A stretch of 64,000 nt of DNA. Origin: Thermospira aquatica (GTDB lineage: Bacteria > Spirochaetota > Brevinematia > Brevinematales > Thermospiraceae). How positions within the stretch are numbered: position 1 is the first letter of the stretch; the number at the start of each line of letters is the position of its first letter. The translations under genes were made by a program, and so were the position numbers. Positions 1 to 64,000 of the stretch are shown one piece after another. The stretch is from assembly GCF_023525255.1 (NCBI RefSeq), contig NZ_CP073355.1, positions 1,984,001-2,048,000 on the forward strand, written 5' to 3'. The notes beneath the pieces are model-generated. The model did no database searches. It saw only the letters and a list, made by a program, of their open reading frames with translations, and was not told the origin of the DNA.

Positions 1-477
1 CGTTCCAGGTTTTGTGCCTTTTCGTCCTTTTATCTCAAGCTTTTTACGCTCATGTTTCAAAAGTCGGTCAATACTTGAAGCACTTATATGGCGCAAGTTT
101 TCTATAGCCTGTGGAGAACCGTGGAGATGTCCGTTTGCTAAGAGATTATCTAAAACTTCATTTAAAATTGGCTTTAAACGTTTGCCACACATGTAGTTTT
201 CAATTTCCCAGACCTTTTTTAGAAGTTTTAGTTCCTCTTCGCCGAATTTTTTCTTTCTGCCAGGTCTTTTGCCCTTTTTGGCTATGTCGGCTTTAAGGTA
301 ATTTTTCTTGCCTACATAGATGGTTTTTCCGTGCTGCCTCAAGAGCCTGGCGGCATAGTTTCGGTTTTTTAAACCTGTTATCCTCACAAAATAATCCAGT
401 ATCTCCATTTTTTCCTTTTTGCTGGCTTTTTGATATTGTTTTGCCGTTTCCCTGTAAATAGGTCTCCTTTCAAACAT
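1..477 (-). CDS. DDE integrase-core transposase, N-terminal part (partial)
   Basis: The reading frame is open from ATG at 477 to the window edge and gives 159 residues starting MFERRPIYRETAK. It covers the N-terminal basic and helical region of the family 1 transposase (compare 27022-28179), before the catalytic core. Unlike copies 2 and 3 it has no 24-bp insertion with a stop after RETAK, and unlike copy 4 it has no frameshift in this part, so it is the only copy that could still be intact. The DDE core lies outside the window. A tandem array sits 14 bp upstream of the ATG in place of a normal ribosome binding site. The IS family is uncertain; the core resembles IS481/ISNCY-type integrases. 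Confidence 0.85.
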   Translation of the reverse strand, partial: MFERRPIYRETAKQYQKASKKEKMEILDYFVRITGLKNRNYAARLLRQHGKTIYVGKKNYLKADIAKKGKRPGRKKKFGEEELKLLKKVWEIENYMCGKRLKPILNEVLDNLLANGHLHGSPQAIENLRHISASSIDRLLKHERKKLEIKGRKGTKPGT

Positions 478-491
478 CGCCACCCCAATTC

Positions 492-721
492 CGGTTGGCG
501 AGCTTGTCGAGCCACGGTTGGCGAGCCTGTCGAGCCACGGTTGGCGAGCTTGTCGAGCCACGGTTGGCGAGCTTGTCGAGCCACGGTTGGCGAGCTTGTC
601 GAGCCACGGTTGGCGAGCTTGTCGAGCCACGGTTGGCGAGCTTGTCGAGCCACGGTTGGCGAGCTTGTCGAGCCACGGTTGGCGAGCTTGTCGAGCCACG
701 GTTGGCGAGCTTGTCGAGCCA
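492..721. repeat. 23-bp tandem array, 10 units
   Basis: Ten head-to-tail units of 23 bp (plus strand: cggttggcgagcttgtcg + agcca), 230 bp exactly; one unit has a T-to-C change (gcgagcctgtcg). There are no spacers, so it is not a CRISPR. It lies between the left end of IS copy 1 and the transposase start. Each unit contains an 11-base core TCGACAAGCTC flanked by TGGC and GCCA, on the minus strand. Confidence 0.97.
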
Positions 722-815
722 TGAACTGGATTATTTTACACAAATTTAAAGTACTTTTTTATTTTGAAGCAACGTTCCCTTTTCGAGTACTTTTATTATG
801 AAGCAATTCGGGTAC

Positions 816-844
816 TTGACAAAGTCAGGGAAATATGCTATAAT
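816..844 (+). promoter_or_regulatory. Sigma-70 promoter of tRNA-Glu
   Basis: TTGACA (816-821), 17-bp spacer, TATAAT (839-844), perfect consensus. The tRNA begins 18 bases after the -10 box. The -35 box starts 5 bp after the end of IS copy 1, so the insertion removed the upstream region but kept the core promoter. Confidence 0.9.
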
Positions 845-862
845 ATATCCCTCTTAAAGAGT

Positions 863-934
863 GCCCCCATCGTCTAGGGGTTAGGACACAGGGTTTTCAT
901 CCCTGCAACCGGGGTTCAAGTCCCCGTGGGGGTA
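863..934 (+). tRNA. tRNA-Glu (anticodon TTC)
   Basis: The cloverleaf can be drawn by hand: acceptor stem GCCCCCA with TGGGGGT (a G-U pair at position 1-72), D arm with the tRNA-Glu signature CGTCTAGGGGTTAGGACA, anticodon stem CAGGG/CCCTG with loop TTTTCAT giving anticodon TTC, and T arm CGGGG-TTCAAGT-CCCCG. The CCA tail is not encoded. It is a single gene with its own promoter and terminator. Confidence 0.97.
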
Positions 935-938
935 ATAC

Positions 939-963
939 GGCTGGTTTCGACCAGCCTTTTTTT
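939..963 (+). terminator. Terminator after tRNA-Glu
   Basis: Hairpin GGCTGG-tttcga-CCAGCC followed directly by a run of seven T. Confidence 0.9.
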
Positions 964-1093
964 ATTTTTTGATTGAACAAGATAGTTTCTCCGTGTAAGA
1001 GCAAAAAATCTTTTAAAATTTCTCAAAAACACTTGTTTTTTTTTTCTCTTTATGCTAAAATAAGCACAAGAGAATTCGCACAAGGAGGGATGT

Positions 1094-2338
1094 ATGAGAA
1101 AATTACTTGTTACGTTATCCATTATTGGAATGGTGTTATGGTTTGCAGGATGTTCATCAGTACCCAAAAAAGAACTTGAAGAAGCCAAAAAAGCTATTGA
1201 ACAAGCCCAGGCAGTCGATGCGGCCTTATTTGCCTCTTCGGAGTTAGCAGCAGCTCAGAATGACTATGATGCTGCCAACAAATTCGTAGAAAATAAAAAG
1301 AACAAAGAGGCAAAAGAAAAGGCTGTTTCCTCGAAACAGAAAGCAGATGAAGCTTACAGTCTTGCCCGTGAACGTCGTGCTGAGGACATTTATCAAAAGA
1401 ATGTTGCTTTAATGAACCAGATTAAGGAAAACTTTGGTGAGAAGCGGGCTCCTGAAGCGTATGAAGATGCTGTATCCTCTTTTAATGCTTTCGAACAGAC
1501 CTATGCAAAAAAGGATCCTGATGCAACCTATCAGGAGGGTTCAAAGCTGTATGAAAAACTTTCTCCTCTTGCGCAAAAACTCCTTGCCGATGTTGAGCAG
1601 GCAACGGCTGCTGTAACCGCAGCGCAGGACAAGTACTATGCGGCAGAGAATCGTGATATTGTGAAAACCTATGCCTCCAAGGAGCTTTCGGATGCGGCTG
1701 TTATCCTGCAGCGAGCCAAGGAAGCTCTTGCAAATGGTGATCTGGAAGAGGCTATCTCTCTCGCTCAACAGGCTTCTGCCCTGATTGATGGTGCCATTAC
1801 CAAGGCAGAGCAGGCCTATCAGCAAGAGTTGGCTTCCCAACAGCAAGTTAGCCCTGCAGAAGGGAATATTAATACCAACAAGCAAAAGGCAGAACAGTAC
1901 ATTGATGAAGCCAAGAAAAAGCTAGAAGAACTTAAAAAACGTCGCGGAAGTAGTTATCTTCCTTTAGAAGCGTCGTTTACGTATGTTGCTGCCGGTGAGG
2001 GAGAAGAAGAGGTGAATGATGCGATGGTGGAAAAATACATAAAACTTGCAGAAGATGCCTATGCTCGCGAAGAGTATCTTGATGCTATTGATTATGCCCG
2101 AGAGGCTATTCGACTGGCTGATATGCTCCTTGCTATGGAAACGGCTGCCACGTATACGGTGAAACTTAATCCGGCTAATAGAGACTGTCTCTGGAAGATC
2201 GCGGGATATATGTATAACAATCGTTACTGGCTCTGGCCTATGATCTGGAGAGCCAACAAATACCAGATCAAGGATCCCGACCTCATCTATCCCGGTCAGG
2301 TTTTCAAAATTCCTCCGATGGTTGGAGAGGGAAAGTAG
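1094..2338 (+). CDS. LysM-domain lipoprotein with coiled-coil body
   Basis: The protein has 414 residues. The N-terminus is a lipoprotein signal (MRKLLVTLSIIG..., lipobox FAGC, Cys20). Residues about 25-250 are Ala/Glu/Lys-rich and helical, like the DUF4398-type helical segments found in spirochaete lipoproteins. The last 55 residues form a LysM domain (YTVKLNPANRDCLWKIAGYM, then PDLIYPGQVFKIP), so the protein should bind peptidoglycan from the inner face of the outer membrane or from the periplasm. The start is supported by AAGGAGGG 5-10 bases upstream. It is a single gene followed by a terminator. The exact role is unknown; an envelope-tethering role is inferred. Confidence 0.85.
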   Translation: MRKLLVTLSIIGMVLWFAGCSSVPKKELEEAKKAIEQAQAVDAALFASSELAAAQNDYDAANKFVENKKNKEAKEKAVSSKQKADEAYSLARERRAEDIYQKNVALMNQIKENFGEKRAPEAYEDAVSSFNAFEQTYAKKDPDATYQEGSKLYEKLSPLAQKLLADVEQATAAVTAAQDKYYAAENRDIVKTYASKELSDAAVILQRAKEALANGDLEEAISLAQQASALIDGAITKAEQAYQQELASQQQVSPAEGNINTNKQKAEQYIDEAKKKLEELKKRRGSSYLPLEASFTYVAAGEGEEEVNDAMVEKYIKLAEDAYAREEYLDAIDYAREAIRLADMLLAMETAATYTVKLNPANRDCLWKIAGYMYNNRYWLWPMIWRANKYQIKDPDLIYPGQVFKIPPMVGEGK

Positions 2339-2346
2339 ATTGCTCA

Positions 2347-2381
2347 GGGGCTATCTGATAACCAGGTAGCCCCTTTTTTTT
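2347..2381 (+). terminator. Terminator after LysM lipoprotein gene
   Basis: GGGGCTA ... TAGCCCC stem followed by eight T, starting 9 bases after the stop codon. Confidence 0.85.
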
Positions 2382-2454
2382 GTAAAAACTTGTTTTTCAA
2401 GATGTTTTGTGTTATTATTAATAAGATCTTCGTTCGATTCAATCAAAGCGTCTC

Positions 2455-3084
2455 GTGAATCCTGGTTTTCTCCAAGGACCGTTTGTTGCAGTGTATGGTT
2501 TTGGTGGAGTCGGGATTTATCTTTTGAGCGAGCTTTTCCCATTTGAACGTTGGGGAGTATGGGCATGGATTGCCCTTGTTCTTTTGCCTTCTGTCGTTGA
2601 ATATATTGCCGGTTGGTTTACGGAAACATGGTTTGGGGTAAAATTGTGGGATTATAGTGATTTGCCGTTCCATCTTCATGGTCGTGTGTGTCTCTTGTTT
2701 AGTTTTTTCTGGGGATTGCTAGCTGTTGGAGTCATTCTGTGGGTCCAGCCTGCACTTCTCTCTCTGATACACAGCCTTCCGGGAGAGTGGCGATGGCTTC
2801 TTACGGGATGGCTCAGCATGTATCTTGTCGTTGACTTTTGGTTTTCTGCCAATATGTACCAGCGCTATGCTCGATGGATACGTCAACTCAAAGAAAATCT
2901 TTCCCAAATTCCTGAAAGACTTATCATTCCTTCTATGTCCCTCAAAGAAAGCCAGCGATACTTTAAAAGACTTTTTCATCCCATGGAGGTTTTTCCCCAT
3001 CTGGCGAAGCAGTTTCGGGAACGTTTAAAGGAGACGCCGGATTCTTTTCTTGAGTTTGTGAAACGGTTTCTTCCCAGGGAGTAG
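2455..3084 (+). CDS. CmpB-type integral membrane protein (putative ABC transporter permease family)
   Basis: The 209-residue product has about five hydrophobic segments. It matches the family called 'putative ABC transporter type IV / CmpB' through its conserved order: NPGFLQGPFVAVYGFGG, EYIAGWFTETWFG, LWDYSDLPFHLHGRVCL and FFWGLLAV. Family members usually carry one more membrane helix before the GFL-GPF motif; here the frame opens only 10 codons before the GTG at 2455, so the N-terminus is short. There is no clear ribosome binding site, and the start (GTG 2455) is uncertain. Residues 150-209 form a basic cytoplasmic tail. It is followed at 2 bp by an HD-like gene, a pairing I recall from Firmicutes. 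The substrate is unknown. Confidence 0.7.
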   Translation: MNPGFLQGPFVAVYGFGGVGIYLLSELFPFERWGVWAWIALVLLPSVVEYIAGWFTETWFGVKLWDYSDLPFHLHGRVCLLFSFFWGLLAVGVILWVQPALLSLIHSLPGEWRWLLTGWLSMYLVVDFWFSANMYQRYARWIRQLKENLSQIPERLIIPSMSLKESQRYFKRLFHPMEVFPHLAKQFRERLKETPDSFLEFVKRFLPRE

Positions 3085-3086
3085 GT

Positions 3087-3557
3087 ATGCCACTTCTCGT
3101 GAAACGTTATACTCTTGCCATGGTGAGGCGGAGAATTTATCTGCGTTTAAATACTATTCGACATCATGATAACAGCATACTCTATCACAATCTCCGTGTA
3201 GCAAGGGTAGCTTACCGGTGGGCAATGTTTCTGAAAAAGTTTTTTTCGCGTCATATAAAAACAAAGGCGCTCATCCGGGGAGCTCTCCTCAACGATTTTT
3301 TCTTTTATGATTGGCGGCGAGAGAAACCTCCGAGTGGCAAGCTTCACGCCTTTGAGCATCCCAGAGAATCAGCAAAAAATGCCCATTATTACTATAGAAT
3401 TACCAGGCGCGAACGAAATATCATTCTTTCTCATATGTGGCCACTAGGGATATGGCCGCGATATAGCGAAAGCTGGCTTGTCAGTATGGCTGACAAGTGG
3501 GTTTCTTTGAAAGAGTTTTTACGAAAATGGTTGAAAAAGGAGTATACTCGTGTTTGA
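3087..3557 (+). CDS. HD-superfamily phosphohydrolase-like protein with changed HD motif
   Basis: The 156-residue protein has the layout of a small HD-domain hydrolase: His34 (LYHN), the motif ALLNDFF at 66-72, His87 and His91 (KLHAFEHP), His116 (ILSHMWPL) and Asp136 (MADKW). The signature HD pair is Asn69-Asp70, so one metal-binding histidine is replaced (codon aac where cac would be expected, a single base change). All other metal-ligand candidates remain. It is likely translated with the CmpB-like gene upstream (2-bp gap) and overlaps pyrD by 8 bp. Activity is doubtful; a structural or altered role is possible. Confidence 0.65.
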   Translation: MPLLVKRYTLAMVRRRIYLRLNTIRHHDNSILYHNLRVARVAYRWAMFLKKFFSRHIKTKALIRGALLNDFFFYDWRREKPPSGKLHAFEHPRESAKNAHYYYRITRRERNIILSHMWPLGIWPRYSESWLVSMADKWVSLKEFLRKWLKKEYTRV

Positions 3558-4434
3558 AACAAAAATTGGACAAATCGTATTTCGAAATCCGGTCATGACG
3601 GCTTCAGGAACGTTCGGGATGGGGGATCCCTTTCGAGATTTTTATGACTATAGCCAACTCGGTGGAGTGGTACTCAAGACACTGACACCCCGCCCTAGAA
3701 AAGGAAATCCACCCCCACGCCTTTATGAAACCCCAGCAGGGCTTTTGAACTCCATTGGTCTCGAAAACGAGGGATTTGATGTCTTTGAACGAGAGGTTCT
3801 GGAGAAAAATCCCTTTGCTGAGTGGAAAACCAATGTCATTGTGAGTCTTGCCGGTGATGAAGAGGGGGATTTTGTACAGCTTGCTTCACGGTGTGGAAAG
3901 CTTCCTGGTGTTTCGGCGATTGAGTTAAACCTGAGTTGTCCCAATGTCCACGCGGGAGGGGCAACGTTTGATAGTGAGCAGGAAGCTGTGTATCGGATTG
4001 TTTCGGAAGCCATTGAACAATCGTCTCTTCCTGTGTTTGTTAAACTCAGTCCCCAGCATGACCTGGTAAGAAATGCCCGAGTAGCGGAAAAAGCAGGAGC
4101 GGCTGCCGTGACGATTTCTAATACTTATCTTGGGATGGCAATTGATATTCACAGGAAAAGTTTTGTTTTTGCCAGAAAGTTTGCTGGATTTTCCGGACCG
4201 GCGGTAAAACCTATGGCTTTAGCTCATGTCTATCGGGTTTCTCGGGAGGTGAATATTCCTGTGATTGCAAGTGGCGGTATAGCCTCTGGGGAGGATGCGG
4301 CAGAGTTTTTGCTTGCAGGAGCCCGTTTATTGCAGATAGGGACAATGGGTTTTGTGAAACCAACGCTTGCGGTAGAGGTGGTGGATTTTCTTGAGCGTTT
4401 TTTTGGGGATGTTGCTCCAGAGCCTCTTAGCTAA
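3550..4434 (+). CDS. pyrD: Dihydroorotate dehydrogenase, class 1B type catalytic subunit
   Basis: This is the fourth step of pyrimidine synthesis, oxidising dihydroorotate to orotate with FMN. The 294-residue protein shows TASGTFG at the N-terminus, LKTLTPRPRKGNPPPRLYE, NSIGLEN, the active-site loop ELNLSCPNV with the catalytic Cys of class 1B enzymes, VKLSP, and the FMN phosphate loop ASGGIASGEDAAEFLLAGA. Start is GTG at 3550, inside the previous gene. No pyrK electron-transfer partner is next to it. It converges with the GGDEF gene with an 8-bp overlap of stop regions. Confidence 0.95.
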   Translation: MFETKIGQIVFRNPVMTASGTFGMGDPFRDFYDYSQLGGVVLKTLTPRPRKGNPPPRLYETPAGLLNSIGLENEGFDVFEREVLEKNPFAEWKTNVIVSLAGDEEGDFVQLASRCGKLPGVSAIELNLSCPNVHAGGATFDSEQEAVYRIVSEAIEQSSLPVFVKLSPQHDLVRNARVAEKAGAAAVTISNTYLGMAIDIHRKSFVFARKFAGFSGPAVKPMALAHVYRVSREVNIPVIASGGIASGEDAAEFLLAGARLLQIGTMGFVKPTLAVEVVDFLERFFGDVAPEPLS

Positions 4435-5407
4435 GATCGTCAACAATCCGGTTTTTCCCCTGGCGTTTTGCCTGATACATGAGATTGTCAGCCCTTTCGA
4501 TGGCGTTTTGTACTCCTTCAGGGGATCGAAGAGCCGTGACACCAATCGACGCGGTAATATGAATGTTGCCTGTGGGAGTTTCAATGAACTGGGAAGAAAT
4601 GAGATTTAAACATCGTTTTGCGATTGGGACTATCTGAGACACGTCATCGACAAAAAGAATAGCAACAAACTCTTCACCTTCCCAACGACACCAGAGATCA
4701 AAAGGACGGAGAGTTTGTTTAACAGTCATGGCGGTATTCATGAGAATCCTGTCTCCTATGGCATGACCGTAGGTATCGTTATAGGATTTGAAGTTGTCCA
4801 TATCAAAGAAAAGAACACCGATTTTTTTCTTTAAGGAAAGCATTTCCTGGAGACGAAAGTAGAAGAGGCTTTCTAAACCTCGGCGGTTGAGACATTCGGT
4901 CAGAGGATCGAGAAAAGCAAGTTGTTTGAGTTCATCAGTTTTTACGAAGATCCCCTGCCAGAGAGGGTGAAAGAGTTCGAGAGCAACTGGAGAACTCTCA
5001 TCAAGATTATACTCTTTTAAAAAAAGAGGAGGAAGGAGTAATCCTTTGATATGAACAGGGATACGATATCCCTCTTTGTGATGGAGAAATACATCTGCTT
5101 CAATTGTTTCTTGTCCGTTCAGTACAAGAAGCATAGGACACCCTGTTTTACAGAGGTTGTTTCCGTCCATGTCTACATGTCGAAGGATGTTGTCTTGACA
5201 GGATTTTCCTATGACCTCTGAAACAGAGTATCCTGTGATTTTTTCAGCGGCTTTATTCCACAGGATGATCCTGCGGTTTTTATCAAGAATATAAGCCCCC
5301 TCCGTAAGGTGATCGAAGAGTTTTTTAAAAAAAACTTCCATAGATTCATTCCTTAGATGCATTCCTTTTGCATATTGTTTATAATCGGCCGATTCGTCGT
5401 AAAACAT
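4427..5407 (-). CDS. PAS-GGDEF protein (putative diguanylate cyclase)
   Basis: Residues about 25-140 form a PAS domain (LTEGAYILDKNRRIILWNKAAEKITGY) with an extra Cys-containing insert (NLCKTGCPM). Residues about 175-320 form a GGDEF domain: LAFLDPLTECLNRRG, LFFDMDNFKSYNDTYGH, and the active-site loop RWEGEEFVAIL. The loop is EGEEF rather than GGDEF/GGEEF; some first-position variants are active, so c-di-GMP synthesis is possible but not certain. The long frame starts at ATG 5407 inside the upstream gene; internal ATGs at 5362, 5350 and 5342 are alternatives, the last being preceded by AAGGA. Probably coupled to the unknown gene upstream. Confidence 0.8.
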   Translation of the reverse strand: MFYDESADYKQYAKGMHLRNESMEVFFKKLFDHLTEGAYILDKNRRIILWNKAAEKITGYSVSEVIGKSCQDNILRHVDMDGNNLCKTGCPMLLVLNGQETIEADVFLHHKEGYRIPVHIKGLLLPPLFLKEYNLDESSPVALELFHPLWQGIFVKTDELKQLAFLDPLTECLNRRGLESLFYFRLQEMLSLKKKIGVLFFDMDNFKSYNDTYGHAIGDRILMNTAMTVKQTLRPFDLWCRWEGEEFVAILFVDDVSQIVPIAKRCLNLISSQFIETPTGNIHITASIGVTALRSPEGVQNAIERADNLMYQAKRQGKNRIVDDLS

Positions 5408-6629
5408 AAACCGCTGTAAGAAAAGCTTTTTGAGAAGAGGGTATACGATGATCTCCCCATTCGTGGAAGTATATATAACCGCTGCGGATATCTGCGAGAA
5501 GGGAAGCCATCATCGCAGGGAGGAGATCCTGTTTTACCTCAAGAGGTTTGAGAGCGTAGAGACACGTTGCTACACCTATTTCCTGGGCGATGAGTTCTAT
5601 CTGCCAGGGTGATGTGAGGGTAACAAGCACCCCCTCCATATCTTCTTTTTTGATAACATCTTCTGCTTCGAGGGTAAACCATGATGTAAGAAATTGTATA
5701 GCTTCAGAAGCACGTTTTTCCATAGTTTGAGATATCCACCACTCTCTGTCTTCTAATAAAATCCGTAAACCTCTTTCTGAAACTACATCTTTCCACCAGG
5801 AAAGGAAGAGTTTTTCTTCAAGAAAGCTCCCGTAAGCTGCCGTTACCCGTGAAGGAATATTGTAGTAGAAATGTTCTCGTATTTCTCGGGGAAAATGGGG
5901 TATGGAGAGATGCCAGGTTTCTGATTTTTTCAAAAATTCGTGAAGATCCTCGAGGTTTTGTTTTTGTCTGAGGTCGGCATAAAACTGGAGAATCCGCACT
6001 TTCGAATAGAGGTTTGTGGCATGTAAGAAAAGATTATGATGAATAAGGTATTTTACCTCGTCGATCCAGCGATAGCTTCTTTTTCTCTTTGGGAAGGGAA
6101 TCATGCTGGAAACAATTTTCTGAGAAAGGAGCCATTGTAAAAGCCACTGGAGGTTATGGTCTGAAAGAGAAGTGACATAGCTATCAAAGTCCCGAGGGGG
6201 TCTTCCCAGGGATGCTCGAAACCAGGATTCAATCTCTTCGAGCAGCTGATCGATATCTGTGGTTGTTGTGGGTTTTCCCGAGAGAAGCAAGACAATATCT
6301 TGAAGTCCGGTTAAAGAAAAACCAAGCGTGAATTTTTTCTCTCTTTTTTGGAAAGTGAAAAAGAGGAGAGGGGTGGTATCCTGAGGTGGCGTATTTTTCA
6401 CCTGGAGAAATGTTCCGGAAGGAAAGATAAGAAAAGTTCGACTAAAAAAATCATTGATGTCTTTCCAGACACTTTCATCATCAACGAAGAGGGGTAGTCT
6501 TGAGTCTATCTTTAAGCCGCGATGATAGAGTCTCATGTTTGAAGAAGCAAGAGAATGAGAAGGGGGGTGGGAAGAGAGATTTTGTAGGGTATAGGAAGGT
6601 GGGGCAAAGAGATATATCCATCCTGTCAT
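5379..6629 (-). CDS. Protein of unknown function (416 residues)
   Basis: I recognise no domain. The protein is cytoplasmic in appearance, with no signal peptide and many aromatic residues. Residues 1-35 are Ser/Pro-rich and may be untranslated: an internal Met at residue 32 (NMRLYHRGLK) is another possible start. The C-terminal half is helical (QTMEKRASEAIQFLTSWF, LPAMMASLLADIRSGY). It lies 2 bp downstream of birA and overlaps the GGDEF gene by 29 bp, so the three genes probably form one transcript. A sensory or regulatory partner of the GGDEF protein is only a guess from position. Confidence 0.6.
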   Translation of the reverse strand: MTGWIYLFAPPSYTLQNLSSHPPSHSLASSNMRLYHRGLKIDSRLPLFVDDESVWKDINDFFSRTFLIFPSGTFLQVKNTPPQDTTPLLFFTFQKREKKFTLGFSLTGLQDIVLLLSGKPTTTTDIDQLLEEIESWFRASLGRPPRDFDSYVTSLSDHNLQWLLQWLLSQKIVSSMIPFPKRKRSYRWIDEVKYLIHHNLFLHATNLYSKVRILQFYADLRQKQNLEDLHEFLKKSETWHLSIPHFPREIREHFYYNIPSRVTAAYGSFLEEKLFLSWWKDVVSERGLRILLEDREWWISQTMEKRASEAIQFLTSWFTLEAEDVIKKEDMEGVLVTLTSPWQIELIAQEIGVATCLYALKPLEVKQDLLPAMMASLLADIRSGYIYFHEWGDHRIPSSQKAFLTAVYVLRRIGRL

Positions 6630-6631
6630 TT

Positions 6632-7567
6632 TTAAGAAACAAAGAGATCTCCAGAATAGACATGTTCAACATGATCTCCATTTCGGATGACGGCAATACC
6701 CTGTTCATTGACATCTTCCAGGGTGCCTTCAACAATATATTTCCCTGTGTCAATTCGTACAGACTGAAAGAGCCCCATAAGATGCTTTTTCCAATCTTCG
6801 TAGAGGGTTGAAAAACCATAGGTATCCATGATTTCTCTCATTTTGAAAAAGGTATTGAGAATCTCGGAGAGAATGATATGACGGTCATATTCCTGGCCAC
6901 TTACCATCTTCATAGAGGTGGCTTGGGGGAGTTTTGGTTCGGAGTTTATGTTGATTCCTACGCCAATAATGAGTGTTTTCAGTCGGTTTTCCTCGGTGAT
7001 CATTTCGGTAAGAATGCCGCATATCTTTTTGTTGTTTATATAAATATCATTTGGCCATTTGATCTTGACTTCGTTTTGAAGACTGCTGGCAAGAATATTT
7101 CTCACAGCGAGAGCCATGAGAACGGTATACTGATAGTAATGACAAACATCCGTATTCATTCGAAGGCCGAGGGAAAAGGCGATGTCTTTACCAGGAGCAC
7201 TCTCCCACTGGCGACCAAGTCTTCCTTTTCCTGCATATTGTTTGTCGGTGAAAAAGAGTGAGCTTTCGGAATAGCGTACCATGACTTCTTTGGCCCAGAG
7301 GTTGGTTGAATCTATCTCGGGTTTGTAAAAAAACTCAAGTGGGTGAGAACAAAGGAGAGAAAGCTTTTCGGGGATGAGACGGTCTTTCGGAAGAGTGTGG
7401 AGTCGGTATCCCTTTTTTTTGATACAGTCGATACCATAGCCATTTTCTATGAGGGATTGAACCCTTTTCCACACAGCGGTTCGTGAAAGATCTACCATTT
7501 CAGCAATCTGGGCACCAGAAATGAATTTTCCCTGGTTTGCCAGGAGGGCCCGAAGAACCAGATCCAT
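6632..7567 (-). CDS. birA: Bifunctional biotin operon repressor / biotin-protein ligase
   Basis: The 311-residue protein joins an N-terminal winged helix (residues 5-60, GAQIAEMVDLSRTAVWKRVQ) to a biotin-protein ligase catalytic domain with the biotinyl-AMP loop GRLGRQWES, IKWPNDIY, KICGILTE and VGVGININ, plus a C-terminal SH3-like part (GTLEDVNEQGIAVI). It attaches biotin to carboxyl carrier protein and may repress biotin genes, which are not in this window. ATG at 7567 is preceded by AGGAG. Confidence 0.95.
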   Translation of the reverse strand: MDLVLRALLANQGKFISGAQIAEMVDLSRTAVWKRVQSLIENGYGIDCIKKKGYRLHTLPKDRLIPEKLSLLCSHPLEFFYKPEIDSTNLWAKEVMVRYSESSLFFTDKQYAGKGRLGRQWESAPGKDIAFSLGLRMNTDVCHYYQYTVLMALAVRNILASSLQNEVKIKWPNDIYINNKKICGILTEMITEENRLKTLIIGVGININSEPKLPQATSMKMVSGQEYDRHIILSEILNTFFKMREIMDTYGFSTLYEDWKKHLMGLFQSVRIDTGKYIVEGTLEDVNEQGIAVIRNGDHVEHVYSGDLFVS

Positions 7568-7678
7568 TTTTTTCTCCTAAAAATTATACTTTTTTTTGTT
7601 TATTATACCACGAAAAATTTTTGAAAGCAAATTTTTATAGGGAAGGAGATTCGTTTGAATGGAAAAATTATTTTTTTG

Positions 7679-7687
7679 TGTTATAAT
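7679..7687 (+). promoter_or_regulatory. Probable extended -10 promoter of the TRIC-type gene
   Basis: TG-T-TATAAT 27 bases before the start codon of the channel gene; no convincing -35 box is seen at 17 bp. Confidence 0.4.
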
Positions 7688-7713
7688 AAAACATCTTACC
7701 GGAGGATGGTGGA

Positions 7714-8322
7714 ATGGAAGTTCTTCTTATTGTTCTCAATATTGTGGGGATTGTCGCATTTGCGGTTTCTGGAGCCATGAAGGGGATGAAGTATTCCCTT
7801 GATATTCTAGGGGTAGTGGTACTTGGTATTCTTACTGCTCTTGGGGGAGGGATGGTGAGGGATGTTCTTCTCAACCAGTTGCCTGAGGCGCTTCGTCATG
7901 AGGAGGTGATTCTCTATGCGATTGGGTCTTCGGTGGTTACGTATCTTCTGGGAAGAAGGGTAAAAAACATTTCTCAGTGGGTGAGGTATTTTGATGCTCT
8001 GGGACTAGCTCTTTTTACGACTGTGGGGGCAGAAAAGGGCATGAGTGCCTCTCTCGGCTTACTGGGGGTAATTATCATGGGAACATCAACAGGGGTAGTA
8101 GGGGGAATGCTGCGGGATATTTTTGTAGGAGAGATTCCGTCGGTTCTGAGAGAAGAGATTTACGCGTCTTTTTGTATTGTTGGTTCTGGGATATATTATC
8201 TTTTCCGTTTCCTATCGTTTCCCAATAGCTGGAGTATTGCTTTGGTGGTTGGATTTATTTTTGTAGGGCGGGTGCTGGCTATCCGCTATAGTTGGCATTT
8301 GCCAAGACGCTCACTAGATTAA
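7714..8322 (+). CDS. TRIC/UPF0126 family membrane protein (YicG-like)
   Basis: The 202-residue protein has about six to seven membrane helices in two related halves: GIVAFAVSGAMKGMKYSLDILGVVVLG ... GGGMVRDVL (7732-7866) and GLALFTTVGAEKG ... GIIMGT-type ... GGMLRDIF. The paired GG-MxRD motifs mark the prokaryotic TRIC-type channel family, also proposed as glycine transporters in enterobacteria. GGAGG lies 7 bases before ATG 7714. IS copy 2 begins 4 bp after the stop codon. Confidence 0.88.
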   Translation: MEVLLIVLNIVGIVAFAVSGAMKGMKYSLDILGVVVLGILTALGGGMVRDVLLNQLPEALRHEEVILYAIGSSVVTYLLGRRVKNISQWVRYFDALGLALFTTVGAEKGMSASLGLLGVIIMGTSTGVVGGMLRDIFVGEIPSVLREEIYASFCIVGSGIYYLFRFLSFPNSWSIALVVGFIFVGRVLAIRYSWHLPRRSLD

Positions 8323-8386
8323 TTTCCCGTTGCGTCAAATAAAAAAGTACTCGAAATTCGAATCATTGCCTCATAAAAAAAAGTAC

Positions 8387-9635
8387 TCAAAAATTCCATA
8401 CAGTTTCCTCCAAATTTTTGTTTTTTACATTCTTTTTCTTTTGAAGGCTGAAAAGTTTTCTCTGGCAAGCTGTAATTTTTTGTCTTAGGTGAAACAAATC
8501 GAGAGCCTTATAAAGCCTTGTTAGGCGTTCCTTTTGTGCCACACTTACATAAGAGCTTTCTAAAAGCCGTTGGTAGGGAGTTTTAATATCATCATGCTTC
8601 TTTTGCACCTTGCTTCCGATTCTCTTTTTCTCTGTCATTTTCATAGCCCGGTTGAAAAAAGTTGGCATGCCTGAGATACGCATAGAGTCGGTTCAAGTAG
8701 TAGACTTCTTCCTCGGTATCGTAGCGGAAGTATCCAACATTCTGGCGGACTATGGAATAGTTTTTCTGCTCAACGTAGCAGTTATCATTGGAACGGGAGC
8801 TTCTTCCCCTTGTAAATTTTATCTGGTGCTTCTCACACCAATCGCGTAGAGGATGATTAATAAATTCAGCACCGGTATCAGAATCAATTCCCCGTAACTC
8901 AAAAGGAAGTCTTCTTTGGACTTTTTCTATGGCTTCTCTCACCCATTTTGAAGCTTTGTTTTTGATTGCCACAAGTTCTGTCCAACCGCTCCAAACATCC
9001 ACCATATTTAATGTTTGAGCAAAATCTCCCCGGCTATTTCCTCCCTCATGGGCTACCAGATCAATCTCCATAAAACCAGGGCAATTTTCATCCCACTCTG
9101 CCCACGTGCGTATAGCTATTTGTTGCTTTAATAGCGTTCCAGGCTTTGTACCTTTTCGTCCTTTTATCTCAAGCTTTTTACGCTCTTGTTTCAAAAGTCG
9201 GTCAATACTTGAAGCACTTATATGGCGCAAGTTTTCTATAGCCTGTGGAGAACCGTGGAGATGTCCGTTTGCTAAGAGATTATCTAAAACTTCATTTAAA
9301 ATTGGCTTTAAACGTTTGCCACACATGTAGTTTTCAATTTCCCAGACCTTTTTTAGAAGTTTTAGTTCCTCTTCGCCGAATTTTTTCTTTCTGCCAGGTC
9401 TTTTGCCCTTCTTGGCTATGTCGGCTTTAAGGTAATTTTTCTTGCCTACATAGATGGTTTTTCCGTGCTGCCTCAAGAGCCTGGCGGCATAGTTTCGATT
9501 TTTTAGGCCTGTTATCCTCACAAAATAATCCAGTATCTCCTTTTTCTCCTTTTTGCTGGCTTTTTGATACTCTGCTTCGACAAGCTCAGCATATCATTTC
9601 GCCGTTTCCCTGTAAATAGGTCTCCTTTCAAACAT
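8387..9635 (-). pseudogene. Family 1 transposase, degenerate
   Basis: The original start (ATG 9635) gives only MFERRPIYRETAK before a TGA at 9594-9596. That stop is part of a 24-bp insertion (9572-9595 region, core tgctgagcttgtcgaagca) shared with copy 3. The methionine in KEKMEIL is Lys here, so the next start is GTG 9521 (MRITGLKN). A 3-bp in-frame loss and a 1-bp gain near 8648-8675 shift the frame after FFQPG; the C-terminus continues in another frame at 8387-8683. The DDE residues are present (EIDLVAHEG, GIDSDTGAEF, NCYVEQKN), but the product should be inactive. Confidence 0.9.
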
Positions 9636-9649
9636 CGCCACCCCAATTC

Positions 9650-9695
9650 CGGTTGGCGAGCTTGTCGAGCCACGGTTGGCGAGCTTGTCGAGCCA
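9650..9695. repeat. 23-bp tandem array, 2 units
   Basis: Two perfect units of the 23-bp repeat also seen at 492-721 and 26754-26914, at the same place relative to the IS end and the transposase ATG (14 bp gap). Confidence 0.97.
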
Positions 9696-9789
9696 TGAAC
9701 TGGATTATTTTACACAAATTTAAAGTACTTTTTTATTTTGAAGCAACGTTCCCTTTTCGAGTACTTTTATTATGAAGCAATTCGAATTT

Positions 9790-9818
9790 TTGCAAAAATC
9801 AGTGCTTAGCTTTATAAT
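9790..9818 (+). promoter_or_regulatory. Sigma-70 promoter of livJ
   Basis: TTGCAA (9790-9795), 17-bp spacer, TATAAT (9813-9818). The -35 box touches the target duplication of IS copy 2. Confidence 0.85.
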
Positions 9819-9876
9819 TCTTTGATAAAGTGAAATTCTTAAAAAATCCTGATAAAATGGATGAAAGGAGGAAAAG

Positions 9877-11046
9877 ATGAAGAGGATTCTTCTCTCTCTT
9901 GGTCTGGTGTTCCTGGTGCTTGGTTGTGGTAGTAAGAAGCTCACAGAAATCCCTGTAGGGTTTATTGGTCCTCTGACAGGTGATGCAGCCAACTATGGCA
10001 AGCTGTCGCTCCAGGCTGTTCAGATTGCTCTGGACGAGATCAATGCTCAGGGTGGTATTGGTGGCCTGCCTGTGAAGCTCTACGTTGAAGATGATGAGGG
10101 TAAGCCTGAAAAGGCCAATGCTGCTTTTGAAAAGCTCTACGGTGTGAACAAGATTTATGGTTTTGTCGGTCCTATGTTTTCTTCCTGTGCTCTGGCTATT
10201 GCACCAAAGGCACAGGCAGCCAAAGTGGTGATGATTTCTCAGTCTGCTACTCACAAAGATGTTACCTCCAAGGGAGATTTTATCTTCCGTAATGTGCTTT
10301 CTGATCAGCTGCAGGCAGAGGTTTTTGGTCGTTATGTAGCTGAAAAACTGGGCATCAAAAAGGTGGCTATTCTTTATATTAAAAATGATTATAGCCAGGG
10401 TCTGGCCATGGATTTCAAGCGTGTCTTTGAGGCAAGCGGTGGTCAGGTTGTGGCTGTTGAGACAGGGGTTCAGGGCGATAAGGATTTCAAGACCCAGCTT
10501 ACCAAGATCAAAGAGGCTCAGCCTGAGGCTTTGTATATCCCTAACTATGTGGCAGAAATGGCTCAGATCCTTGAACAGGCTAAACAGCTTGGTCTGAATG
10601 TGAAGATTCTTTCAGCTGATGGTTTTTCCAATCCTGAGATCTTTGCTCTTGCTAAAGATCTTGCCAATGGTGTTATCTTCTCTAACTCTGCTGATGAAAG
10701 TGGTATGAAGAACCCACTTCGTGAAAACTTTGTCAAGCTTTACCGTGAGAAGTATGGAGAGGATCCTGATGCTTTTGCCCAGAATGCCTATGATGCTTTC
10801 AAAGTGCTCTTGCTTGCTTTGAAGAATGCTTATGAAACTTCTGGTGGAGTTATTGATAGAACCAAGGTTCGTGATTTTCTGTTGAATCTCCGGGGATATC
10901 AAGGGGTTTCTGGTGTGATTACTTTCTTGCCTTCTGGCGATGCGATCAAGAATGTGGGTATCTATGTAGCTGATGCCAAGAAGAAGACCTACAATCAGAT
11001 CGCTGTGTACAAAGTAGAGAACAATCAATTGGTAGAGGTAAAATAA
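9877..11046 (+). CDS. livJ: Branched-chain amino acid ABC transporter, substrate-binding lipoprotein
   Basis: 389 residues with a lipoprotein signal (lipobox LVLGC, Cys17) and a type I periplasmic binding fold typical of LivJ/LivK: PVGFIGPLTGDAANYGK, ALDEINAQGGIGG, GFVGPMFSSCALAIAP, SQSATHKDV, ARDFK-like loop GDKDFKTQLTK and a C-terminal NAYDAFKVLLLAL. It captures Leu/Ile/Val or a related amino acid or amide and hands it to LivH/M. A strong AAGGAGG precedes ATG 9877. A hairpin between livJ and livH may give more livJ than permease mRNA. Substrate assignment within the HAAT family is not possible from sequence alone. Confidence 0.92.
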   Translation: MKRILLSLGLVFLVLGCGSKKLTEIPVGFIGPLTGDAANYGKLSLQAVQIALDEINAQGGIGGLPVKLYVEDDEGKPEKANAAFEKLYGVNKIYGFVGPMFSSCALAIAPKAQAAKVVMISQSATHKDVTSKGDFIFRNVLSDQLQAEVFGRYVAEKLGIKKVAILYIKNDYSQGLAMDFKRVFEASGGQVVAVETGVQGDKDFKTQLTKIKEAQPEALYIPNYVAEMAQILEQAKQLGLNVKILSADGFSNPEIFALAKDLANGVIFSNSADESGMKNPLRENFVKLYREKYGEDPDAFAQNAYDAFKVLLLALKNAYETSGGVIDRTKVRDFLLNLRGYQGVSGVITFLPSGDAIKNVGIYVADAKKKTYNQIAVYKVENNQLVEVK

Positions 11047-11057
11047 TTTATAATAAG

Positions 11058-11090
11058 CCGGGCGTCCTTGAGGGACGTCCGGGTGTTTTT
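11058..11090 (+). terminator. Hairpin between livJ and livH (partial terminator)
   Basis: CCGGGCGTCC-ttga-GGGACGTCCGG followed by GTGTTTTT. It lies 12 bases after the livJ stop and 39 before livH. Such hairpins commonly lower expression of downstream transporter genes or stabilise the upstream mRNA. Confidence 0.7.
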
Positions 11091-11128
11091 ATCCGGGTTT
11101 GGATTTTTATAGGTAAGGATGGAGTGGT

Positions 11129-12058
11129 ATGGCGCTTTTTCATCTCTCCTGGTCTGAGATAGGGCAGCACGTAGTGAATGGCATTACGCTGGGAAGCATT
11201 TATGCTTTGATTGCTTTGGGTTACACGATGGTTTATGGCATATTGAAGTTTATCAATTTTGCTCATGGGGAAATTCTCATGATGGGGGCATATGCCGGAT
11301 ATTTTTTCTATATGGCTTTGAATGGTGAGGGGGTTTCTTCACTTTCGCTTTTTCTTTTTTTGTTGGCTATGATAGGGTCAATGCTAGTGAGTGCTACGCT
11401 GGGAGTTATTGTAGAGAAACTGGCATATAAACCTCTTAGAACAGCTCCAAGACTTGCTCCCCTGTTGAGTGCTATAGGGGTGTCTATTATTTTATCAAAC
11501 CTGGCGGCGTTTCTTTTTGGAACGAAATCAAAAAGGCTGGACTACCCCTTTCCCAACGAAACAATTCTTTTGGGAAATGTGGCTATTACACCGCATCAGA
11601 TTTTGATCGTGGTTTCGGCGTTGGTACTTATGGTGGCACTTAAGCTTTTTGTAGATTATTCAAAACTTGGCAAGGCAATGAGAGCAACCAGCCAGAATAT
11701 GAATGTAGCCAAACTGATGGGGATTAATACGGATTTTATTATTAGTCTGACGTTTGCGATTGGGTCGGCACTTGCTGCAGCAGCTGGTATGCTTGTCGCT
11801 CTCGAGATTAAGATTTATCCCACAATGGGTACACTTGCAGGATTAAAGGCGTTCGTGGCAGCAGTTTTTGGTGGTATTGGAAATATCACAGGGGCGATGA
11901 TCGGTGGCGTGCTTCTGGGGGTGATTGAAACCTTTGGGGTGGCAGTTCTGGGTATTCCTCAGGGGCTAAGGGATACGGTGGCATTTACTATTTTGATTTT
12001 CGTGCTTTTGTTTCGACCGTCTGGGCTCCTCGGAAAAAAAGAAAAGGAGAAGGTATAA
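11129..12058 (+). CDS. livH: Branched-chain amino acid ABC transporter permease LivH
   Basis: 309-residue inner-membrane protein with about eight helices. LivH features are visible: GSIYALIALGYTMVYGILKFINFAHGEI near the N-terminus, KAMRATSQN (the EAA-like cytoplasmic loop) and GGIGNITGAMIGGVLLGVIE. The first gene of livHMGF; its stop overlaps the livM start (TAATG). Confidence 0.95.
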   Translation: MALFHLSWSEIGQHVVNGITLGSIYALIALGYTMVYGILKFINFAHGEILMMGAYAGYFFYMALNGEGVSSLSLFLFLLAMIGSMLVSATLGVIVEKLAYKPLRTAPRLAPLLSAIGVSIILSNLAAFLFGTKSKRLDYPFPNETILLGNVAITPHQILIVVSALVLMVALKLFVDYSKLGKAMRATSQNMNVAKLMGINTDFIISLTFAIGSALAAAAGMLVALEIKIYPTMGTLAGLKAFVAAVFGGIGNITGAMIGGVLLGVIETFGVAVLGIPQGLRDTVAFTILIFVLLFRPSGLLGKKEKEKV

Positions 12059-12978
12059 TGCTAAATTTTCTCTCTCTTCTGGTAATTTATATAGAGATCT
12101 ATGCGATTCTTGCATTGAGTCTTAACCTGATAGCAGGATATACAGGGCTTCTTTCGCTGTGTCATGCGGCATTTTTTGCTATAGGGGCGTATACGACAGC
12201 GATTGGAATGACAATGGGTGGGTGGAATTTTTGGTTTTCTCTTTTTGTCAGTGGGATACTCGCATCGATGCTGGGACTTGTTGTTGGTCTTCCCACTCTT
12301 CGATTGAAGGGAGATTACCTGGCTATTGCAACACTTGGATTTGGCGAAGTGGTAAAGAATATTATCATCAACTGGGACAGTCTCACTCGGGGGCCCAATG
12401 GTATCAATGGTGTTCCGACACCAGAGATGTTTGGACTTAAGTTTGGGTATGATACCCCTTTTGCTTATGTATTGCTTTATGCTTTGTTTGTAGCAGGAAC
12501 GTATTTTGTTATACGCTGGGTGGTACATTCTCGTTTTGGTCGTGCACTGGAAGCAATCAGGGAGGATGAGATTGCTGTGGGTGCTATGGGCATCAACGCG
12601 GTTAAGTACAAGGTTGTCGCTTTTATGATGGGAGCTTTTTTTGCCGGGATAGCTGGTTCTCTTTGGGCGGTATACAACCAGTCGGTAGCACCTCAAACCT
12701 TTGATTTTATGCTTTCGGTCCTGGTTCTGTGTATGGTGGTGTTGGGTGGCTTGGGGAACTCTCTTGGGGCGATCCTGGGAGCGCTGGTCATAGTGATTCT
12801 TTCGGAGCTTCCCCGGCTTACTGGTCTTACGAGTTTGATCCCTGCCCAGTTCAATCAGATGTTTTTTGGGCTTTTACTTATTCTGGTGATGATCTTTCGT
12901 CCTCAGGGTGTATTGGGGAGAAAGCGTATCTCCTACGAGACAGAGGTTGCCAGAATTCTTGAGAGGAGGTCTTCGTGA
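12058..12978 (+). CDS. livM: Branched-chain amino acid ABC transporter permease LivM
   Basis: 306-residue inner-membrane protein, LivH partner. Key parts: LALSLNLIAGYTGLLSLCHAAFFAIGAY, PTLRLKGDYLAIATLGFGE, SRFGRALEAIREDEIAVGAMGIN and VVLGGLGNSLGAILGALV. It overlaps livH by 1 bp and livG by 4 bp, so the four genes are translationally coupled. Confidence 0.95.
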   Translation: MLNFLSLLVIYIEIYAILALSLNLIAGYTGLLSLCHAAFFAIGAYTTAIGMTMGGWNFWFSLFVSGILASMLGLVVGLPTLRLKGDYLAIATLGFGEVVKNIIINWDSLTRGPNGINGVPTPEMFGLKFGYDTPFAYVLLYALFVAGTYFVIRWVVHSRFGRALEAIREDEIAVGAMGINAVKYKVVAFMMGAFFAGIAGSLWAVYNQSVAPQTFDFMLSVLVLCMVVLGGLGNSLGAILGALVIVILSELPRLTGLTSLIPAQFNQMFFGLLLILVMIFRPQGVLGRKRISYETEVARILERRSS

Positions 12979-13757
12979 ATAAACTCCTTTATACGTCATG
13001 TTTGCGAAAAGAATTCGGTGGGCTCGTTGCTGTCAATGATGTTGATTTTCAGGTGGAGGCGGGGAGTATTACTGGACTCATTGGACCAAACGGTGCAGGA
13101 AAAACAACCCTTTTTAATATGATTACAGGGATGGAAGAACCTACTGAAGGGTATGTGTTTTTCCAGGGTATGGATATCACAGGAGAACCTGCCTATAAGA
13201 TAGCAAGACTTGGCATTGGTCGTACCTTTCAGAATATACGTCTTTTTCGTGAGCTTACTGTTTTTGAAAATGTAATGATTGGTCGACATTTTAAAGGAAC
13301 ACATCCTTTTAAAGGACCTTTAGGCCTCCTGAATGCGTTGTATGCCCTCATCAATTCTCGTCGTGAGGAGCGGGATATCTATGAAAATGCATGGAAGTGG
13401 CTTGAGTTTGTGGGTATTGACCGTTACCACGCAGAATTTCCCGGAAATTTGCCCTATGGTGTCCAGAGAAAGGTGGAGATTGCCCGGGCGATGGCTATGG
13501 AACCCAAACTTCTCTTTCTCGATGAGCCGGCAGCAGGTATGAACCCTGTCGAAACAGAAGAACTGATGGCTCTTATTCGACGGATCCGGAATCTCGGTAT
13601 TACAGTCGTTCTTATAGAACATGATATGAAACTGGTGATGAATATTTGTGATTGTATTACAGTGTTAAACTATGGACAAAAGATTGCTGAGGGAACACCA
13701 CAAGAGATCCAGTCTCACCCTCAGGTTATAGAAGCGTATCTTGGGAGAGAGGCATGA
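12975..13757 (+). CDS. livG: Branched-chain amino acid ABC transporter ATPase LivG
   Basis: 260 residues. Walker A GPNGAGKTT, ABC signature in a variant form (LPYGVQRKVEIARAMA in place of LSGGQ), Walker B LLFLDEPAAGMN, switch His in IEHDMK. The LivG-type insert after Walker A (IGRTFQNIRLFRELTVFENV) is present. Start GTG 12975 overlaps livM. Confidence 0.95.
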   Translation: MNKLLYTSCLRKEFGGLVAVNDVDFQVEAGSITGLIGPNGAGKTTLFNMITGMEEPTEGYVFFQGMDITGEPAYKIARLGIGRTFQNIRLFRELTVFENVMIGRHFKGTHPFKGPLGLLNALYALINSRREERDIYENAWKWLEFVGIDRYHAEFPGNLPYGVQRKVEIARAMAMEPKLLFLDEPAAGMNPVETEELMALIRRIRNLGITVVLIEHDMKLVMNICDCITVLNYGQKIAEGTPQEIQSHPQVIEAYLGREA

Positions 13758-14506
13758 AAGAGGTTGTTTTACGACTGGATAATATTCATGTGCGCTATGG
13801 TGGTATTCACGCCCTGAAAGGGGTGAGTCTCATTCTGTCAAAAGGTGAAATTGTAACGCTCATAGGGGCTAACGGAGCAGGAAAATCCACTCTGCTCAAG
13901 GCAATTATGGGTTTGGAACCGCTTGCAGAAGGAGTAATTACCTACGAGAATAAAGTTATTTTTCAGGCTTTCTCTGATAGTGGAGAGCGGCCAGTTTCCA
14001 CACCAGCCCATTGTCTTCCTGGTATGGGATTGGTTTTGGTACCGGAAGGGAGAGGAATTTTTCCTGAGTTGACGGTGAAAGAGAACCTCGAAATGGGAGC
14101 ATTCCTTCAAAGAGATAAAGTTAACATACAGCGAAGTCTCGAGGAGGTTTATGAGTGGTTTCCTGTACTGAAGGATCGATCCTCTCAGAGAGCAGGTTTT
14201 CTTTCTGGGGGAGAACTTCAGATGCTTGCCATAGGAAGGGCCATGATGTCTCAACCTCGGGTGCTTCTTCTGGATGAACCTGGTTTGGGACTTGCACCGA
14301 TTATGGTACAGAAAATATTTGAAATTATTAACAAACTCAACAAGGAGAAGGGGCTTTCTGTTTTACTCGTCGAACAAAATGCCCGTCAAGCACTCAAGGT
14401 GGCTGATCGCGGGTATGTCCTTGAAATAGGAAAGATCACACTTTCTGGAAGTGGGCAGGATCTTTTAGATAATCCAGAGGTAAAGAAAGCCTACCTTGGA
14501 GGATAA
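13754..14506 (+). CDS. livF: Branched-chain amino acid ABC transporter ATPase LivF
   Basis: 250 residues. Walker A GANGAGKST, LVPEGRGIFPELTVKENLEMG typical of LivF, ABC signature LSGGELQMLAIGRA, Walker B VLLLDEPGLGLAP, VEQNARQAL. It overlaps livG by 4 bp and ends next to mntP, which seems to be the last gene of this operon. Confidence 0.95.
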   Translation: MKEVVLRLDNIHVRYGGIHALKGVSLILSKGEIVTLIGANGAGKSTLLKAIMGLEPLAEGVITYENKVIFQAFSDSGERPVSTPAHCLPGMGLVLVPEGRGIFPELTVKENLEMGAFLQRDKVNIQRSLEEVYEWFPVLKDRSSQRAGFLSGGELQMLAIGRAMMSQPRVLLLDEPGLGLAPIMVQKIFEIINKLNKEKGLSVLLVEQNARQALKVADRGYVLEIGKITLSGSGQDLLDNPEVKKAYLGG

Positions 14507-14507
14507 T

Positions 14508-15083
14508 GTGGAGTGGTGGTCCCTTCTGGGTATTGCTTTTGGGCTTTCTCTGGATGCACTAACAGTATCGCTTACAAATGGTTTTATTATGCAGACGATG
14601 CGCTGGCGACATGCTTTTCGTATTGCGTTTGCTTTTGGTTTTTTTCAGGCTCTGATGCCTCTTTTGGGATGGTTTGCCGGTAGCCAGCTTGTTACCTTTT
14701 TGCAACGATGGGAGCATTGGGTGGCTTTTTTTCTCTTGAGCTACGTTGGGGGAAAAATGATCTGGGAATCATTTTTTTCGGATGAGTGTGAGAAAAAGAG
14801 TTGTGTTGAGTTTCCTGTGCTTTTTTTAATGAGTATCGTGACAAGTCTGGATGCGCTTGCCGTGGGGATCACTCTTGGGGTTTTGCAGACGGCCATTGTT
14901 TTGCCAGCTCTGGTGATTGGGGGTGTTACGTTTGGTGTGTGCTTTGTTGGTGTGTATGTAGGGCATAGGTTACAATCGATTTCCACAACTTTTCAAGAAA
15001 AACGGTTTGAATGGATTGGAGGAATAGTTCTTATTGGGATTGGGCTTCGTATTGTAATAGAGCATCTTATGAAAGGGATATAG
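14508..15083 (+). CDS. mntP: Putative manganese efflux pump MntP
   Basis: About 191 residues with six membrane helices in two repeats, each with the family motif: GLSLDALTVSLTNG and VTSLDALAVGITLG, where the Asp residues bind Mn2+. PLLGWFAGSQL and GGKMIWE follow the usual order. GTG 14508 is preferred because GGAGG lies 5 bases upstream; a TTG at 14496 inside livF would add four residues. It follows livF directly, probably in one transcript, though no functional link to amino acid uptake is evident. Confidence 0.88.
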   Translation: MEWWSLLGIAFGLSLDALTVSLTNGFIMQTMRWRHAFRIAFAFGFFQALMPLLGWFAGSQLVTFLQRWEHWVAFFLLSYVGGKMIWESFFSDECEKKSCVEFPVLFLMSIVTSLDALAVGITLGVLQTAIVLPALVIGGVTFGVCFVGVYVGHRLQSISTTFQEKRFEWIGGIVLIGIGLRIVIEHLMKGI

Positions 15084-15130
15084 CTTTTTTGATTATTTTT
15101 TTGACTTATAAATAAAAAGCCTTGATTAAT

Positions 15131-15159
15131 TTGACAGAAAAAGGTGTTAGCGCTATAAT
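15131..15159 (+). promoter_or_regulatory. Sigma-70 promoter of enolase gene
   Basis: TTGACA (15131-15136), 17-bp spacer, TATAAT (15154-15159). Full consensus, fitting a highly expressed glycolytic gene. Confidence 0.9.
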
Positions 15160-15201
15160 ATAGAGAATTTTTGCTAGAGAGTATGGAAAAGGAGGATATA
15201 T

Positions 15202-16506
15202 ATGTCTACAATTATTGATGTTCATGCTCGCGAGATTTTTGATTCTCGTGGGAATCCAACGGTTGAAGTAGAGGTGGTTCTCGAAGATGGAACAATGGGG
15301 CGTGCAGCTGTTCCCAGTGGCGCTTCTACTGGTGAAAGAGAGGCTGTAGAGCTTCGAGATGGTGACAAGAACCGTTTGATGGGGAAGGGTGTTCTTAAGG
15401 CAGTTGAGAATGTAAACAACGTGATTGCTGAGGAGATTGTTGGACTGGATGCCTTAAATCAGGTGGAGATTGATCGTATTATGATCGATCTCGATGGTAC
15501 GGATAACAAGGGTAAGCTGGGAGCAAATGCTATTCTTGGGGTTTCTATGGCTGTGGCTCACGCGGCTGCTAACTATGTTGGGCTTCCTCTTTACCGCTAT
15601 CTTGGTGGTACCAATGCAAAGTTGATGCCTGTTCCCATGGCAAATATTATCAATGGTGGAAAACATGCAGACAATAAGGTAGACTTCCAGGAGTTTATGA
15701 TTATGCCTGTGGGTGCCAAGAGTCTCAAAGACGCTGTAGTAATGATGGCTGAAGTATTTCATAACCTGAAGTCTATCTTGAAAAAGGCAGGGAAGAATAC
15801 CGCGGTTGGTGATGAGGGGGGATTTGCTCCTGATATTGACAACGAAGAAGCCGTAAAGTATATTCTTGAGGCAATTGATAAGGCTGGGTACAAAGCGGGT
15901 ATTGATGCTGACTTTATGATTGCTATGGATTGTGCATCTTCCGAACTTTTTGAAGAAGGTGGCAAGAAGGGATACAAGTTCTGGAAATCCAATCCCGACA
16001 AGATCTTTTCCACAGATGAGATGATTGAACTTCTCGCAAAGTGGGTTGAAAAGTATCCCATTATTTCTATTGAGGATCCTTTTGATCAGAATGACTGGCA
16101 GGGATACGAGAAGTTTACAAAGCTTTTAGGTGATAAGATCCAGATCGTTGGTGATGATCTCTATGTTACCAACCCTGCTATCCTTAAGAAAGGTATTCAG
16201 ACCAAGGCTACAAACTCTATTCTGATTAAACTTAACCAGATTGGTACGGTGACTGAAACAATCGATGCTATCCAGATGGCGCAGAAAGCAGGATTTACTG
16301 CCGTAGTGTCTCATCGAAGTGGAGAGACAGAGGATACTACTCTTGCCGATCTTGTGGTCGCCCTCAATGTAGGCCAGATCAAGACGGGTTCTCTTTCAAG
16401 AACAGATCGTATTGCCAAATACAATCAGCTTATCCGTATCGAAGAAGATCTCGGGGAATTTGCTATCTATCCCGGGAAAAATGCTTTTTACAATATTTTC
16501 AAGTAA
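15202..16506 (+). CDS. eno: Enolase
   Basis: Converts 2-phosphoglycerate to phosphoenolpyruvate. 434 residues, the usual length. Motifs: [27 protein letters not shown], catalytic Glu/Lys regions [28 protein letters not shown] and the signature [11 protein letters not shown] followed by [18 protein letters not shown] precedes ATG 15202. Single-gene unit between a consensus promoter and a strong terminator. Confidence 0.98.
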
Positions 16507-16525
16507 GCTTCAATGCAAGAAAGAA

Positions 16526-16556
16526 AAGCCGCCCTTTACCCGGGGCGGCTTTTTTG
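16526..16556 (+). terminator. Terminator after eno
   Basis: AAGCCGCCC-tttacc-GGGGCGGCTT followed by TTTTTG. The A-rich left flank could let it also act on the convergent transporter gene. Confidence 0.9.
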
Positions 16557-16635
16557 TTTTTTGGATTTTTTGCAAAAAAGAGAGACGTGCTTGAGGAAGG
16601 ATGCCTAAGAGAATATACATGCCATGATCAAGCGA

Positions 16636-18000
16636 TCATCTTTTGTGAATCTTTTGTAAGATTTGCTGATGATGTTTTCTATCTATAGGGTAAAAGATGA
16701 GGACAAAGATAGCAAGGGCATAAAATAGGATGGCAATAGGTCCAAAGAGAAGTCGGATGGTGAAAAGAACAGTCGGTGGTTGAGAAACATTGGGACTGAA
16801 ATGAACAATCTGAAGCGCTATCCCGATAATAAAATTAGCGAGAGATTGACCCATCTTGGAAAAAAATGTCCAGGCTCCATAGTAGATACCCTCGTTTCTT
16901 TTTCCGGTGACAGCATAACCGTAGTCTACTGCATCGGGAAGGATTGACCATGGGAGTACATACCCTGTAGCAAATCCAATACCCGAAAAGGCCAAGACTC
17001 CAAAAAAGAATGGTATACCGAGAATATGTCCCCAAAAAAATGTAAGCCAGAGTCCAATAATGAGAATCCCCATGCCCAGGATGTAGGCCCATTTTTTACC
17101 TATCCAGGTAGCAAGTTTAATCCAGAGCGGCATAGAAAACAGGGTAGGTACAAGGAGAAAAAGAAAAGCTAGGGTCGTAAGAGATTCATTGTTATAGATG
17201 TATTTAAAATAGTAAATCATCGTTCCGCTGAGAAGAGTTATCGCAATCATGTTGAACATATAGGTAAAAAGAATCAACAGGTAAGGGGGATTTTTCACGA
17301 TGACACCGAAATCTTTGAGAGAGGCTTTAGGGATCCTATGAGGGGCTTTTTTTTCCTTAATAAAAAATACTGTCACAAAAGCAGAAAGCATCGTTATCAC
17401 ACCCATAATAATCGCCATAGCTGAAAAACCAGGGGAGCGATCAATTATTATCTGACCATCCATCACTACTTTACTTGAAAATGCATCAATAATAGGAAAA
17501 GCAGCTCCTGCAGCCAAAAACGTCCCTACAATTGCAAAAGACATTCTGTAGCCATTTAGCGAGGTGCGCTCATCATAATCATCGGTAAGCTCAGGTGTGA
17601 GCGCAGAGTAAGGCACATTGGTAAGTGTGTACGCTGTAAAAAGAAAACAAAGTACAATGGTTGCCCACCAGAAAAGAAGATTTTGATTGGATATTTTGGG
17701 GTTCGTAAACATGATAACCATAAATATGAACATAAGGATAGCGCCTACAAAAATATACGGTCGACGTCGTCCCCATCTCGTTTTTGTATGATCCGAAAGA
17801 AATCCTACCATCGGATCGGTAACCGCATCCCAGACACGTCCTATCATGATAGCTGTGCCTGCCAATGCAGGGAGAAGTCCGAGTGTGTCTGTAAAATAGT
17901 TCATTAACCAGAAGCTTGCCAGGGTAAAAAAGAGGTTTCCTCCGATATCACATACTCCAAAAGCAAGCTTGGTTTTTAAAGGAAGAGAGTGTTTTTTCAT
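16636..18000 (-). CDS. GPH-family sugar:cation symporter (MFS)
   Basis: 454 residues with about 12 membrane helices. Glycoside-pentoside-hexuronide family marks: KLAFGVCDIGGNLFF at the N-terminus, GRVWDAVTDPMVGFLSDHT and TRWGRRRPYIF, and a second-half AIDYGYAVTGKRNEGIYYG-type motif (DAVDYGYAVTGKRNEG). Likely imports a disaccharide or hexuronide together with Na+ or H+. No glycosidase gene is adjacent, so the substrate stays open. Transcribed towards eno; its promoter is beside IS256 copy A. Confidence 0.92.
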   Translation of the reverse strand: MKKHSLPLKTKLAFGVCDIGGNLFFTLASFWLMNYFTDTLGLLPALAGTAIMIGRVWDAVTDPMVGFLSDHTKTRWGRRRPYIFVGAILMFIFMVIMFTNPKISNQNLLFWWATIVLCFLFTAYTLTNVPYSALTPELTDDYDERTSLNGYRMSFAIVGTFLAAGAAFPIIDAFSSKVVMDGQIIIDRSPGFSAMAIIMGVITMLSAFVTVFFIKEKKAPHRIPKASLKDFGVIVKNPPYLLILFTYMFNMIAITLLSGTMIYYFKYIYNNESLTTLAFLFLLVPTLFSMPLWIKLATWIGKKWAYILGMGILIIGLWLTFFWGHILGIPFFFGVLAFSGIGFATGYVLPWSILPDAVDYGYAVTGKRNEGIYYGAWTFFSKMGQSLANFIIGIALQIVHFSPNVSQPPTVLFTIRLLFGPIAILFYALAIFVLIFYPIDRKHHQQILQKIHKR

Positions 18001-18037
18001 AGTTTATGCCCCTTTTTATACAAGGTTATGATGGTGT

Positions 18038-18066
18038 AGTTTAGCATAAGATAAAAAATATTGCAA
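18038..18066 (-). promoter_or_regulatory. Probable sigma-70 promoter of GPH transporter gene
   Basis: Minus strand TTGCAA (18066-18061), 17-bp spacer, TAAACT (18043-18038). IS256 copy A ends 9 bp upstream of the -35 box (8-bp target duplication plus one base). Confidence 0.65.
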
Positions 18067-18075
18067 CTTCTTTTG

Positions 18076-19346
18076 GGCAGTGTATACTTAATTGTGTCTG
18101 GTAGGAAAAAGATAACCTCCTGTGATAATATAAATAAAACTATCACAGGAGGCCAGATATGATTGAGACGAAGAATATTTTAGAGCTATTCAAACCAATT
18201 GTCAAGGAAGTATTAGAGAGTATGTTAAAAGAGGAAAGAGAGATTTACCTGGAAAATAATCCTCCCACAAAAGGCAATGGCTTTTACGAAAGGGATTTAA
18301 AGACAGCTTTTGGCGAGCTTACAGCCATACGTGTTCCAAGAACAAGGGATAATGGATTTAAAAGTGCCCTTCTTCCCTATCGCAAACGCATCACAGAAGA
18401 CTTAGATGCATTAATCAGGGCTATGTTGATATCAGGAATGTCAACAAGGAAGATAGCAGAAGTTTTAAAAGAGCTTTATGAAATAAAGATTTCTTATGCT
18501 AACATCTCAAGGATAAGCCAGGTAGGCATAGAAGAGATTCAGAAGTGGCGTAGTCGCCCTCTCTCATGGAAGAATATGCCGTGGTATTTCTGGATGCTAT
18601 GGTGTTTCCTATCAAGAGAGATAGGGTAGAAAATGAATCAATATATGTAGCTATAGGCATTACACCTGAGGGAAGAAGAAAGATTTTAGGATACTACCTG
18701 CCAGGAGGCATGGAAAGTGCTTATAACTGGCGGGAAATTTTAGATATAAGAGAAAGAGGTGTCAAACAGATTCATTTTATTGTCTCTGATGGCTTAAGTG
18801 GTATGAAAAACGTCATAACAGAGATATATCCCACGCAAAGTATCAGCCCTGTGTAGTCCATGTCATGAGAAACATACTGGCTAAAGTGAGAGTTCAACAC
18901 AGAAATATCATTGCCACTGAAATAAAAGAGGTATTTCATGCCAAAGACAAACAGGAGGCAGAACAATTGTTTATGAAATTTATACAAAAATGGAAAAATA
19001 TCTATCCCAACTTAATGAATAACCTCTTGACAATAAGAGAGAATATATTCACTTACATGGAATTACCTGAAGGAATACGAAGCATGGTGTATACAAACAA
19101 TGCCCTGGAAAGACTCTTTAAAGAACTTAAAAGGAGATTAAAAACAATGGAAATGTGTCAAAGCGAGGCTTCAGCTGAGAAATATCTTTACCTGTTATTA
19201 AGATACCAAAATGAGAAGTTCTTAAAAAGAAAGTTAAAAAATTGGGAGTATTACTTTCAACTCTATCGTGAGCAACACTCATACACCAAAGAAAATATTC
19301 ACAGCGAGGTTATCCTATGACTAGACACAATTTTCTTGACACAATG
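18076..19346 (+). mobile_element. IS256-family insertion sequence, copy A
   Basis: 1271 bp flanked by a perfect 8-bp target duplication TTCTTTTG (18068-18075 and 19347-19354). The ends begin GGCAGTGTATACTT and CATTGTGTCAAGAA; both continue into AATTGTGTCT. An inverted repeat CCTCCTGTGATA (18116-18127) / TATCACAGGAGG (18141-18152) places the transposase Shine-Dalgarno sequence in a hairpin arm. Confidence 0.95.
18159..19320 (+). pseudogene. IS256-type mutator transposase, frameshifted
   Basis: The product is recognisable as IS256/mutator: IYLENNPPTKGNGFYERDLKTA..., RVPRTRDNGF, LIRAMLISGMSTRKIAE, FLDAMVFPIKRDRVENESIYVAIGI, FIVSDGLSGMKN, VVHVMRNILAKV and NALERLFKELKRR. Compared with copy B it has a 2-bp gain (ctctct at about 18559), a 3-bp loss in REILLDI and a 1-bp loss near 18832 (YPHAKY to YPTQSI), so the frame is broken into 18159-18629, 18566-18856 and 18865-19320. 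Inactive as it stands. Confidence 0.92.
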
Positions 19347-19629
19347 TTCTTTTGGCTAGAATAATCGCCAAAACATATAAACAGATATTCAGAATATAAA
19401 AATTTTTCTTTTTTTATGTATTTTTCTTTACTTTTTCATACTTTGCCGTATAATATATATGCAAAGACTGGAGGATTGAGGGAGGTTTCTTGACCGTATT
19501 CAGAAGCAAAGACAAACAGAACTCAAAGGACAAACGACGAAAAGGCTTGGAGGTTCTGAAGATGAGGTAGGACTTCTGAGACAGAGTGATGAGCAACTTG
19601 TCTCTATTCGTGAGCAACAGCAAAACTAT

Positions 19630-20055
19630 ATGCGTCATGAGATGATCGTCTCTGGGCTTGAGTTACTTAAACGAAGGGTGGCAGAGTTTTCAAGAACACC
19701 CGTAGAACAGAGGAACTATGAGCTCTTTTCTCAGGAATTGCAGAAAATTGTGAGTCAGACACGCTTTCAAGGGGAAACTCCCCTCGCGTATATGAGTGTA
19801 AAAGTATCTGATGAGCGTACCCTTTATACTCTCGGACAGCAGATTGATCAGGAGATAACAGTACAGCAGAGTAGACTGAGACAGGAACGCCGACAGATGG
19901 CGGCTTTTCTGATTTCCCAGGAGAATAGAGATGCGCTGGTTGGGCGATCTGCTGAGGATATTGTAAACAGCATGAAGCTCTCTTTAAGTGATAAAGAAGT
20001 ACAGTATCCTGTGAGGAAAGATTATTCTTTTGCAAAGATTATAAAAATATTATAA
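19630..20055 (+). CDS. Protein of unknown function, charged and helical
   Basis: 141 residues from ATG 19630, rich in Glu, Gln and Arg, with likely coiled coils (LGQQIDQEITVQQSRLRQERRQM) and no membrane part. I do not recognise it. The same frame is open and protein-like for about 45 codons further upstream (RIQKQRQTELKGQ..., LLRQSDEQLVSIREQQQNY) but has no ATG, GTG or TTG there. An in-frame ATG at 19461, just after a TATAAT at 19449, is separated from it by TGA (MQRLED*). So either the true start is 19630 with an untranslated leader, or the gene has lost its 5' part by a nonsense mutation. It is 11 bp upstream of the neuB-like gene. Confidence 0.55.
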   Translation: MRHEMIVSGLELLKRRVAEFSRTPVEQRNYELFSQELQKIVSQTRFQGETPLAYMSVKVSDERTLYTLGQQIDQEITVQQSRLRQERRQMAAFLISQENRDALVGRSAEDIVNSMKLSLSDKEVQYPVRKDYSFAKIIKIL

Positions 20056-20066
20056 ATGGTCGGAGT

Positions 20067-21050
20067 ATGGAGTGGCTGCGTGCATTTGATCCTCGAGATT
20101 CTCGGGTGTTGGTCACTGCAGAAATCGGGATCAATCATCTTGGCAGAGAAGAGTACGCCTATCAACTAATTGACGAGGCTATGAAAGCTGGGGCGGATGC
20201 GGTAAAGTTTCAGATATACAGGACCCAGGATTTTTATCATCCGGATTCTCCGGCTTATGAGATATTTGAAAAGTATGAATTGTCTTTAGAGAGTTTTTCA
20301 CGGATCAAGGCATACTGTGAGAAGAAAGGTATATTGTTTTTTGCCACTCCTCTGGATTTTGGTTCGCTTCAGTGGATGATGGATCAGCGTATACCTTTGA
20401 TTAAGGTGGCAAGTTCTGATATTACCTTTGAACCTTTTCTCAAACAAATAGGTGAGTACGTTCGTAGATATAGGGCATATGCTATTCTTTCAACTGGTTT
20501 TGTGAAGCTGGAGGAAATTGGGAAAGCGGTAAGATTTTTCCCCAGGCAACGGCTAGCCCTTCTGTACTGTGTTTCTCGTTATCCTACAGAAGCTTCAGAT
20601 CTTGATCTCTCTTTTCTTAAGCGATTGCGACAGACTTTTGGTACGACAGTGGGGTTTTCTGATCACTCACTTGAGACAGTGTTTAGTGTGGCAGCTGTGG
20701 CTCTGGGAGCACGGATAATAGAGAGGCATTTTACCGACAATTCTTCGCTTCAAGAGGCTGATCATTCGATTTCTCTGAATCCAGAAGCCTTTGGGAGAAT
20801 GGTCGAAGAAATACGCAAAGTGGAGATTGCTCTTGGAAAAGGAGAAAAAAAGATAACTGATTTTGAGCAAAAGATTCGTCCACTTTCGATGAGGGATCTG
20901 TATGCAGCACGCGATATCCGTAAAGGGGAAATGATCGGCAAAAATGATATAAAGTGTTTACGTCCGGGTGAGGGAATTTCCCTGGCAAGGTATAAAAGTA
21001 TCGTTGGCCAAAAAGCCAGACAAAACTACGCGATGAATGAAAGAATATGA
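20067..21050 (+). CDS. N-acetylneuraminate synthase family protein (NeuB-like)
   Basis: 327 residues. The NeuB TIM barrel (about 15-250) shows AEIGINHLGREEYAYQLID, AGADAVKFQIYRTQDF, FFATPLDFGSL, IKVASSDIT, LSTGF, LYCVSRYPTE, GFSDHS and the metal-binding EADHSISLNPEAF. A C-terminal antifreeze-like SAF domain follows (LYAARDIRKGEMIGKNDIKCLRPG). It condenses phosphoenolpyruvate with a ManNAc-like sugar to a nonulosonic acid, for surface glycans or, in flagellates, flagellin glycosylation. No other sialic or legionaminic acid genes are close, so the sugar cannot be named. Overlaps the next gene by 4 bp. Confidence 0.9.
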   Translation: MEWLRAFDPRDSRVLVTAEIGINHLGREEYAYQLIDEAMKAGADAVKFQIYRTQDFYHPDSPAYEIFEKYELSLESFSRIKAYCEKKGILFFATPLDFGSLQWMMDQRIPLIKVASSDITFEPFLKQIGEYVRRYRAYAILSTGFVKLEEIGKAVRFFPRQRLALLYCVSRYPTEASDLDLSFLKRLRQTFGTTVGFSDHSLETVFSVAAVALGARIIERHFTDNSSLQEADHSISLNPEAFGRMVEEIRKVEIALGKGEKKITDFEQKIRPLSMRDLYAARDIRKGEMIGKNDIKCLRPGEGISLARYKSIVGQKARQNYAMNERI

Positions 21051-21952
21051 ATGGTAAAAGAAGATTTCCTCTCAAAGTGAAGGATGAACTTCTTGATTTC
21101 ACATTGACACAGAATGTTTGGTTAACAGTGAATAATACTTCAAAACGTTTCTACCGTCTTGGTCGTAGCTCGGACAAGTTTTCTTTACGTTTAGGTATAG
21201 ATTTATGGGAAAAAAGGGCATATGATTATGAGGTTTCTATTGATCAGCTTCGGAATGTTCTTGAATATGACAAGGGTATAGTAAAGATTCTTCGGGAAGA
21301 TGGTGTTTTTTACTATATCGGAGCCTGTGATGTGCCTTTCAAGAGATTAGAAAAGGGCAAATCTGTCATAACAAAGGAAGGTGATGTTTTAATTGCTTTG
21401 GATAAGCCGCTTGATAAAGAACTTTTGATTTCTCGTTCTAAAAGAGAGTGTGACCTCGTCGCCGATCAGGCGCTTTCTTATCTTGAGCGTTACATGCGAC
21501 GTTTTTTTCGTGGAACCAATATTCTCTATATGCTTCAGTTTTTGCCAGCAGAAAAATATACTTTTTTTATTCAGGCAACCCTTGGAGCTGTGGGACTCAC
21601 AACAGAAATGTTCCGTAACAAGTTAATCACTTATCACTGTCCTGAACATTGGCATATAGAAATGGTAATTCACGAGGCTTTAGTGAATGCTATTACCTAT
21701 GGGAGTCAGTTGGATTATACCAAAAAGGTGGCCATTGGGTATGAGATAGGACCAGAGGGACTGAGGGTTTTTATTCATGATCAAGGTGAGGGTTTTGATG
21801 TGAAGCGGCATGTTCCTGTTTCTTTAATCGATCGGGAAACAATAACTGGTCGTGGTATTCGGTTGATGAAAAATCTTGCTACTTCACTAGTTTATAACAA
21901 GAACGGGAATGCTATTTCGCTTTTATTCAATTTTAAGGAAACTCTTGGATAA
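21047..21952 (+). CDS. Anti-sigma/HATPase-type serine kinase with novel N-terminal domain
   Basis: 301 residues. The C-terminal 140 residues are an RsbW/SpoIIAB-like ATPase (HATPase_c_2): N box EMVIHEALVNAITYG, G1 box VFIHDQGEGFD, G2 box TGRGIRLMKNL. The N-terminal 150 residues (VWLTVNNTSKRFYRLG..., VFYYIGACDVPF) form a beta-rich region I do not recognise. It should phosphorylate an anti-sigma-factor antagonist, with the SpoIIE-type phosphatase encoded at 23448-25580 as natural counterpart. Its antagonist (STAS) and sigma factor are not in the window. Confidence 0.8.
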   Translation: MNGKRRFPLKVKDELLDFTLTQNVWLTVNNTSKRFYRLGRSSDKFSLRLGIDLWEKRAYDYEVSIDQLRNVLEYDKGIVKILREDGVFYYIGACDVPFKRLEKGKSVITKEGDVLIALDKPLDKELLISRSKRECDLVADQALSYLERYMRRFFRGTNILYMLQFLPAEKYTFFIQATLGAVGLTTEMFRNKLITYHCPEHWHIEMVIHEALVNAITYGSQLDYTKKVAIGYEIGPEGLRVFIHDQGEGFDVKRHVPVSLIDRETITGRGIRLMKNLATSLVYNKNGNAISLLFNFKETLG

Positions 21953-21966
21953 AAGTAGGAGTGGGT

Positions 21967-22470
21967 ATGTTAAAAAGCATAGAAATAAACGATCTGAAGT
22001 GGGATGTTTTTGAATGGATTGGACAGCGATGGATGCTTGTGGTAGGGGGAACGAGAGACTCCTATAATATGATGACAGCGAGTTGGGGAGGCGTAGGAAT
22101 TGTCTGGAATGAACCGATGGTTTTTGTTTTTGTTCGTCCTAGCAGGTACACACATGAGTTTCTTATGAAGTATCCACGGTTTTCTCTGGTGTTTTTGCCT
22201 GATTCGTATCGGGAAATATTAAATCTTTGTGGGTCCCGGTCGGGAAGGGATATAGACAAGATGCGAATTCCAGGGATAACACCTGTGGATCTTAAAGAAG
22301 CTGTGGGTTTTGACGAGGCAGAACTGGTGATTATTGCGAGAACGGCTTTTCGGCAACCTCTTGACCCCTCATCTCTTTTGCGTGAAGATGTACGGCAGGC
22401 TTTTTACAGCACGGGGGATTATCATGATCTTTTTATGGGGAGTATAGAAGGAGTTTGGATTCAGGGATGA
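21967..22470 (+). CDS. Flavin reductase-like protein (flavoredoxin family)
   Basis: About 167 residues with the flavin reductase-like split-barrel pattern: WMLVVGGTRDSYNMMTASWGG, NEPMVFVFVRPSRYTHEFL, FSLVFLPDSYREILNLCGSRSGRDIDK. FMN binding is expected; members act as flavoredoxins or flavin:NAD(P)H reductases. ATG 21967 has AGGAG at a good distance; a GTG at 21961 is in frame. It is in the same transcript as its neighbours, without a clear link to signalling. Confidence 0.85.
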   Translation: MLKSIEINDLKWDVFEWIGQRWMLVVGGTRDSYNMMTASWGGVGIVWNEPMVFVFVRPSRYTHEFLMKYPRFSLVFLPDSYREILNLCGSRSGRDIDKMRIPGITPVDLKEAVGFDEAELVIIARTAFRQPLDPSSLLREDVRQAFYSTGDYHDLFMGSIEGVWIQG

Positions 22471-22546
22471 AAAGACTCTGGGGAACTTTTTTGGGGCGAG
22501 TAGTTTTTAGAGCGTTTTCTTGTTTTGAGCAAGTGTGGGAGGGTGT

Positions 22547-23455
22547 GTGCTAGGTGTTGTAGTTGGAGGAGTTTTATTTTGTTTGTTTATCCTGGTCAAT
22601 GAAACCGATCTCTGGCTCAAATGGTTGTATCGGGGAAAGGGGAAAATTTTAATTTCCTCGCTTGAAATGATTCATTCCAGTCCTTCGAAACGGGCGGTGC
22701 TTCTTTTGCATGAGTTTTCGGGTTTACCTGCTTCTCTCAGGGAGCTTGGAGAACAGTTGTATCAGGAAGGATGGGATGTGTATATTCCTGCTATGCCAGA
22801 AACGGTTGAAAAGAAAGAGGATCTGTCTTTAATAACAGCTGGACCGTTGTATTTTTTGTGGTATGAAAGGGCAGAATCAGTACTTCTGCATCTGTTGGCT
22901 CAGTATGAGTGTGTTGTTGTGGGAGGAGCAAGTATTGGTGGAAGTATTGCTCTGGATCTCGCAGCTCACTATCATGTAAAAGGGGTTTTTGCCGTTGCTT
23001 CTCCCATACGGCTTTGGGGATGGCATTACTATCGTCCCTTCTCTCGTAATCTTGTGCTTGTTTTTTCGGGATGGGTGGGATTTTTGTTCCCTTTTTGGCG
23101 AACAAAAGCTTCTTATGTTTCATCTAGTGAGAAAGAGAAGCGTTACGGTGTTGATGGTGTGATATGGGCGAGAGCAATCCATTCACAGAAGATTGCTCTT
23201 CGCAGGCTCAAAAAACAACTTGACCATGTTTTAAACCCTTGTTTACTTATCCAGGCGAGTAATGATAGAACTGTTCATCCTAACAATATTTATCTCTTGA
23301 TGCGAAAACTGAAAAATGCTTCACGTGAGGCAGTTGTATTAGATATGCAGTGGGATACCGTCACAAGACATCATCTCCTTTTAAACCATGAAGATGTTAA
23401 AGATGAAGTGAAGGAGAGAATCGTGTTTTTTTTCAAGAGGTGGGGTTGTGCTTGA
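22547..23455 (+). CDS. Membrane-anchored alpha/beta hydrolase
   Basis: About 302 residues. An N-terminal hydrophobic stretch (VVVGGVLFCLFILV) anchors it. The fold follows carboxylesterase/monoacylglycerol-lipase types: VLLLHEFSGLPASLRELG (oxyanion region), GGASIGGSIALDLA with nucleophile Ser, IQASNDRTVHP with the acid Asp, and a His near TRHHLLLNHED. GTG 22547 is preferred because GGGAGG lies just upstream; GTG 22535 is in frame. A 28-codon frame (ATG 22467 to TAG 22551) overlaps both neighbours and may only couple translation. Its stop overlaps the phosphatase gene start. The lipid or ester substrate is unknown. Confidence 0.78.
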   Translation: MLGVVVGGVLFCLFILVNETDLWLKWLYRGKGKILISSLEMIHSSPSKRAVLLLHEFSGLPASLRELGEQLYQEGWDVYIPAMPETVEKKEDLSLITAGPLYFLWYERAESVLLHLLAQYECVVVGGASIGGSIALDLAAHYHVKGVFAVASPIRLWGWHYYRPFSRNLVLVFSGWVGFLFPFWRTKASYVSSSEKEKRYGVDGVIWARAIHSQKIALRRLKKQLDHVLNPCLLIQASNDRTVHPNNIYLLMRKLKNASREAVVLDMQWDTVTRHHLLLNHEDVKDEVKERIVFFFKRWGCA

Positions 23456-25580
23456 AATAGCATGGATGTTTCTGATTGCATTTGTGTTGGTGGTTCTTGC
23501 TCTGGAGATGTTGGTAATAAACTTTAGGCGTATGACAGTCGCAGCCGCTTTGTGGTTGGGTATCTTGGCATTTTATGCTTTGATGACAGGTTTAAAGGTC
23601 TATCTTGCCGAACTTCATAATTTTCAGCTTCTTTATCTCTTTCAGAGGTTGGAGGATGCATTATGGGTTCACCAGCCCTGGATCATATGGTTTTTTATGG
23701 AGTCACTCCTTGCAAAGGAGGAGAAAAAAAATCTTTCTTTTCCTTTTATAGTGTTGTTTGGAATAAGTAGTATTTTTTCCCTCGTGGGTCTAGGAGGTGG
23801 GTTGTATGATTCTCTCTATCTCTCGACTGTAGCAGGATTGGTTGGTATGAGAACTCAGGTAGTTCTTGTTCCTTCTGTGATGAGAGTTCTTGCTCTCATG
23901 TATACAGGAATCACTATCTTTTTTGCTATATTTAAACTTTTTTTATCGTATTTTTCTGTACCTTATGCCTTTCAACAGAGATGGATACGGTATCTTCTTG
24001 CAGCAGTGATAATTGTGCTATTAGATATTCTATTTGTTAGAACGGAAAAAATAGGGCTTTCTCTCAGAATGTTGGGGATACTGTGGCTTGGTGGGTGGGT
24101 TTTTTATATTGTATCTGCTCCTCGGGCGCTTGGGCTTCGAGAGCGTTTTAGTCGTTTTAGTCTTTTGGCTCTTTTTGGGCTTGTGATGATGCTTCTCCCA
24201 GGAGTGATTTTTTATATTTTTCGCACGTGGTTTATGACGCTTTTCTGGCCTGTGTTTGTGCTAATATTTGCCTCTGCGATGGCTTTATATTTTGTATTTT
24301 GTGTAATGGTGCTTATGCTCTTTCGCAAGATTTCGAAACCAACAGAGTTTGAAGAAGATAGACTCACATTTTTCTTAAAAAAGCTTGTACAAAAAAAGGA
24401 TCGTTATGGATTTGCAGAGGAGTTGGTTTTTCTTCTCAAGGAATGGCTCCAAAGAGAGGTTGATGTTATAGAGAACAATGATGGGTATTTGAGCTATCTT
24501 TCTTCTACCAGGTCAAAATCTGGCAGGATGTTTTTTCCTGAGGTAATGCAAAGATATCTGGAAACTGGTGATGCATATGTGGATCGTGAGATGGTTTTGA
24601 GTCATAAGGGTTTTAGAAAAGATGTTGGAGTTTTTTTTGAATATTTTGATAAAGAGGTTTGTGAAGCCCTCCTTTTGGGACGTATTGAAGGAAAAGTGAG
24701 GATTCTTATTCAGCTTGGGCCTAATGGAGAAGGTGAAGGGTTGAAACAGCGAGAGATTCGAGAGCTCAAATCTTTTTTGCGTATCATAGAGCTTCTTTAT
24801 CAAAATGTTCTCTTCTTTGAACGTGAAGAGGAGAATGAACAGACAAAGCGAGAGCTTGCACTAGCATCAGAAATCCAGGAGACCCTTTTTCAGAGGGAAA
24901 CACCAAAGCTTGTTGGACTTGATGTTGCTTTTTATCAAGAACCGGCAAAGTGGCTGAGCGGTGATTATCTCTGGCTGGATGCAGTTTCTTCCAAAGAACT
25001 CAGCTTTGTGGTTGCAGATGTTTCCGGGAAAGGTGTTTCGGCAGCTTTGATTACTATGATGATTCACAGTGTGATACAGGGGTACCATTTGAGTTCTTCA
25101 ACAGTACATTCTTTATTGGCACACTTAAATGTTATGCTTTCCAAGAAAAAGTCACGCGAAGAATGGCGTACCTTGAGTTTTGCCACAGTATTTGTGGGAT
25201 TTATTGATACCCAGATTCAGATGTTGTATTATAGTAATGCAGGACATTATCCCCTGTTAATATGGGATCTGGAAAAAAGAGAGTTTCTTGAGCTGTCTAC
25301 CCCTGGAAAACCTGTTGGATTATTTGAAAATTCACAATATGTTACGGAGACCTATAACTATGAAACTGATCAGATTTTTGTGGTATATTCGGATGGTATT
25401 ACCGAGTGTCTCAACCAAAATGAAGAAGAGTTTGGTATCCAGAGGTTGAAACGAATTATCCAGAAATATGACTATCTTTCTGCTTCTGAGATTCGTGATA
25501 AAGTTTTAGAAGAGATTCAGGAGTTCAGGGGTGGAGCTGATATTTATGATGATATGACGTTATTGGTGCTCAAGACATGA
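23448..25580 (+). CDS. Membrane SpoIIE/RsbU-type serine phosphatase
   Basis: 710 residues. Residues 1-290 contain about eight membrane helices (EIAWMFLIAFVLVVLALEML, then further segments), of a sensor type I do not recognise. Residues about 290-460 are a cytoplasmic linker with a GAF-like look. The C-terminal PP2C/SpoIIE domain starts at LASEIQETLF and shows FYQEPAKWLSGDYLWLD, VVADVSGKGVSAALITMM, FATVFVGFID, YSNAGHYPLL and VYSDGITECLN, with the Asp residues that bind Mn2+. It should dephosphorylate a STAS anti-sigma antagonist in response to a membrane or external signal. Last gene of the 19.6-25.6 kb cluster. Confidence 0.9.
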   Translation: MLEIAWMFLIAFVLVVLALEMLVINFRRMTVAAALWLGILAFYALMTGLKVYLAELHNFQLLYLFQRLEDALWVHQPWIIWFFMESLLAKEEKKNLSFPFIVLFGISSIFSLVGLGGGLYDSLYLSTVAGLVGMRTQVVLVPSVMRVLALMYTGITIFFAIFKLFLSYFSVPYAFQQRWIRYLLAAVIIVLLDILFVRTEKIGLSLRMLGILWLGGWVFYIVSAPRALGLRERFSRFSLLALFGLVMMLLPGVIFYIFRTWFMTLFWPVFVLIFASAMALYFVFCVMVLMLFRKISKPTEFEEDRLTFFLKKLVQKKDRYGFAEELVFLLKEWLQREVDVIENNDGYLSYLSSTRSKSGRMFFPEVMQRYLETGDAYVDREMVLSHKGFRKDVGVFFEYFDKEVCEALLLGRIEGKVRILIQLGPNGEGEGLKQREIRELKSFLRIIELLYQNVLFFEREEENEQTKRELALASEIQETLFQRETPKLVGLDVAFYQEPAKWLSGDYLWLDAVSSKELSFVVADVSGKGVSAALITMMIHSVIQGYHLSSSTVHSLLAHLNVMLSKKKSREEWRTLSFATVFVGFIDTQIQMLYYSNAGHYPLLIWDLEKREFLELSTPGKPVGLFENSQYVTETYNYETDQIFVVYSDGITECLNQNEEEFGIQRLKRIIQKYDYLSASEIRDKVLEEIQEFRGGADIYDDMTLLVLKT

Positions 25581-25607
25581 TGGGTTAACGGGTACCATAC
25601 ATGAAGT

Positions 25608-26429
25608 TTAATATACTAAATAAACAAGAATATTTGAAAAAGCATGCGCAATGGTTGAGGGGATTAAGTTTCTACTTGAAAACCTCAAGATTCCCAGAAT
25701 AAAGCTTATCAGAAAATACAAAAAGATTTCATTCAAGTCTTTTGGGAGATGGGCAAAGGTAAAGAGGAAAGATGAGCCCAAAAGAGCAAGATTGTGGTTA
25801 AATTTTTTCTCTATCAAGTCATATATTATTCCTCTGAAAATGGTTTCCTCACATAATGGAGCCAGAAGAGAGAGAATGAGTATATAGGTTGCTTTATAGA
25901 ATCCACTTAATGCTGTTTCTTCCGTTAATGAAAGGTTTAATAAACTCAGAAGAAGAAATACACATACGGAAGCAACTATGCCAATAAAAATGTCGTACAG
26001 AGGCTTTTTTGTGGTGTATCCATAAGAAAAAAAGCTTTTGCCGGTTTTATTTCTTATATAAACCATAAGGATGGGAAATACAAAAATATACTCTCCACCT
26101 ATTGCAAGGAATTTTATAAATTCAGAAATTATGTGTGAAATACCATCAAAATTATACAAAAAGACAAAAGATGCTGTTGTCAGGAACAAAAGTCCAATCC
26201 TGAAATAAAGATTTATATTTAACTTTCTCAGTTTACGATAAAATTCCATGGTGGCAAGAAATTCCTTTAAAACCTTTATTTTCTCAGTTTCTGAAAACTT
26301 TATATTGTTTTTCAATAATGAAGCCACAATCCTTCTTTCATTTTTCCCTAAGAATACCAAAACCTTTTTGACTATCTGTTTGTCAAGGATGGAAAGTAAA
26401 ATGAATACCTTTCTTTTGCCTGTAAGCAT
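25608..26429 (-). CDS. CPBP intramembrane protease with FliG-N-like N-terminus
   Basis: 273 residues. The C-terminal half is a CPBP (Abi/CAAX-protease-like) domain: CEETIFRGIIYD (metal-binding EExxxR), FTFAHLP (FxxxH-type) and IAHAFSN (HxxxN). There are about six to seven membrane helices in all. Residues 5-60 (KRKVFILLSILDKQIVKK, then VLKEFLATM) resemble the FliG N-terminal domain in length and pattern; this is an inference by eye. It lies 20 bp after the C-terminal end of an ABC ATPase gene that was cut by IS256, so it was once part of an ABC transporter operon. Low GC compared with neighbours. Confidence 0.8.
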   Translation of the reverse strand: MLTGKRKVFILLSILDKQIVKKVLVFLGKNERRIVASLLKNNIKFSETEKIKVLKEFLATMEFYRKLRKLNINLYFRIGLLFLTTASFVFLYNFDGISHIISEFIKFLAIGGEYIFVFPILMVYIRNKTGKSFFSYGYTTKKPLYDIFIGIVASVCVFLLLSLLNLSLTEETALSGFYKATYILILSLLAPLCEETIFRGIIYDLIEKKFNHNLALLGSSFLFTFAHLPKDLNEIFLYFLISFILGILRFSSRNLIPSTIAHAFSNILVYLVY

Positions 26430-26449
26430 ATAGAGACTTATCGGAAATA

Positions 26450-26529
26450 TTAAGCCAATTCTTTTACCTTTGTCACAAAAACATCTTCAAGTGATGGCAA
26501 AATCAATTGAACATTTGGATTGTATCCTG
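26450..26529 (-). pseudogene. ABC transporter ATPase, last 26 codons
   Basis: The minus strand reads GYNPNVQLILPSLEDVFV followed by TKVKELA and TAA. The pattern PSLEDVFV plus a short tail is the usual C-terminus of ABC-2/drug-type exporter ATPases. The rest is missing: IS256 sequence starts at 26530. The gene must have been cut by the insertion. Confidence 0.7.
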
Positions 26530-26660
26530 GGCAGTGTATACTTAATTGTGTCTGGTAGGAAAAAGATAACCTCCTGTGATAATATAAATAAAACTATCAC
26601 AGGAGGCCAGATATGATTGAGACGAAGAATATTTTAGAGCTATTCAAACCAATTGTCAAG
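26530..26660 (+). mobile_element. IS256 fragment C (first 131 bp)
   Basis: Identical in layout to the left end of copies A and B: GGCAGTGTATACTT, the Shine-Dalgarno hairpin, and the start of the transposase (MIETKNILELFKPIVK). It stops at gtcaag (26660); family 1 copy 3 starts at 26665. The remaining 1.1 kb is absent. Confidence 0.95.
26631..26659 (-). promoter_or_regulatory. Antisense promoter-like site inside IS256 fragment C
   Basis: Minus strand TTGACA (26659-26654), 17-bp spacer, TAAAAT (26636-26631). It lies antisense within the IS256 transposase start. Family 1 copy 3 is inserted exactly 5 bp upstream of its -35 box. Confidence 0.6.
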
Positions 26661-26753
26661 TCATCGAATTGCTTCATAATAAAAGTACTCGAAAAGGGAA
26701 CTTTGCTTCAAAATAAAAAAGTACTTTAAATTTGTGTAAAATAATCCAGTTCA

Positions 26754-26914
26754 TGGCTCGACAAGCTCGCCAACCGTGGCTCGACAAGCTCGCCAACCGT
26801 GGCTCGACAAGCTCGCCAACCGTGGCTCGACAAGCTCGCTAACCGTGGCTCGACAGGCTCGCCAACCGTGGCTCGACAAGCTCGCTAACCGTGGCTCGAC
26901 AGGCTCGCCAACCG
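26754..26914. repeat. 23-bp tandem array, 7 units
   Basis: 161 bp, exactly 7 units (tggctcgacaagctcgcc + aaccg), with some units changed (gctaacc, caggctc). Flanked by CCAGTTCA and GAATTGG, the arms of the hairpin seen whole in copy 4. Confidence 0.97.
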
Positions 26915-27021
26915 GAATTGGGGTAGCGATGTTTGAAAGGAGACCTATTTACAGGGAAACGGCAAAATGATATGCTGAGCTTGTCGAAGCAGAGTATCAA
27001 AAAGCCAGCAAAAAGGAAAAA

Positions 27022-28179
27022 ATGGAGATACTGGATTATTTTGTGAGGATAACAGGCCTAAAAAATCGAAACTATGCCGCCAGGCTCTTGAGGCAGCACG
27101 GAAAAACCATATATGTAGGCAAAAAAAATTACCTTAAAGCCGACATAGCCAAGAAGGGCAAAAGACCTGGCAGAAAGAAAAAATTCGGCGAAGAGGAACT
27201 AAAACTTCTAAAAAAGGTCTGGGAAATTGAAAACTACATGTGTGGCAAACGTTTAAAGCCAATTTTAAATGAAGTTTTAGATAATCTCTTAGCAAACGGA
27301 CATCTCCACGGTTCTCCACAGGCTATAGAAAACTTGCGCCATATAAGTGCTTCAAGTATTGACCGACTTTTGAAACATGAGCGTAAAAAGCTTGAGATAA
27401 AAGGACGAAAAGGCACAAAACCTGGAACGCTATTAAAGCAACAAATAGCTATACGCACGTGGGCAGAGTGGGATGAAAATTGCCCTGGTTTTATGGAGAT
27501 TGATCTGGTTGCCCATGAGGGAGGAAATAGCCGGGGAGATTTTGCTCAAACATTAAATATGGTGGATGTTTGGAGCGGTTGGACAGAACTTGTGGCAATC
27601 AAAAACAAAGCTTCAAAATGGGTAAGAGAAGCCATAGAAAAAGTCCAAAGAAGACTTCCTTTTGATTTACGGGGAATTGATTCTGATACCGGTGCTGAAT
27701 TTATTAATCATCCTCTGCGCGATTGGTGTGAGAAGAACCAGATAAAATTTACAAGGGGAAGAAGCTCCCGTTCCAATGATAACTGCTACGTTGAGCAGAA
27801 AAACTATTCCATAGTCCGCCAGAATGTTGGATACTTCCGCTACGATACCGAGGAAGAAGTCTACTACTTGAACCGACTCTATGCGTATCTCAGGCTTTAT
27901 GCCAACTTTTTTCAACCGGTTATGAAAATGACAGAGAAAAAGAGAATCGGAAGCAAGGTGCAAAAGAAGCATGATGATATTAAAACTCCCTACCAGCGGC
28001 TTTTAGAAAGCTCTTATGTAAGTGAGGCACAAAAGGAACGCCTAACAAGGCTTTATAAGGCTCTCGATTTGTTTCACCTAAGACAAAAAATTACGGCTTG
28101 CCAGAGAAAACTTTTCAGCCTTCAAAAGAAAAAGAATGTAAAAAACAAAAATTTGGAGGAAACTGTATGGAATTTTTGA
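27022..28179 (+). CDS. Family 1 transposase, N-terminally shortened but otherwise complete
   Basis: 385 residues from ATG 27022 (MEILDYFVRITG). The original ATG at 26929 gives MFERRPIYRETAK and then TGA, brought in by a 24-bp insertion (26969-26992 region); about 30 N-terminal residues are therefore separated from the rest. Downstream the frame is uninterrupted: a basic helical N-terminal region, the DDE core with EIDLVAHEGG, GIDSDTGAEFINH and NCYVEQKNYSIVRQ, and a Lys-rich helical C-terminus. The core resembles IS481/ISNCY integrase-type transposases. No Shine-Dalgarno site is evident for the internal start, although AAAAAGGAAAAA precedes it. It may still be partly active. Confidence 0.85.
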   Translation: MEILDYFVRITGLKNRNYAARLLRQHGKTIYVGKKNYLKADIAKKGKRPGRKKKFGEEELKLLKKVWEIENYMCGKRLKPILNEVLDNLLANGHLHGSPQAIENLRHISASSIDRLLKHERKKLEIKGRKGTKPGTLLKQQIAIRTWAEWDENCPGFMEIDLVAHEGGNSRGDFAQTLNMVDVWSGWTELVAIKNKASKWVREAIEKVQRRLPFDLRGIDSDTGAEFINHPLRDWCEKNQIKFTRGRSSRSNDNCYVEQKNYSIVRQNVGYFRYDTEEEVYYLNRLYAYLRLYANFFQPVMKMTEKKRIGSKVQKKHDDIKTPYQRLLESSYVSEAQKERLTRLYKALDLFHLRQKITACQRKLFSLQKKKNVKNKNLEETVWNF

Positions 28180-28250
28180 GTACTTTTTTTTATGAGGCAA
28201 TGATTCGAATTTCGAGTACTTTTTTATTTGACGCAACGGGGTTTAAACAA

Positions 28251-28283
28251 AAAAGGGCTGCTAAAAAGCAGCCCTTTTGTTTA
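28251..28283 (-). terminator. Terminator after GH57-like gene
   Basis: AAAAGGGCTGCT-aaaa-AGCAGCCCTTTT hairpin next to the stop codon of the minus-strand gene, with T tracts on the exit side (ttttttgttt in minus reading). IS copy 3 ends 10 bp away. Confidence 0.85.
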
Positions 28284-31016
28284 TTCTGTGATGTCAAAAC
28301 TCATTCGAGGAGTGATGCCTTCTTTCCCTTTGGTACTTCTAAGGTAGAGGAAATAATCTACAGTATCACCGATGTTTCCTCTTCCAAGGAAGACTCTCAC
28401 TGTCCCATCAAAACCGAGTTTTGCCCGGATGCGACGGTATTCAGGGGCGTTATTGACACGGTATACGAGATAGATATTATTGTAGTCTATACCCTCCACA
28501 GGATCAAAAACCTTAAACGTGAGATAGATACCTGAGTTTGCAGTGGGTTTCTCGGGATGAAGTGTCAACTCGGTAACTTTAAATGGATTCCCCAGGATCT
28601 TTGTGTCATAGCGATCCTTGTCTTCGGGAGAAACAACCTCCCCTTGGGTTGCGAGCGTGGGAATATTTATTTTTTTCCTTTTGAGTACGTTAAGCAGAAT
28701 GTCGTATACTTCGGCTGTTTGCTTCATGGCCAATTCCATCTGGTTACTTGCAGTCTTCATGTTATTTAGATTTCCAGACCAGAGCCAATCTGAGTGGGTA
28801 GCCATCACAAGATTTTCCCATGTTTCTATGTAGAGGTAGTCGGGATAACTTGTGTCAAGCTTGAGATCAGATACCATTTGCTTTGCAGAAACAATTTCCA
28901 GTACCTTTTTCCCGTTGGCACGAATATTATCCCAGATAGCTTGTTTCATCGGATGGTCAAACCATATCTTATAGCTGACCGTTTGGGTTTCAATGTCGTA
29001 GTACCAACCACCTGAGATTTTCTCACTAAGAAAACTTTGTGTTGGAATTACTTTTTTGAAGATATCCTCACCGCTCTTGAAACGGATCCATGGGATAGTT
29101 TTGAGTTTTGTGAAGAGTTTATCCATAAACTCTCCATCACCAATGAATTCTCCGTTGTTTGCTACTACAATAACCGAGTTTCCATCCTTGTTCTGGAGTG
29201 CCACAGAGATTACGTAGAGAATAAACTCATCGATTGCTTTGTCTGTTTTCTTAAGGAGAATGTTTACCGCTTTGCTGTCTCGAATAAGCGCGTTCATGGC
29301 GAAACCTTTACTCATAATACGTGAAGGTTTGCGGTAATCGATATCTGGCATGTCTTTATAGCCTGTGTCTACCGCAATATCAGAGAGATATCCCCACGTG
29401 AGCTTATTTTGGACAACGGGTTCAAGTACCCCGTCAGCATAGGCAAGCTCAGGAAAGAAGAAACCATTTGGTTTCACACCAAAAGCAAGCTGTTTAATGT
29501 CCATATCCATGCCTATCTGTTCCTTGATCTCTTCGGTAGAAATAAAGGGAAATAAGGGATTTCCATAGCCGGTGGCAACAAGATTAAAGGTTCCTTTTTT
29601 GATCAAATTACCATACATGGAAACAAATTGAGGAGAAACCAGCATCCATTGATAGAGTAACGCACCACTAATGATGATATCACTTCGTACCGTTGGATGT
29701 TTTTGGTAAAGTTTTACAATATTTGAATAAACTGGCGCCAGAGGAACAAGATTTGCCTTGATTTTCCCTGTAGAGTTGTAGATGGGTTGATTAAGAAGCC
29801 AGGCAAAGTTAATCGTCAGGGGTTTACTTACAGCCGGTATAGGGATCTCTCCCATTTTGACGGTCCGTTCTGCTCGATAAACATCAACCCCGCTAGGATC
29901 AGTAACTCTCACAACCACTATATAATATCCACCTTTGATTTTGGCTGAGGCTGTTGCTGAAGCAGAATAGGAAACAAATTTCTCAGGGACAATCTCGGAG
30001 AGTGTATCTTCTTTGATAGTGTCAAGAAGATTTTTTCCTGTATCGTAGATTTCAATAAAAAGTTTTCCGCCAGGGAAATTTCCAGGAGTAAACTTGTAGA
30101 TTTGGCCGCTTACGGTAATTTTTCCGTTTGCGTAGGTGGCTACCATGGAACCTGTAAATCCCGTTTCTAGATTCCCTACAGCAATATTTTGCATGGGAGG
30201 GAGAAGAACAATACTGACGTCATAGTAGGCTTTTTCTTTTGGTTGGAGAACTTTTTTCTTGAACACCAAATCATAGGTAGGCACTATTGGATCATGGAAG
30301 GTCCAATAAGCATCAATGAGAGACGGAGAGAACAGCCAAACAGCTGATGACTTGCCATTGGGAACGGTAAGACCTGCAAACCCCGCACTGGGGAACATAT
30401 CCAAACCATGCCCTGCACTTCCCGGGTTAAATCCAATCTCAACGACATCATTTTCTAAAGGGAGCCATGTACTTTTAGCATCCTTGTTGGTAGGTCCAAG
30501 AATCGGTCTAGATTGATGCCAGTAGGTAACTTCTATAGGTTTTCCACCCCGGTTTTCAATCTCAACTAAGGAATAAACGGCAGGAACCGTGGTATCTACA
30601 GAGATTCGTTTTGTAAGGAAAAGATTTTTCTTTGTAGGATTAGCCTTACCAACATCAACACTCATTTCTATATACGCTTTGGACTCGTCCTTTGTGAAAC
30701 CAAATCCTTTCACATCGTATTTCGTCTTGGCAAGTCCTGGCCATGAGAGATCAACGATATCGTAAAAAGCGCCCGCAGAATCTGGAGAATTTGGATTGAA
30801 TGTTTGAACAAGCTCTTCCCCTGTTTCTTTATTCACAATGGAGAGGGCTCTCCCTCCCATTTTTGGTTCGATAACTACTTTAATTCTATTGTTTTCGAGG
30901 ACATAGAGACCATCTTTTTGCTTATATGCAAAGAGGTTGCTTGCTTTTGAAATATAACTTTGTCCCCAGAGAATCTGAATAAGACTGACAAAGAGAAGTA
31001 TGTACCACCGTTTCAT
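28281..31016 (-). CDS. Exported GH57-like protein with N-terminal mutarotase-like domain
   Basis: 911 residues with a Sec signal peptide (MKRWYILLFVSLIQILWG). Residues about 30-280 look like a galactose-mutarotase-type beta sandwich (NNRIKVVIEPKMGGRALSIVN). Residues 290-390 are Ig-like. Residues about 400-780 follow the GH57 (alpha-amylase/mannosidase-like) barrel order: FAWLLNQPIY at 404-413 in place of the HQP motif, GYGNPLFPF at 483-491 in place of GYxHPxxP, FFFPELAY at 519-526 with the putative nucleophile Glu523, and THSDWLW later. Both motif histidines are Asn (409 and 486), so catalysis is uncertain. A beta-rich C-terminal domain follows. It lies 18 bp after the PEGA protein gene and is probably co-transcribed. 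Confidence 0.65.
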   Translation of the reverse strand: MKRWYILLFVSLIQILWGQSYISKASNLFAYKQKDGLYVLENNRIKVVIEPKMGGRALSIVNKETGEELVQTFNPNSPDSAGAFYDIVDLSWPGLAKTKYDVKGFGFTKDESKAYIEMSVDVGKANPTKKNLFLTKRISVDTTVPAVYSLVEIENRGGKPIEVTYWHQSRPILGPTNKDAKSTWLPLENDVVEIGFNPGSAGHGLDMFPSAGFAGLTVPNGKSSAVWLFSPSLIDAYWTFHDPIVPTYDLVFKKKVLQPKEKAYYDVSIVLLPPMQNIAVGNLETGFTGSMVATYANGKITVSGQIYKFTPGNFPGGKLFIEIYDTGKNLLDTIKEDTLSEIVPEKFVSYSASATASAKIKGGYYIVVVRVTDPSGVDVYRAERTVKMGEIPIPAVSKPLTINFAWLLNQPIYNSTGKIKANLVPLAPVYSNIVKLYQKHPTVRSDIIISGALLYQWMLVSPQFVSMYGNLIKKGTFNLVATGYGNPLFPFISTEEIKEQIGMDMDIKQLAFGVKPNGFFFPELAYADGVLEPVVQNKLTWGYLSDIAVDTGYKDMPDIDYRKPSRIMSKGFAMNALIRDSKAVNILLKKTDKAIDEFILYVISVALQNKDGNSVIVVANNGEFIGDGEFMDKLFTKLKTIPWIRFKSGEDIFKKVIPTQSFLSEKISGGWYYDIETQTVSYKIWFDHPMKQAIWDNIRANGKKVLEIVSAKQMVSDLKLDTSYPDYLYIETWENLVMATHSDWLWSGNLNNMKTASNQMELAMKQTAEVYDILLNVLKRKKINIPTLATQGEVVSPEDKDRYDTKILGNPFKVTELTLHPEKPTANSGIYLTFKVFDPVEGIDYNNIYLVYRVNNAPEYRRIRAKLGFDGTVRVFLGRGNIGDTVDYFLYLRSTKGKEGITPRMSFDITE

Positions 31017-31034
31017 AGTTTCCTCCTTTACTTA

Positions 31035-34000
31035 TTATTCTTCTGTAAACCAGAAGGTAATACCTGCACTGATACCCTGCTGACTCGTCTTGAAGTAGTC
31101 TTGAAAACCAAAAGTGTAGGCCAATCGTATTCCAAACCATGCAAACTTTAAATCCATGCCAACATCTACGAGGTCATTTTTAGCAATGTCAAACACAATA
31201 AAATCAGACCACAGAACTTGTGTATCGGCAAAGAGACTCCACTGAGCAAGAAGAGGTATACGCAATCCACCACCCACAGCAAGTGCATAAGGAATATAGT
31301 TCTCGCTCATGTTATACATACCGCCAATATTGAGTTGTAAGAAAGGCAAAGGATGTATCCCAAAATGAGCTCGAATCATATGATTCATATTAGGAGAAAA
31401 GCTGAAACTCTTAGATTCAATACCAGTATAGGAGGCTGTAAGACTGACACCGCTCCAGTTACGTACCATTTTTGGCCACCAAACATCGGCTTGCTTTTTC
31501 TGTTTTTGAACATTTTCTATGTGTTTCTCTATACGACTCCGTTGTTCTTTAATAGCAGAATAATCTTTGAACGGAGAAGTGTCTATCTTCGCGAGAGCGT
31601 TCTGATAGAGACGAAGGGCTTCAGCATATTGTCCATTTTCAGCCTTTCTGTCTGCTTCATATACCATAGGAGTAAGAGACTCCATCAATACTTTCGCATC
31701 GCCAGCTAGCTCTTTTTCCATCTTTTTGTTCATGGCCGTTTTTTGCTTTAGCTGAATATCAACATAGGTATTAGAAAGAGTCTCGTTTTCAAAGGCTTCC
31801 ATCTCTTGTATCATCGAAAGAGCACGGTTGTAGTATTTAATACTATCTTCGTAATTCTCGTTCTGGCTAGCTGTGTCGCCTGAGGCTATCAAAGCCAATA
31901 CCTCAGGTTCTATCTGCTTCCAAGCGTAGTTTGCATAACTATTTCTAATACTTGTTCGAAGCCCTGGAAGCGGTGTGTTGGTAAGTCCACTCTGGTCAAT
32001 CTTGAGAGCTAAAAGTTTGAAGTTGCTTACACTTGCGGCTATTTCACCCTTTTCAGCCATTGTTACCCAATATTGATAATTTGTCGAAACATCGATATAC
32101 AAATCCGCAATGAGAATATTTTCGCCAAGTTCTTTTTTTTGGCTCAGGATTTCACTTTCTATTTGTTTGATCCTGGGAAAGTTTGCATACTCAGAATTTC
32201 TGAGGGTTCCAAGAGCTAAAGCAAAGTTAGAACTTGAAGCAATAAAATCATTCTGACTGGCAGCATCTATAGCCTGTTGAAGGAAAAACAGACTACTATC
32301 AATAACATCATCTTCTCCTACGCCTGGTGTAGAAGTAAAGGTAAGGATCTTTGTACCACGTGAGTCTACAATGAAGTTAGTTACTATTGTTTTGAATCCC
32401 CGTTTATTGAGCTTGAGGGTTACACTACCCATCTCCACAGAGAAGACATTTGAACTACTATACCCTACAAAATCATCGTTGACAAAAGCCTCAAAACCCT
32501 TTTCAGGAACGGTGCTGACATACAACTTGGCTGGAGCATCCTTGAGTTTCAGAGAAAGAGAATTTCTCATATTTGGCTGGATAAAAATGTTTGTGGAAAG
32601 AGTTTTGTAGCCTTCTTTTTCGATACGGACCTTAACTGTCCGTGCAGGGAGCATAGGAATCTCCAGACCTCCTACAACACTCCGTCCGCGTGGAATATTG
32701 TTAATACTCACGTAAGCATCATCGGGTGTTGTGCTCACTATCAAATCCCCAAATATAGGGGTAAGTTGTGCTAAAACTACATTAAAACGGGTAAGTGACC
32801 ACTCTACATTCGTAGAAACATTCATATAACCATCATTAGTACCCAAGAATTCTATCGAAATTTGGGGAGACTCAGACAAAGAAATAGTAGCAGGGGTTTT
32901 TACACGTCGTTTTTCAACGAGGGTAATAAGCCCTCTCTCCGGAGTGGATATCAGAAGTCCAACCACAGGACGAGGATTGAGATCTACCATGATAGTCTTC
33001 TGTTCTTCTTTGAGAGTAATATTTGTTCTGAAGGGTAGATAACCATCTTTTATGACTGTAACAAGATGGAGCCCTGGAGAAACCTGGGTTTCAAAGCTCC
33101 CATTCTGGATGGCGCCCATCTTTTTTTTGTTGATAATAACTGTGGCTCCTTCTTGGGCAGACTTGATAACAAAAGAAGCTCCTTTTCGGCTAAGCGAAAC
33201 ATTGTGCATATTTAAAACATTTGGTTCTAAAGTAAAAGTTTCTTGTTTCATTTTGTAGTTTGCCGTTTCTTCAAAGACAATAGTTTTTACGCCTGCATTA
33301 ATATTAGTCATAAAAAACGGTGTCCGTCCCTGAATGCTGTCTTCGAGAATCAAAAATTGTGCCCCTGGATAATCCGCATTAAGGAAAAGATGACCTTTAG
33401 GTCTGTCTTCTGCCGCACCCCGGATTTTTCGAGTCGCCGTTAAGCGTATGGTACAAGTAGTTGGGTTAAAACCTACGGTCACATTGGTAAAGAAAGGATC
33501 ATAACCATCCGCCATGACAAGAATAGGATAAGATCCAAGAGGTAGAATATTTTGACCCGGTTTAAGGATGACTGATGGCAGGGAAAGGATCTGGAGATTT
33601 TTGGCTTTAGCCGGTACCAATTTCAACGAAAGTTTTCCAGTAACTTCAGGTTGATAATAATATCTGTCCCATTGATTAAAGAGTGTAATAAGGGTTTCTT
33701 TTAACAAAGTGTTCAGTGCGGGTGTATTCGTAAGTAACGTGCTAGGAATATTGATACTCTTTATAGATGGTTTTGGTGTTGCAGGACTCTGATAAAACTT
33801 GAAAGTTATAGTATAACCGGTTGATGCTGTGGCAATAGAGATGTTAAGTGCCTGTTGAAAACGCACGTAATTAGAAAGACTTTTGAAAAATGTCCGAGAA
33901 AAAGGAGCCGCACGAATAGTTCGAAGTTTTTTAGGAGGCACGAGTTTATTTTTTATTATTGTCATATTCGTATTTGTGCGGTTAATTTCTTGAATAATGG

Positions 34001-34211
34001 AATTAGCCCAGTCAACTGCAGTATTCACAGGCAGGTAAACATTATTGAGAACATCATTTAAATCATTTAGATTGTAAGTAATCTGATTTACGAGGAGTTG
34101 GTAGCTTCCACTATCCATTTTTTTAGGTTGAGCACCAATAGCGACCAACGTCAGTGATTCTCCCCACATCACCAAAGGCAAAAGTAAAAGCATCAGAATA
34201 TGTTTTTTCAT
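31035..34211 (-). CDS. Large exported PEGA-domain protein with C-terminal barrel-like domain
   Basis: 1058 residues with a signal peptide (MKKHILMLLLLPLVMWGES). Residues 200-660 hold about five PEGA-type repeats (for example GATVIINKKKMGAIQNGSFE, DDAYVSINNIPRGRSVVGG, VRIEKEGYKTLSTNI). Residues 660-910 are helical and TPR-like with coiled coil (SRIEKHIENVQKQKKQ). The last 140 residues alternate in a beta-barrel-like pattern (LQLNIGGMYNMSENYIPYALAVGGGLRIP) and end in FWFTEE. A surface or outer-membrane anchored structural protein is likely; the sugar-binding or scaffolding role of PEGA repeats is not established. AGGAG precedes ATG 34211. Confidence 0.75.
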   Translation of the reverse strand: MKKHILMLLLLPLVMWGESLTLVAIGAQPKKMDSGSYQLLVNQITYNLNDLNDVLNNVYLPVNTAVDWANSIIQEINRTNTNMTIIKNKLVPPKKLRTIRAAPFSRTFFKSLSNYVRFQQALNISIATASTGYTITFKFYQSPATPKPSIKSINIPSTLLTNTPALNTLLKETLITLFNQWDRYYYQPEVTGKLSLKLVPAKAKNLQILSLPSVILKPGQNILPLGSYPILVMADGYDPFFTNVTVGFNPTTCTIRLTATRKIRGAAEDRPKGHLFLNADYPGAQFLILEDSIQGRTPFFMTNINAGVKTIVFEETANYKMKQETFTLEPNVLNMHNVSLSRKGASFVIKSAQEGATVIINKKKMGAIQNGSFETQVSPGLHLVTVIKDGYLPFRTNITLKEEQKTIMVDLNPRPVVGLLISTPERGLITLVEKRRVKTPATISLSESPQISIEFLGTNDGYMNVSTNVEWSLTRFNVVLAQLTPIFGDLIVSTTPDDAYVSINNIPRGRSVVGGLEIPMLPARTVKVRIEKEGYKTLSTNIFIQPNMRNSLSLKLKDAPAKLYVSTVPEKGFEAFVNDDFVGYSSSNVFSVEMGSVTLKLNKRGFKTIVTNFIVDSRGTKILTFTSTPGVGEDDVIDSSLFFLQQAIDAASQNDFIASSSNFALALGTLRNSEYANFPRIKQIESEILSQKKELGENILIADLYIDVSTNYQYWVTMAEKGEIAASVSNFKLLALKIDQSGLTNTPLPGLRTSIRNSYANYAWKQIEPEVLALIASGDTASQNENYEDSIKYYNRALSMIQEMEAFENETLSNTYVDIQLKQKTAMNKKMEKELAGDAKVLMESLTPMVYEADRKAENGQYAEALRLYQNALAKIDTSPFKDYSAIKEQRSRIEKHIENVQKQKKQADVWWPKMVRNWSGVSLTASYTGIESKSFSFSPNMNHMIRAHFGIHPLPFLQLNIGGMYNMSENYIPYALAVGGGLRIPLLAQWSLFADTQVLWSDFIVFDIAKNDLVDVGMDLKFAWFGIRLAYTFGFQDYFKTSQQGISAGITFWFTEE

Positions 34212-34254
34212 ATTTATCTCCTTTTAAAATTTTTCCTTTTAAACTTTATAGTTA

Positions 34255-34282
34255 ATTATACCATAAAATACTTGTTTGTCAA
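34255..34282 (-). promoter_or_regulatory. Sigma-70 promoter of the PEGA/GH57-like pair
   Basis: Minus strand TTGACA (34282-34277), 16-bp spacer, TATAAT (34260-34255), 44 bp before the PEGA gene start. Confidence 0.8.
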
Positions 34283-34446
34283 TAGCTTATAAAAAATATC
34301 TTTTCTCCCAAAATTTCCTAACTATATTACCTTTTTTATAAGCAAAAATGGAAATTTTTCGTGGTATTACTTAAAAGACTTTTAGAAAAACCGTCTTTCC
34401 TCAAAAATAAATCTACTCGAAATACAAAATTGAGGAAGAAAGCTAT

Positions 34447-34596
34447 TCATAAAACCCTCCTTTTGCATTTCTTTTCATAAGCTTTCGATAATTCTTCGGT
34501 ATTGTGTTCTATGAATCTTGAGGGCTCAAATGGATCTAGAGAAGCCCTTTGTTTCATAAGATTTTCTTTCACTGCACTATCTACTTCCGTAAGTTT
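34447..34596 (-). other. Possible small gene or gene remnant (49 codons)
   Basis: The minus strand between TAA (34599) and TGA (34449-34447) reads a protein-like stretch with balanced composition (for example KENLMKQRASLDPFEPSRF and EELSKAYEKKCKRRVL). Possible starts are GTG 34572 and ATG 34557; no clear ribosome binding site. It may be the end of a decayed gene. I do not recognise it. Confidence 0.3.
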
Positions 34597-34634
34597 TTAG
34601 TCGGTACTATGTAATGAGGGGGTGTGTGAGTTTT

Positions 34635-34775
34635 GCTATTACCTTGTTTCAGTTTTCTTGGGGATGGTGGGATAGAGGACGTTAGCTATTCCCTTGTCGC
34701 AGTTTTCCTTGAGGGTTTGGATTCTCCCCTGGCTAGGCAGGGGAATAGCAAGCGTGGCTGAGACAAGGTAAGAGC
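34635..34775. repeat. Three related ~20-bp repeats, two direct and one inverted
   Basis: GCTATTACCTTGTTTCAG (34635-34652) and GCTATTCCCTTGTCGCAG (34685-34702) are direct copies, each followed by TTTTC; GCTGAGACAAGGTAAGAGC (34757-34775) is an inverted copy. Nothing else is recognisable between 34283 and 34874 apart from the small frame at 34447-34596. The segment may be the remains of an older element. Confidence 0.6.
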
Positions 34776-36083
34776 ATCCCCATCCCCCTCTTAACAACCA
34801 TCTTTATGTGTCAATTTTCATTTTGAGGAAACAAGAAAATTTCAGGTAGATTATTTTTGAGGAATGCCGGGTAGTGTCGAAAACAATTTAAAATGTCACA
34901 CTTTGTGCAAATAGAAATGTCACCTTTTAAAATACTGCAACTAAAAAAACGAGAGGTTGCAGATGAGAGAGGTGATAACGATGACACTTAAAGCACAGAA
35001 CACAGAAGGGGCAAAAATACTGGAGATGGTAAAGAACAAGAAAATCAAGCAGAAAGATGCTGCAATAATACTGGGGATTTGCAGAAGGCAACTTATTCGA
35101 ATTTTTAAAGAATATTTATCAAAGGGTGATGAAGCCCTCAATCACAAATTAATAGGCAAACCGGGGAATCACAGAATTAGCAGTGATATCAAAGAGAAAA
35201 TTATGCAGATAGTACGGAATAATTATAAAGGTTTTAAGCCGACATTTATAGCTGAAAAGCTTTATGAGGAACATCATATAAAAATAGGAGCATCAACGCT
35301 TCGTTTATGGATGATGGAAACAGGATTGTGGAAGAAAATAAGAAAACTGCGAACCGTACCAGAAGGCCGAGAAAAGAGCATTTTGGAGAAATGATTCAAA
35401 TGGACGGCAGCATTCACGACTGGTTTGGGACAGGCAAAGAAGTCTGTCTGATGAATATGGTGGATGATGCTACAGGCACATCTTACGGTCTTTTCGACAC
35501 AGGAGAAACGACACAAGTAGCGCTGCAATGTTTGTTTGACTGGATAATGAAATACGGTATTCCTTATTCGATCTATTGTGATTATAAAAGCCTGTTCTAT
35601 ACGAAACGGGAAGCGACCATAGAAGAACAGCTTGCAGGGAAATGCCTCTAACAAAGTTTGGAGAGGTCTGCCATAGGCTGGGGATAGAAATGATATATGC
35701 CCATAGTCCCCAGGCAAAAGGACGCGTAGAGAGATGGAATGGGATCCATCAGGACAGGTTAATAGCAGAAATGAAACTAAAAAACATAAAGGATATTGAC
35801 AGTGCCAATCGTTTTTTGAAAGAATATTACTGGGAAAAGAATAACCGAAAATTTAGTAAAAAACCTCTGTCGGATGAAGATTTTCATATTGCATTAATGC
35901 CTGATCAGGACTTAAGGAACTATGTTTGTTATACGGCCGAGTGCAAAGTCTATAGAGATTATACAATAAAGTTTTCTAAAAGAATATACCAGATTGAAAA
36001 GAAACAACCTATAGCCATAAAACCCGGGGACAATGTTATCTTAAAAACCTGGCTTGATGGAAGTATACATATTTTTAAGAAAA

Positions 36084-37353
36084 CATTGTGTCAAGAAAAT
36101 TGTGTCTAGTCATAGGATAACCTCGCTGTGAATATTTTCTTTGGTGTATGAGTGTTGCTCACGATAGAGTTGAAAGTAATACTCCCAATTTTTTAACTTT
36201 CTTTTTAAGAACTTCTCATTTTGGTATCTTAATAACAGGTAAAGATATTTCTCAGCTGAAGCCTCGCTTTGACACATTTCCATTGTTTTTAATCTCCTTT
36301 TAAGTTCTTTAAAGAGTCTTTCCAGGGCATTGTTTGTATACACCATGCTTCGTATTCCTTCAGGTAATTCCATGTAAGTGAATATATTCTCTCTTATTGT
36401 CAAGAGGTTATTCATTAAGTTGGGATAGATATTTTTCCATTTTGTGTAAATTTCATAAACAATTGTTCTGCCTCCTGTTTGTCTTTGGCATGAAATACCT
36501 CTTTTATTTCAGTGGCAATGATATTTCTGTGTTGAACTCTCACTTTAGCCAGTATGTTTCTCATGACATGGACTACACAGGGCTGATACTTTGCGTGGGG
36601 ATATATCTCTGTTATGACGTTTTTCATACCACTTAAGCCATCAGAGACAATAAAATGAATCTGTTTGACACCTCTTTCTCTTATATCTAGCAAAATTTCC
36701 CGCCAGTTATAAGCACTTTCCATGCCTCCTGGTAGGTAGTATCCTAAAATCTCCCGTCTTCCCTCAGGTGTAATGCCTATAGCTACATATATTGATTCAT
36801 TTTCTACCCTATCTCTTGATAGGAAACACCATAGCATCCAGAAATACCACGGCATATTCTTCCATGAGAGGGCGACTACGCCACTTCTGAATCTCTTCTA
36901 TGCCTACCTGGCTTATCCTTGAGATGTTAGCATAAGAAATCTTTATTTCATAAAGCTCTTTTAAAACTTCTGCTATCTTCCTTGTTGACATTCCTGATAT
37001 CAACATAGCCCTGATTAATGCATCTAAGTCTTCTGTGATGCGTTTGCGATAGGGAAGAAGGGCACTTTTAAATCCATTATCCCTTGTTCTTGGAACACGT
37101 ATGGCTGTAAGCTCGCCAAAAGCTGTCTTTAAATCCCTTTCGTAAAAGCCATTGCCTTTTGTGGGAGGATTGTTTTCCAGGTAAATCTCTCTTTCCTCTT
37201 TTAACATACTCTCTAATACTTCCTTGACAATTGGTTTGAATAGCTCTAAAATATTCTTCGTCTCAATCATATCTGGCCTCCTGTGATAGTTTTATTTATA
37301 TTATCACAGGAGGTTATCTTTTTCCTACCAGACACAATTAAGTATACACTGCC
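36084..37353 (-). mobile_element. IS256-family insertion sequence, copy B
   Basis: 1270 bp, flanked by a perfect 8-bp duplication TAAGAAAA (36076-36083 and 37354-37361). It lies inside the family 2 transposase gene in opposite orientation, so it arrived after family 2. Confidence 0.96.
36110..37270 (-). pseudogene. IS256-type transposase, frameshifted
   Basis: Same protein as copy A. The first frame (37270-36809) runs through the point where copy A is broken and ends after FLDAMVFPIKR because of a 2-bp loss (aagaga to agaga context near 36820). A 1-bp loss in an A run near 36440 breaks KFIQKWKN. The lesions differ from those of copy A, so the two copies decayed independently from an intact parent. 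Confidence 0.92.
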
Positions 37354-37442
37354 TAAGAAAAATATCGAATTGAACTTTTTTGAAATAGATGATTATGGTC
37401 GTAGAGTTTCGGCATAAAAAAGTGACATTTCTATTTCAATAA

Positions 37443-38717
<1,275 letters not shown>

Positions 38718-38727
38718 AGGAGCCTGT

Positions 38728-39690
38728 ATGGCAAAGAATCAACTCATTGGCGGTGCTCTTTGGGAAAACTATTCCCAAAAGGTTGCTGAACGGATGGATA
38801 ATCCTAAATACCGGGGAGAATTAACCGAGGAAGATGCTGCTCGACTCGGGGGAAAATTGGTCGTGGCTGATTGGGGGGCGGAAAGTTGTGGTGATGCTGT
38901 AAGGCTTTACTGGATCGTTGATCCTGCCACTCATACCATCCTGGATGCAAGGTTTAAGAGCTTTGGGTGTGGTACGGCAATTGCCTCAAGTGATATGATG
39001 GCAGAGCTTTGTATTGGAAAAACAGTAGACGAAGCAGTCAAAATTACCAACCTCGATGTGGAAAAAGCTCTTCGAGATGATCCAGATACCCCTGCTGTGC
39101 CTTCTCAAAAGATGCATTGTAGTGTAATGGCTTACGATGTTATTAAACAAGCTGTGGCTCTTTATAAGGGTGTGGACCGAGAAAGTCTTGAAGAGGAAGA
39201 GATTGTTTGTGAATGTGCTCGTGTTTCATTACGCACCATCAAGGACGTGATACGCATCAACGATCTCAAGACGGTGGAGGAAATCACCCAGTATACCAAA
39301 GCCGGTGCTTTTTGTAAATCTTGTATCCGGCCTGGTGGACATGAAAAGAGAAAATATTATCTTGTAGATATTTTACGAGAAGTGAGAGAAGAAATGGCAA
39401 AGGAGAAATCTATGGCAGAAGAAGTGAAATTTAATGACATGACTATTGTCCAGAAACATAAGGTTCTGGAAAAGATCATGGAAGAAGAGATCCGTCCCAT
39501 GCTGGCGGCTGATGGGGGAAGTCTTGAGATTGTTGATATCCAGACAACGGAGAATGGAAAGACGCTGGTGTATATCCGTTATCTTGGTGCGTGTAATGGT
39601 TGTGCTAGTGCCATGACAGGGACATTGTATGCTATTCAGGGGTACCTCAACCGCAAAGTTGACGAAAATATTGTTGTCTATCCCATTTAA
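38728..39690 (+). CDS. nifU: NifU, three-domain Fe-S cluster scaffold
   Basis: About 320 residues in three parts. An IscU-type scaffold at about 10-135 with Cys in ESCGD, FGCGTA and MHCSV. A central BFD-like [2Fe-2S] domain at about 150-215 with CECARVS and FCKSCIRPGG. A C-terminal Nfu domain with ADGGSLEIVDI and the CNGC pair. The full-length NifU architecture supports Fe-S assembly by NifS-NifU as the main system rather than ISC. AAAGGAG precedes ATG 38728. No nitrogenase genes are seen. Confidence 0.95.
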   Translation: MAKNQLIGGALWENYSQKVAERMDNPKYRGELTEEDAARLGGKLVVADWGAESCGDAVRLYWIVDPATHTILDARFKSFGCGTAIASSDMMAELCIGKTVDEAVKITNLDVEKALRDDPDTPAVPSQKMHCSVMAYDVIKQAVALYKGVDRESLEEEEIVCECARVSLRTIKDVIRINDLKTVEEITQYTKAGAFCKSCIRPGGHEKRKYYLVDILREVREEMAKEKSMAEEVKFNDMTIVQKHKVLEKIMEEEIRPMLAADGGSLEIVDIQTTENGKTLVYIRYLGACNGCASAMTGTLYAIQGYLNRKVDENIVVYPI

Positions 39691-39704
39691 ATTACCGTGA
39701 ACGT

Positions 39705-40364
39705 TTATCGATGCTTATTTACTCCTCGTTTGGGACAGAGATGATTAACCGGACATTGGTTATCACATAACGGAGAGATGGGTCTACATATTGTTTGCCC
39801 GAAAGCCACAAGAATATCGTTGTACATTATCCACTCTTCGATAGGAAGTTTTTCTCGAAGGGCAAATTCTGTCTCATGGGGATTTTTTGTATTAACATAG
39901 TCCCAGCGGTTTGAGATACGATGGACGTGGGTATCTACACAAATTCCTGGTTTATGGTACCCCAGGGTGATGACGAGGTTAGCTGTTTTTCTTCCCACCC
40001 CAGGAAGTGATAAAAGTTCCTCAAGGGTATCAGGGACTCTGCCTCCATATTTTTCGAGAAGGATCTTCGTGATTTCAAGGATGCGTTTAGCTTTCGTCCT
40101 GTAGAAGCCGACAGGGTAGATGATTTCGCTTATTGCTTTCTCGGAAAGACGCAGCATCTTTTCTGGTGTGTCTGCCCGTTGAAAGAGTCTTACGGCTGCT
40201 TCTCTTGTCATCTCATCTTTTGTCCTGAGAGAGAGGAGGGTTGCAACAAGGACCTGATAAGGAGAACCTTGCGAGATAGCGATAAACGTAACCACGGGCG
40301 CGTTCCAGGTTGGATAGTGATTTTTGAGGATAGCGAGTACTTTAAGAACTTCTTCTGTAGTCAT
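39705..40364 (-). CDS. nth: Endonuclease III (DNA glycosylase/AP lyase)
   Basis: 219 residues, base-excision repair of oxidised pyrimidines. The helix-hairpin-helix [13 protein letters not shown] with catalytic Lys, then the catalytic Asp in [13 protein letters not shown]-terminal Fe-S ligands are Cys-X6-Cys-X3-Cys-X5-Cys ([18 protein letters not shown]); the usual spacing is X6, X2, X5, so one residue is extra. AAGGAG precedes ATG 40364. Confidence 0.95.
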
Positions 40365-40406
40365 TTTTTCTCCTTGATAGCGGAGTAGGAAGAGCTACCT
40401 ACTATC

Positions 40407-41081
40407 TTAGGTGTACGTACGACTTCCAAAAAGGGCTCGTCCAAGTCGGAGCATGGTGCTTCCCTCTTCGATAGCAATCCGATAGTCATCACTCATTCCC
40501 ATGGACAGTCCAAGAGGATAAGAAAACCAGCTCTGCACATCATCCCTGAGACGTTTGAGGAGTTGAAAAGATTGACGTATCAATTTCTCATCATTGGTAA
40601 GTGGACCCACCGTCATGAGTCCTTGAATATGAAGATGTGGCATTTCTTTGACCTGAGCAATAAGATCACGAGCCTGTTCTGGGGTAATTCCATGTTTTGA
40701 AGCTTCCTGAGAGGTATTCACTTCGATGAATATTGGTAATTGTCTGGAGAGTCGTTTCTCAAGTCCCTGCGCAAGTTCGAGACTATCAACTGACTGGATA
40801 ACATCAAAGAGCTGCAATGCCTTGTTGATTTTATTTGATTGAAGATGCCCAATAAGATGCCGCGTGAATTGAAAATCCGAGAGAGCAGGAAACTTTTCAC
40901 TCGCCTCCTGAACACGATTTTCCCCTATGTTCTGGATACCCGCCACAAGGGCTTCTCTTACTACCTCTGGACCAAAGGTTTTGGTTACAGCAACGATGGT
41001 TATGGGATAGGATACTCCGATACGGCTTTTTATATCCTCAATTTCTTCACAAATCCTGTGGTAGTTTTCTTGAAAGGACAT
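40407..41081 (-). CDS. PLP homeostasis protein, YggS/PLPBP family
   Basis: 224 residues, alanine-racemase-like TIM barrel. IVAVTKTF with the PLP-lysine, IGENRVQEA, HLIGHLQSNK, IQSVDS, FIEVNTSQEASKHGI, GLMTVGP, LSMGMSDDYRIAIEEGSTMLRLG. It binds pyridoxal phosphate and influences amino acid and vitamin B6 balance. Single gene on the minus strand. Confidence 0.95.
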   Translation of the reverse strand: MSFQENYHRICEEIEDIKSRIGVSYPITIVAVTKTFGPEVVREALVAGIQNIGENRVQEASEKFPALSDFQFTRHLIGHLQSNKINKALQLFDVIQSVDSLELAQGLEKRLSRQLPIFIEVNTSQEASKHGITPEQARDLIAQVKEMPHLHIQGLMTVGPLTNDEKLIRQSFQLLKRLRDDVQSWFSYPLGLSMGMSDDYRIAIEEGSTMLRLGRALFGSRTYT

Positions 41082-41127
41082 GATTTCCTCCCTCTATACT
41101 GTAGGGAGAAAAAACGATTTTTTCAAG

Positions 41128-41164
41128 TTTTCATGAGAAGGGGATGGACCCCTTCTCATGAAAA
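41128..41164 (-). terminator. Long perfect hairpin after the outer-membrane protein gene
   Basis: TTTTCATGAGAAGGGG (41128-41143), loop atgga, and its exact complement (41149-41164): 16 uninterrupted base pairs. It lies 7 bp after the stop of the minus-strand gene and ends in an A/T-rich stretch; a terminator or mRNA 3' stabiliser. Confidence 0.75.
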
Positions 41165-41170
41165 GATATT

Positions 41171-42623
41171 TTAGAACTTGTAGTTTATACTGACGATCAT
41201 GGAAAACTTATCAAACAAATTTTTGCCACTGATGAGGTAGGGGAGACTTCCCTGACCCAGAACATTCTGAACAAAGGTATCGCTTATGACCCAATCGAGT
41301 GAAAAACCACCAAAATGCACGCTCAGACCAATCCGAGGAATAATGGTATGCTTTATGGTGGTGGAAGACTTGATATCTCGCACGTTCTCTGTGGTTCCAG
41401 TATAGCCAAAAGATGTTGTTGTTATACTTTGAATTTCTATAATATTCATAACTCCCATACGAAGAGAGAACCATTTTTTAAGAGTGACTTCCGCTCCTCC
41501 ATCGAGGATAGTATAGTTATCCGTTTGACTTCCCTGTTCTTTATCCTTATATTGATCGCTTCCTGTGGCCTGGTTTACAATAAACCATTCCTCACCTTTC
41601 AAAATAGTAAAATTGTTGAGTGAAACGTAGGTAAAAAATTGGTTGTTGGTATAGTTGATACCTGTACCAACTCCAATGGATTGAATGGAGAAGGGGTGAG
41701 TGTTTTTGTTTTTTTCTTCTCCCAGATCAATATAATCTCCATCACCATTAAGATCAGCGATAGCGGTGTAAACACTTGAAAGATTGAGATAGCCATAGGT
41801 GAGTATATTTTTCCATTCGAGATTTGGAGAGAGTTTTATTTTGGGATATACCTTCACCTCAATACCAAAATTCCCTTCACTTGTATGGAGTTGTTCTTGG
41901 GTATAGCCTGAAATTTCTGGAAACTCGGATTTTACCTGGTTTTTATACCCAGGGAGCCAAAGGCCCAGAGAAGCATCAATGGTTAAGGGTTGAAGAATAT
42001 CAATACTTGCTCCCGTTCGGATTTTTACAAAAGAAGCAAATACATCGCTCTGGAGTTTTGATTTGGTAGGATCAGCAGGGGTCGGAACATGTTCCGTGAC
42101 CGTTAAAGAAGAATAAGCAGCCACCGAGAGCCCCACATAGGGAGAGAAGGGGATTTTTCGGCTTCCGATGGTAAGGTCAAACCAGGGTAATCGGTCTCGA
42201 TAAGTTATTCCTGGGGGGTAAGAAGGGGGAGGAGTTCCTGCCTAGGTGGGAGGATTTGCTGCATTCACTTTAGAATAACTTTCTAGATAGTCCTCAGTTT
42301 GCTGATTAGGATTAATAAATAAGCCAACCGAGACCCACTCGGTGTTTATCACACCATAGGCATAGGAATCATTCCAATTTCCGGTAGAAATATAGGCAAA
42401 GGGTTCCCATCCCACCTCGTTTGGTAATCGGTAGATGAGAGCACCATTTTCAGGAACCAGAATGGGATCGTCAATAATCCAGCTCGCGCCCAACCAATTT
42501 TGATCAGAATAGTACACACCCAGTCCTGAAAGGCGAGCAAGAGACCCATACATACCACCAATAACACCAACCAATAACACCAACCAAAAACACCAACAAC
42601 CAACACAACGTTTGCTTTTTCAC
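41171..42623 (-). pseudogene. Outer-membrane beta-barrel-like protein gene with frameshift and amber stop
   Basis: The start GTG 42623 has AAGGAGG 7 bases upstream and encodes the signal peptide MKKQTLCWLLVFLVGVIG. A perfect 13-bp tandem duplication (42562-42587) then shifts the frame; with one copy removed the reading continues GGMYGSLARLSGLGVYY. In that frame there is one TAG (42244-42242, NAANPPT*AGTPPPS), after which the frame is open to 41171 and ends in SINYKF, a terminal aromatic residue typical of outer-membrane barrels. The body has alternating strands and an acidic loop DLNGDGDYIDLG. Two lesions make it a pseudogene unless the repeat is phase-variable. Confidence 0.8.
42562..42587. 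repeat. 13-bp perfect tandem duplication in signal peptide region
   Basis: Plus strand taacaccaaccaa twice. 13 is not a multiple of 3, so gain or loss of one unit switches the reading frame of the surrounding gene. Confidence 0.95.
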
Positions 42624-42720
42624 AGCTTTCCTCCTTGCTTTTTTTACCTCTTATGAGAATATTTTTTTTCTCTATTTTTATACGTTTTTTTGTTTCCTGA
42701 AGTGAAATTTTTTTCCTTAT

Positions 42721-43422
42721 TTAGGGAATTTCTACCTCCTGGAGAAAAGTATCTATCACATTGTCGGTGGTGATTCCTTCGGCTTCTGCCTCAAAGTTGA
42801 GAATGAGACGATGGCGAAGGATATCGTGAGCGGTATGTTTTACATCCTCTGGGATAACGTATCCACGTTCATCAAAGAGGGCTTCAACTTTTGCTGCTTT
42901 AATCCAGGCAATAGCCGCTCGTGGAGATGCGCCATAACGGATATAGTCTTTGTGAGTTTGGCGTGTTGCTTGAACAAGAGAAACAACATAGTCATAGATT
43001 TTTTCGTCAACATAAATTCGGGATACAAGCTTCTGGAGTTTCTGGATATCCTGTTTACTGGCAACTTTTTTGACAGTTGGTTCTAGTGTTCCTGTCATTC
43101 GGTGAAGGATACGTTTTTCTTCTTTGGCTGTGGGATAGGAAACTAAAACCTTCATATAAAAACGATCAATCTGAGCCTCGGGAAGAGGGTACGTTCCCTC
43201 GTGTTCAATGGGATTTTGGGTTGCCATAACAAAGAAAGGGGTAGGGAGATCATAGGTTGTATCCCCAAGAGTTACCGTCCGTTCTTGCATAGCCTCAAGA
43301 AGAGCTGATTGCACCTTCGCTGGTGCACGGTTGATCTCATCAGCGAGAACAAAATTCGTAAAAATAGGTCCTTTTTTAACCTCAAATTGCCCTGTCTGAA
43401 TGTTATAAATCATGGTCTCCAT
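42721..43422 (-). CDS. MoxR-type AAA ATPase, lacks Walker A (5'-truncated)
   Basis: 233 residues against about 310-330 in the family. It begins at METMIYNIQTGQFEVKKGPIF, matching a point about 90 residues into normal MoxR proteins. Walker B (VLADEINRAP), sensor 1 (VMATQNPIEHEGTYPLPEAQ) and the C-terminal lid (GASPRAAIAWIKAAK) are present, but the P-loop GxxGxGKT is missing; TAG lies just upstream in frame and no coding sequence precedes it. No DUF58 or VWA partner gene is adjacent. A promoter-like TTGCAA-N17-TACAAT sits just before it. Likely a remnant, possibly still expressed. Confidence 0.75.
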   Translation of the reverse strand: METMIYNIQTGQFEVKKGPIFTNFVLADEINRAPAKVQSALLEAMQERTVTLGDTTYDLPTPFFVMATQNPIEHEGTYPLPEAQIDRFYMKVLVSYPTAKEEKRILHRMTGTLEPTVKKVASKQDIQKLQKLVSRIYVDEKIYDYVVSLVQATRQTHKDYIRYGASPRAAIAWIKAAKVEALFDERGYVIPEDVKHTAHDILRHRLILNFEAEAEGITTDNVIDTFLQEVEIP

Positions 43423-43436
43423 CTTTAGCTAAAGAT

Positions 43437-43465
43437 ATTGTAGCATAAAGCAATTTTTTTTGCAA
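43437..43465 (-). promoter_or_regulatory. Promoter-like sequence before truncated moxR
   Basis: Minus strand TTGCAA (43465-43460), 17-bp spacer, TACAAT (43442-43437). ATG 43422 is only 14 bases after the -10 box. Confidence 0.5.
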
Positions 43466-43507
43466 AAGAAAAGAAAGAAAAACTCTCTGCCAAAGGAGTA
43501 GGGAAAG

Positions 43508-44401
43508 CTACCTACTTTTTCTGGAAGCTGTCTCGTAAGGTTCAATATGAATAATAACATCCTGGATGCTTGGACCATGTTCGAGAAGAGAGTGTTTTAC
43601 TTTTCCTGCAATATTGTGTCCTTCGGTGACAGAAAGGTTACCGTCGACAAGGACATGGAGATCAACAAACATAGAATTCCCATGATGACGGGTGCGAACA
43701 GCATGAACTTCACGCACCCCTTCAACAGACTCGGCTATTTTTACAATCATCATGACATCCGTATCGCTTGCTCCTCTGTCAGAAAGTTCCTCAAGAACAG
43801 GTTGGAGAAGAGTCCAGCTTGTTTTGATAATAAACAATGAAACGACAACTGCCCCTATGTGGTCAAAATATGACAATCTTTTATCAATAAGGGAGAGTCC
43901 TATAGCAACAAAAGCGGGAATAGAACTCAAGGCATCAGAGCGGTGATGCCAGGCATTGGCGATGATTGCTGGCGAACCGAGTTTTTTCCCCTGAGCTATG
44001 GTCCAGCGATAGAGAATTTCTTTGGAAAAAATAGAGATAACAGCCATGACTATTGCTATACTTTTCACCTGTGTGGAGTCAGGTTTTTGGAGACTGATAA
44101 GCCCTTCGTATCCTATGCCTATACCCACAAGCCCCAGAAGCAAAGCAATAAGGGCTGTAACCAGGGTTTCTATGCGTCTATGACCATAAGGGTGTGACGT
44201 GTCTGGTGGTTTTGTCCAGTAGTTGATGCCAAAGAGAACTGCCACGTCGGTAACAAGATCGGAAAGACTGTGAGTTGCATCAGCAATCATCGTTTGACTG
44301 TTTCCCAGGATCCCACCGATATACTTTAACAGAGAAAGAAAAATATTTACCCACAAACCAATCAGTGTAACCTGTTTGGACTTTTGCAGAGAAGAACCCA
44401 T
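43508..44401 (-). CDS. Cation diffusion facilitator family metal exporter
   Basis: About 297 residues from ATG 44401 (MGSSLQKSKQVTLIG). Six membrane helices with the metal site residues in DATHSLSDLVTD (TM2) and AWHHRSDALSS (TM5), HPYGHRRIET in the loop, and a cytoplasmic C-terminal domain (GVREVHAVRTRHHGNSMFVDLHVLV). It exports Zn2+, Fe2+ or Mn2+ using a proton gradient. The open frame extends to 44494, but GAGAGG sits before 44401. Confidence 0.92.
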   Translation of the reverse strand: MGSSLQKSKQVTLIGLWVNIFLSLLKYIGGILGNSQTMIADATHSLSDLVTDVAVLFGINYWTKPPDTSHPYGHRRIETLVTALIALLLGLVGIGIGYEGLISLQKPDSTQVKSIAIVMAVISIFSKEILYRWTIAQGKKLGSPAIIANAWHHRSDALSSIPAFVAIGLSLIDKRLSYFDHIGAVVVSLFIIKTSWTLLQPVLEELSDRGASDTDVMMIVKIAESVEGVREVHAVRTRHHGNSMFVDLHVLVDGNLSVTEGHNIAGKVKHSLLEHGPSIQDVIIHIEPYETASRKSR

Positions 44402-44573
44402 AAAACCTCTCTTTTTCTGAAATATTTTTATATTATAAAGGAGTGCTTTTATTTCTTGCAAATTTATAAATTTTCCAAGAAAGCTGATTATCATTTCCTA
44501 TAATATATATTATGTTAAGTTGAAAGAAGAGCATGAGACATAACTTTTTCCCATTATTATTTTTAAAACATCA

Positions 44574-45062
44574 TTATCTTTTTTCTTCTCCAAGAATTCT
44601 AAGAATTTCTTCTTTGACTTCGTCGAGAGTCTTTTCCAGGGCCAAGGCTATCTCGCTTATGAGAATATTCATCGCGTTTTGATAAAGCTTTTTCTCTGTC
44701 GTAGAAAGCTCTTTGTGTTTGTTTCTCAGATAAAGCGTTTTTACTACCATGGCAACATCATCAATATTTCCTGATTTTAAAAGGTCTTGATTACGTTTGT
44801 AACGAATCTTCCAGTCGTCATCAAGCGAAATATTGATATTTTTGAGTTTATCAAGACAATACTTGATCTCTAACGGTGTAGCGAGGAATCGTAAACCAAG
44901 TTGATCAGGGTTGTCTGCAGGGAGCATCACTGTGGTTTCAGTGAGAGGAAATTTAATGATATAGTAGAGTTTTTTCTCTCCAAAAATTTCTTTTTCTTCT
45001 ACATTTGTTATTTCTCCTGCACCATGATACGGATAAAAAACTTTATCACCAATTTTAAACAT
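44574..45062 (-). CDS. CarD-like transcriptional regulator
   Basis: About 162 residues from ATG 45062 (MFKIGDKVFYPYHGAGEITN). The N-terminal CarD/RID Tudor-like domain binds the RNA polymerase beta subunit; the C-terminal helical part (WKIRYKRNQDLLKSGNIDDVAMVVKTLYLRNK) contacts promoter DNA. It is known to stabilise the open complex at rRNA and other promoters in mycobacteria and spirochaetes. GGGTAGGGG precedes the chosen start; earlier in-frame starts at 45122 are less likely. Confidence 0.9.
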   Translation of the reverse strand: MFKIGDKVFYPYHGAGEITNVEEKEIFGEKKLYYIIKFPLTETTVMLPADNPDQLGLRFLATPLEIKYCLDKLKNINISLDDDWKIRYKRNQDLLKSGNIDDVAMVVKTLYLRNKHKELSTTEKKLYQNAMNILISEIALALEKTLDEVKEEILRILGEEKR

Positions 45063-45129
45063 GCTTACCCCTACCCTTGTATTATAGAGAGAAAACATAA
45101 AAAAATCCATTTTTAACTGCAAAAAGCCT

Positions 45130-45825
45130 TTACCTGTTCAAAAGAATATATTCCCAATTTTCTATATCTACAATAATAGCTTGAAATCTTCCTCGTGTAC
45201 AGGTACCACTATTCAGGTAGTATTTTTTCTTTCCACGGTGGTAAAAAACAATATCCTCCTGTTGATGGGTATGCCCCATGATGACAGCATCATAATGTCG
45301 ATCAAGAAGCTTCATCGCATAAAAGAGATACTTAAAGTCATTTTGCCTTCTATAATCGAGTGGTTTGGTATCGATACGGCTATAGATATCCAGGTAACGT
45401 TGCCTCACCCATTCATTATAAGAAAGAAGCCTTAAAATCTTCATACCCAGACTTACCAGTGCCCTCATCACGCTGTTCCCATTCAAAAAATCTGCCTGAT
45501 GACCATGGAGGATCAGGATCTTTCTCTCCCCATGATGAATTTCATAAAAATCAAGCCCTGTGTGACTGATGCTATCGTGGTTTCCACGTATAAAAATGAC
45601 AGAATGCCTTTGAAAGAAACGAAAAATACCAGGATACGCTTGTGCGATATCACTTTTTCTATAACGATAAAGCTCAAATACATCGCCGTTTAAGATGATC
45701 TTGTCTGGTTGGTAATGGGTAACAACCTCTTCGAGACGTGCGAGAAAGGCATCTTCTTCCCATCCGAACCATCCCAGCGCGTCCTTCGCATCCAGATGCC
45801 AATCGGAAAGGACCAATATTTTCAT
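45130..45825 (-). CDS. Calcineurin-like metallophosphoesterase (LpxH/YfcE-like)
   Basis: 231 residues with the five metallophosphoesterase motifs: LSDWHLD, NGDVFELYR, RGNHD, LHGHQAD and GHTHQQED. The layout resembles UDP-2,3-diacylglucosamine hydrolases and related phosphoesterases, but the LpxH-specific parts cannot be judged by eye. It lies 17 bp downstream of the DUF362 gene on the same strand. Confidence 0.85.
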   Translation of the reverse strand: MKILVLSDWHLDAKDALGWFGWEEDAFLARLEEVVTHYQPDKIILNGDVFELYRYRKSDIAQAYPGIFRFFQRHSVIFIRGNHDSISHTGLDFYEIHHGERKILILHGHQADFLNGNSVMRALVSLGMKILRLLSYNEWVRQRYLDIYSRIDTKPLDYRRQNDFKYLFYAMKLLDRHYDAVIMGHTHQQEDIVFYHRGKKKYYLNSGTCTRGRFQAIIVDIENWEYILLNR

Positions 45826-45842
45826 TTTCTTAGGGGCGTGGT

Positions 45843-46955
45843 TTATTCTACTCGTAGTAGCTGATACGTACGACTACCCAGGCCAATACTTTCGGCGTAA
45901 GCTAACCCCTCCTGCCAATTGCTGTGAGGATGAATAAGCTGAAATCTGTCTGAAGAGGGATCATAATGTGGATGATGATCAGAGATTTTACTCGGTGCCA
46001 AAACGGGAGCCTGATTTACCAGATCCACACTTGCCTGATCCAGAGCCACAGGATCAAAAGAAGCCAGGATCCCAATATCAGGGACGATAGGAGCATCATG
46101 ACTACTCCAGCAATCACAGTCAGGAGAAATATCCATAAGGAAGTTTATATGAAAATGAGGTTTTCCCTTGACAACGGCAAAAGCGTACTCATCAATTTTT
46201 TTCCAGGCGGTATTCCCTCCCTCGTTCCATACCACTTGCGCGGCATCATAGCGGCATACTGCCACACATTGACCACACCCAACACAGAGATCGTAATTAA
46301 TCCATGCTTTGTGATGTTCATTGACTTTGATAGCGTTATGATTACAGTTGAGTTCACACATTTTGCAGCCAACACATTTTTCTGTTACTACCTTGGGTTT
46401 AGAATTTGAATGCATTTCCAGTTTTCCTGGAACGGCTCCACATCCCATTCCAATGTTTTTTAAAGCTCCCCCAAATCCTGTCATCTCATGACCTTTGAAA
46501 TGATTGATAGAGATAAATATATCAGCATCAGCAATGGCTGTGCCTATCTTGGCTTTTTTGATATGAGTGAGATTGATCTCAATTTCACGGTAGTCTGAAC
46601 CTTTGAGACCGTCTGCGATAATAAGATCGCACCCAACTGTTTCTGGGGTGAAACCATTTTCATGGGCAGCTTGAAGGTGATCAATAGCATTGGAGCGTCT
46701 ACCTTTGTAGAGCGTATTACAATCTGTCAAAAACGGCAATCCCCCTAACCTTTTGATTATTTCAACGATTCTTCGTGTGTAATTTGGTCGTATATAGGCC
46801 ACATTTCCCGGTTCACCAAAATGCACCTTTATAGCAACAAATTTTTTTTCAAAGTTAATGGTTTCAAGTCCCGCTTTTAAAACAAGCTTTTCAAGTTTTT
46901 CAAGAATACTTTTGCCTTTTGAACGGAAATCAGTAAAATATACAGGAGATGCCAT
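45843..46955 (-). CDS. DUF362 protein with two [4Fe-4S] ferredoxin motifs
   Basis: 370 residues. DUF362 domain: AIKVHFGEPGNVAYIRP, FLTDCNTLYKGRRSNA, ADGLKGSDY, ADIFISINHFKGHEMTGFGGALKN and GMGCGA. Two clusters follow: CVGCKMCELNC and CVGCGQCVAVC. Such proteins are common in anaerobes; their electron-transfer role is undefined. The first cluster lacks the usual CP after the fourth Cys. Predicted to be cytoplasmic. Confidence 0.92.
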   Translation of the reverse strand: MASPVYFTDFRSKGKSILEKLEKLVLKAGLETINFEKKFVAIKVHFGEPGNVAYIRPNYTRRIVEIIKRLGGLPFLTDCNTLYKGRRSNAIDHLQAAHENGFTPETVGCDLIIADGLKGSDYREIEINLTHIKKAKIGTAIADADIFISINHFKGHEMTGFGGALKNIGMGCGAVPGKLEMHSNSKPKVVTEKCVGCKMCELNCNHNAIKVNEHHKAWINYDLCVGCGQCVAVCRYDAAQVVWNEGGNTAWKKIDEYAFAVVKGKPHFHINFLMDISPDCDCWSSHDAPIVPDIGILASFDPVALDQASVDLVNQAPVLAPSKISDHHPHYDPSSDRFQLIHPHSNWQEGLAYAESIGLGSRTYQLLRVE

Positions 46956-47105
46956 GGAGTGCTCCTTTTTTGTTTTGTTCTTTTCAAGTATAGTATAGGT
47001 ATTTGCTAAAAAAAATGCAAAAAAAAATTCTTTTTGCGAGTTGATATTTTAAGAAAAAAGAATATTTTCCGAAAATAAAAAAAAGAGACATTAAAGGAGA
47101 CGGAA

Positions 47106-47558
47106 ATGGCTCTCGAAAGAACCTTTGCGATGATTAAACCAGACGCAGTTAAAGCTGGGAACATTGGTCACATCCTTACCATGATCGAAAAAGAAAGATT
47201 TAAGATCATTTATCTCCAGATGTTGAAGCTTACTGAAAAATCTGTCCGTCTCTTCTATGCGGAGCATGTGGAAAAACCTTTTTTCCCCTCGCTTTTAGAA
47301 TTTACCCTTTCAGGGAAGGTTGTTGCCATGGTACTCGAGAAAGAAAACGCTATCGAAGATTTTCGTAAGCTCATGGGAGCTACTGATCCCAAAAAGGCAG
47401 CGAAAGGCACCATACGCCACACCTATGGCACAGAAATGCCTGCAAATGCTATTCACGGATCCGATTCTCGTGAAAGTGCCAAACGCGAGATTACTATTTT
47501 TTTTGGAGAGTTCGCTGCTATTCCATCCAGCGAAAAACGCAATGCCAAGGAATATTAA
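47106..47558 (+). CDS. ndk: Nucleoside diphosphate kinase
   Basis: 150 residues, balances NTP and dNTP pools. ERTFAMIKPDAV at the N-terminus, RPFFP-type loop KPFFPSLLEF, LMGATDPKKAAKGTIRHTYG, and the phosphorylated His in NAIHGSDS. AAAGGAGA precedes ATG 47106. It converges with the DJ-1 gene with a 4-bp overlap. Confidence 0.97.
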   Translation: MALERTFAMIKPDAVKAGNIGHILTMIEKERFKIIYLQMLKLTEKSVRLFYAEHVEKPFFPSLLEFTLSGKVVAMVLEKENAIEDFRKLMGATDPKKAAKGTIRHTYGTEMPANAIHGSDSRESAKREITIFFGEFAAIPSSEKRNAKEY

Positions 47559-48115
47559 TCTTTCCATCCATAAAAAACAACTCGTTCAGCAAGCTGACGG
47601 GCTTCCTCATCTGAAACCCACAAAGAAACAAGTTTTAAAGACGCAAGGAGGGATGTTCCTACTCCCTGCGAGGTGATAATATTCCCATCCACAACGACTG
47701 GTTCGTTTTTGTGTTTTCCTGAAGTTATTGAAGCTACGGTACCAGGATAACAGGTGAAGTTTCTCCCCTCTAAAACCCCTGCTCTATCCAGAAGAAGAGG
47801 AGCCGCACAAACAGCATACACCCACCTGGAAGCAGCTACAAAGCGCCTGATGACTTCCAGAAGATGTTGATTTTGGACAAGCTGGTTTACGCCGGGTCCT
47901 CCAGGCAAAAGAAGCGCATCAAACTCTTCAGTATGGATATCATCCATCCGCATAAATACCCTGTCTGCTTGCACTGTTATCTGATGACTTCCGGTAATTT
48001 CTTTCCCTCCTACTCCATACGTGATTACCTCAACTTGTGCCCGTCTCAAAATATCAATAGGAGTAATCGCTTCTACTTCTTCAAAATTTTGTCCCAGAAT
48101 AAGAGCTACTCTCAT
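47555..48115 (-). CDS. DJ-1/PfpI family protein
   Basis: 186 residues, class I glutamine amidotransferase-like fold: ALILGQNFEEVEAITPIDILRRA with the conserved Glu, LLLPGGPGVNQL, and the nucleophile elbow VYAVCAAPLLL with the reactive Cys; TSQGVGTSL at the end. Closest in pattern to YajL/DJ-1-type proteins implicated in protein deglycation or chaperone activity. AGGAGG precedes the ATG. Confidence 0.92.
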   Translation of the reverse strand: MRVALILGQNFEEVEAITPIDILRRAQVEVITYGVGGKEITGSHQITVQADRVFMRMDDIHTEEFDALLLPGGPGVNQLVQNQHLLEVIRRFVAASRWVYAVCAAPLLLDRAGVLEGRNFTCYPGTVASITSGKHKNEPVVVDGNIITSQGVGTSLLASLKLVSLWVSDEEARQLAERVVFYGWKD

Positions 48116-48138
48116 AGAGACCTCCTTTTGCTATGATC

Positions 48139-48597
48139 TTATGCCAAATCTCTTAAGGTAAAGTGCATGGGTACTGTTGAAACCTCGGGAAGAGACGGTT
48201 TTTCTGGGTTCCATACCAGCTTGATATTTTCCGCCTGATACTCCTCTGTATCCCGGATTACAAAAATTACCGTCAAAGGATCCCGCTGAGTCACGAGGAG
48301 GTAAGATTTTGGATACATGCGATGAATTTGCATCATCACAACCTGAAAAAATTTTTCATTGACAAGAATAGCGTAATCTGAATCCCTGTCAGTAAACGGA
48401 AAAGGAAGATTGTGGGTTTTGATGATGTCATCAATGAAGGCTCGAAGCTCAATATAGCTTGCTTTCTCTTCAGACTCGGGATAGTAGAAACGTGTCCGAA
48501 TACGTCCAAATTTTTTGTATTCTGACTTTACATAGTTAAGTGCCTCTTTTAGAAGCAGTTTTCCTGCTTTCGAGAGATGAAGTTCTTCTAGGGTCAT
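48139..48597 (-). CDS. Protein of unknown function (152 residues)
   Basis: Cytoplasmic in appearance, mixed alpha/beta (KLLLKEALNYVKSEYKKFGR at the N-terminus, YLLVTQRDPLTVIFVIRD later). I recognise no family. It starts 17 bp after the leuS stop with a GGAGG-containing leader (gaccaggagggccat in minus reading), so it is probably co-transcribed with leuS. Confidence 0.75.
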   Translation of the reverse strand: MTLEELHLSKAGKLLLKEALNYVKSEYKKFGRIRTRFYYPESEEKASYIELRAFIDDIIKTHNLPFPFTDRDSDYAILVNEKFFQVVMMQIHRMYPKSYLLVTQRDPLTVIFVIRDTEEYQAENIKLVWNPEKPSLPEVSTVPMHFTLRDLA

Positions 48598-48614
48598 ATG
48601 GCCCTCCTGGTCTT

Positions 48615-51035
48615 TTATTTTACCACAATGTTGACCAGTTTATCAGGTACAACAATCACTTTCACTATCGTTTTACCGTCCAACCATGTTTTGAGCTTTT
48701 CGCTTTCCAGAGCCTTTTTCTGGAGATCCTCCTGGGAGAGCCCACGAACTACCTGTATGTTATCACGTACCTTGCCATTGACCTGCAAAACAACGGTTAC
48801 AGTATCTTCCACCAGGAAGGCAGGATCGTAAGTTGGCCATTTTTCAAAAAGTATTGAGGGTTTGTGTCCCATCTTTTCCCACAGCTCTTCTGTGATGAAG
48901 GGGGCAAATGGATGAAGCAGTTTGACGAAATCCTCTGCTATATCACGGGGAAGTTCTTCTTCTTTACTCAGGGCATTGATAAATACCATGAGTTGACTGA
49001 TAGCCGTGTTAAACTCAAGGTTTTCTATCCTTTCAGATATGAACTGAATACTCTTATGTCGTAGTCGGTTCAGTTCCTCCGACGGTTCCTTTTCTCCTAT
49101 TGGTTTTTCATCAAAGGTTTTCCATACCTTGTCAAGGAATCGCTTGATTCCCATAATCCCTTTGGTATTCCATGGTTTGTCTGCGGCCAAAGGACCCATG
49201 AACATCTCATACATTCTGAGAGTGTCTGCCCCGTATTCGGCTATTACGTCATCAGGGTTGATCACATTTCCTCGGGATTTAGACATCTTTTCTCCATTTT
49301 CTCCCAGGATCATACCCTGGTTTCGCAGGGCCATAAAGGGCTCAGGATAATCAACTACCCCAATGTCGTAGAGAAATTTATGCCAGAAACGGGCATACAA
49401 GAGATGAAGCACCGCATGTTCTGCTCCACCTACATACAGATCTACAGGTCCCCAGTATTTAATTTTCTCAGGATCGGCTAAGGCTTTGTCATTTTTAGGA
49501 TCGATATAGCGCAAATAGTACCAACAGCTTCCTGCCCATTGGGGCATGGTGTTTGTTTCCCGTTTGGCCGGGCCTCCACATTTTGGACAGGTTGTGTTTA
49601 CCCAATCTGTTATCGCTGCCAGGGGAGATTCTCCGGTTCCTGTTGGTTTGTAGCTCTTGACATTGGGAAGGGTAAGAGGGAGATCCTTTTCATCCAGAGG
49701 TACGATGCCGCACTTTTCGCAGTGTACGACAGGAATAGGTTCTCCCCAGTAGCGCTGACGAGAAAAAATCCAATCCCGAAGTTTATAATTCACCGTACGG
49801 CGTCCAATACCTTTTTCTTCGAGGTACTGGATGATTTTTTCTTTCATTTCCCTGGTGGGAAGTCCACTAAAGGGACCAGAATTCACGGAGATACCATCTT
49901 CTTCTTCGGCTTCGTTCAGTTCATACAGAGAACCATCCCGACTTACCACCTGGATAATCGGCAGATTGAATTTTTTAGCAAACTCAAAGTCTCGGCTATC
50001 ATGAGCAGGGACCGCCATGATAGCTCCTGTTCCGTATCCCATCAACACATAGTCTGAGATCCAGATAGGGATCTTGTTTCCATTCAAGGGGTTAATTGCA
50101 TATGCTCCTGTAAACACCCCTGTTTTTTCCTTGTTGAGATCGGTACGCTGAAGATCTGTTTTGCGGTTAGCCTCTGCCTGATAGGCTTTTACAGATTCAC
50201 GCTGATCGGGAGTGGTAATCTTTTCGACGAGAGGGTGTTCAGGAGCAAGTACCATGTAGGTAGCCCCAAAAAGGGTATCAGGTCTGGTTGTAAAAACCGT
50301 AATAACTTCCTCTCTTCCATCGACAGGAAAATGAACCTCAGCACCTTCAGAACGACCGATCCAGTTTCTTTGCATGAGTTTGATGGACTCGCTCCAGTCC
50401 AAAAGATCGAGGTCTTTTAGAAGTCTCTCTGCATACGCTGTGATCTTCAACACCCATTGACGGATACGTTTGCGTTCTATAGGAGTACCACAGCGATCAC
50501 ATTTTCCATCCTGAACTTCTTCGTTTGCAAGTCCTGTTCCACAGCTTGGACACCAGTTGATGGGCATTTCTGCTTCATACGCCAAACCTTTCTTAAAAAG
50601 CTGGAGGAAAATCCATTGTGTCCATTTGTAGTAATCTGGATCACAGGTACTGATTTCTCTGTCCCAGTCATAGCAGAACCCAATAGATTTGATTTGTTCA
50701 CGGAAACGGTCAATATTTTTGTAGGTTGTTTCTGCTGGATGGGTTCCTGTTTGGATAGCATAATTCTCTGCAGGTAGCCCAAAAGCGTCAAAACCCATGG
50801 GATGAAGGACGTTGTAACCATTCATCCGTTTGTAACGTGTGTAGATATCGGTAGCCGTATATCCTTCAGGATGTCCTACATGAAGCCCGGAACCCGAGGG
50901 ATAAGGAAACATATCAAGCACATAGAGGCGCTTCTCATCGGGATAGGAGGGATCTTCCGTTACCTTAAAGGTTTTGTGTTCATCCCAATACGTTTTCCAT
51001 TTCTTTTCAATTGAGGTAAAATCATAAAATGCCAT
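48615..51035 (-). CDS. leuS: Leucyl-tRNA synthetase
   Basis: 806 residues, class I synthetase of bacterial type. HIGH motif as HVGH in [20 protein letters not shown], LeuRS editing domain with [20 protein letters not shown] and [20 protein letters not shown], Zn-type pairs CPSCG and CDRCG, KMSKS as [11 protein letters not shown], and a C-terminal domain ending [19 protein letters not shown] precedes ATG 51035. Confidence 0.98.
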
Positions 51036-51048
51036 GACTTCATTCCTC

Positions 51049-53007
51049 CTATGCTATATCATCCACATTGGTAACAAAATTAACATTTTTGAGGATAAAT
51101 TCTTTTCGTTCTCCTCCAACATTTTCTCCCATCAGAACCCGCACCATGTTATTCGCCTCTTCAAAGTCGGTAATACTCACACGGAGAAGTTTGCGGGTTT
51201 CTGGATTCATTGTGGTTTCCCAGAGTTGTTCAGGATTCATCTCTCCAAGACCCTTGTATCGCTGAATGTCGTACTTGCTGTTTTTAAAAACCTTTTCAAT
51301 AAGTTCATCTTTTTCCTGATCACTGTACGCATACTCTATCCTTTTTCCTGCGGTGATCTTGTAGAGAGGGGGTTGGGCAATATACACATGACCTTCTTCG
51401 ATCAAAGGACGCATAAACCTATAGAAAAAGGTAAGAAGCAGGGTGCGGATATGGGAACCATCCACATCGGCATCTGTCATGATGATAATTTTATTGTAGT
51501 TCAGCTTTTCAATATCAAAATAGCTATAATACCCTGTACCAATAACTGCAATCATCGTTTTGATCTCTTCGTTTGCTAAAATGGTATTGAGGTTTTGACG
51601 CTCAATCTTTTTTTCAACGTTCAGGATTTTTCCTCGCAGGGGAAGGATAGCCTGAAATTCCCGGTTTCTTCCTTGTTTTGCTGAACCACCAGCAGAATCT
51701 CCCTCAACAATAAAAAGTTCACGGATCTCTTTTTTGCGAGAAGTACAATCAGCAAGTTTACCGGCGACAATAGTGGCTGTTTCCCGTTTACTTCGACCGA
51801 CGTTGTTTCGCACACCCTGTCTGGCTTTTTCTGCCTCTTCCAGAGCGCGTTGTTCAAGAAGACTTTTTTGTATAATCTTCTCTGCGAGATCGATATTCTT
51901 TTCAAAGAAGACAAAGAGAGCTCCTTCGACTATATCCCTGATAGCAGTTCTCGCTGCAATTGGCTCGGTGAGTTTGTCCTTGGTTTGTCCTTTAAACTCT
52001 GCGTTAGGAATGAGGGTATTGATCACACAGGTAAAACCAAAGGAGAGTGTCTTTTTATCGATTTTTTCGTCTTTTCGTCCCAGATTCAATCGTTCGGCAA
52101 AGTCCTGCATGATTTTTTCATACGCCATCCAGAAGGCATCCACATGAATACCATGGGATTTGGTGTGAATGGAGTTGGTATAACTGTAGATCTCGGGATC
52201 ATCACCTGTATTGCGATAGAGAAAAGCAATTTGAACCTTGAGTGTTCCGCCTTCAATCTCCTTTTCTCCCTGAATGACAATCGGTTCCGGAAAGAGAAGC
52301 TCTTCTCCTCTGTTGAGTTCATCTCTGAGAAAATCAACAATCCCGTTGGGGAAACAAAAAACCTCCCGCGTTGGTTCTCCCGAAACGGTATGATCCTCAA
52401 AAACAACCTCCAGACCAGGATTAAGAAAGGCTACTTCTCGAAGCCTGGCTCGAAGAATAGCCTGGCTAAAACTATGAACTTGAAAAATCGTATCATCAGG
52501 CTGAAAACGGATGGTCGTTCCCGTAGCCGGGTCGTCACCTATGATCTTGAGAGGTTCTTTTTTTATACCCTTTTCATAACGGATGAAATACTTTTTGCCG
52601 TTTCTTTTGACCTCAATCTCAAGAAAGGTGGAAAGAGCATTGACAGCGGTAAGTCCTACGCCATGGAGTCCTCCCGATACCCCATACACCTGGCGGTTAA
52701 ACTTACCACCGGAATGAAGCTCAGTCAGAATAAGCTCAATAGCCGGTATTTTCTTTTGGGGATGAGGATCAACAGGGATACCCCGACCATCATCGATAAT
52801 TTCCACAATATTGGTTTGCAAAAGGCGAACGACGATGTGTTTTGCATACCCTGCAAGATGCTCGTCCACAGAATTGTCAATGACTTCAAAGGCAAGGTGA
52901 TGATACCCATCTATCTCTCTGTCACCAATATACATATCAGGACGTGTGCGAATATTTTCCGGAAACTGCAAAACACTGATTGATGCCGAGGTATATTCTT
53001 TGGACAT
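51049..53007 (-). CDS. gyrB: DNA gyrase (or topoisomerase IV) subunit B
   Basis: About 652 residues from ATG 53007 with AGGAGG upstream. GHKL ATPase: [59 protein letters not shown] and [25 protein letters not shown]-terminus: [21 protein letters not shown]. Length and the GGSAKQGR motif suit GyrB, but ParE cannot be excluded without a second paralogue to compare. Followed after 13 bp by leuS. Confidence 0.93.
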
Positions 53008-53046
53008 GTTTCCTCCTGTTGGCGAAACCTTCTCTATGTATCGTAT

Positions 53047-53075
53047 ATTATACAAGAAAAGAAAAAAAAATACAA
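53047..53075 (-). promoter_or_regulatory. Sigma-70 promoter of gyrB
   Basis: Minus strand TTGTAT (53075-53070), 17-bp spacer, TATAAT (53052-53047). The -35 box touches the 5-bp target duplication of family 1 copy 4. Confidence 0.8.
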
Positions 53076-53161
53076 CTGGACGAATTGCTTCATAATAAAA
53101 GTACTCGAAAAGGGAACGTTGCTTCAAAATAAAAAAGTACTTTAAATTTGTGTAAAATAAT

Positions 53162-53178
53162 CCAGTTCAAAGAACTGG
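53162..53178. repeat. Hairpin CCAGTTC/GAACTGG upstream of transposase
   Basis: 7-bp perfect inverted repeat with a 3-base loop. In copies 1-3 the two arms (CCAGTTC and GAATTGG) lie on either side of the 23-bp array. Confidence 0.85.
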
Positions 53179-53199
53179 AGGTAAAAGGTGGAGTTAGCG

Positions 53200-54414
53200 A
53201 TGTTTGAAAGGAGACCTATTTACAGGGAAACGGCGAAAGAGTATCAAAAAGCCAGCAAAAAGGAAAAAATGGAGATACTGGATTATTTTGTGAGGATAAC
53301 AGGTTTAAAAAACCGAAACTATGCCGCCAGGCTCTTGAGGCAGCACGGAAAAACCATCTATGTAGGCAAAAAAAATTACCTTAAAGCCGACATAGCCAAG
53401 AAGGGCAAAAGACCTGGCAGAAAGAAAAAATTCGGCGAAGAGGAACTAAAACTTCTAAAAAAGGTCTGGGAAATTGAAAACTACATGTGTGGCAAACGTT
53501 TAAAGCCAATTTTAAATGAAGTTTTAGATAATCTCTTAGCAAACGGACATCTCCACGGTTCTCCACAGGCTATAGAAAACTTGCGACATATAAGTGCTTC
53601 AAGTATTGACCGACTTTTGAAACATGAGCGTAAAAGCTTGAGATAAAAGGACGAAAAGGTACAAAGCCTGGAACGTTGTTAAAGCAACAAATAGCTATAC
53701 GCACGTGGGCAGAGTGGGATGAAAATTGCCCTGGTTTTATGGAGATTGATCTGGTTGCCCATGAGGAAGAAATAGCGGGAGATTTTGCTCAAACATTAAA
53801 TATGGTGGATGTTTGGAGCGGTTGGACAGAGCTTGTGGCAATCAAAAACAAGGCTTCAAAATGGGTAAGAGAAGCCATAGAAAAGTCCAAAGAAGACTTT
53901 TGAGTTACGGGGAATTGATTCTGATACCGGTGCTGAATTTATTAATCATCCTCTGCGTGATTGGTGTGAGAAGCACCAGATAAAATTTACAAGGGGGCGA
54001 AGCTCCCGTTCCAATGATAACTGCTACGTTGAGCAGAAAAACTATTCCATAGTCCGCCAGAATGTTGGGTACTTTCGCTACGATACCGAGGAAGAAGTCT
54101 ACTACTTGAACCGACTCTATGCGTATCTCAGGCTTTATGCCAACTTTTTCAACCCTATGAAAATGACAGAGAAAAAGAGAATCGGAAGCAAGGTGCAAAA
54201 GAAGCATGATGATATTAAAACTCCCTACCAGCGGCTTTTAGAAAGCTCTTATGTAAGTGAGGCACAAAAGGAACGCCTAACAAGGCTTTATAAGGCTCTC
54301 GATTTGTTTCACCTAAGACAAAAAATTACAGCTTGCCAGAGAAAACTTTACAGCCTTCAAAAGAAAAAGAATGTAAAAAACAAAAATTTGGAGGAAACTG
54401 TATGGAATTTTTGA
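53200..54414 (+). pseudogene. Family 1 transposase, multiple frameshifts
   Basis: The N-terminus is intact from ATG 53200 (MFERRPIYRETAKEYQKASKK, without the 24-bp insertion). Then: a 1-bp loss in an A run at about 53633 (KHERKKLEI to KHERKSLR*), indels near 53765-53780 (EGGNSRGDF region), and loss of bases at 53884-53903 (EKVQRRLPFDLR region). The C-terminal part continues to WNF and TGA at 54414. Confidence 0.92.
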
Positions 54415-54512
54415 GTACTTTTTTTTATGAGGCAATGATTCGAATTTCGAGTACTTTTTTATTTGACGCAACGGGCTGGAAGCAAGGTTTAAAAAAACTC
54501 TCCCCATAAAAA

Positions 54513-54541
54513 TTGCCTTTTTTATATTTTTTTGGTATACT
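54513..54541 (+). promoter_or_regulatory. Sigma-70 promoter of folE2, leaderless
   Basis: TTGCCT (54513-54518), 17-bp spacer, TATACT (54536-54541). Only 7 bases separate the -10 box from ATG 54549, so transcription should start at or next to the start codon. Confidence 0.7.
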
Positions 54542-54548
54542 ATATTTC

Positions 54549-55328
54549 ATGAAAGACGTACAAAATGAGAGAGATGAGAGGAATATTCCAATCAACAAGG
54601 TAGGTATACGAGGTCTTCGTATTCCTATCGTAGTAAGAGATCAAAGTCAACAAAGACAGGCAACAATTGCTGATGTGAATATGTATGTCAATCTTCCCCA
54701 TCATTATCGGGGAACCCATATGAGTCGGTTTGGGGAGATTCTCCATCGGTATGCCCATGATCTTTCTCTGGAACATCTTGAGTCCATCCTCACGGAGATG
54801 AAACAGCGTTTTGAGTGTGAAGAGGCTCATATTGAGATCTCTTTTCCCTACTTTATCATGAAATCCGCTCCTGTTTCTGGTATGCAAAGTTATATGGAAT
54901 ATCGTTGTTCTGTGCAAGCGAGTCTGGGAGAAAACCTCTCGTTGACGATGGGTGTAGAGGTTCCTATCCATAGCCTTTGTCCATGTTCGAAAGAGATTAG
55001 TAGCTATGGAGCGCACAACCAGCGTGGTATTGTGAGAATTCAAGCACAAACGAAAGGGTTTGTGTGGTTTGAGGAGCTTATATCCCTTGCAGAAAAACAA
55101 GCCTCTGCTCCTTTGTTTACTATCCTTAAACGAAGTGATGAGAAATATATTACTGAGAAAGCTTACACTAACGCTAAATTTGTGGAAGACACGGCGAGGG
55201 ATATTGCCCTGGCATTGAACCGGGATGAGAGGATTCTCTGGTATCATATCGAGGTTGAAAACGAAGAGTCCATCCATAATCACAATGCGTATGCTTGTAT
55301 TATGAGGAACAAGACGGATGAAGATTGA
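54549..55328 (+). CDS. folE2: GTP cyclohydrolase I type IB (FolE2)
   Basis: About 259 residues. Converts GTP to dihydroneopterin triphosphate for folate or queuosine synthesis. FolE2 (COG1469) features: VGIRGLRIPIVVRD, LPHHYRGTHMSRF, and the metal-binding Cys in HSLCPCSKEIS followed by GAHNQRG. This variant can use metals other than zinc, which suits low-zinc conditions. ATG 54549 is chosen because a promoter overlaps the upstream extension. Overlaps yaaR by 11 bp. Confidence 0.93.
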   Translation: MKDVQNERDERNIPINKVGIRGLRIPIVVRDQSQQRQATIADVNMYVNLPHHYRGTHMSRFGEILHRYAHDLSLEHLESILTEMKQRFECEEAHIEISFPYFIMKSAPVSGMQSYMEYRCSVQASLGENLSLTMGVEVPIHSLCPCSKEISSYGAHNQRGIVRIQAQTKGFVWFEELISLAEKQASAPLFTILKRSDEKYITEKAYTNAKFVEDTARDIALALNRDERILWYHIEVENEESIHNHNAYACIMRNKTDED

Positions 55329-55782
55329 GAATTTTTCCCCCTTTATGAATCCTAAAAAAACTGAGCGCAAAAAAACGGACAAAGGTCTAACCCTCAACTT
55401 TAAGGCAATGATGGAGAGTTCGGATCTCGAGGTTTTTTTTAGTCAGATAGGAGAAGATCTGTCCGAAAGCGATCTTCGGGAACTTGGAAACATGATTGAT
55501 CTTTTAGGAGAACAACTCTCCCAGAATCCTGATATAGAACATTTTAACCGCTATAGAAGTTGTGTAAAAGCCTTGGTACGTTATGCTATGAAAAATATGG
55601 AGGTAAAAACGATCACAAGTCGTTCGGGATTTGCCAAGGTAAACACCTATGTTATTGTACAATCAATCGACGAGAAACTCCAACAAATGGCACATCTCAT
55701 CCTCTCAAATGAGAGAAACCGTGTTTCCTATTTTCAGCTTGTCCAGCAAATTAAGGGACTGCTCGTGGATTTGATTTCTTGA
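55318..55782 (+). CDS. YaaR family protein (DUF327)
   Basis: 154 residues, helical. The DUF327 pattern is visible: FFSQIGEDLSESDLRELGNMID, LSQNPDIEHFNRYRSCVKALVRYAMKN, and KVNTYVIVQSIDEKLQQMAHLIL. These proteins occur in Firmicutes and spirochaetes, often near flagellar or DNA-replication genes; their role is unknown. ATG 55318 lies inside folE2 and the stop lies near the tsaE start, so the three genes are coupled. Confidence 0.85.
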   Translation: MKIENFSPFMNPKKTERKKTDKGLTLNFKAMMESSDLEVFFSQIGEDLSESDLRELGNMIDLLGEQLSQNPDIEHFNRYRSCVKALVRYAMKNMEVKTITSRSGFAKVNTYVIVQSIDEKLQQMAHLILSNERNRVSYFQLVQQIKGLLVDLIS

Positions 55783-55790
55783 GGATTACC

Positions 55791-56240
55791 ATGCAGAAAG
55801 AATGGCTCTCTTTCTCCGTAGAAGAAACACAACAAATTGCCCAAGAAATAGCACAGATGATAGAAAGAAAGGAAATTCCCTCGTTGATCCTTCTTAAAGG
55901 CGACATCGGAAGCGGAAAAACCACATTCGTACGGGGGCTTCTTTCTTTTTTTCATCTGGAAGATATGGTAAGCAGCCCGACGTTTTCCATCATCCATCAG
56001 TATCCTCATCCCAAAAAAACGATTTATCACATTGATCTTTACCGTATTCGCTCTGTTGAAGAGCTTGAGAATCTGGGGCTTTTTGAATTCTTTGAGGAAA
56101 AAACACTGGTCCTCATTGAATGGCCAGAGATGCTTGTTGATCAATTGAATTTTCCCCACACTCTCATAGAACTTTTCTATGGTGAAGAAGAAAATAAGCG
56201 TCTTCTCCGGTTGTCTGTATTTTTTCCAAACGCTATGTGA
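55791..56240 (+). CDS. tsaE: TsaE, ATPase of tRNA t6A synthesis
   Basis: About 149 residues. Walker A GDIGSGKTTF, switch region SSPTFSIIHQYPH, Walker B-like HIDLYRI, and VLIEWPEML with the conserved Glu-Trp. It supports the TsaBD complex in making N6-threonylcarbamoyladenosine in tRNA. ATG 55791 is preferred to TTG 55779. It converges with the sigma-54 activator gene with an 8-bp overlap. Confidence 0.95.
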   Translation: MQKEWLSFSVEETQQIAQEIAQMIERKEIPSLILLKGDIGSGKTTFVRGLLSFFHLEDMVSSPTFSIIHQYPHPKKTIYHIDLYRIRSVEELENLGLFEFFEEKTLVLIEWPEMLVDQLNFPHTLIELFYGEEENKRLLRLSVFFPNAM

Positions 56241-58290
56241 TGTGATACTGGTCTATTTTTGTGCGAAGGGTATTTCTATTGATTCCAAGAAAATCTGCTG
56301 TCTTGACTTTGTTTCGATCATTGATGAGAAGAGCTTGATGGATGAGTTCTCTTTCGACTTCACCAATAACCTTCTCATAAACCTGGCCATTATATGCAGC
56401 ATTTTCAAGAAAACTTTTTATCCACTCGCTTAAGGAAAAGATTCTTTGTTCTTCCTCGGTGGTGAGGAAGGGGGCAATGTGGTGAAGTTCGATTCTTCTC
56501 CCCTGGGCAAGGATAAAAGCCCGTTCAATGCTATTTTCAAGCTCGCGGACGTTACCTGGCCAGGAGTAGTTCATGAGGGCAATCAGAGCCTCTTCGCTAA
56601 TCTCTACCTGAGAACGGTTTTCACGTTGTGCCACCTTTTGAATAAAGTGTCGAACCAGGAGGGGTATGTCGTCCTTTCTTTCTCTCAAGGGTGGTAACTG
56701 GATTTCAATCACATTTAATCGATAATAGAGGTCTTCTCGAAACTTTTTTTCTTTGACAAGATTTTTCAGCACCTTATTGGTTGCTGCCACAATACGAACA
56801 TCAATAGGAATTTTCGTTTCACTTCCCAGAGGAGAGATCTCCCGTTCCTGGAGTGCGCGAAGTAGATGAGCCTGAAGGGCAAAAGGCATATCCCCTATCT
56901 CGTCGAGAAACAGGGTACCACCGTTTGCCACCAAAAAGAGACCCTTCTTATCCGTATTTGCACCGGTAAAGGCACCTTTTTTGTAGCCGAAGAGTTCGGA
57001 TTCTAGCAGATTCTCTGGAATGGAAGCACAATTGATACTTACGAAGGGTTTGTCTTTTCGTGAACTGTTATAGTGGAGAGCACGAGCTACCAGCTCTTTC
57101 CCTGTGCCACTTTCTCCGAGAATCAGAACCGAGGCATTCGTGTCAGCCACGGTATGGATTAATTCAAAAACAGCTCGCATTTTGGCATTTTTCCCCACAA
57201 TGTGGTGAAAAGTATAGTTTTTTTCAAGCTCTTTTTTGAGGGTGAGATTTTCTTCGAGGAGAGAGGCTTTTTCCTGCTGAAAGGTTCTTGCTAGCCTTAC
57301 CTTGTTGGAGAGAATCTGTCCCACAAGAAAAAGCATACTTTCAAGATCTTTGAGGTAGGTTTTATTATCATATTCTTTTTCTATGGCAAGAACACCAAGG
57401 GTAAGTCCTTCCAGCTTGAGCGGTACCGCGATAAACGAGATGGGTTTCTCCTTATCACGTTTGATTTTCAGTCGGTTGAGAAAACGGCTCTCTTCATGAA
57501 TGTTGGGGATAGACTGAGGTTCACCAGTGGCCACCACCCCTCCGATAATACCCTCTCCCACACGATAAATTCCTCGTTCACACTCCTCTGACGTGAGTCT
57601 ATAACCGGCAAAAATAGAGAGTTTATCACTTTGTTCTGGTTCAAACAGGACAAGCATTCCCCTATCGATATGAATTCTTTCTCCCAGGATATTCATAACA
57701 GAGTCAAAAATATCCTGAAGATCAATCTTTTTTTCAATGAGCTGAGAGATCTCGATAAGAATTTCCTGGAGGTGAATTTTGTATTTGAGTTCTTCGTAGA
57801 GACGGGTTCTATAAAGGATCTGTGCCGCCTGATTGGAGATGGTATAGAGAAGTTCGAGATCCTCTTCTGAAAAGGCGTTTTTTTCCACACTGTCTACACT
57901 CAAAACACCGATAATCTGTCCTTCTACCTGGAGGGGAACAATAAGTTCAGATTGAATGTCATCGCGGAGAGGAATATACAGGGGATCCTGATCCACATCA
58001 TTCACCAGTCTCGGAATACCATCTTTGAAGACCGCTCCTGTCAAACCTTCTCCCACGGCAATCGGAACCCGCTTAATTTTGTTTTCATCAAACCCACGGT
58101 ACGCAGCGTAACGAAGGAATTTTGAACCCTCTTCTTTTAACATAATAGAACCCGTTGTCGCTTTCGTAAGTTCTATGGCTTTATCCAGCATAAGACCTAA
58201 AAGCTCATCAGGATCCTGTGTTTGATTCATGGCAATACTGAGGTATTGAATCATGCGTAAACGTTTTATCTGATTGTCTTCTTTGAGCAT
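56233..58290 (-). CDS. Sigma-54-dependent activator with two GAF domains
   Basis: About 685 residues from ATG 58290 (MLKEDNQIKRLRM, with AGGAGAG upstream). Two GAF domains, about 5-155 and 175-330; a coiled coil (QEKASLLEENLTLKKELEK); a AAA+ domain at about 370-600 with Walker A GESGTGKE, the sigma-54 contact loop GAFTGA, Walker B GGTLFLDEIG and sensor GNVRELENSIERA; and a Fis-type HTH at the C-terminus (VKTADFLGINRNTLRTKIDQY). NifA/FhlA-like architecture without a receiver domain, so a small ligand or redox state is likely sensed by the GAF domains. It diverges from glnN, whose upstream region holds a sigma-54 promoter. Confidence 0.93.
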   Translation of the reverse strand: MLKEDNQIKRLRMIQYLSIAMNQTQDPDELLGLMLDKAIELTKATTGSIMLKEEGSKFLRYAAYRGFDENKIKRVPIAVGEGLTGAVFKDGIPRLVNDVDQDPLYIPLRDDIQSELIVPLQVEGQIIGVLSVDSVEKNAFSEEDLELLYTISNQAAQILYRTRLYEELKYKIHLQEILIEISQLIEKKIDLQDIFDSVMNILGERIHIDRGMLVLFEPEQSDKLSIFAGYRLTSEECERGIYRVGEGIIGGVVATGEPQSIPNIHEESRFLNRLKIKRDKEKPISFIAVPLKLEGLTLGVLAIEKEYDNKTYLKDLESMLFLVGQILSNKVRLARTFQQEKASLLEENLTLKKELEKNYTFHHIVGKNAKMRAVFELIHTVADTNASVLILGESGTGKELVARALHYNSSRKDKPFVSINCASIPENLLESELFGYKKGAFTGANTDKKGLFLVANGGTLFLDEIGDMPFALQAHLLRALQEREISPLGSETKIPIDVRIVAATNKVLKNLVKEKKFREDLYYRLNVIEIQLPPLRERKDDIPLLVRHFIQKVAQRENRSQVEISEEALIALMNYSWPGNVRELENSIERAFILAQGRRIELHHIAPFLTTEEEQRIFSLSEWIKSFLENAAYNGQVYEKVIGEVERELIHQALLINDRNKVKTADFLGINRNTLRTKIDQYHIT

Positions 58291-58420
58291 ATTCTCTCCT
58301 GCATAATTTTTCATCATCATTATAAAGAGTGATTAAAAAATAGGCAATTTTTTGTTTTTTTATTTTTTTGTAAAATGAGATTATTCCCTATATATAATGG
58401 AATTAGAGAAAAAAATATTT

Positions 58421-58436
58421 TGGCATGTTTTTTGAT
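58421..58436 (+). promoter_or_regulatory. Sigma-54 promoter of glnN
   Basis: TGGCATG-tttt-TTGAT with GG (58422-58423), exactly 10 bases, then GA (58434-58435) in place of GC. This matches the -24/-12 consensus in spacing and in most positions. ATG of glnN is 35 bases downstream. Confidence 0.65.
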
Positions 58437-58470
58437 ATTACCATGAAGAAGATAACAAGGAGGATGAGTT

Positions 58471-60669
58471 ATGTCTCTTTCAGTACGTGATCACCTGCTT
58501 ACCGATATTATCGGTAATCGTCAGGTAAAATCAACAGTAAAGGATGAGTACAAAAATGTACCCATCCCTGAGTACTTTGGGTGTAATGTTTTTAACGATG
58601 AGGCGATGAGAACTTACTTGCCTTACAAAACCTATGCCAAGCTCAAAACTATCATCGCCACAGGAGAAGCTATTGATGATGCTCTGGCAGAGGAAGTGGC
58701 TCATGGAGTGAAGGAGTGGGCTCTTCGCAAAGGAGCAACCCACTATACGCACTGGTTCCAGCCCATGACAGGTACCACAGCAGAGAAGCATGATAGCTTT
58801 CTGGATTTTGATGGTGACGGTCAACCTATCAATCGCTTTTCGGGAAAGGCGCTGAAGCAGGGTGAACCAGATGCTTCAAGTTTTCCCAGCGGAGGACTTC
58901 GAGCAACCTTTGAGGCTCGTGGCTATACAGCATGGGATCCTTCTTCTCCGATTTTTATTATAGAGGGAGTGAATGGGAATACGCTCTGTATTCCTACCGT
59001 GTTTCTTTCTTATACTGGAGAGGTTCTCGACAAGAAGGCACCTCTTCTCCGTTCTATGGAAGTTCTCAGTCGAGAAGCGACACGACTGCTTCACCTTTTT
59101 GGTAAAAGGAATGTAAAACGGGTCACCACAACCGTGGGCGCCGAACAAGAGTACTTTTTGATCGACAAGGCGTATTTTCTTCGTCGTCAAGATCTTGTTC
59201 TGACAGGTCGCACCCTGTTTGGAGCAAAGCCTCCTCGAGGACAGCAAATGGAAGATCACTATTTTGCTTCTATTCGTGAAAGGGTTCTTGCTTTCATGCA
59301 AGATGTTGAGATTGAAGCCTTCAAACTCGGCATTCCTGCTAAAACACGTCACAATGAGGTAGCTCCTGCTCAGTTTGAGATTGCTCCTATCTTTGAGACC
59401 TCAAATATCGCTACCGATCACAATCTTCTTCTCATGGAAATCATGAGAAAAGTGGCTAGTCGACACAATTTTGCCCTTCTTCTCCACGAGAAGCCTTTTA
59501 AGGGTGTCAACGGTTCAGGAAAACACAACAACTGGTCTATGGCAACCGATACGGGAGAGAATCTTCTTGAGCCTGGTAAAACTCCCCATGAGAATCTCCA
59601 ATTTCTCACGGTATTGACAACTGTGATCACAGCTGTCTATCGCTATGCTGATCTCCTGCGTACCTCTGTAGCCACACCGGGAAATGATCATCGTTTAGGT
59701 GCAAACGAGGCTCCTCCCGCGATTATTTCGGTATTTCTTGGGCAACAGCTTTCCCGGATCCTTGATGATATTGAAAACAACAAGAAAACAGACTACACTG
59801 ACAAGCAGATCATTGATCTTGGTATCAGCACCCTTCCCCGCATCAGCAGAGATAACACGGATAGAAACCGGACCTCGCCTTTTGCCTTTACAGGGAACAA
59901 GTTTGAGTTTCGTGCAGTTGGTTCCTCTCAATCTATTGCCGGACCTAACTTTGTCTTGAATACAATTGTAGCAAAGGTACTCCGGGAGGTCTGTGATACC
60001 ATTGAAGCCAACCTCAAGAAAGGAATGGAATTTAACCAGGCTGTTATGGAGTCAATCCTTCCTCTGATTAAGGAAAGCAAGCCTGTTCGTTTTGAGGGGA
60101 ACAACTACTCTCCCGAATGGGAAAAGGAAGCTGCTCGTCGGGGTTTACCCAATCGTAAGAATACCCCAGAATCCCTCAAAGATTTCATTAATCAGAAGAA
60201 TATCGATGTCTTGAAGGAAATGGGGGTTCTTAGTGAAGTGGAGATCAAAGCACGTTACCATATTCTTGTAGAAAACTACTCCAAAACTCTCAATATTGAG
60301 GCAGAGACAGCACTCGCGATTGCAAAGACACAGATTTTGCCGACGGTGATTCGCTATCAGCAGATCCTGGCTCAATCGATCAGTTCCATAAAAGGCCTGG
60401 TGGGAGAATCGACTTACAAGACTCAAGTTGCCCTCCTGGAGGATTATGCTTCTCTGGTCCTCGACCTACAAAAGAAGATTCATGATCTCGAAACGGTTCT
60501 GACCAAAGCCGAAGAGACTGAAGATGAGGTAAAGAAAGCCGATTTCTACTGTGAGCAGGTTGTTCCCATGATGAACGCTCTTCGAGAGATTGTTGATACT
60601 CTTGAAGATAAAACAGCAGACGATCTCTGGCCACTTCCTAAGTATCGCGAGATGCTCTTTGTGTACTAA
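58471..60669 (+). CDS. glnN: Glutamine synthetase type III
   Basis: 732 residues, the GlnN type of about 700-730 residues. It makes glutamine from glutamate, ammonia and ATP. GSIII marks: THWFQPMTGTTAEKHDSFL, SSFPSGGLRATFEARGYTAWDP, TVGAEQEYFLID, RHNEVAPAQFEIAPIFE, and NGSGKHNNWSM. AAGGAGG precedes ATG 58471. Followed by a strong terminator. Regulation through the adjacent sigma-54 activator is inferred from position and promoter. Confidence 0.97.
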   Translation: MSLSVRDHLLTDIIGNRQVKSTVKDEYKNVPIPEYFGCNVFNDEAMRTYLPYKTYAKLKTIIATGEAIDDALAEEVAHGVKEWALRKGATHYTHWFQPMTGTTAEKHDSFLDFDGDGQPINRFSGKALKQGEPDASSFPSGGLRATFEARGYTAWDPSSPIFIIEGVNGNTLCIPTVFLSYTGEVLDKKAPLLRSMEVLSREATRLLHLFGKRNVKRVTTTVGAEQEYFLIDKAYFLRRQDLVLTGRTLFGAKPPRGQQMEDHYFASIRERVLAFMQDVEIEAFKLGIPAKTRHNEVAPAQFEIAPIFETSNIATDHNLLLMEIMRKVASRHNFALLLHEKPFKGVNGSGKHNNWSMATDTGENLLEPGKTPHENLQFLTVLTTVITAVYRYADLLRTSVATPGNDHRLGANEAPPAIISVFLGQQLSRILDDIENNKKTDYTDKQIIDLGISTLPRISRDNTDRNRTSPFAFTGNKFEFRAVGSSQSIAGPNFVLNTIVAKVLREVCDTIEANLKKGMEFNQAVMESILPLIKESKPVRFEGNNYSPEWEKEAARRGLPNRKNTPESLKDFINQKNIDVLKEMGVLSEVEIKARYHILVENYSKTLNIEAETALAIAKTQILPTVIRYQQILAQSISSIKGLVGESTYKTQVALLEDYASLVLDLQKKIHDLETVLTKAEETEDEVKKADFYCEQVVPMMNALREIVDTLEDKTADDLWPLPKYREMLFVY

Positions 60670-60679
60670 GATATTTCAA

Positions 60680-60715
60680 AAAAAAACAGCCCGGCAAAAC
60701 CGGGCTGTTTTTTTT
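60680..60715. terminator. Bidirectional terminator between glnN and glyA
   Basis: ACAGCCCGG-caaaa-CCGGGCTGT with an A run on the left and a T run on the right; serves convergent glnN and glyA. Confidence 0.92.
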
Positions 60716-60746
60716 ATATTTCCATTCGGGAGAGAAAAGAAAGTAG

Positions 60747-62249
60747 CTACGCTTCCACTATCTTTTTTAACCACGTGATTTCAAGCTCAGGATAGAGAGG
60801 AAATCTTTTCAGAAGTTCGATGACCTTTTGCTGAGAGGATGTTTTGATCTTTTCGGCAATCTCATATTTAGCCTTACTGGGACCATTATCCTTTTCAGAA
60901 AAAAGAGGTTTAATATTCTCAACCACAGAAGCGATGATCTCAGCGATCTCATCCATCTCATTTTCTCTCATACCAAGGGTGGTTACCGCTGGGGTTCCAA
61001 TACGAAGACCACTTGTATACCATGGACCATTAGGATCGTAGGGAAGAGAATTTCTGTTAAGGGTTACCCCACATTCTCGCAGAGCACTCTCAGCCTGACG
61101 GCCGGTGATGCCTTTCCGGGCTACATTAATCAGAAAGAGATGATTATCTGTTCCACCAGTGACTATTTCAAGCCCCCGTTTCTGACATCCTGCGGCAAGT
61201 GCCTGGGCGTTTTGTACAATCTGGCGAGCATATTTTTTGAATTCCGGGGAGAGAGCTTCTTTTAAGGCTACGGCTTTTGCAGCCATCACGTGAGGAAGGG
61301 GCCCACCCATGACAAGGGGACATCCCTTGTCCAGAGCATCGGCAAACTCCTTTTTCGCTAGAACAAGACCCCCACGAGGACCACGGAGGGTTTTGTGCGT
61401 GGTGGTTGTGACAACGTGGGCGTAGGGTATGGGATTGTATTCACCTTCAAAAACGCCACCTGCTACAAGCCCCGCAAAATGGGCCATATCAACCATGAGA
61501 ACAGCTCCGACCTTGTCGGCGATCTCTCTCATTCGCTTGAAATTAATTTTTCTTGGATAGGCACTGTAGCCGGCAAGAAGAATAAGGGGTTTGATTTCCA
61601 TAGCTTGTTTTTCGATAGTATCGTAATCAAGTATACCGGTTTCCTTGTTAACGGCATAACTATAGACATCAAACATGCGGGCTGAAACATTGTAGCGGTA
61701 TCCATGGGTGAGATGACCACCAGAATAGTAATCAAGCCCGAGCAATCGCTGATTACCAAGTCTTTCCTTGAGTTCTTTCCATTGAGCATCGGTGATTTTG
61801 TAGAGATTGGTTTCCCCAAGCCCTTCCAGGTAGGGTACTTCAACCTTGGTACTCAGAATAGCCCAGAAAGCCATCAGATTCGCATCGGCTCCGCTATGGG
61901 GCTGAACATTGGCGTATTCTGCACCAAAGAGCTCACAGGCATACCTTGCAGCTGTCTCTTCGATAGCATCCACGTTTTCACAGCCAGCGTAAAAACGATG
62001 GTAGGGAAATCCTTCGGCATACTTGTCTGTCAAGAGATTGCCCATCGCGAGCTGAACAGAGAGAGAAGAAAAGTTTTCACTGGCAATAAGCTTGAGATGA
62101 GTGCGCTGAGCCTCAAGCTCTGCTACAATCGAACGAGCAATTTCCGGGGTTACCATCGCCACCTGGCTCAAATTTGCCATATAAGCCACCATTCCACTTG
62201 ATGGTTTTGTCGTACTGGTTAGATACTCTTGAATAACCTTTACAGACAT
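60747..62249 (-). CDS. glyA: Serine hydroxymethyltransferase, long form
   Basis: 500 residues, about 80 more than the common form; the extra residues lie mainly in an insert between about 125 and 200 (VPYLEGLGETNLYKITDAQW region) and at the N-terminus, as in spirochaete and chlamydial enzymes. LIASENFSS, KYAEGFPYHRFYAGC, QPHSGADAN, VVTTTTHKTLRGPRGG with the PLP-lysine, and GTPAVTTLGM. It interconverts serine and glycine and loads one-carbon units on tetrahydrofolate. AAGGAGG precedes ATG 62249. Controlled by the riboswitch upstream. Confidence 0.96.
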   Translation of the reverse strand: MSVKVIQEYLTSTTKPSSGMVAYMANLSQVAMVTPEIARSIVAELEAQRTHLKLIASENFSSLSVQLAMGNLLTDKYAEGFPYHRFYAGCENVDAIEETAARYACELFGAEYANVQPHSGADANLMAFWAILSTKVEVPYLEGLGETNLYKITDAQWKELKERLGNQRLLGLDYYSGGHLTHGYRYNVSARMFDVYSYAVNKETGILDYDTIEKQAMEIKPLILLAGYSAYPRKINFKRMREIADKVGAVLMVDMAHFAGLVAGGVFEGEYNPIPYAHVVTTTTHKTLRGPRGGLVLAKKEFADALDKGCPLVMGGPLPHVMAAKAVALKEALSPEFKKYARQIVQNAQALAAGCQKRGLEIVTGGTDNHLFLINVARKGITGRQAESALRECGVTLNRNSLPYDPNGPWYTSGLRIGTPAVTTLGMRENEMDEIAEIIASVVENIKPLFSEKDNGPSKAKYEIAEKIKTSSQQKVIELLKRFPLYPELEITWLKKIVEA

Positions 62250-62271
62250 ACTTCCTCCTTCAAAAGTATCC

Positions 62272-62345
62272 CTGCCCAGGCGGACGACAGGGTTTTCCAG
62301 GCTCCCCGATGGTTTATTCCATCCTCGCCAGTTGCCAGCGATAGA
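62272..62345 (-). ncRNA. ZTP (pfl-type) riboswitch upstream of glyA
   Basis: The minus-strand leader has the ordered features of ZTP riboswitches: a first helix with ACTGGCGA, an inner stem GGATGG-aataaa-CCAT followed by CGGGGAGC, a variable linker, and the highly conserved CCGCCTGGGC. This class senses ZMP/ZTP, purine intermediates that build up when 10-formyl-tetrahydrofolate is short, and glyA is a known target. After it, ATACTT and AAGTAT flank TTGAAGGAGG, so the ribosome binding site lies in a small hairpin loop; translational control is likely. Confidence 0.88.
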
Positions 62346-62418
62346 GTATAACGCAAAAAGGAAATTCTTGCCAATTTTTGAATACTTTTTTACCCATGGT
62401 TATTTAGTTTTGGAAACT

Positions 62419-63246
62419 TTATCTCTTGCTAGCTCCTTCAATTACTTCAAAGAGACGTTTGTCCTCATCGTTGAGAACGAGTTTAAACTTTTCAATTCCC
62501 ATCATGTTTTTCAAACGAAGCAAGTAGATATCACTTAAAATCTTTTGTCGAACTGTATAAATCAATACAGGATTTTGGGATTGGGTGGCTTTTGCTGTTT
62601 TGAGGTCTGAAAAGAAAGCTACAAGGGCATCACTATGATCGATAGCCATGAGAAACATCGAACGATCAATGAGAGGGGTGCGAAAGGAAGGATCAAGGTA
62701 ATGGGTGTACAGGGGAAGTCCCTGACTTTCAAAAACATAATACGAAAAAATGCTTATCTTAATCCCATCTCTTAGCCTTTGATTCAAAAGAGAGAAAAAC
62801 GGTGATAACCACTGGCCATCCTGAACGGAAATAAAAATCTCTTCGGTGGCTTTTTGTATAAGGGTAAGTATAGAGTTTTCAATATTTTTTTGACTTATAA
62901 TGTTCCAGAAGAAATCTGTTTCATTCACACTCATGAAATTTCTTAACTGAGTATGAATAAGTTTTTTAGAATCAATAAAATCACTTTCAAGGTTACGGAG
63001 AAACTCTTCTATTTCTACAGGTACATACGTATCAGGATTGGACTTGATGATTCTTGCCCCTCCTTTATCCACAAGTCTGTTAAGCATTTCATAAACAACA
63101 GGACGAAGTATACCGCTATTTTTACTGAGTTGGTATCCTGTAATTGGATGGGTTTCCAAAAGAGCCAGGTATACCTTAGCTTCATTACTGCTCAGTCCAA
63201 GCCGCTCAAAATGTTTGATAAGGAGTTCTTCCTGTTCTATAGCCAA
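62419..63246 (-). CDS. TrmB-family transcriptional regulator
   Basis: 275 residues. N-terminal winged helix (LGLSSNEAKVYLALLETHPITGYQLSKNSGILRPVVYEMLNRLVDKG; residues about 15-65) followed by a coiled linker and a PLD-like ligand-binding domain (FISVQDGQWLSPFFSLLNQRLRDGIKISIF). TrmB proteins usually respond to sugars. It lies 15 bp downstream of the OstA/LptA-like gene, probably in one transcript. Its targets are unknown. Confidence 0.88.
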   Translation of the reverse strand: MAIEQEELLIKHFERLGLSSNEAKVYLALLETHPITGYQLSKNSGILRPVVYEMLNRLVDKGGARIIKSNPDTYVPVEIEEFLRNLESDFIDSKKLIHTQLRNFMSVNETDFFWNIISQKNIENSILTLIQKATEEIFISVQDGQWLSPFFSLLNQRLRDGIKISIFSYYVFESQGLPLYTHYLDPSFRTPLIDRSMFLMAIDHSDALVAFFSDLKTAKATQSQNPVLIYTVRQKILSDIYLLRLKNMMGIEKFKLVLNDEDKRLFEVIEGASKR

Positions 63247-63261
63247 TCCTTTCTCCTTGTA

Positions 63262-64000
63262 CTATTGTCCCTGTAATCTCCCTTTTCCCCTACCCTCTAA
63301 GATAAGTTCCTGTTTATTCACATCAAACACCATAACCGTTGCCTCAAAACGGGAATTTCCATCTTCAAGCACAGGATTACCCGTCAAAACAATGCGTTTT
63401 TGTTTGATATAGTACTGCCCCCAACGAGCCGTAACGCGTTGATTTCCTTTGGTGATCTGAACATTTCCAAGAAGATTGGCCCTGTCTTCTTTTTGGTACA
63501 TATCAAGCACAAGACAGGAAACCTCTGCTTCTCCATTTTCATTGGTAAAATGGATACGTGGATCTTTCGTTACTCTCGTGTAACCAAGCAACTCATAATA
63601 GTCAAGTCTCCCTCCTGTGATGACATAGCCTTGTTTTTTATCGGATACTTTTACCTCCTCAGTGGCGGTATAACTTGAGATTTTACCATTTGCATAGGCA
63701 ATTTGCATCAAACGAGAGGAAATTGTGGTATCCTCTTGCTCAAGTCGCGCGTTTCCTTGAACAGAGAGCCTGCTGGAAGATTGGTAGAGCTGGGCCTGTT
63801 CTCCTGTTAGAAGATAGTTTTTTCCCTTTATTTTTACGTTATTGTAGAAGAAAAGATTATTTTTTTCTGGAAAGAATCGTATAACCCCTCCAGATGCCTC
63901 AACTCCATCTCCAGTGAGATAAAGACGCGGATTTTTAGTGGCAACGACTTCTTTAGTTCTTGTGTCATACGTTCCTTCACCAGCCAAAAGCTTTGCTCCT
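63262..64000 (-). CDS. OstA/LptA-like protein (partial, runs off the window)
   Basis: The frame is open to the right edge (reading AKLLAGEGTYDTRTKEVVAT). It consists of repeated beta-jellyroll units of OstA type: LYLTGDGVEASGGVIRFF, YLLTGEQAQLYQSSSRLSVQGNARLEQ, GYVITGGRLDYYELLGYTRV, LLGNVQITKGNQRVTARWGQYY, LTGNPVLEDGNSRFEATVMVFD. It resembles periplasmic LPS-transport proteins LptA and LptD-N, pointing to a diderm envelope. The N-terminus and signal are outside the window. Confidence 0.82.
   Translation of the reverse strand, partial: GAKLLAGEGTYDTRTKEVVATKNPRLYLTGDGVEASGGVIRFFPEKNNLFFYNNVKIKGKNYLLTGEQAQLYQSSSRLSVQGNARLEQEDTTISSRLMQIAYANGKISSYTATEEVKVSDKKQGYVITGGRLDYYELLGYTRVTKDPRIHFTNENGEAEVSCLVLDMYQKEDRANLLGNVQITKGNQRVTARWGQYYIKQKRIVLTGNPVLEDGNSRFEATVMVFDVNKQELILEGRGKGRLQGQ

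Follow-up and report, generated by a model that had tools for sequence, protein, structure and literature searches.

Probable recent decay of a transcription unit that carries a tandemly duplicated signal sequence in Thermospira aquatica

The window, as the 64-kb stretch of Thermospira aquatica DNA analysed here is called, lies in a genome assembled as one contig of 2,515,453 bp, which the assembly table lists as 99.81% complete and 0.03% contaminated. On its minus strand it carries omp, a gene for a predicted outer-membrane barrel, which follows a remnant of moxR and is itself followed by a hairpin and yggS (Table 1). The locus was compared with those of two genomes of the same genus, Brevinematales bacterium isolate SKW221 (JAOADA010000001; omp locus L010) and isolate Ch60 (JABLXN010000017; omp locus L011). 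Longinema margulisiae and T. aquatica are placed in one genus in the available text of a published report (PMC12236494). Both relatives have the gene order cation-efflux gene, Fe-S-domain gene (PF04060), moxR (322 codons), omp and yggS. Compared to both of them, about 610 bp are missing upstream of omp in the window, and with them the Fe-S-domain gene and codons 1 to ~91 of moxR.

Table 1. Features of the omp locus in the window and of the intact orthologues in two relatives
Feature	Position	Strand	Basis or remark
Promoter-like site of yggS, TTGAAA-17-TACAGT	41098..41126	-	also in SKW221 and Ch60
Hairpin of 16 pairs between omp and yggS, presumed end of the omp unit	41128..41164	.	hairpins also at the same place in SKW221 and Ch60
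omp, a pseudogene with a frameshift and a nonsense codon, predicted to have encoded an outer-membrane barrel	41171..42623	-	ORFs, profile search, orthologue alignment
In-frame TAG in omp	42242..42244	-	Phe or Tyr at the same column in the two same-genus orthologues
Array of three tandem 13-bp units (two the same, the third mismatched) within the signal-peptide codons; frame displaced by one	42557..42597	-	TRF
AGGAGG ribosome-binding site before GTG 42623	42630..42635	-	conserved in the genus
moxR remnant, codons ~92 to 322 kept, first ~91 lost	42721..43422	-	93% identical to SKW221
Deletion junction, 23 nt in place of the relatives' 631 and 636 nt	43414..43436	-	comparison with SKW221 and Ch60
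Retained promoter-like site TTGCAA-17-TACAAT	43437..43465	-	conserved in SKW221 and Ch60 upstream of the Fe-S gene
Intact omp orthologue, SKW221	L010:8319-9752		477 aa
Intact omp orthologue, Ch60	L011:9648-11078		476 aa

A first-pass annotation of this DNA had placed the start of omp at a GTG with a Shine-Dalgarno sequence and had claimed that a 13-bp tandem duplication shifts the frame behind it. Both claims were borne out. The start codon occupies 42623-42621 with AGGAGG at 42635-42630, and AAGGAGGA precedes the ATG of both same-genus orthologues as well. Frame 0 from the GTG gives a signal-peptide-like stretch and runs into a stop after 39 codons, whereas the mature protein is read in frame 1. 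The array between them was scored by TRF as a period of 13 bp with 3.2 copies and 96% match. Exact period-13 identity spans 42557-42587, which amounts to an 18-base self-match, and the mismatched third unit sits before the two identical ones in the direction of transcription. The annotation was thus right about two identical copies but had overlooked the third unit. It had also proposed that removing one unit would restore a continuous signal peptide and mature start; the two frames would indeed join, but two units would remain and a TAG farther downstream would persist. This TAG, also claimed by the annotation, was confirmed at 42244-42242, and the profile search of the genome with omp reported it as the one internal stop. 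TAG is an ordinary stop here, as the adjoining cation-efflux gene terminates in it. Beyond the array, omp aligns with its orthologues without another frameshift.

The array is well above chance. Besides three arrays of a 23-bp family, it is the sole exact tandem duplication with a period of 10-30 in the window. Ten windows simulated with a first-order Markov model held two such duplications in total, and a self-match of at least 17 was absent from all ten, compared to 18 in the omp array. When the unit was searched as a 15-mer with up to one mismatch, it was found at the omp site alone in the whole genome. The 23-bp family forms head-to-tail arrays at 492-721, 9650-9695 and 26754-26914; the unit has 159 sites (up to 2 mismatches) in the T. 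aquatica genome and none in SKW221 or Ch60, making it a repeat expanded in this lineage only.

An outer-membrane barrel is the likeliest reading of the omp product, and the annotation's view of a surface protein gene is plausible. The reading draws on a start that looks like a signal peptide by eye, a strand-rich structure model of low confidence and weak matches of distant homologues. The model, built for the intact Ch60 orthologue from a five-row alignment, shows a ladder of long strands with a mean pLDDT of 46.3 and a pTM of 0.54. A PopA-family porin-like profile (NCBIfam NF053618) matches five of the eight homologues weakly, the best at 36.2 bits against a cut-off of 150, and matches neither the window fragment nor either same-genus orthologue. 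PopA or TDE2508 was rejected as the identity of omp, as such matches occur only in distant homologues and far below the cut-off. The TonB-dependent receptor family TIGR01776, found for the window fragment at E 0.0047 and 14.9 bits (cut-off 468.8), was taken as chance. Against Pfam, the eight homologues together yielded no more than two isolated weak matches, to unrelated families (E 0.11 and 0.17), and the search for a solved relative returned none, its two matches having E values of 0.58 and 0.73.

Homologues of omp are sparse. Including T. aquatica, matches were found in 9 of the 100 genomes searched. A profile search of 18 genomes of the class, again including T. aquatica, detected omp in 8, with one copy per genome; 7 of these copies are intact, and the only one bearing a stop is that of the window. 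No homologue was detected by this search in the other 10 class genomes, all from other families of the order, and omp can therefore be dispensable.

The damage upstream of omp is a lesion that the first-pass annotation did not report. The Fe-S-domain protein of the relatives is membrane-anchored, as judged by eye. Its gene was not found in the T. aquatica genome by a search that detects it in both SKW221 and Ch60. The moxR remnant has no stop over 229 codons, but the AAA_3 profile matches it from position 44 of 131 only, whereas the intact gene is matched from position 1 on. What is lost is the profile's N-terminal third, where AAA+ proteins have their P-loop. The genome holds no close second copy that could supply the missing N-terminus, as the only other moxR match is a paralogue with 49% identity. 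At the deletion junction lies a perfect 16-nt palindrome (43421-43436), the sole exact copy in the genome and without an exact copy in SKW221 or Ch60, which is possibly the scar of the deletion.

At the other end, RNA of the omp strand gives well-folded hairpins between omp and yggS in the window, SKW221 and Ch60 (z -7.0, -6.0 and -3.8, respectively). In the window and SKW221 the T-tail rule holds only on the plus strand, which is not that of omp, and in Ch60 it holds on neither strand. The hairpin would be the terminator of omp and the end of its unit, and the separate promoter-like site of yggS points to a boundary of the omp unit ahead of it. The Fe-S gene, moxR and omp would then share one transcript as a probable operon. 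The damage appears to span this one transcription unit, from promoter-like site to hairpin, with all three of its genes lost or damaged.

In the surrounding block, fourteen other genes shared with SKW221 or Ch60 match without internal stops, counting those L010 or L011 genes of at least 110 codons that the window matches. For the two outermost genes at the nifS end, the comparison was with SKW221 alone, and the genes that close the block on either side (leuS and one beyond the 1060-codon gene) were covered in part only. The count leaves out eight rows with 1-4 stops, in which moxR or a counted gene is read in an antisense frame, and a hemerythrin gene, which also has no place in the argument for decay. 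The relatives' hemerythrin-like gene is absent at 48115-48139 of the window, and a hemerythrin-like stretch with four stops lies at 1869223 of the genome. Hemerythrin was rejected as a further loss, since an intact homologue with 77% identity lies elsewhere in the genome (C1:1870111), next to that stretch. Also present in the window are a transposase gene of the Mutator family (PF00872) at 36110-37270, split into three pieces, and a ZMP/ZTP riboswitch on the minus strand at 62267-62345.

Three lesions, intact counterparts in the relatives, a promoter-like site still in place and a gene in single copy are what the locus presents, and very probably it is a recently dead transcription unit, that is, a probable operon in recent decay. 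A pseudogene of a decaying operon would have an intact orthologue in relatives and several independent disabling lesions, and omp has both. Ancestrally, the layout would have been that of the relatives, with the first promoter-like site, the Fe-S gene, moxR, omp and the hairpin in this order and yggS behind a promoter-like site of its own. In the lineage of the window, selection on the omp unit was presumably lost. About 610 bp would have been deleted between a point just past the first promoter-like site and moxR codon ~92, and omp would have gained a nonsense codon as well as the 13-bp tandem duplication. This duplication probably arose through replication slippage on an imperfect 13-bp direct repeat, GTTGGTGTTTTTG adjoining GTTGGTGTTATTG. 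Because the first unit differs from the later ones by one base, such a repeat would have existed earlier, and slippage on it would explain both the place of the duplication and the length of its unit without a switch. The annotation had itself noted, with reserve, that decay is what the TAG speaks for, and the missing Fe-S gene and truncated moxR now add to that.

The age of the loss was estimated from the stops. Over the 461 codons of omp that follow the array, one neutral substitution per site would be expected to bring 62.3 changes to a stop, and the single stop corresponds to about 0.016 neutral substitutions per site since inactivation (95% 0.0004-0.09). Zero stops in the moxR remnant bound the loss of moxR at d < ~0.11. 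Since the dS of omp exceeds 2 to both relatives, with many other genes saturated, the inactivation of omp would be recent, its d being small beside this dS. In dN, the branch of omp is longer than the average branch of the two relatives by a factor of 2.5-2.7, with dS saturated, the window as the outlying branch and low power. This ratio exceeds those of 10 of the 11 other genes compared, which range from 0.9 to 3.8, and falls below that of carD (3.8), so we read it as no clear mark of relaxed selection. A lack of clearly visible relaxation would be expected after a recent loss, but it also weakens any argument for decay based on rates alone. The clean remainder of omp and the 93% identity of the moxR remnant fit recency, and they fit equally well a gene that was lately in use.

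We consider it rather unlikely that the Fe-S-domain protein, MoxR and the barrel formed a functional unit, with a MoxR chaperone system serving the barrel, that was jointly lost when the role of the barrel ended. If the three genes do cooperate, their joint loss would hint at a MoxR-linked outer-membrane system in Brevinematales.

The annotation had offered the duplication as possible phase variation, in which slipped strands add or remove units of the array, translation of the outer-membrane protein is switched and the assembly records the OFF state. The array is real, its unit is not divisible by three, it lies in signal-peptide codons of the omp reading frame as a switch would, one unit fewer would join the signal-like and mature stretches, and there is a precedent in the Opa genes (PMC4534519), to which we return below. 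However, the rest of a phase-variable gene should be intact, and the TAG stays in frame at any copy number of the array. The array is only about 3 units long, its unit is confined to one site in the genome, and the genes upstream of omp are lost or truncated. A tract kept in relatives with varying copy number was not found either: the 13-bp array is absent from all seven intact homologues compared, each from another species. Over their first 150 bases, exact self-matches (period 4-30) reach at most 8 in these seven genes, compared to 18 in the window.

That self-match of 8 is an exact 8-bp tandem pair in the SKW221 omp signal codons, at gene bases 30-45 (L010 9708-9723, minus strand). Its position in the same region could speak for phase variation. 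However, when tiles of 150 nt were scanned for exact pairs with a period of 7-30, such pairs occurred in 14 of 837 from the window, 3 of 235 from L010 and 5 of 198 from L011; they also occurred in 52 of 2000 simulations of the 75-nt omp signal region of SKW221. The pair is within chance, and one such gene in seven is unremarkable. Given this pair, the omp signal region may be slippage-prone in other species too. All in all, slipped-strand phase variation appears improbable at this locus.

Sequencing or assembly error, with the native omp intact, is more improbable still. The lesions are seen in a single assembly, and any one of them taken singly may be an error of base calling or assembly. Against this, errors would have had to produce three unrelated types of lesion (a 13-bp unit, a substitution and a ~610-bp loss) within one probable transcription unit, while leaving the 14 other shared genes of the block free of internal stops in a nearly complete single-contig genome. 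Least credible of all is reuse of the remnants, in which the promoter-like site kept directly before the stop-free, 93% identical moxR remnant drives an N-truncated MoxR or a shortened outer-membrane protein, as moxR has lost the N-terminal third of AAA_3, its remnant's ATG has no clear Shine-Dalgarno sequence (by eye), neither the signal peptide nor the ~120 N-terminal residues are encoded in the open part of omp, and zero stops in moxR only set a bound on the age of its loss.

The omp locus carries a caution, which is that a signal sequence with a short tandem duplication is on its own no evidence of a switch. Here, what had looked like a phase-variable gene came to be read as an ordinary decaying one once the second lesion and the genes upstream were taken into account. 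The loci of SKW221 and Ch60 share with the window the gene order, the Shine-Dalgarno sequence, the promoter-like sites and the position of the hairpin; unlike the window, they have the Fe-S gene, a full moxR, an intact omp and no 13-bp array. In the Neisseria opa genes, as the available part of the source describes them, CTCTT repeats in the signal-peptide codons change the frame (PMC4534519). The omp gene resembles them in that frame-changing tandem units, of a length that is no multiple of three, lie among the signal-peptide codons of a predicted surface protein. It differs from their reversible switch in an array of about 3 units that occurs in one genome, with a nonsense codon downstream and neighbours partly deleted. 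A nearer parallel is found in the secondary variants of Xenorhabdus nematophila, which in the excerpted account are loss-of-function mutants of lrp, including three tandem duplications of 26-116 bp; they resemble phase variation and are described there as plain mutants with no genetic reversion (PMC6786866). Those lesions affect a regulator and arose in culture, whereas the ones reported here lie in an assembled genome and affect an outer-membrane protein gene with its neighbours.
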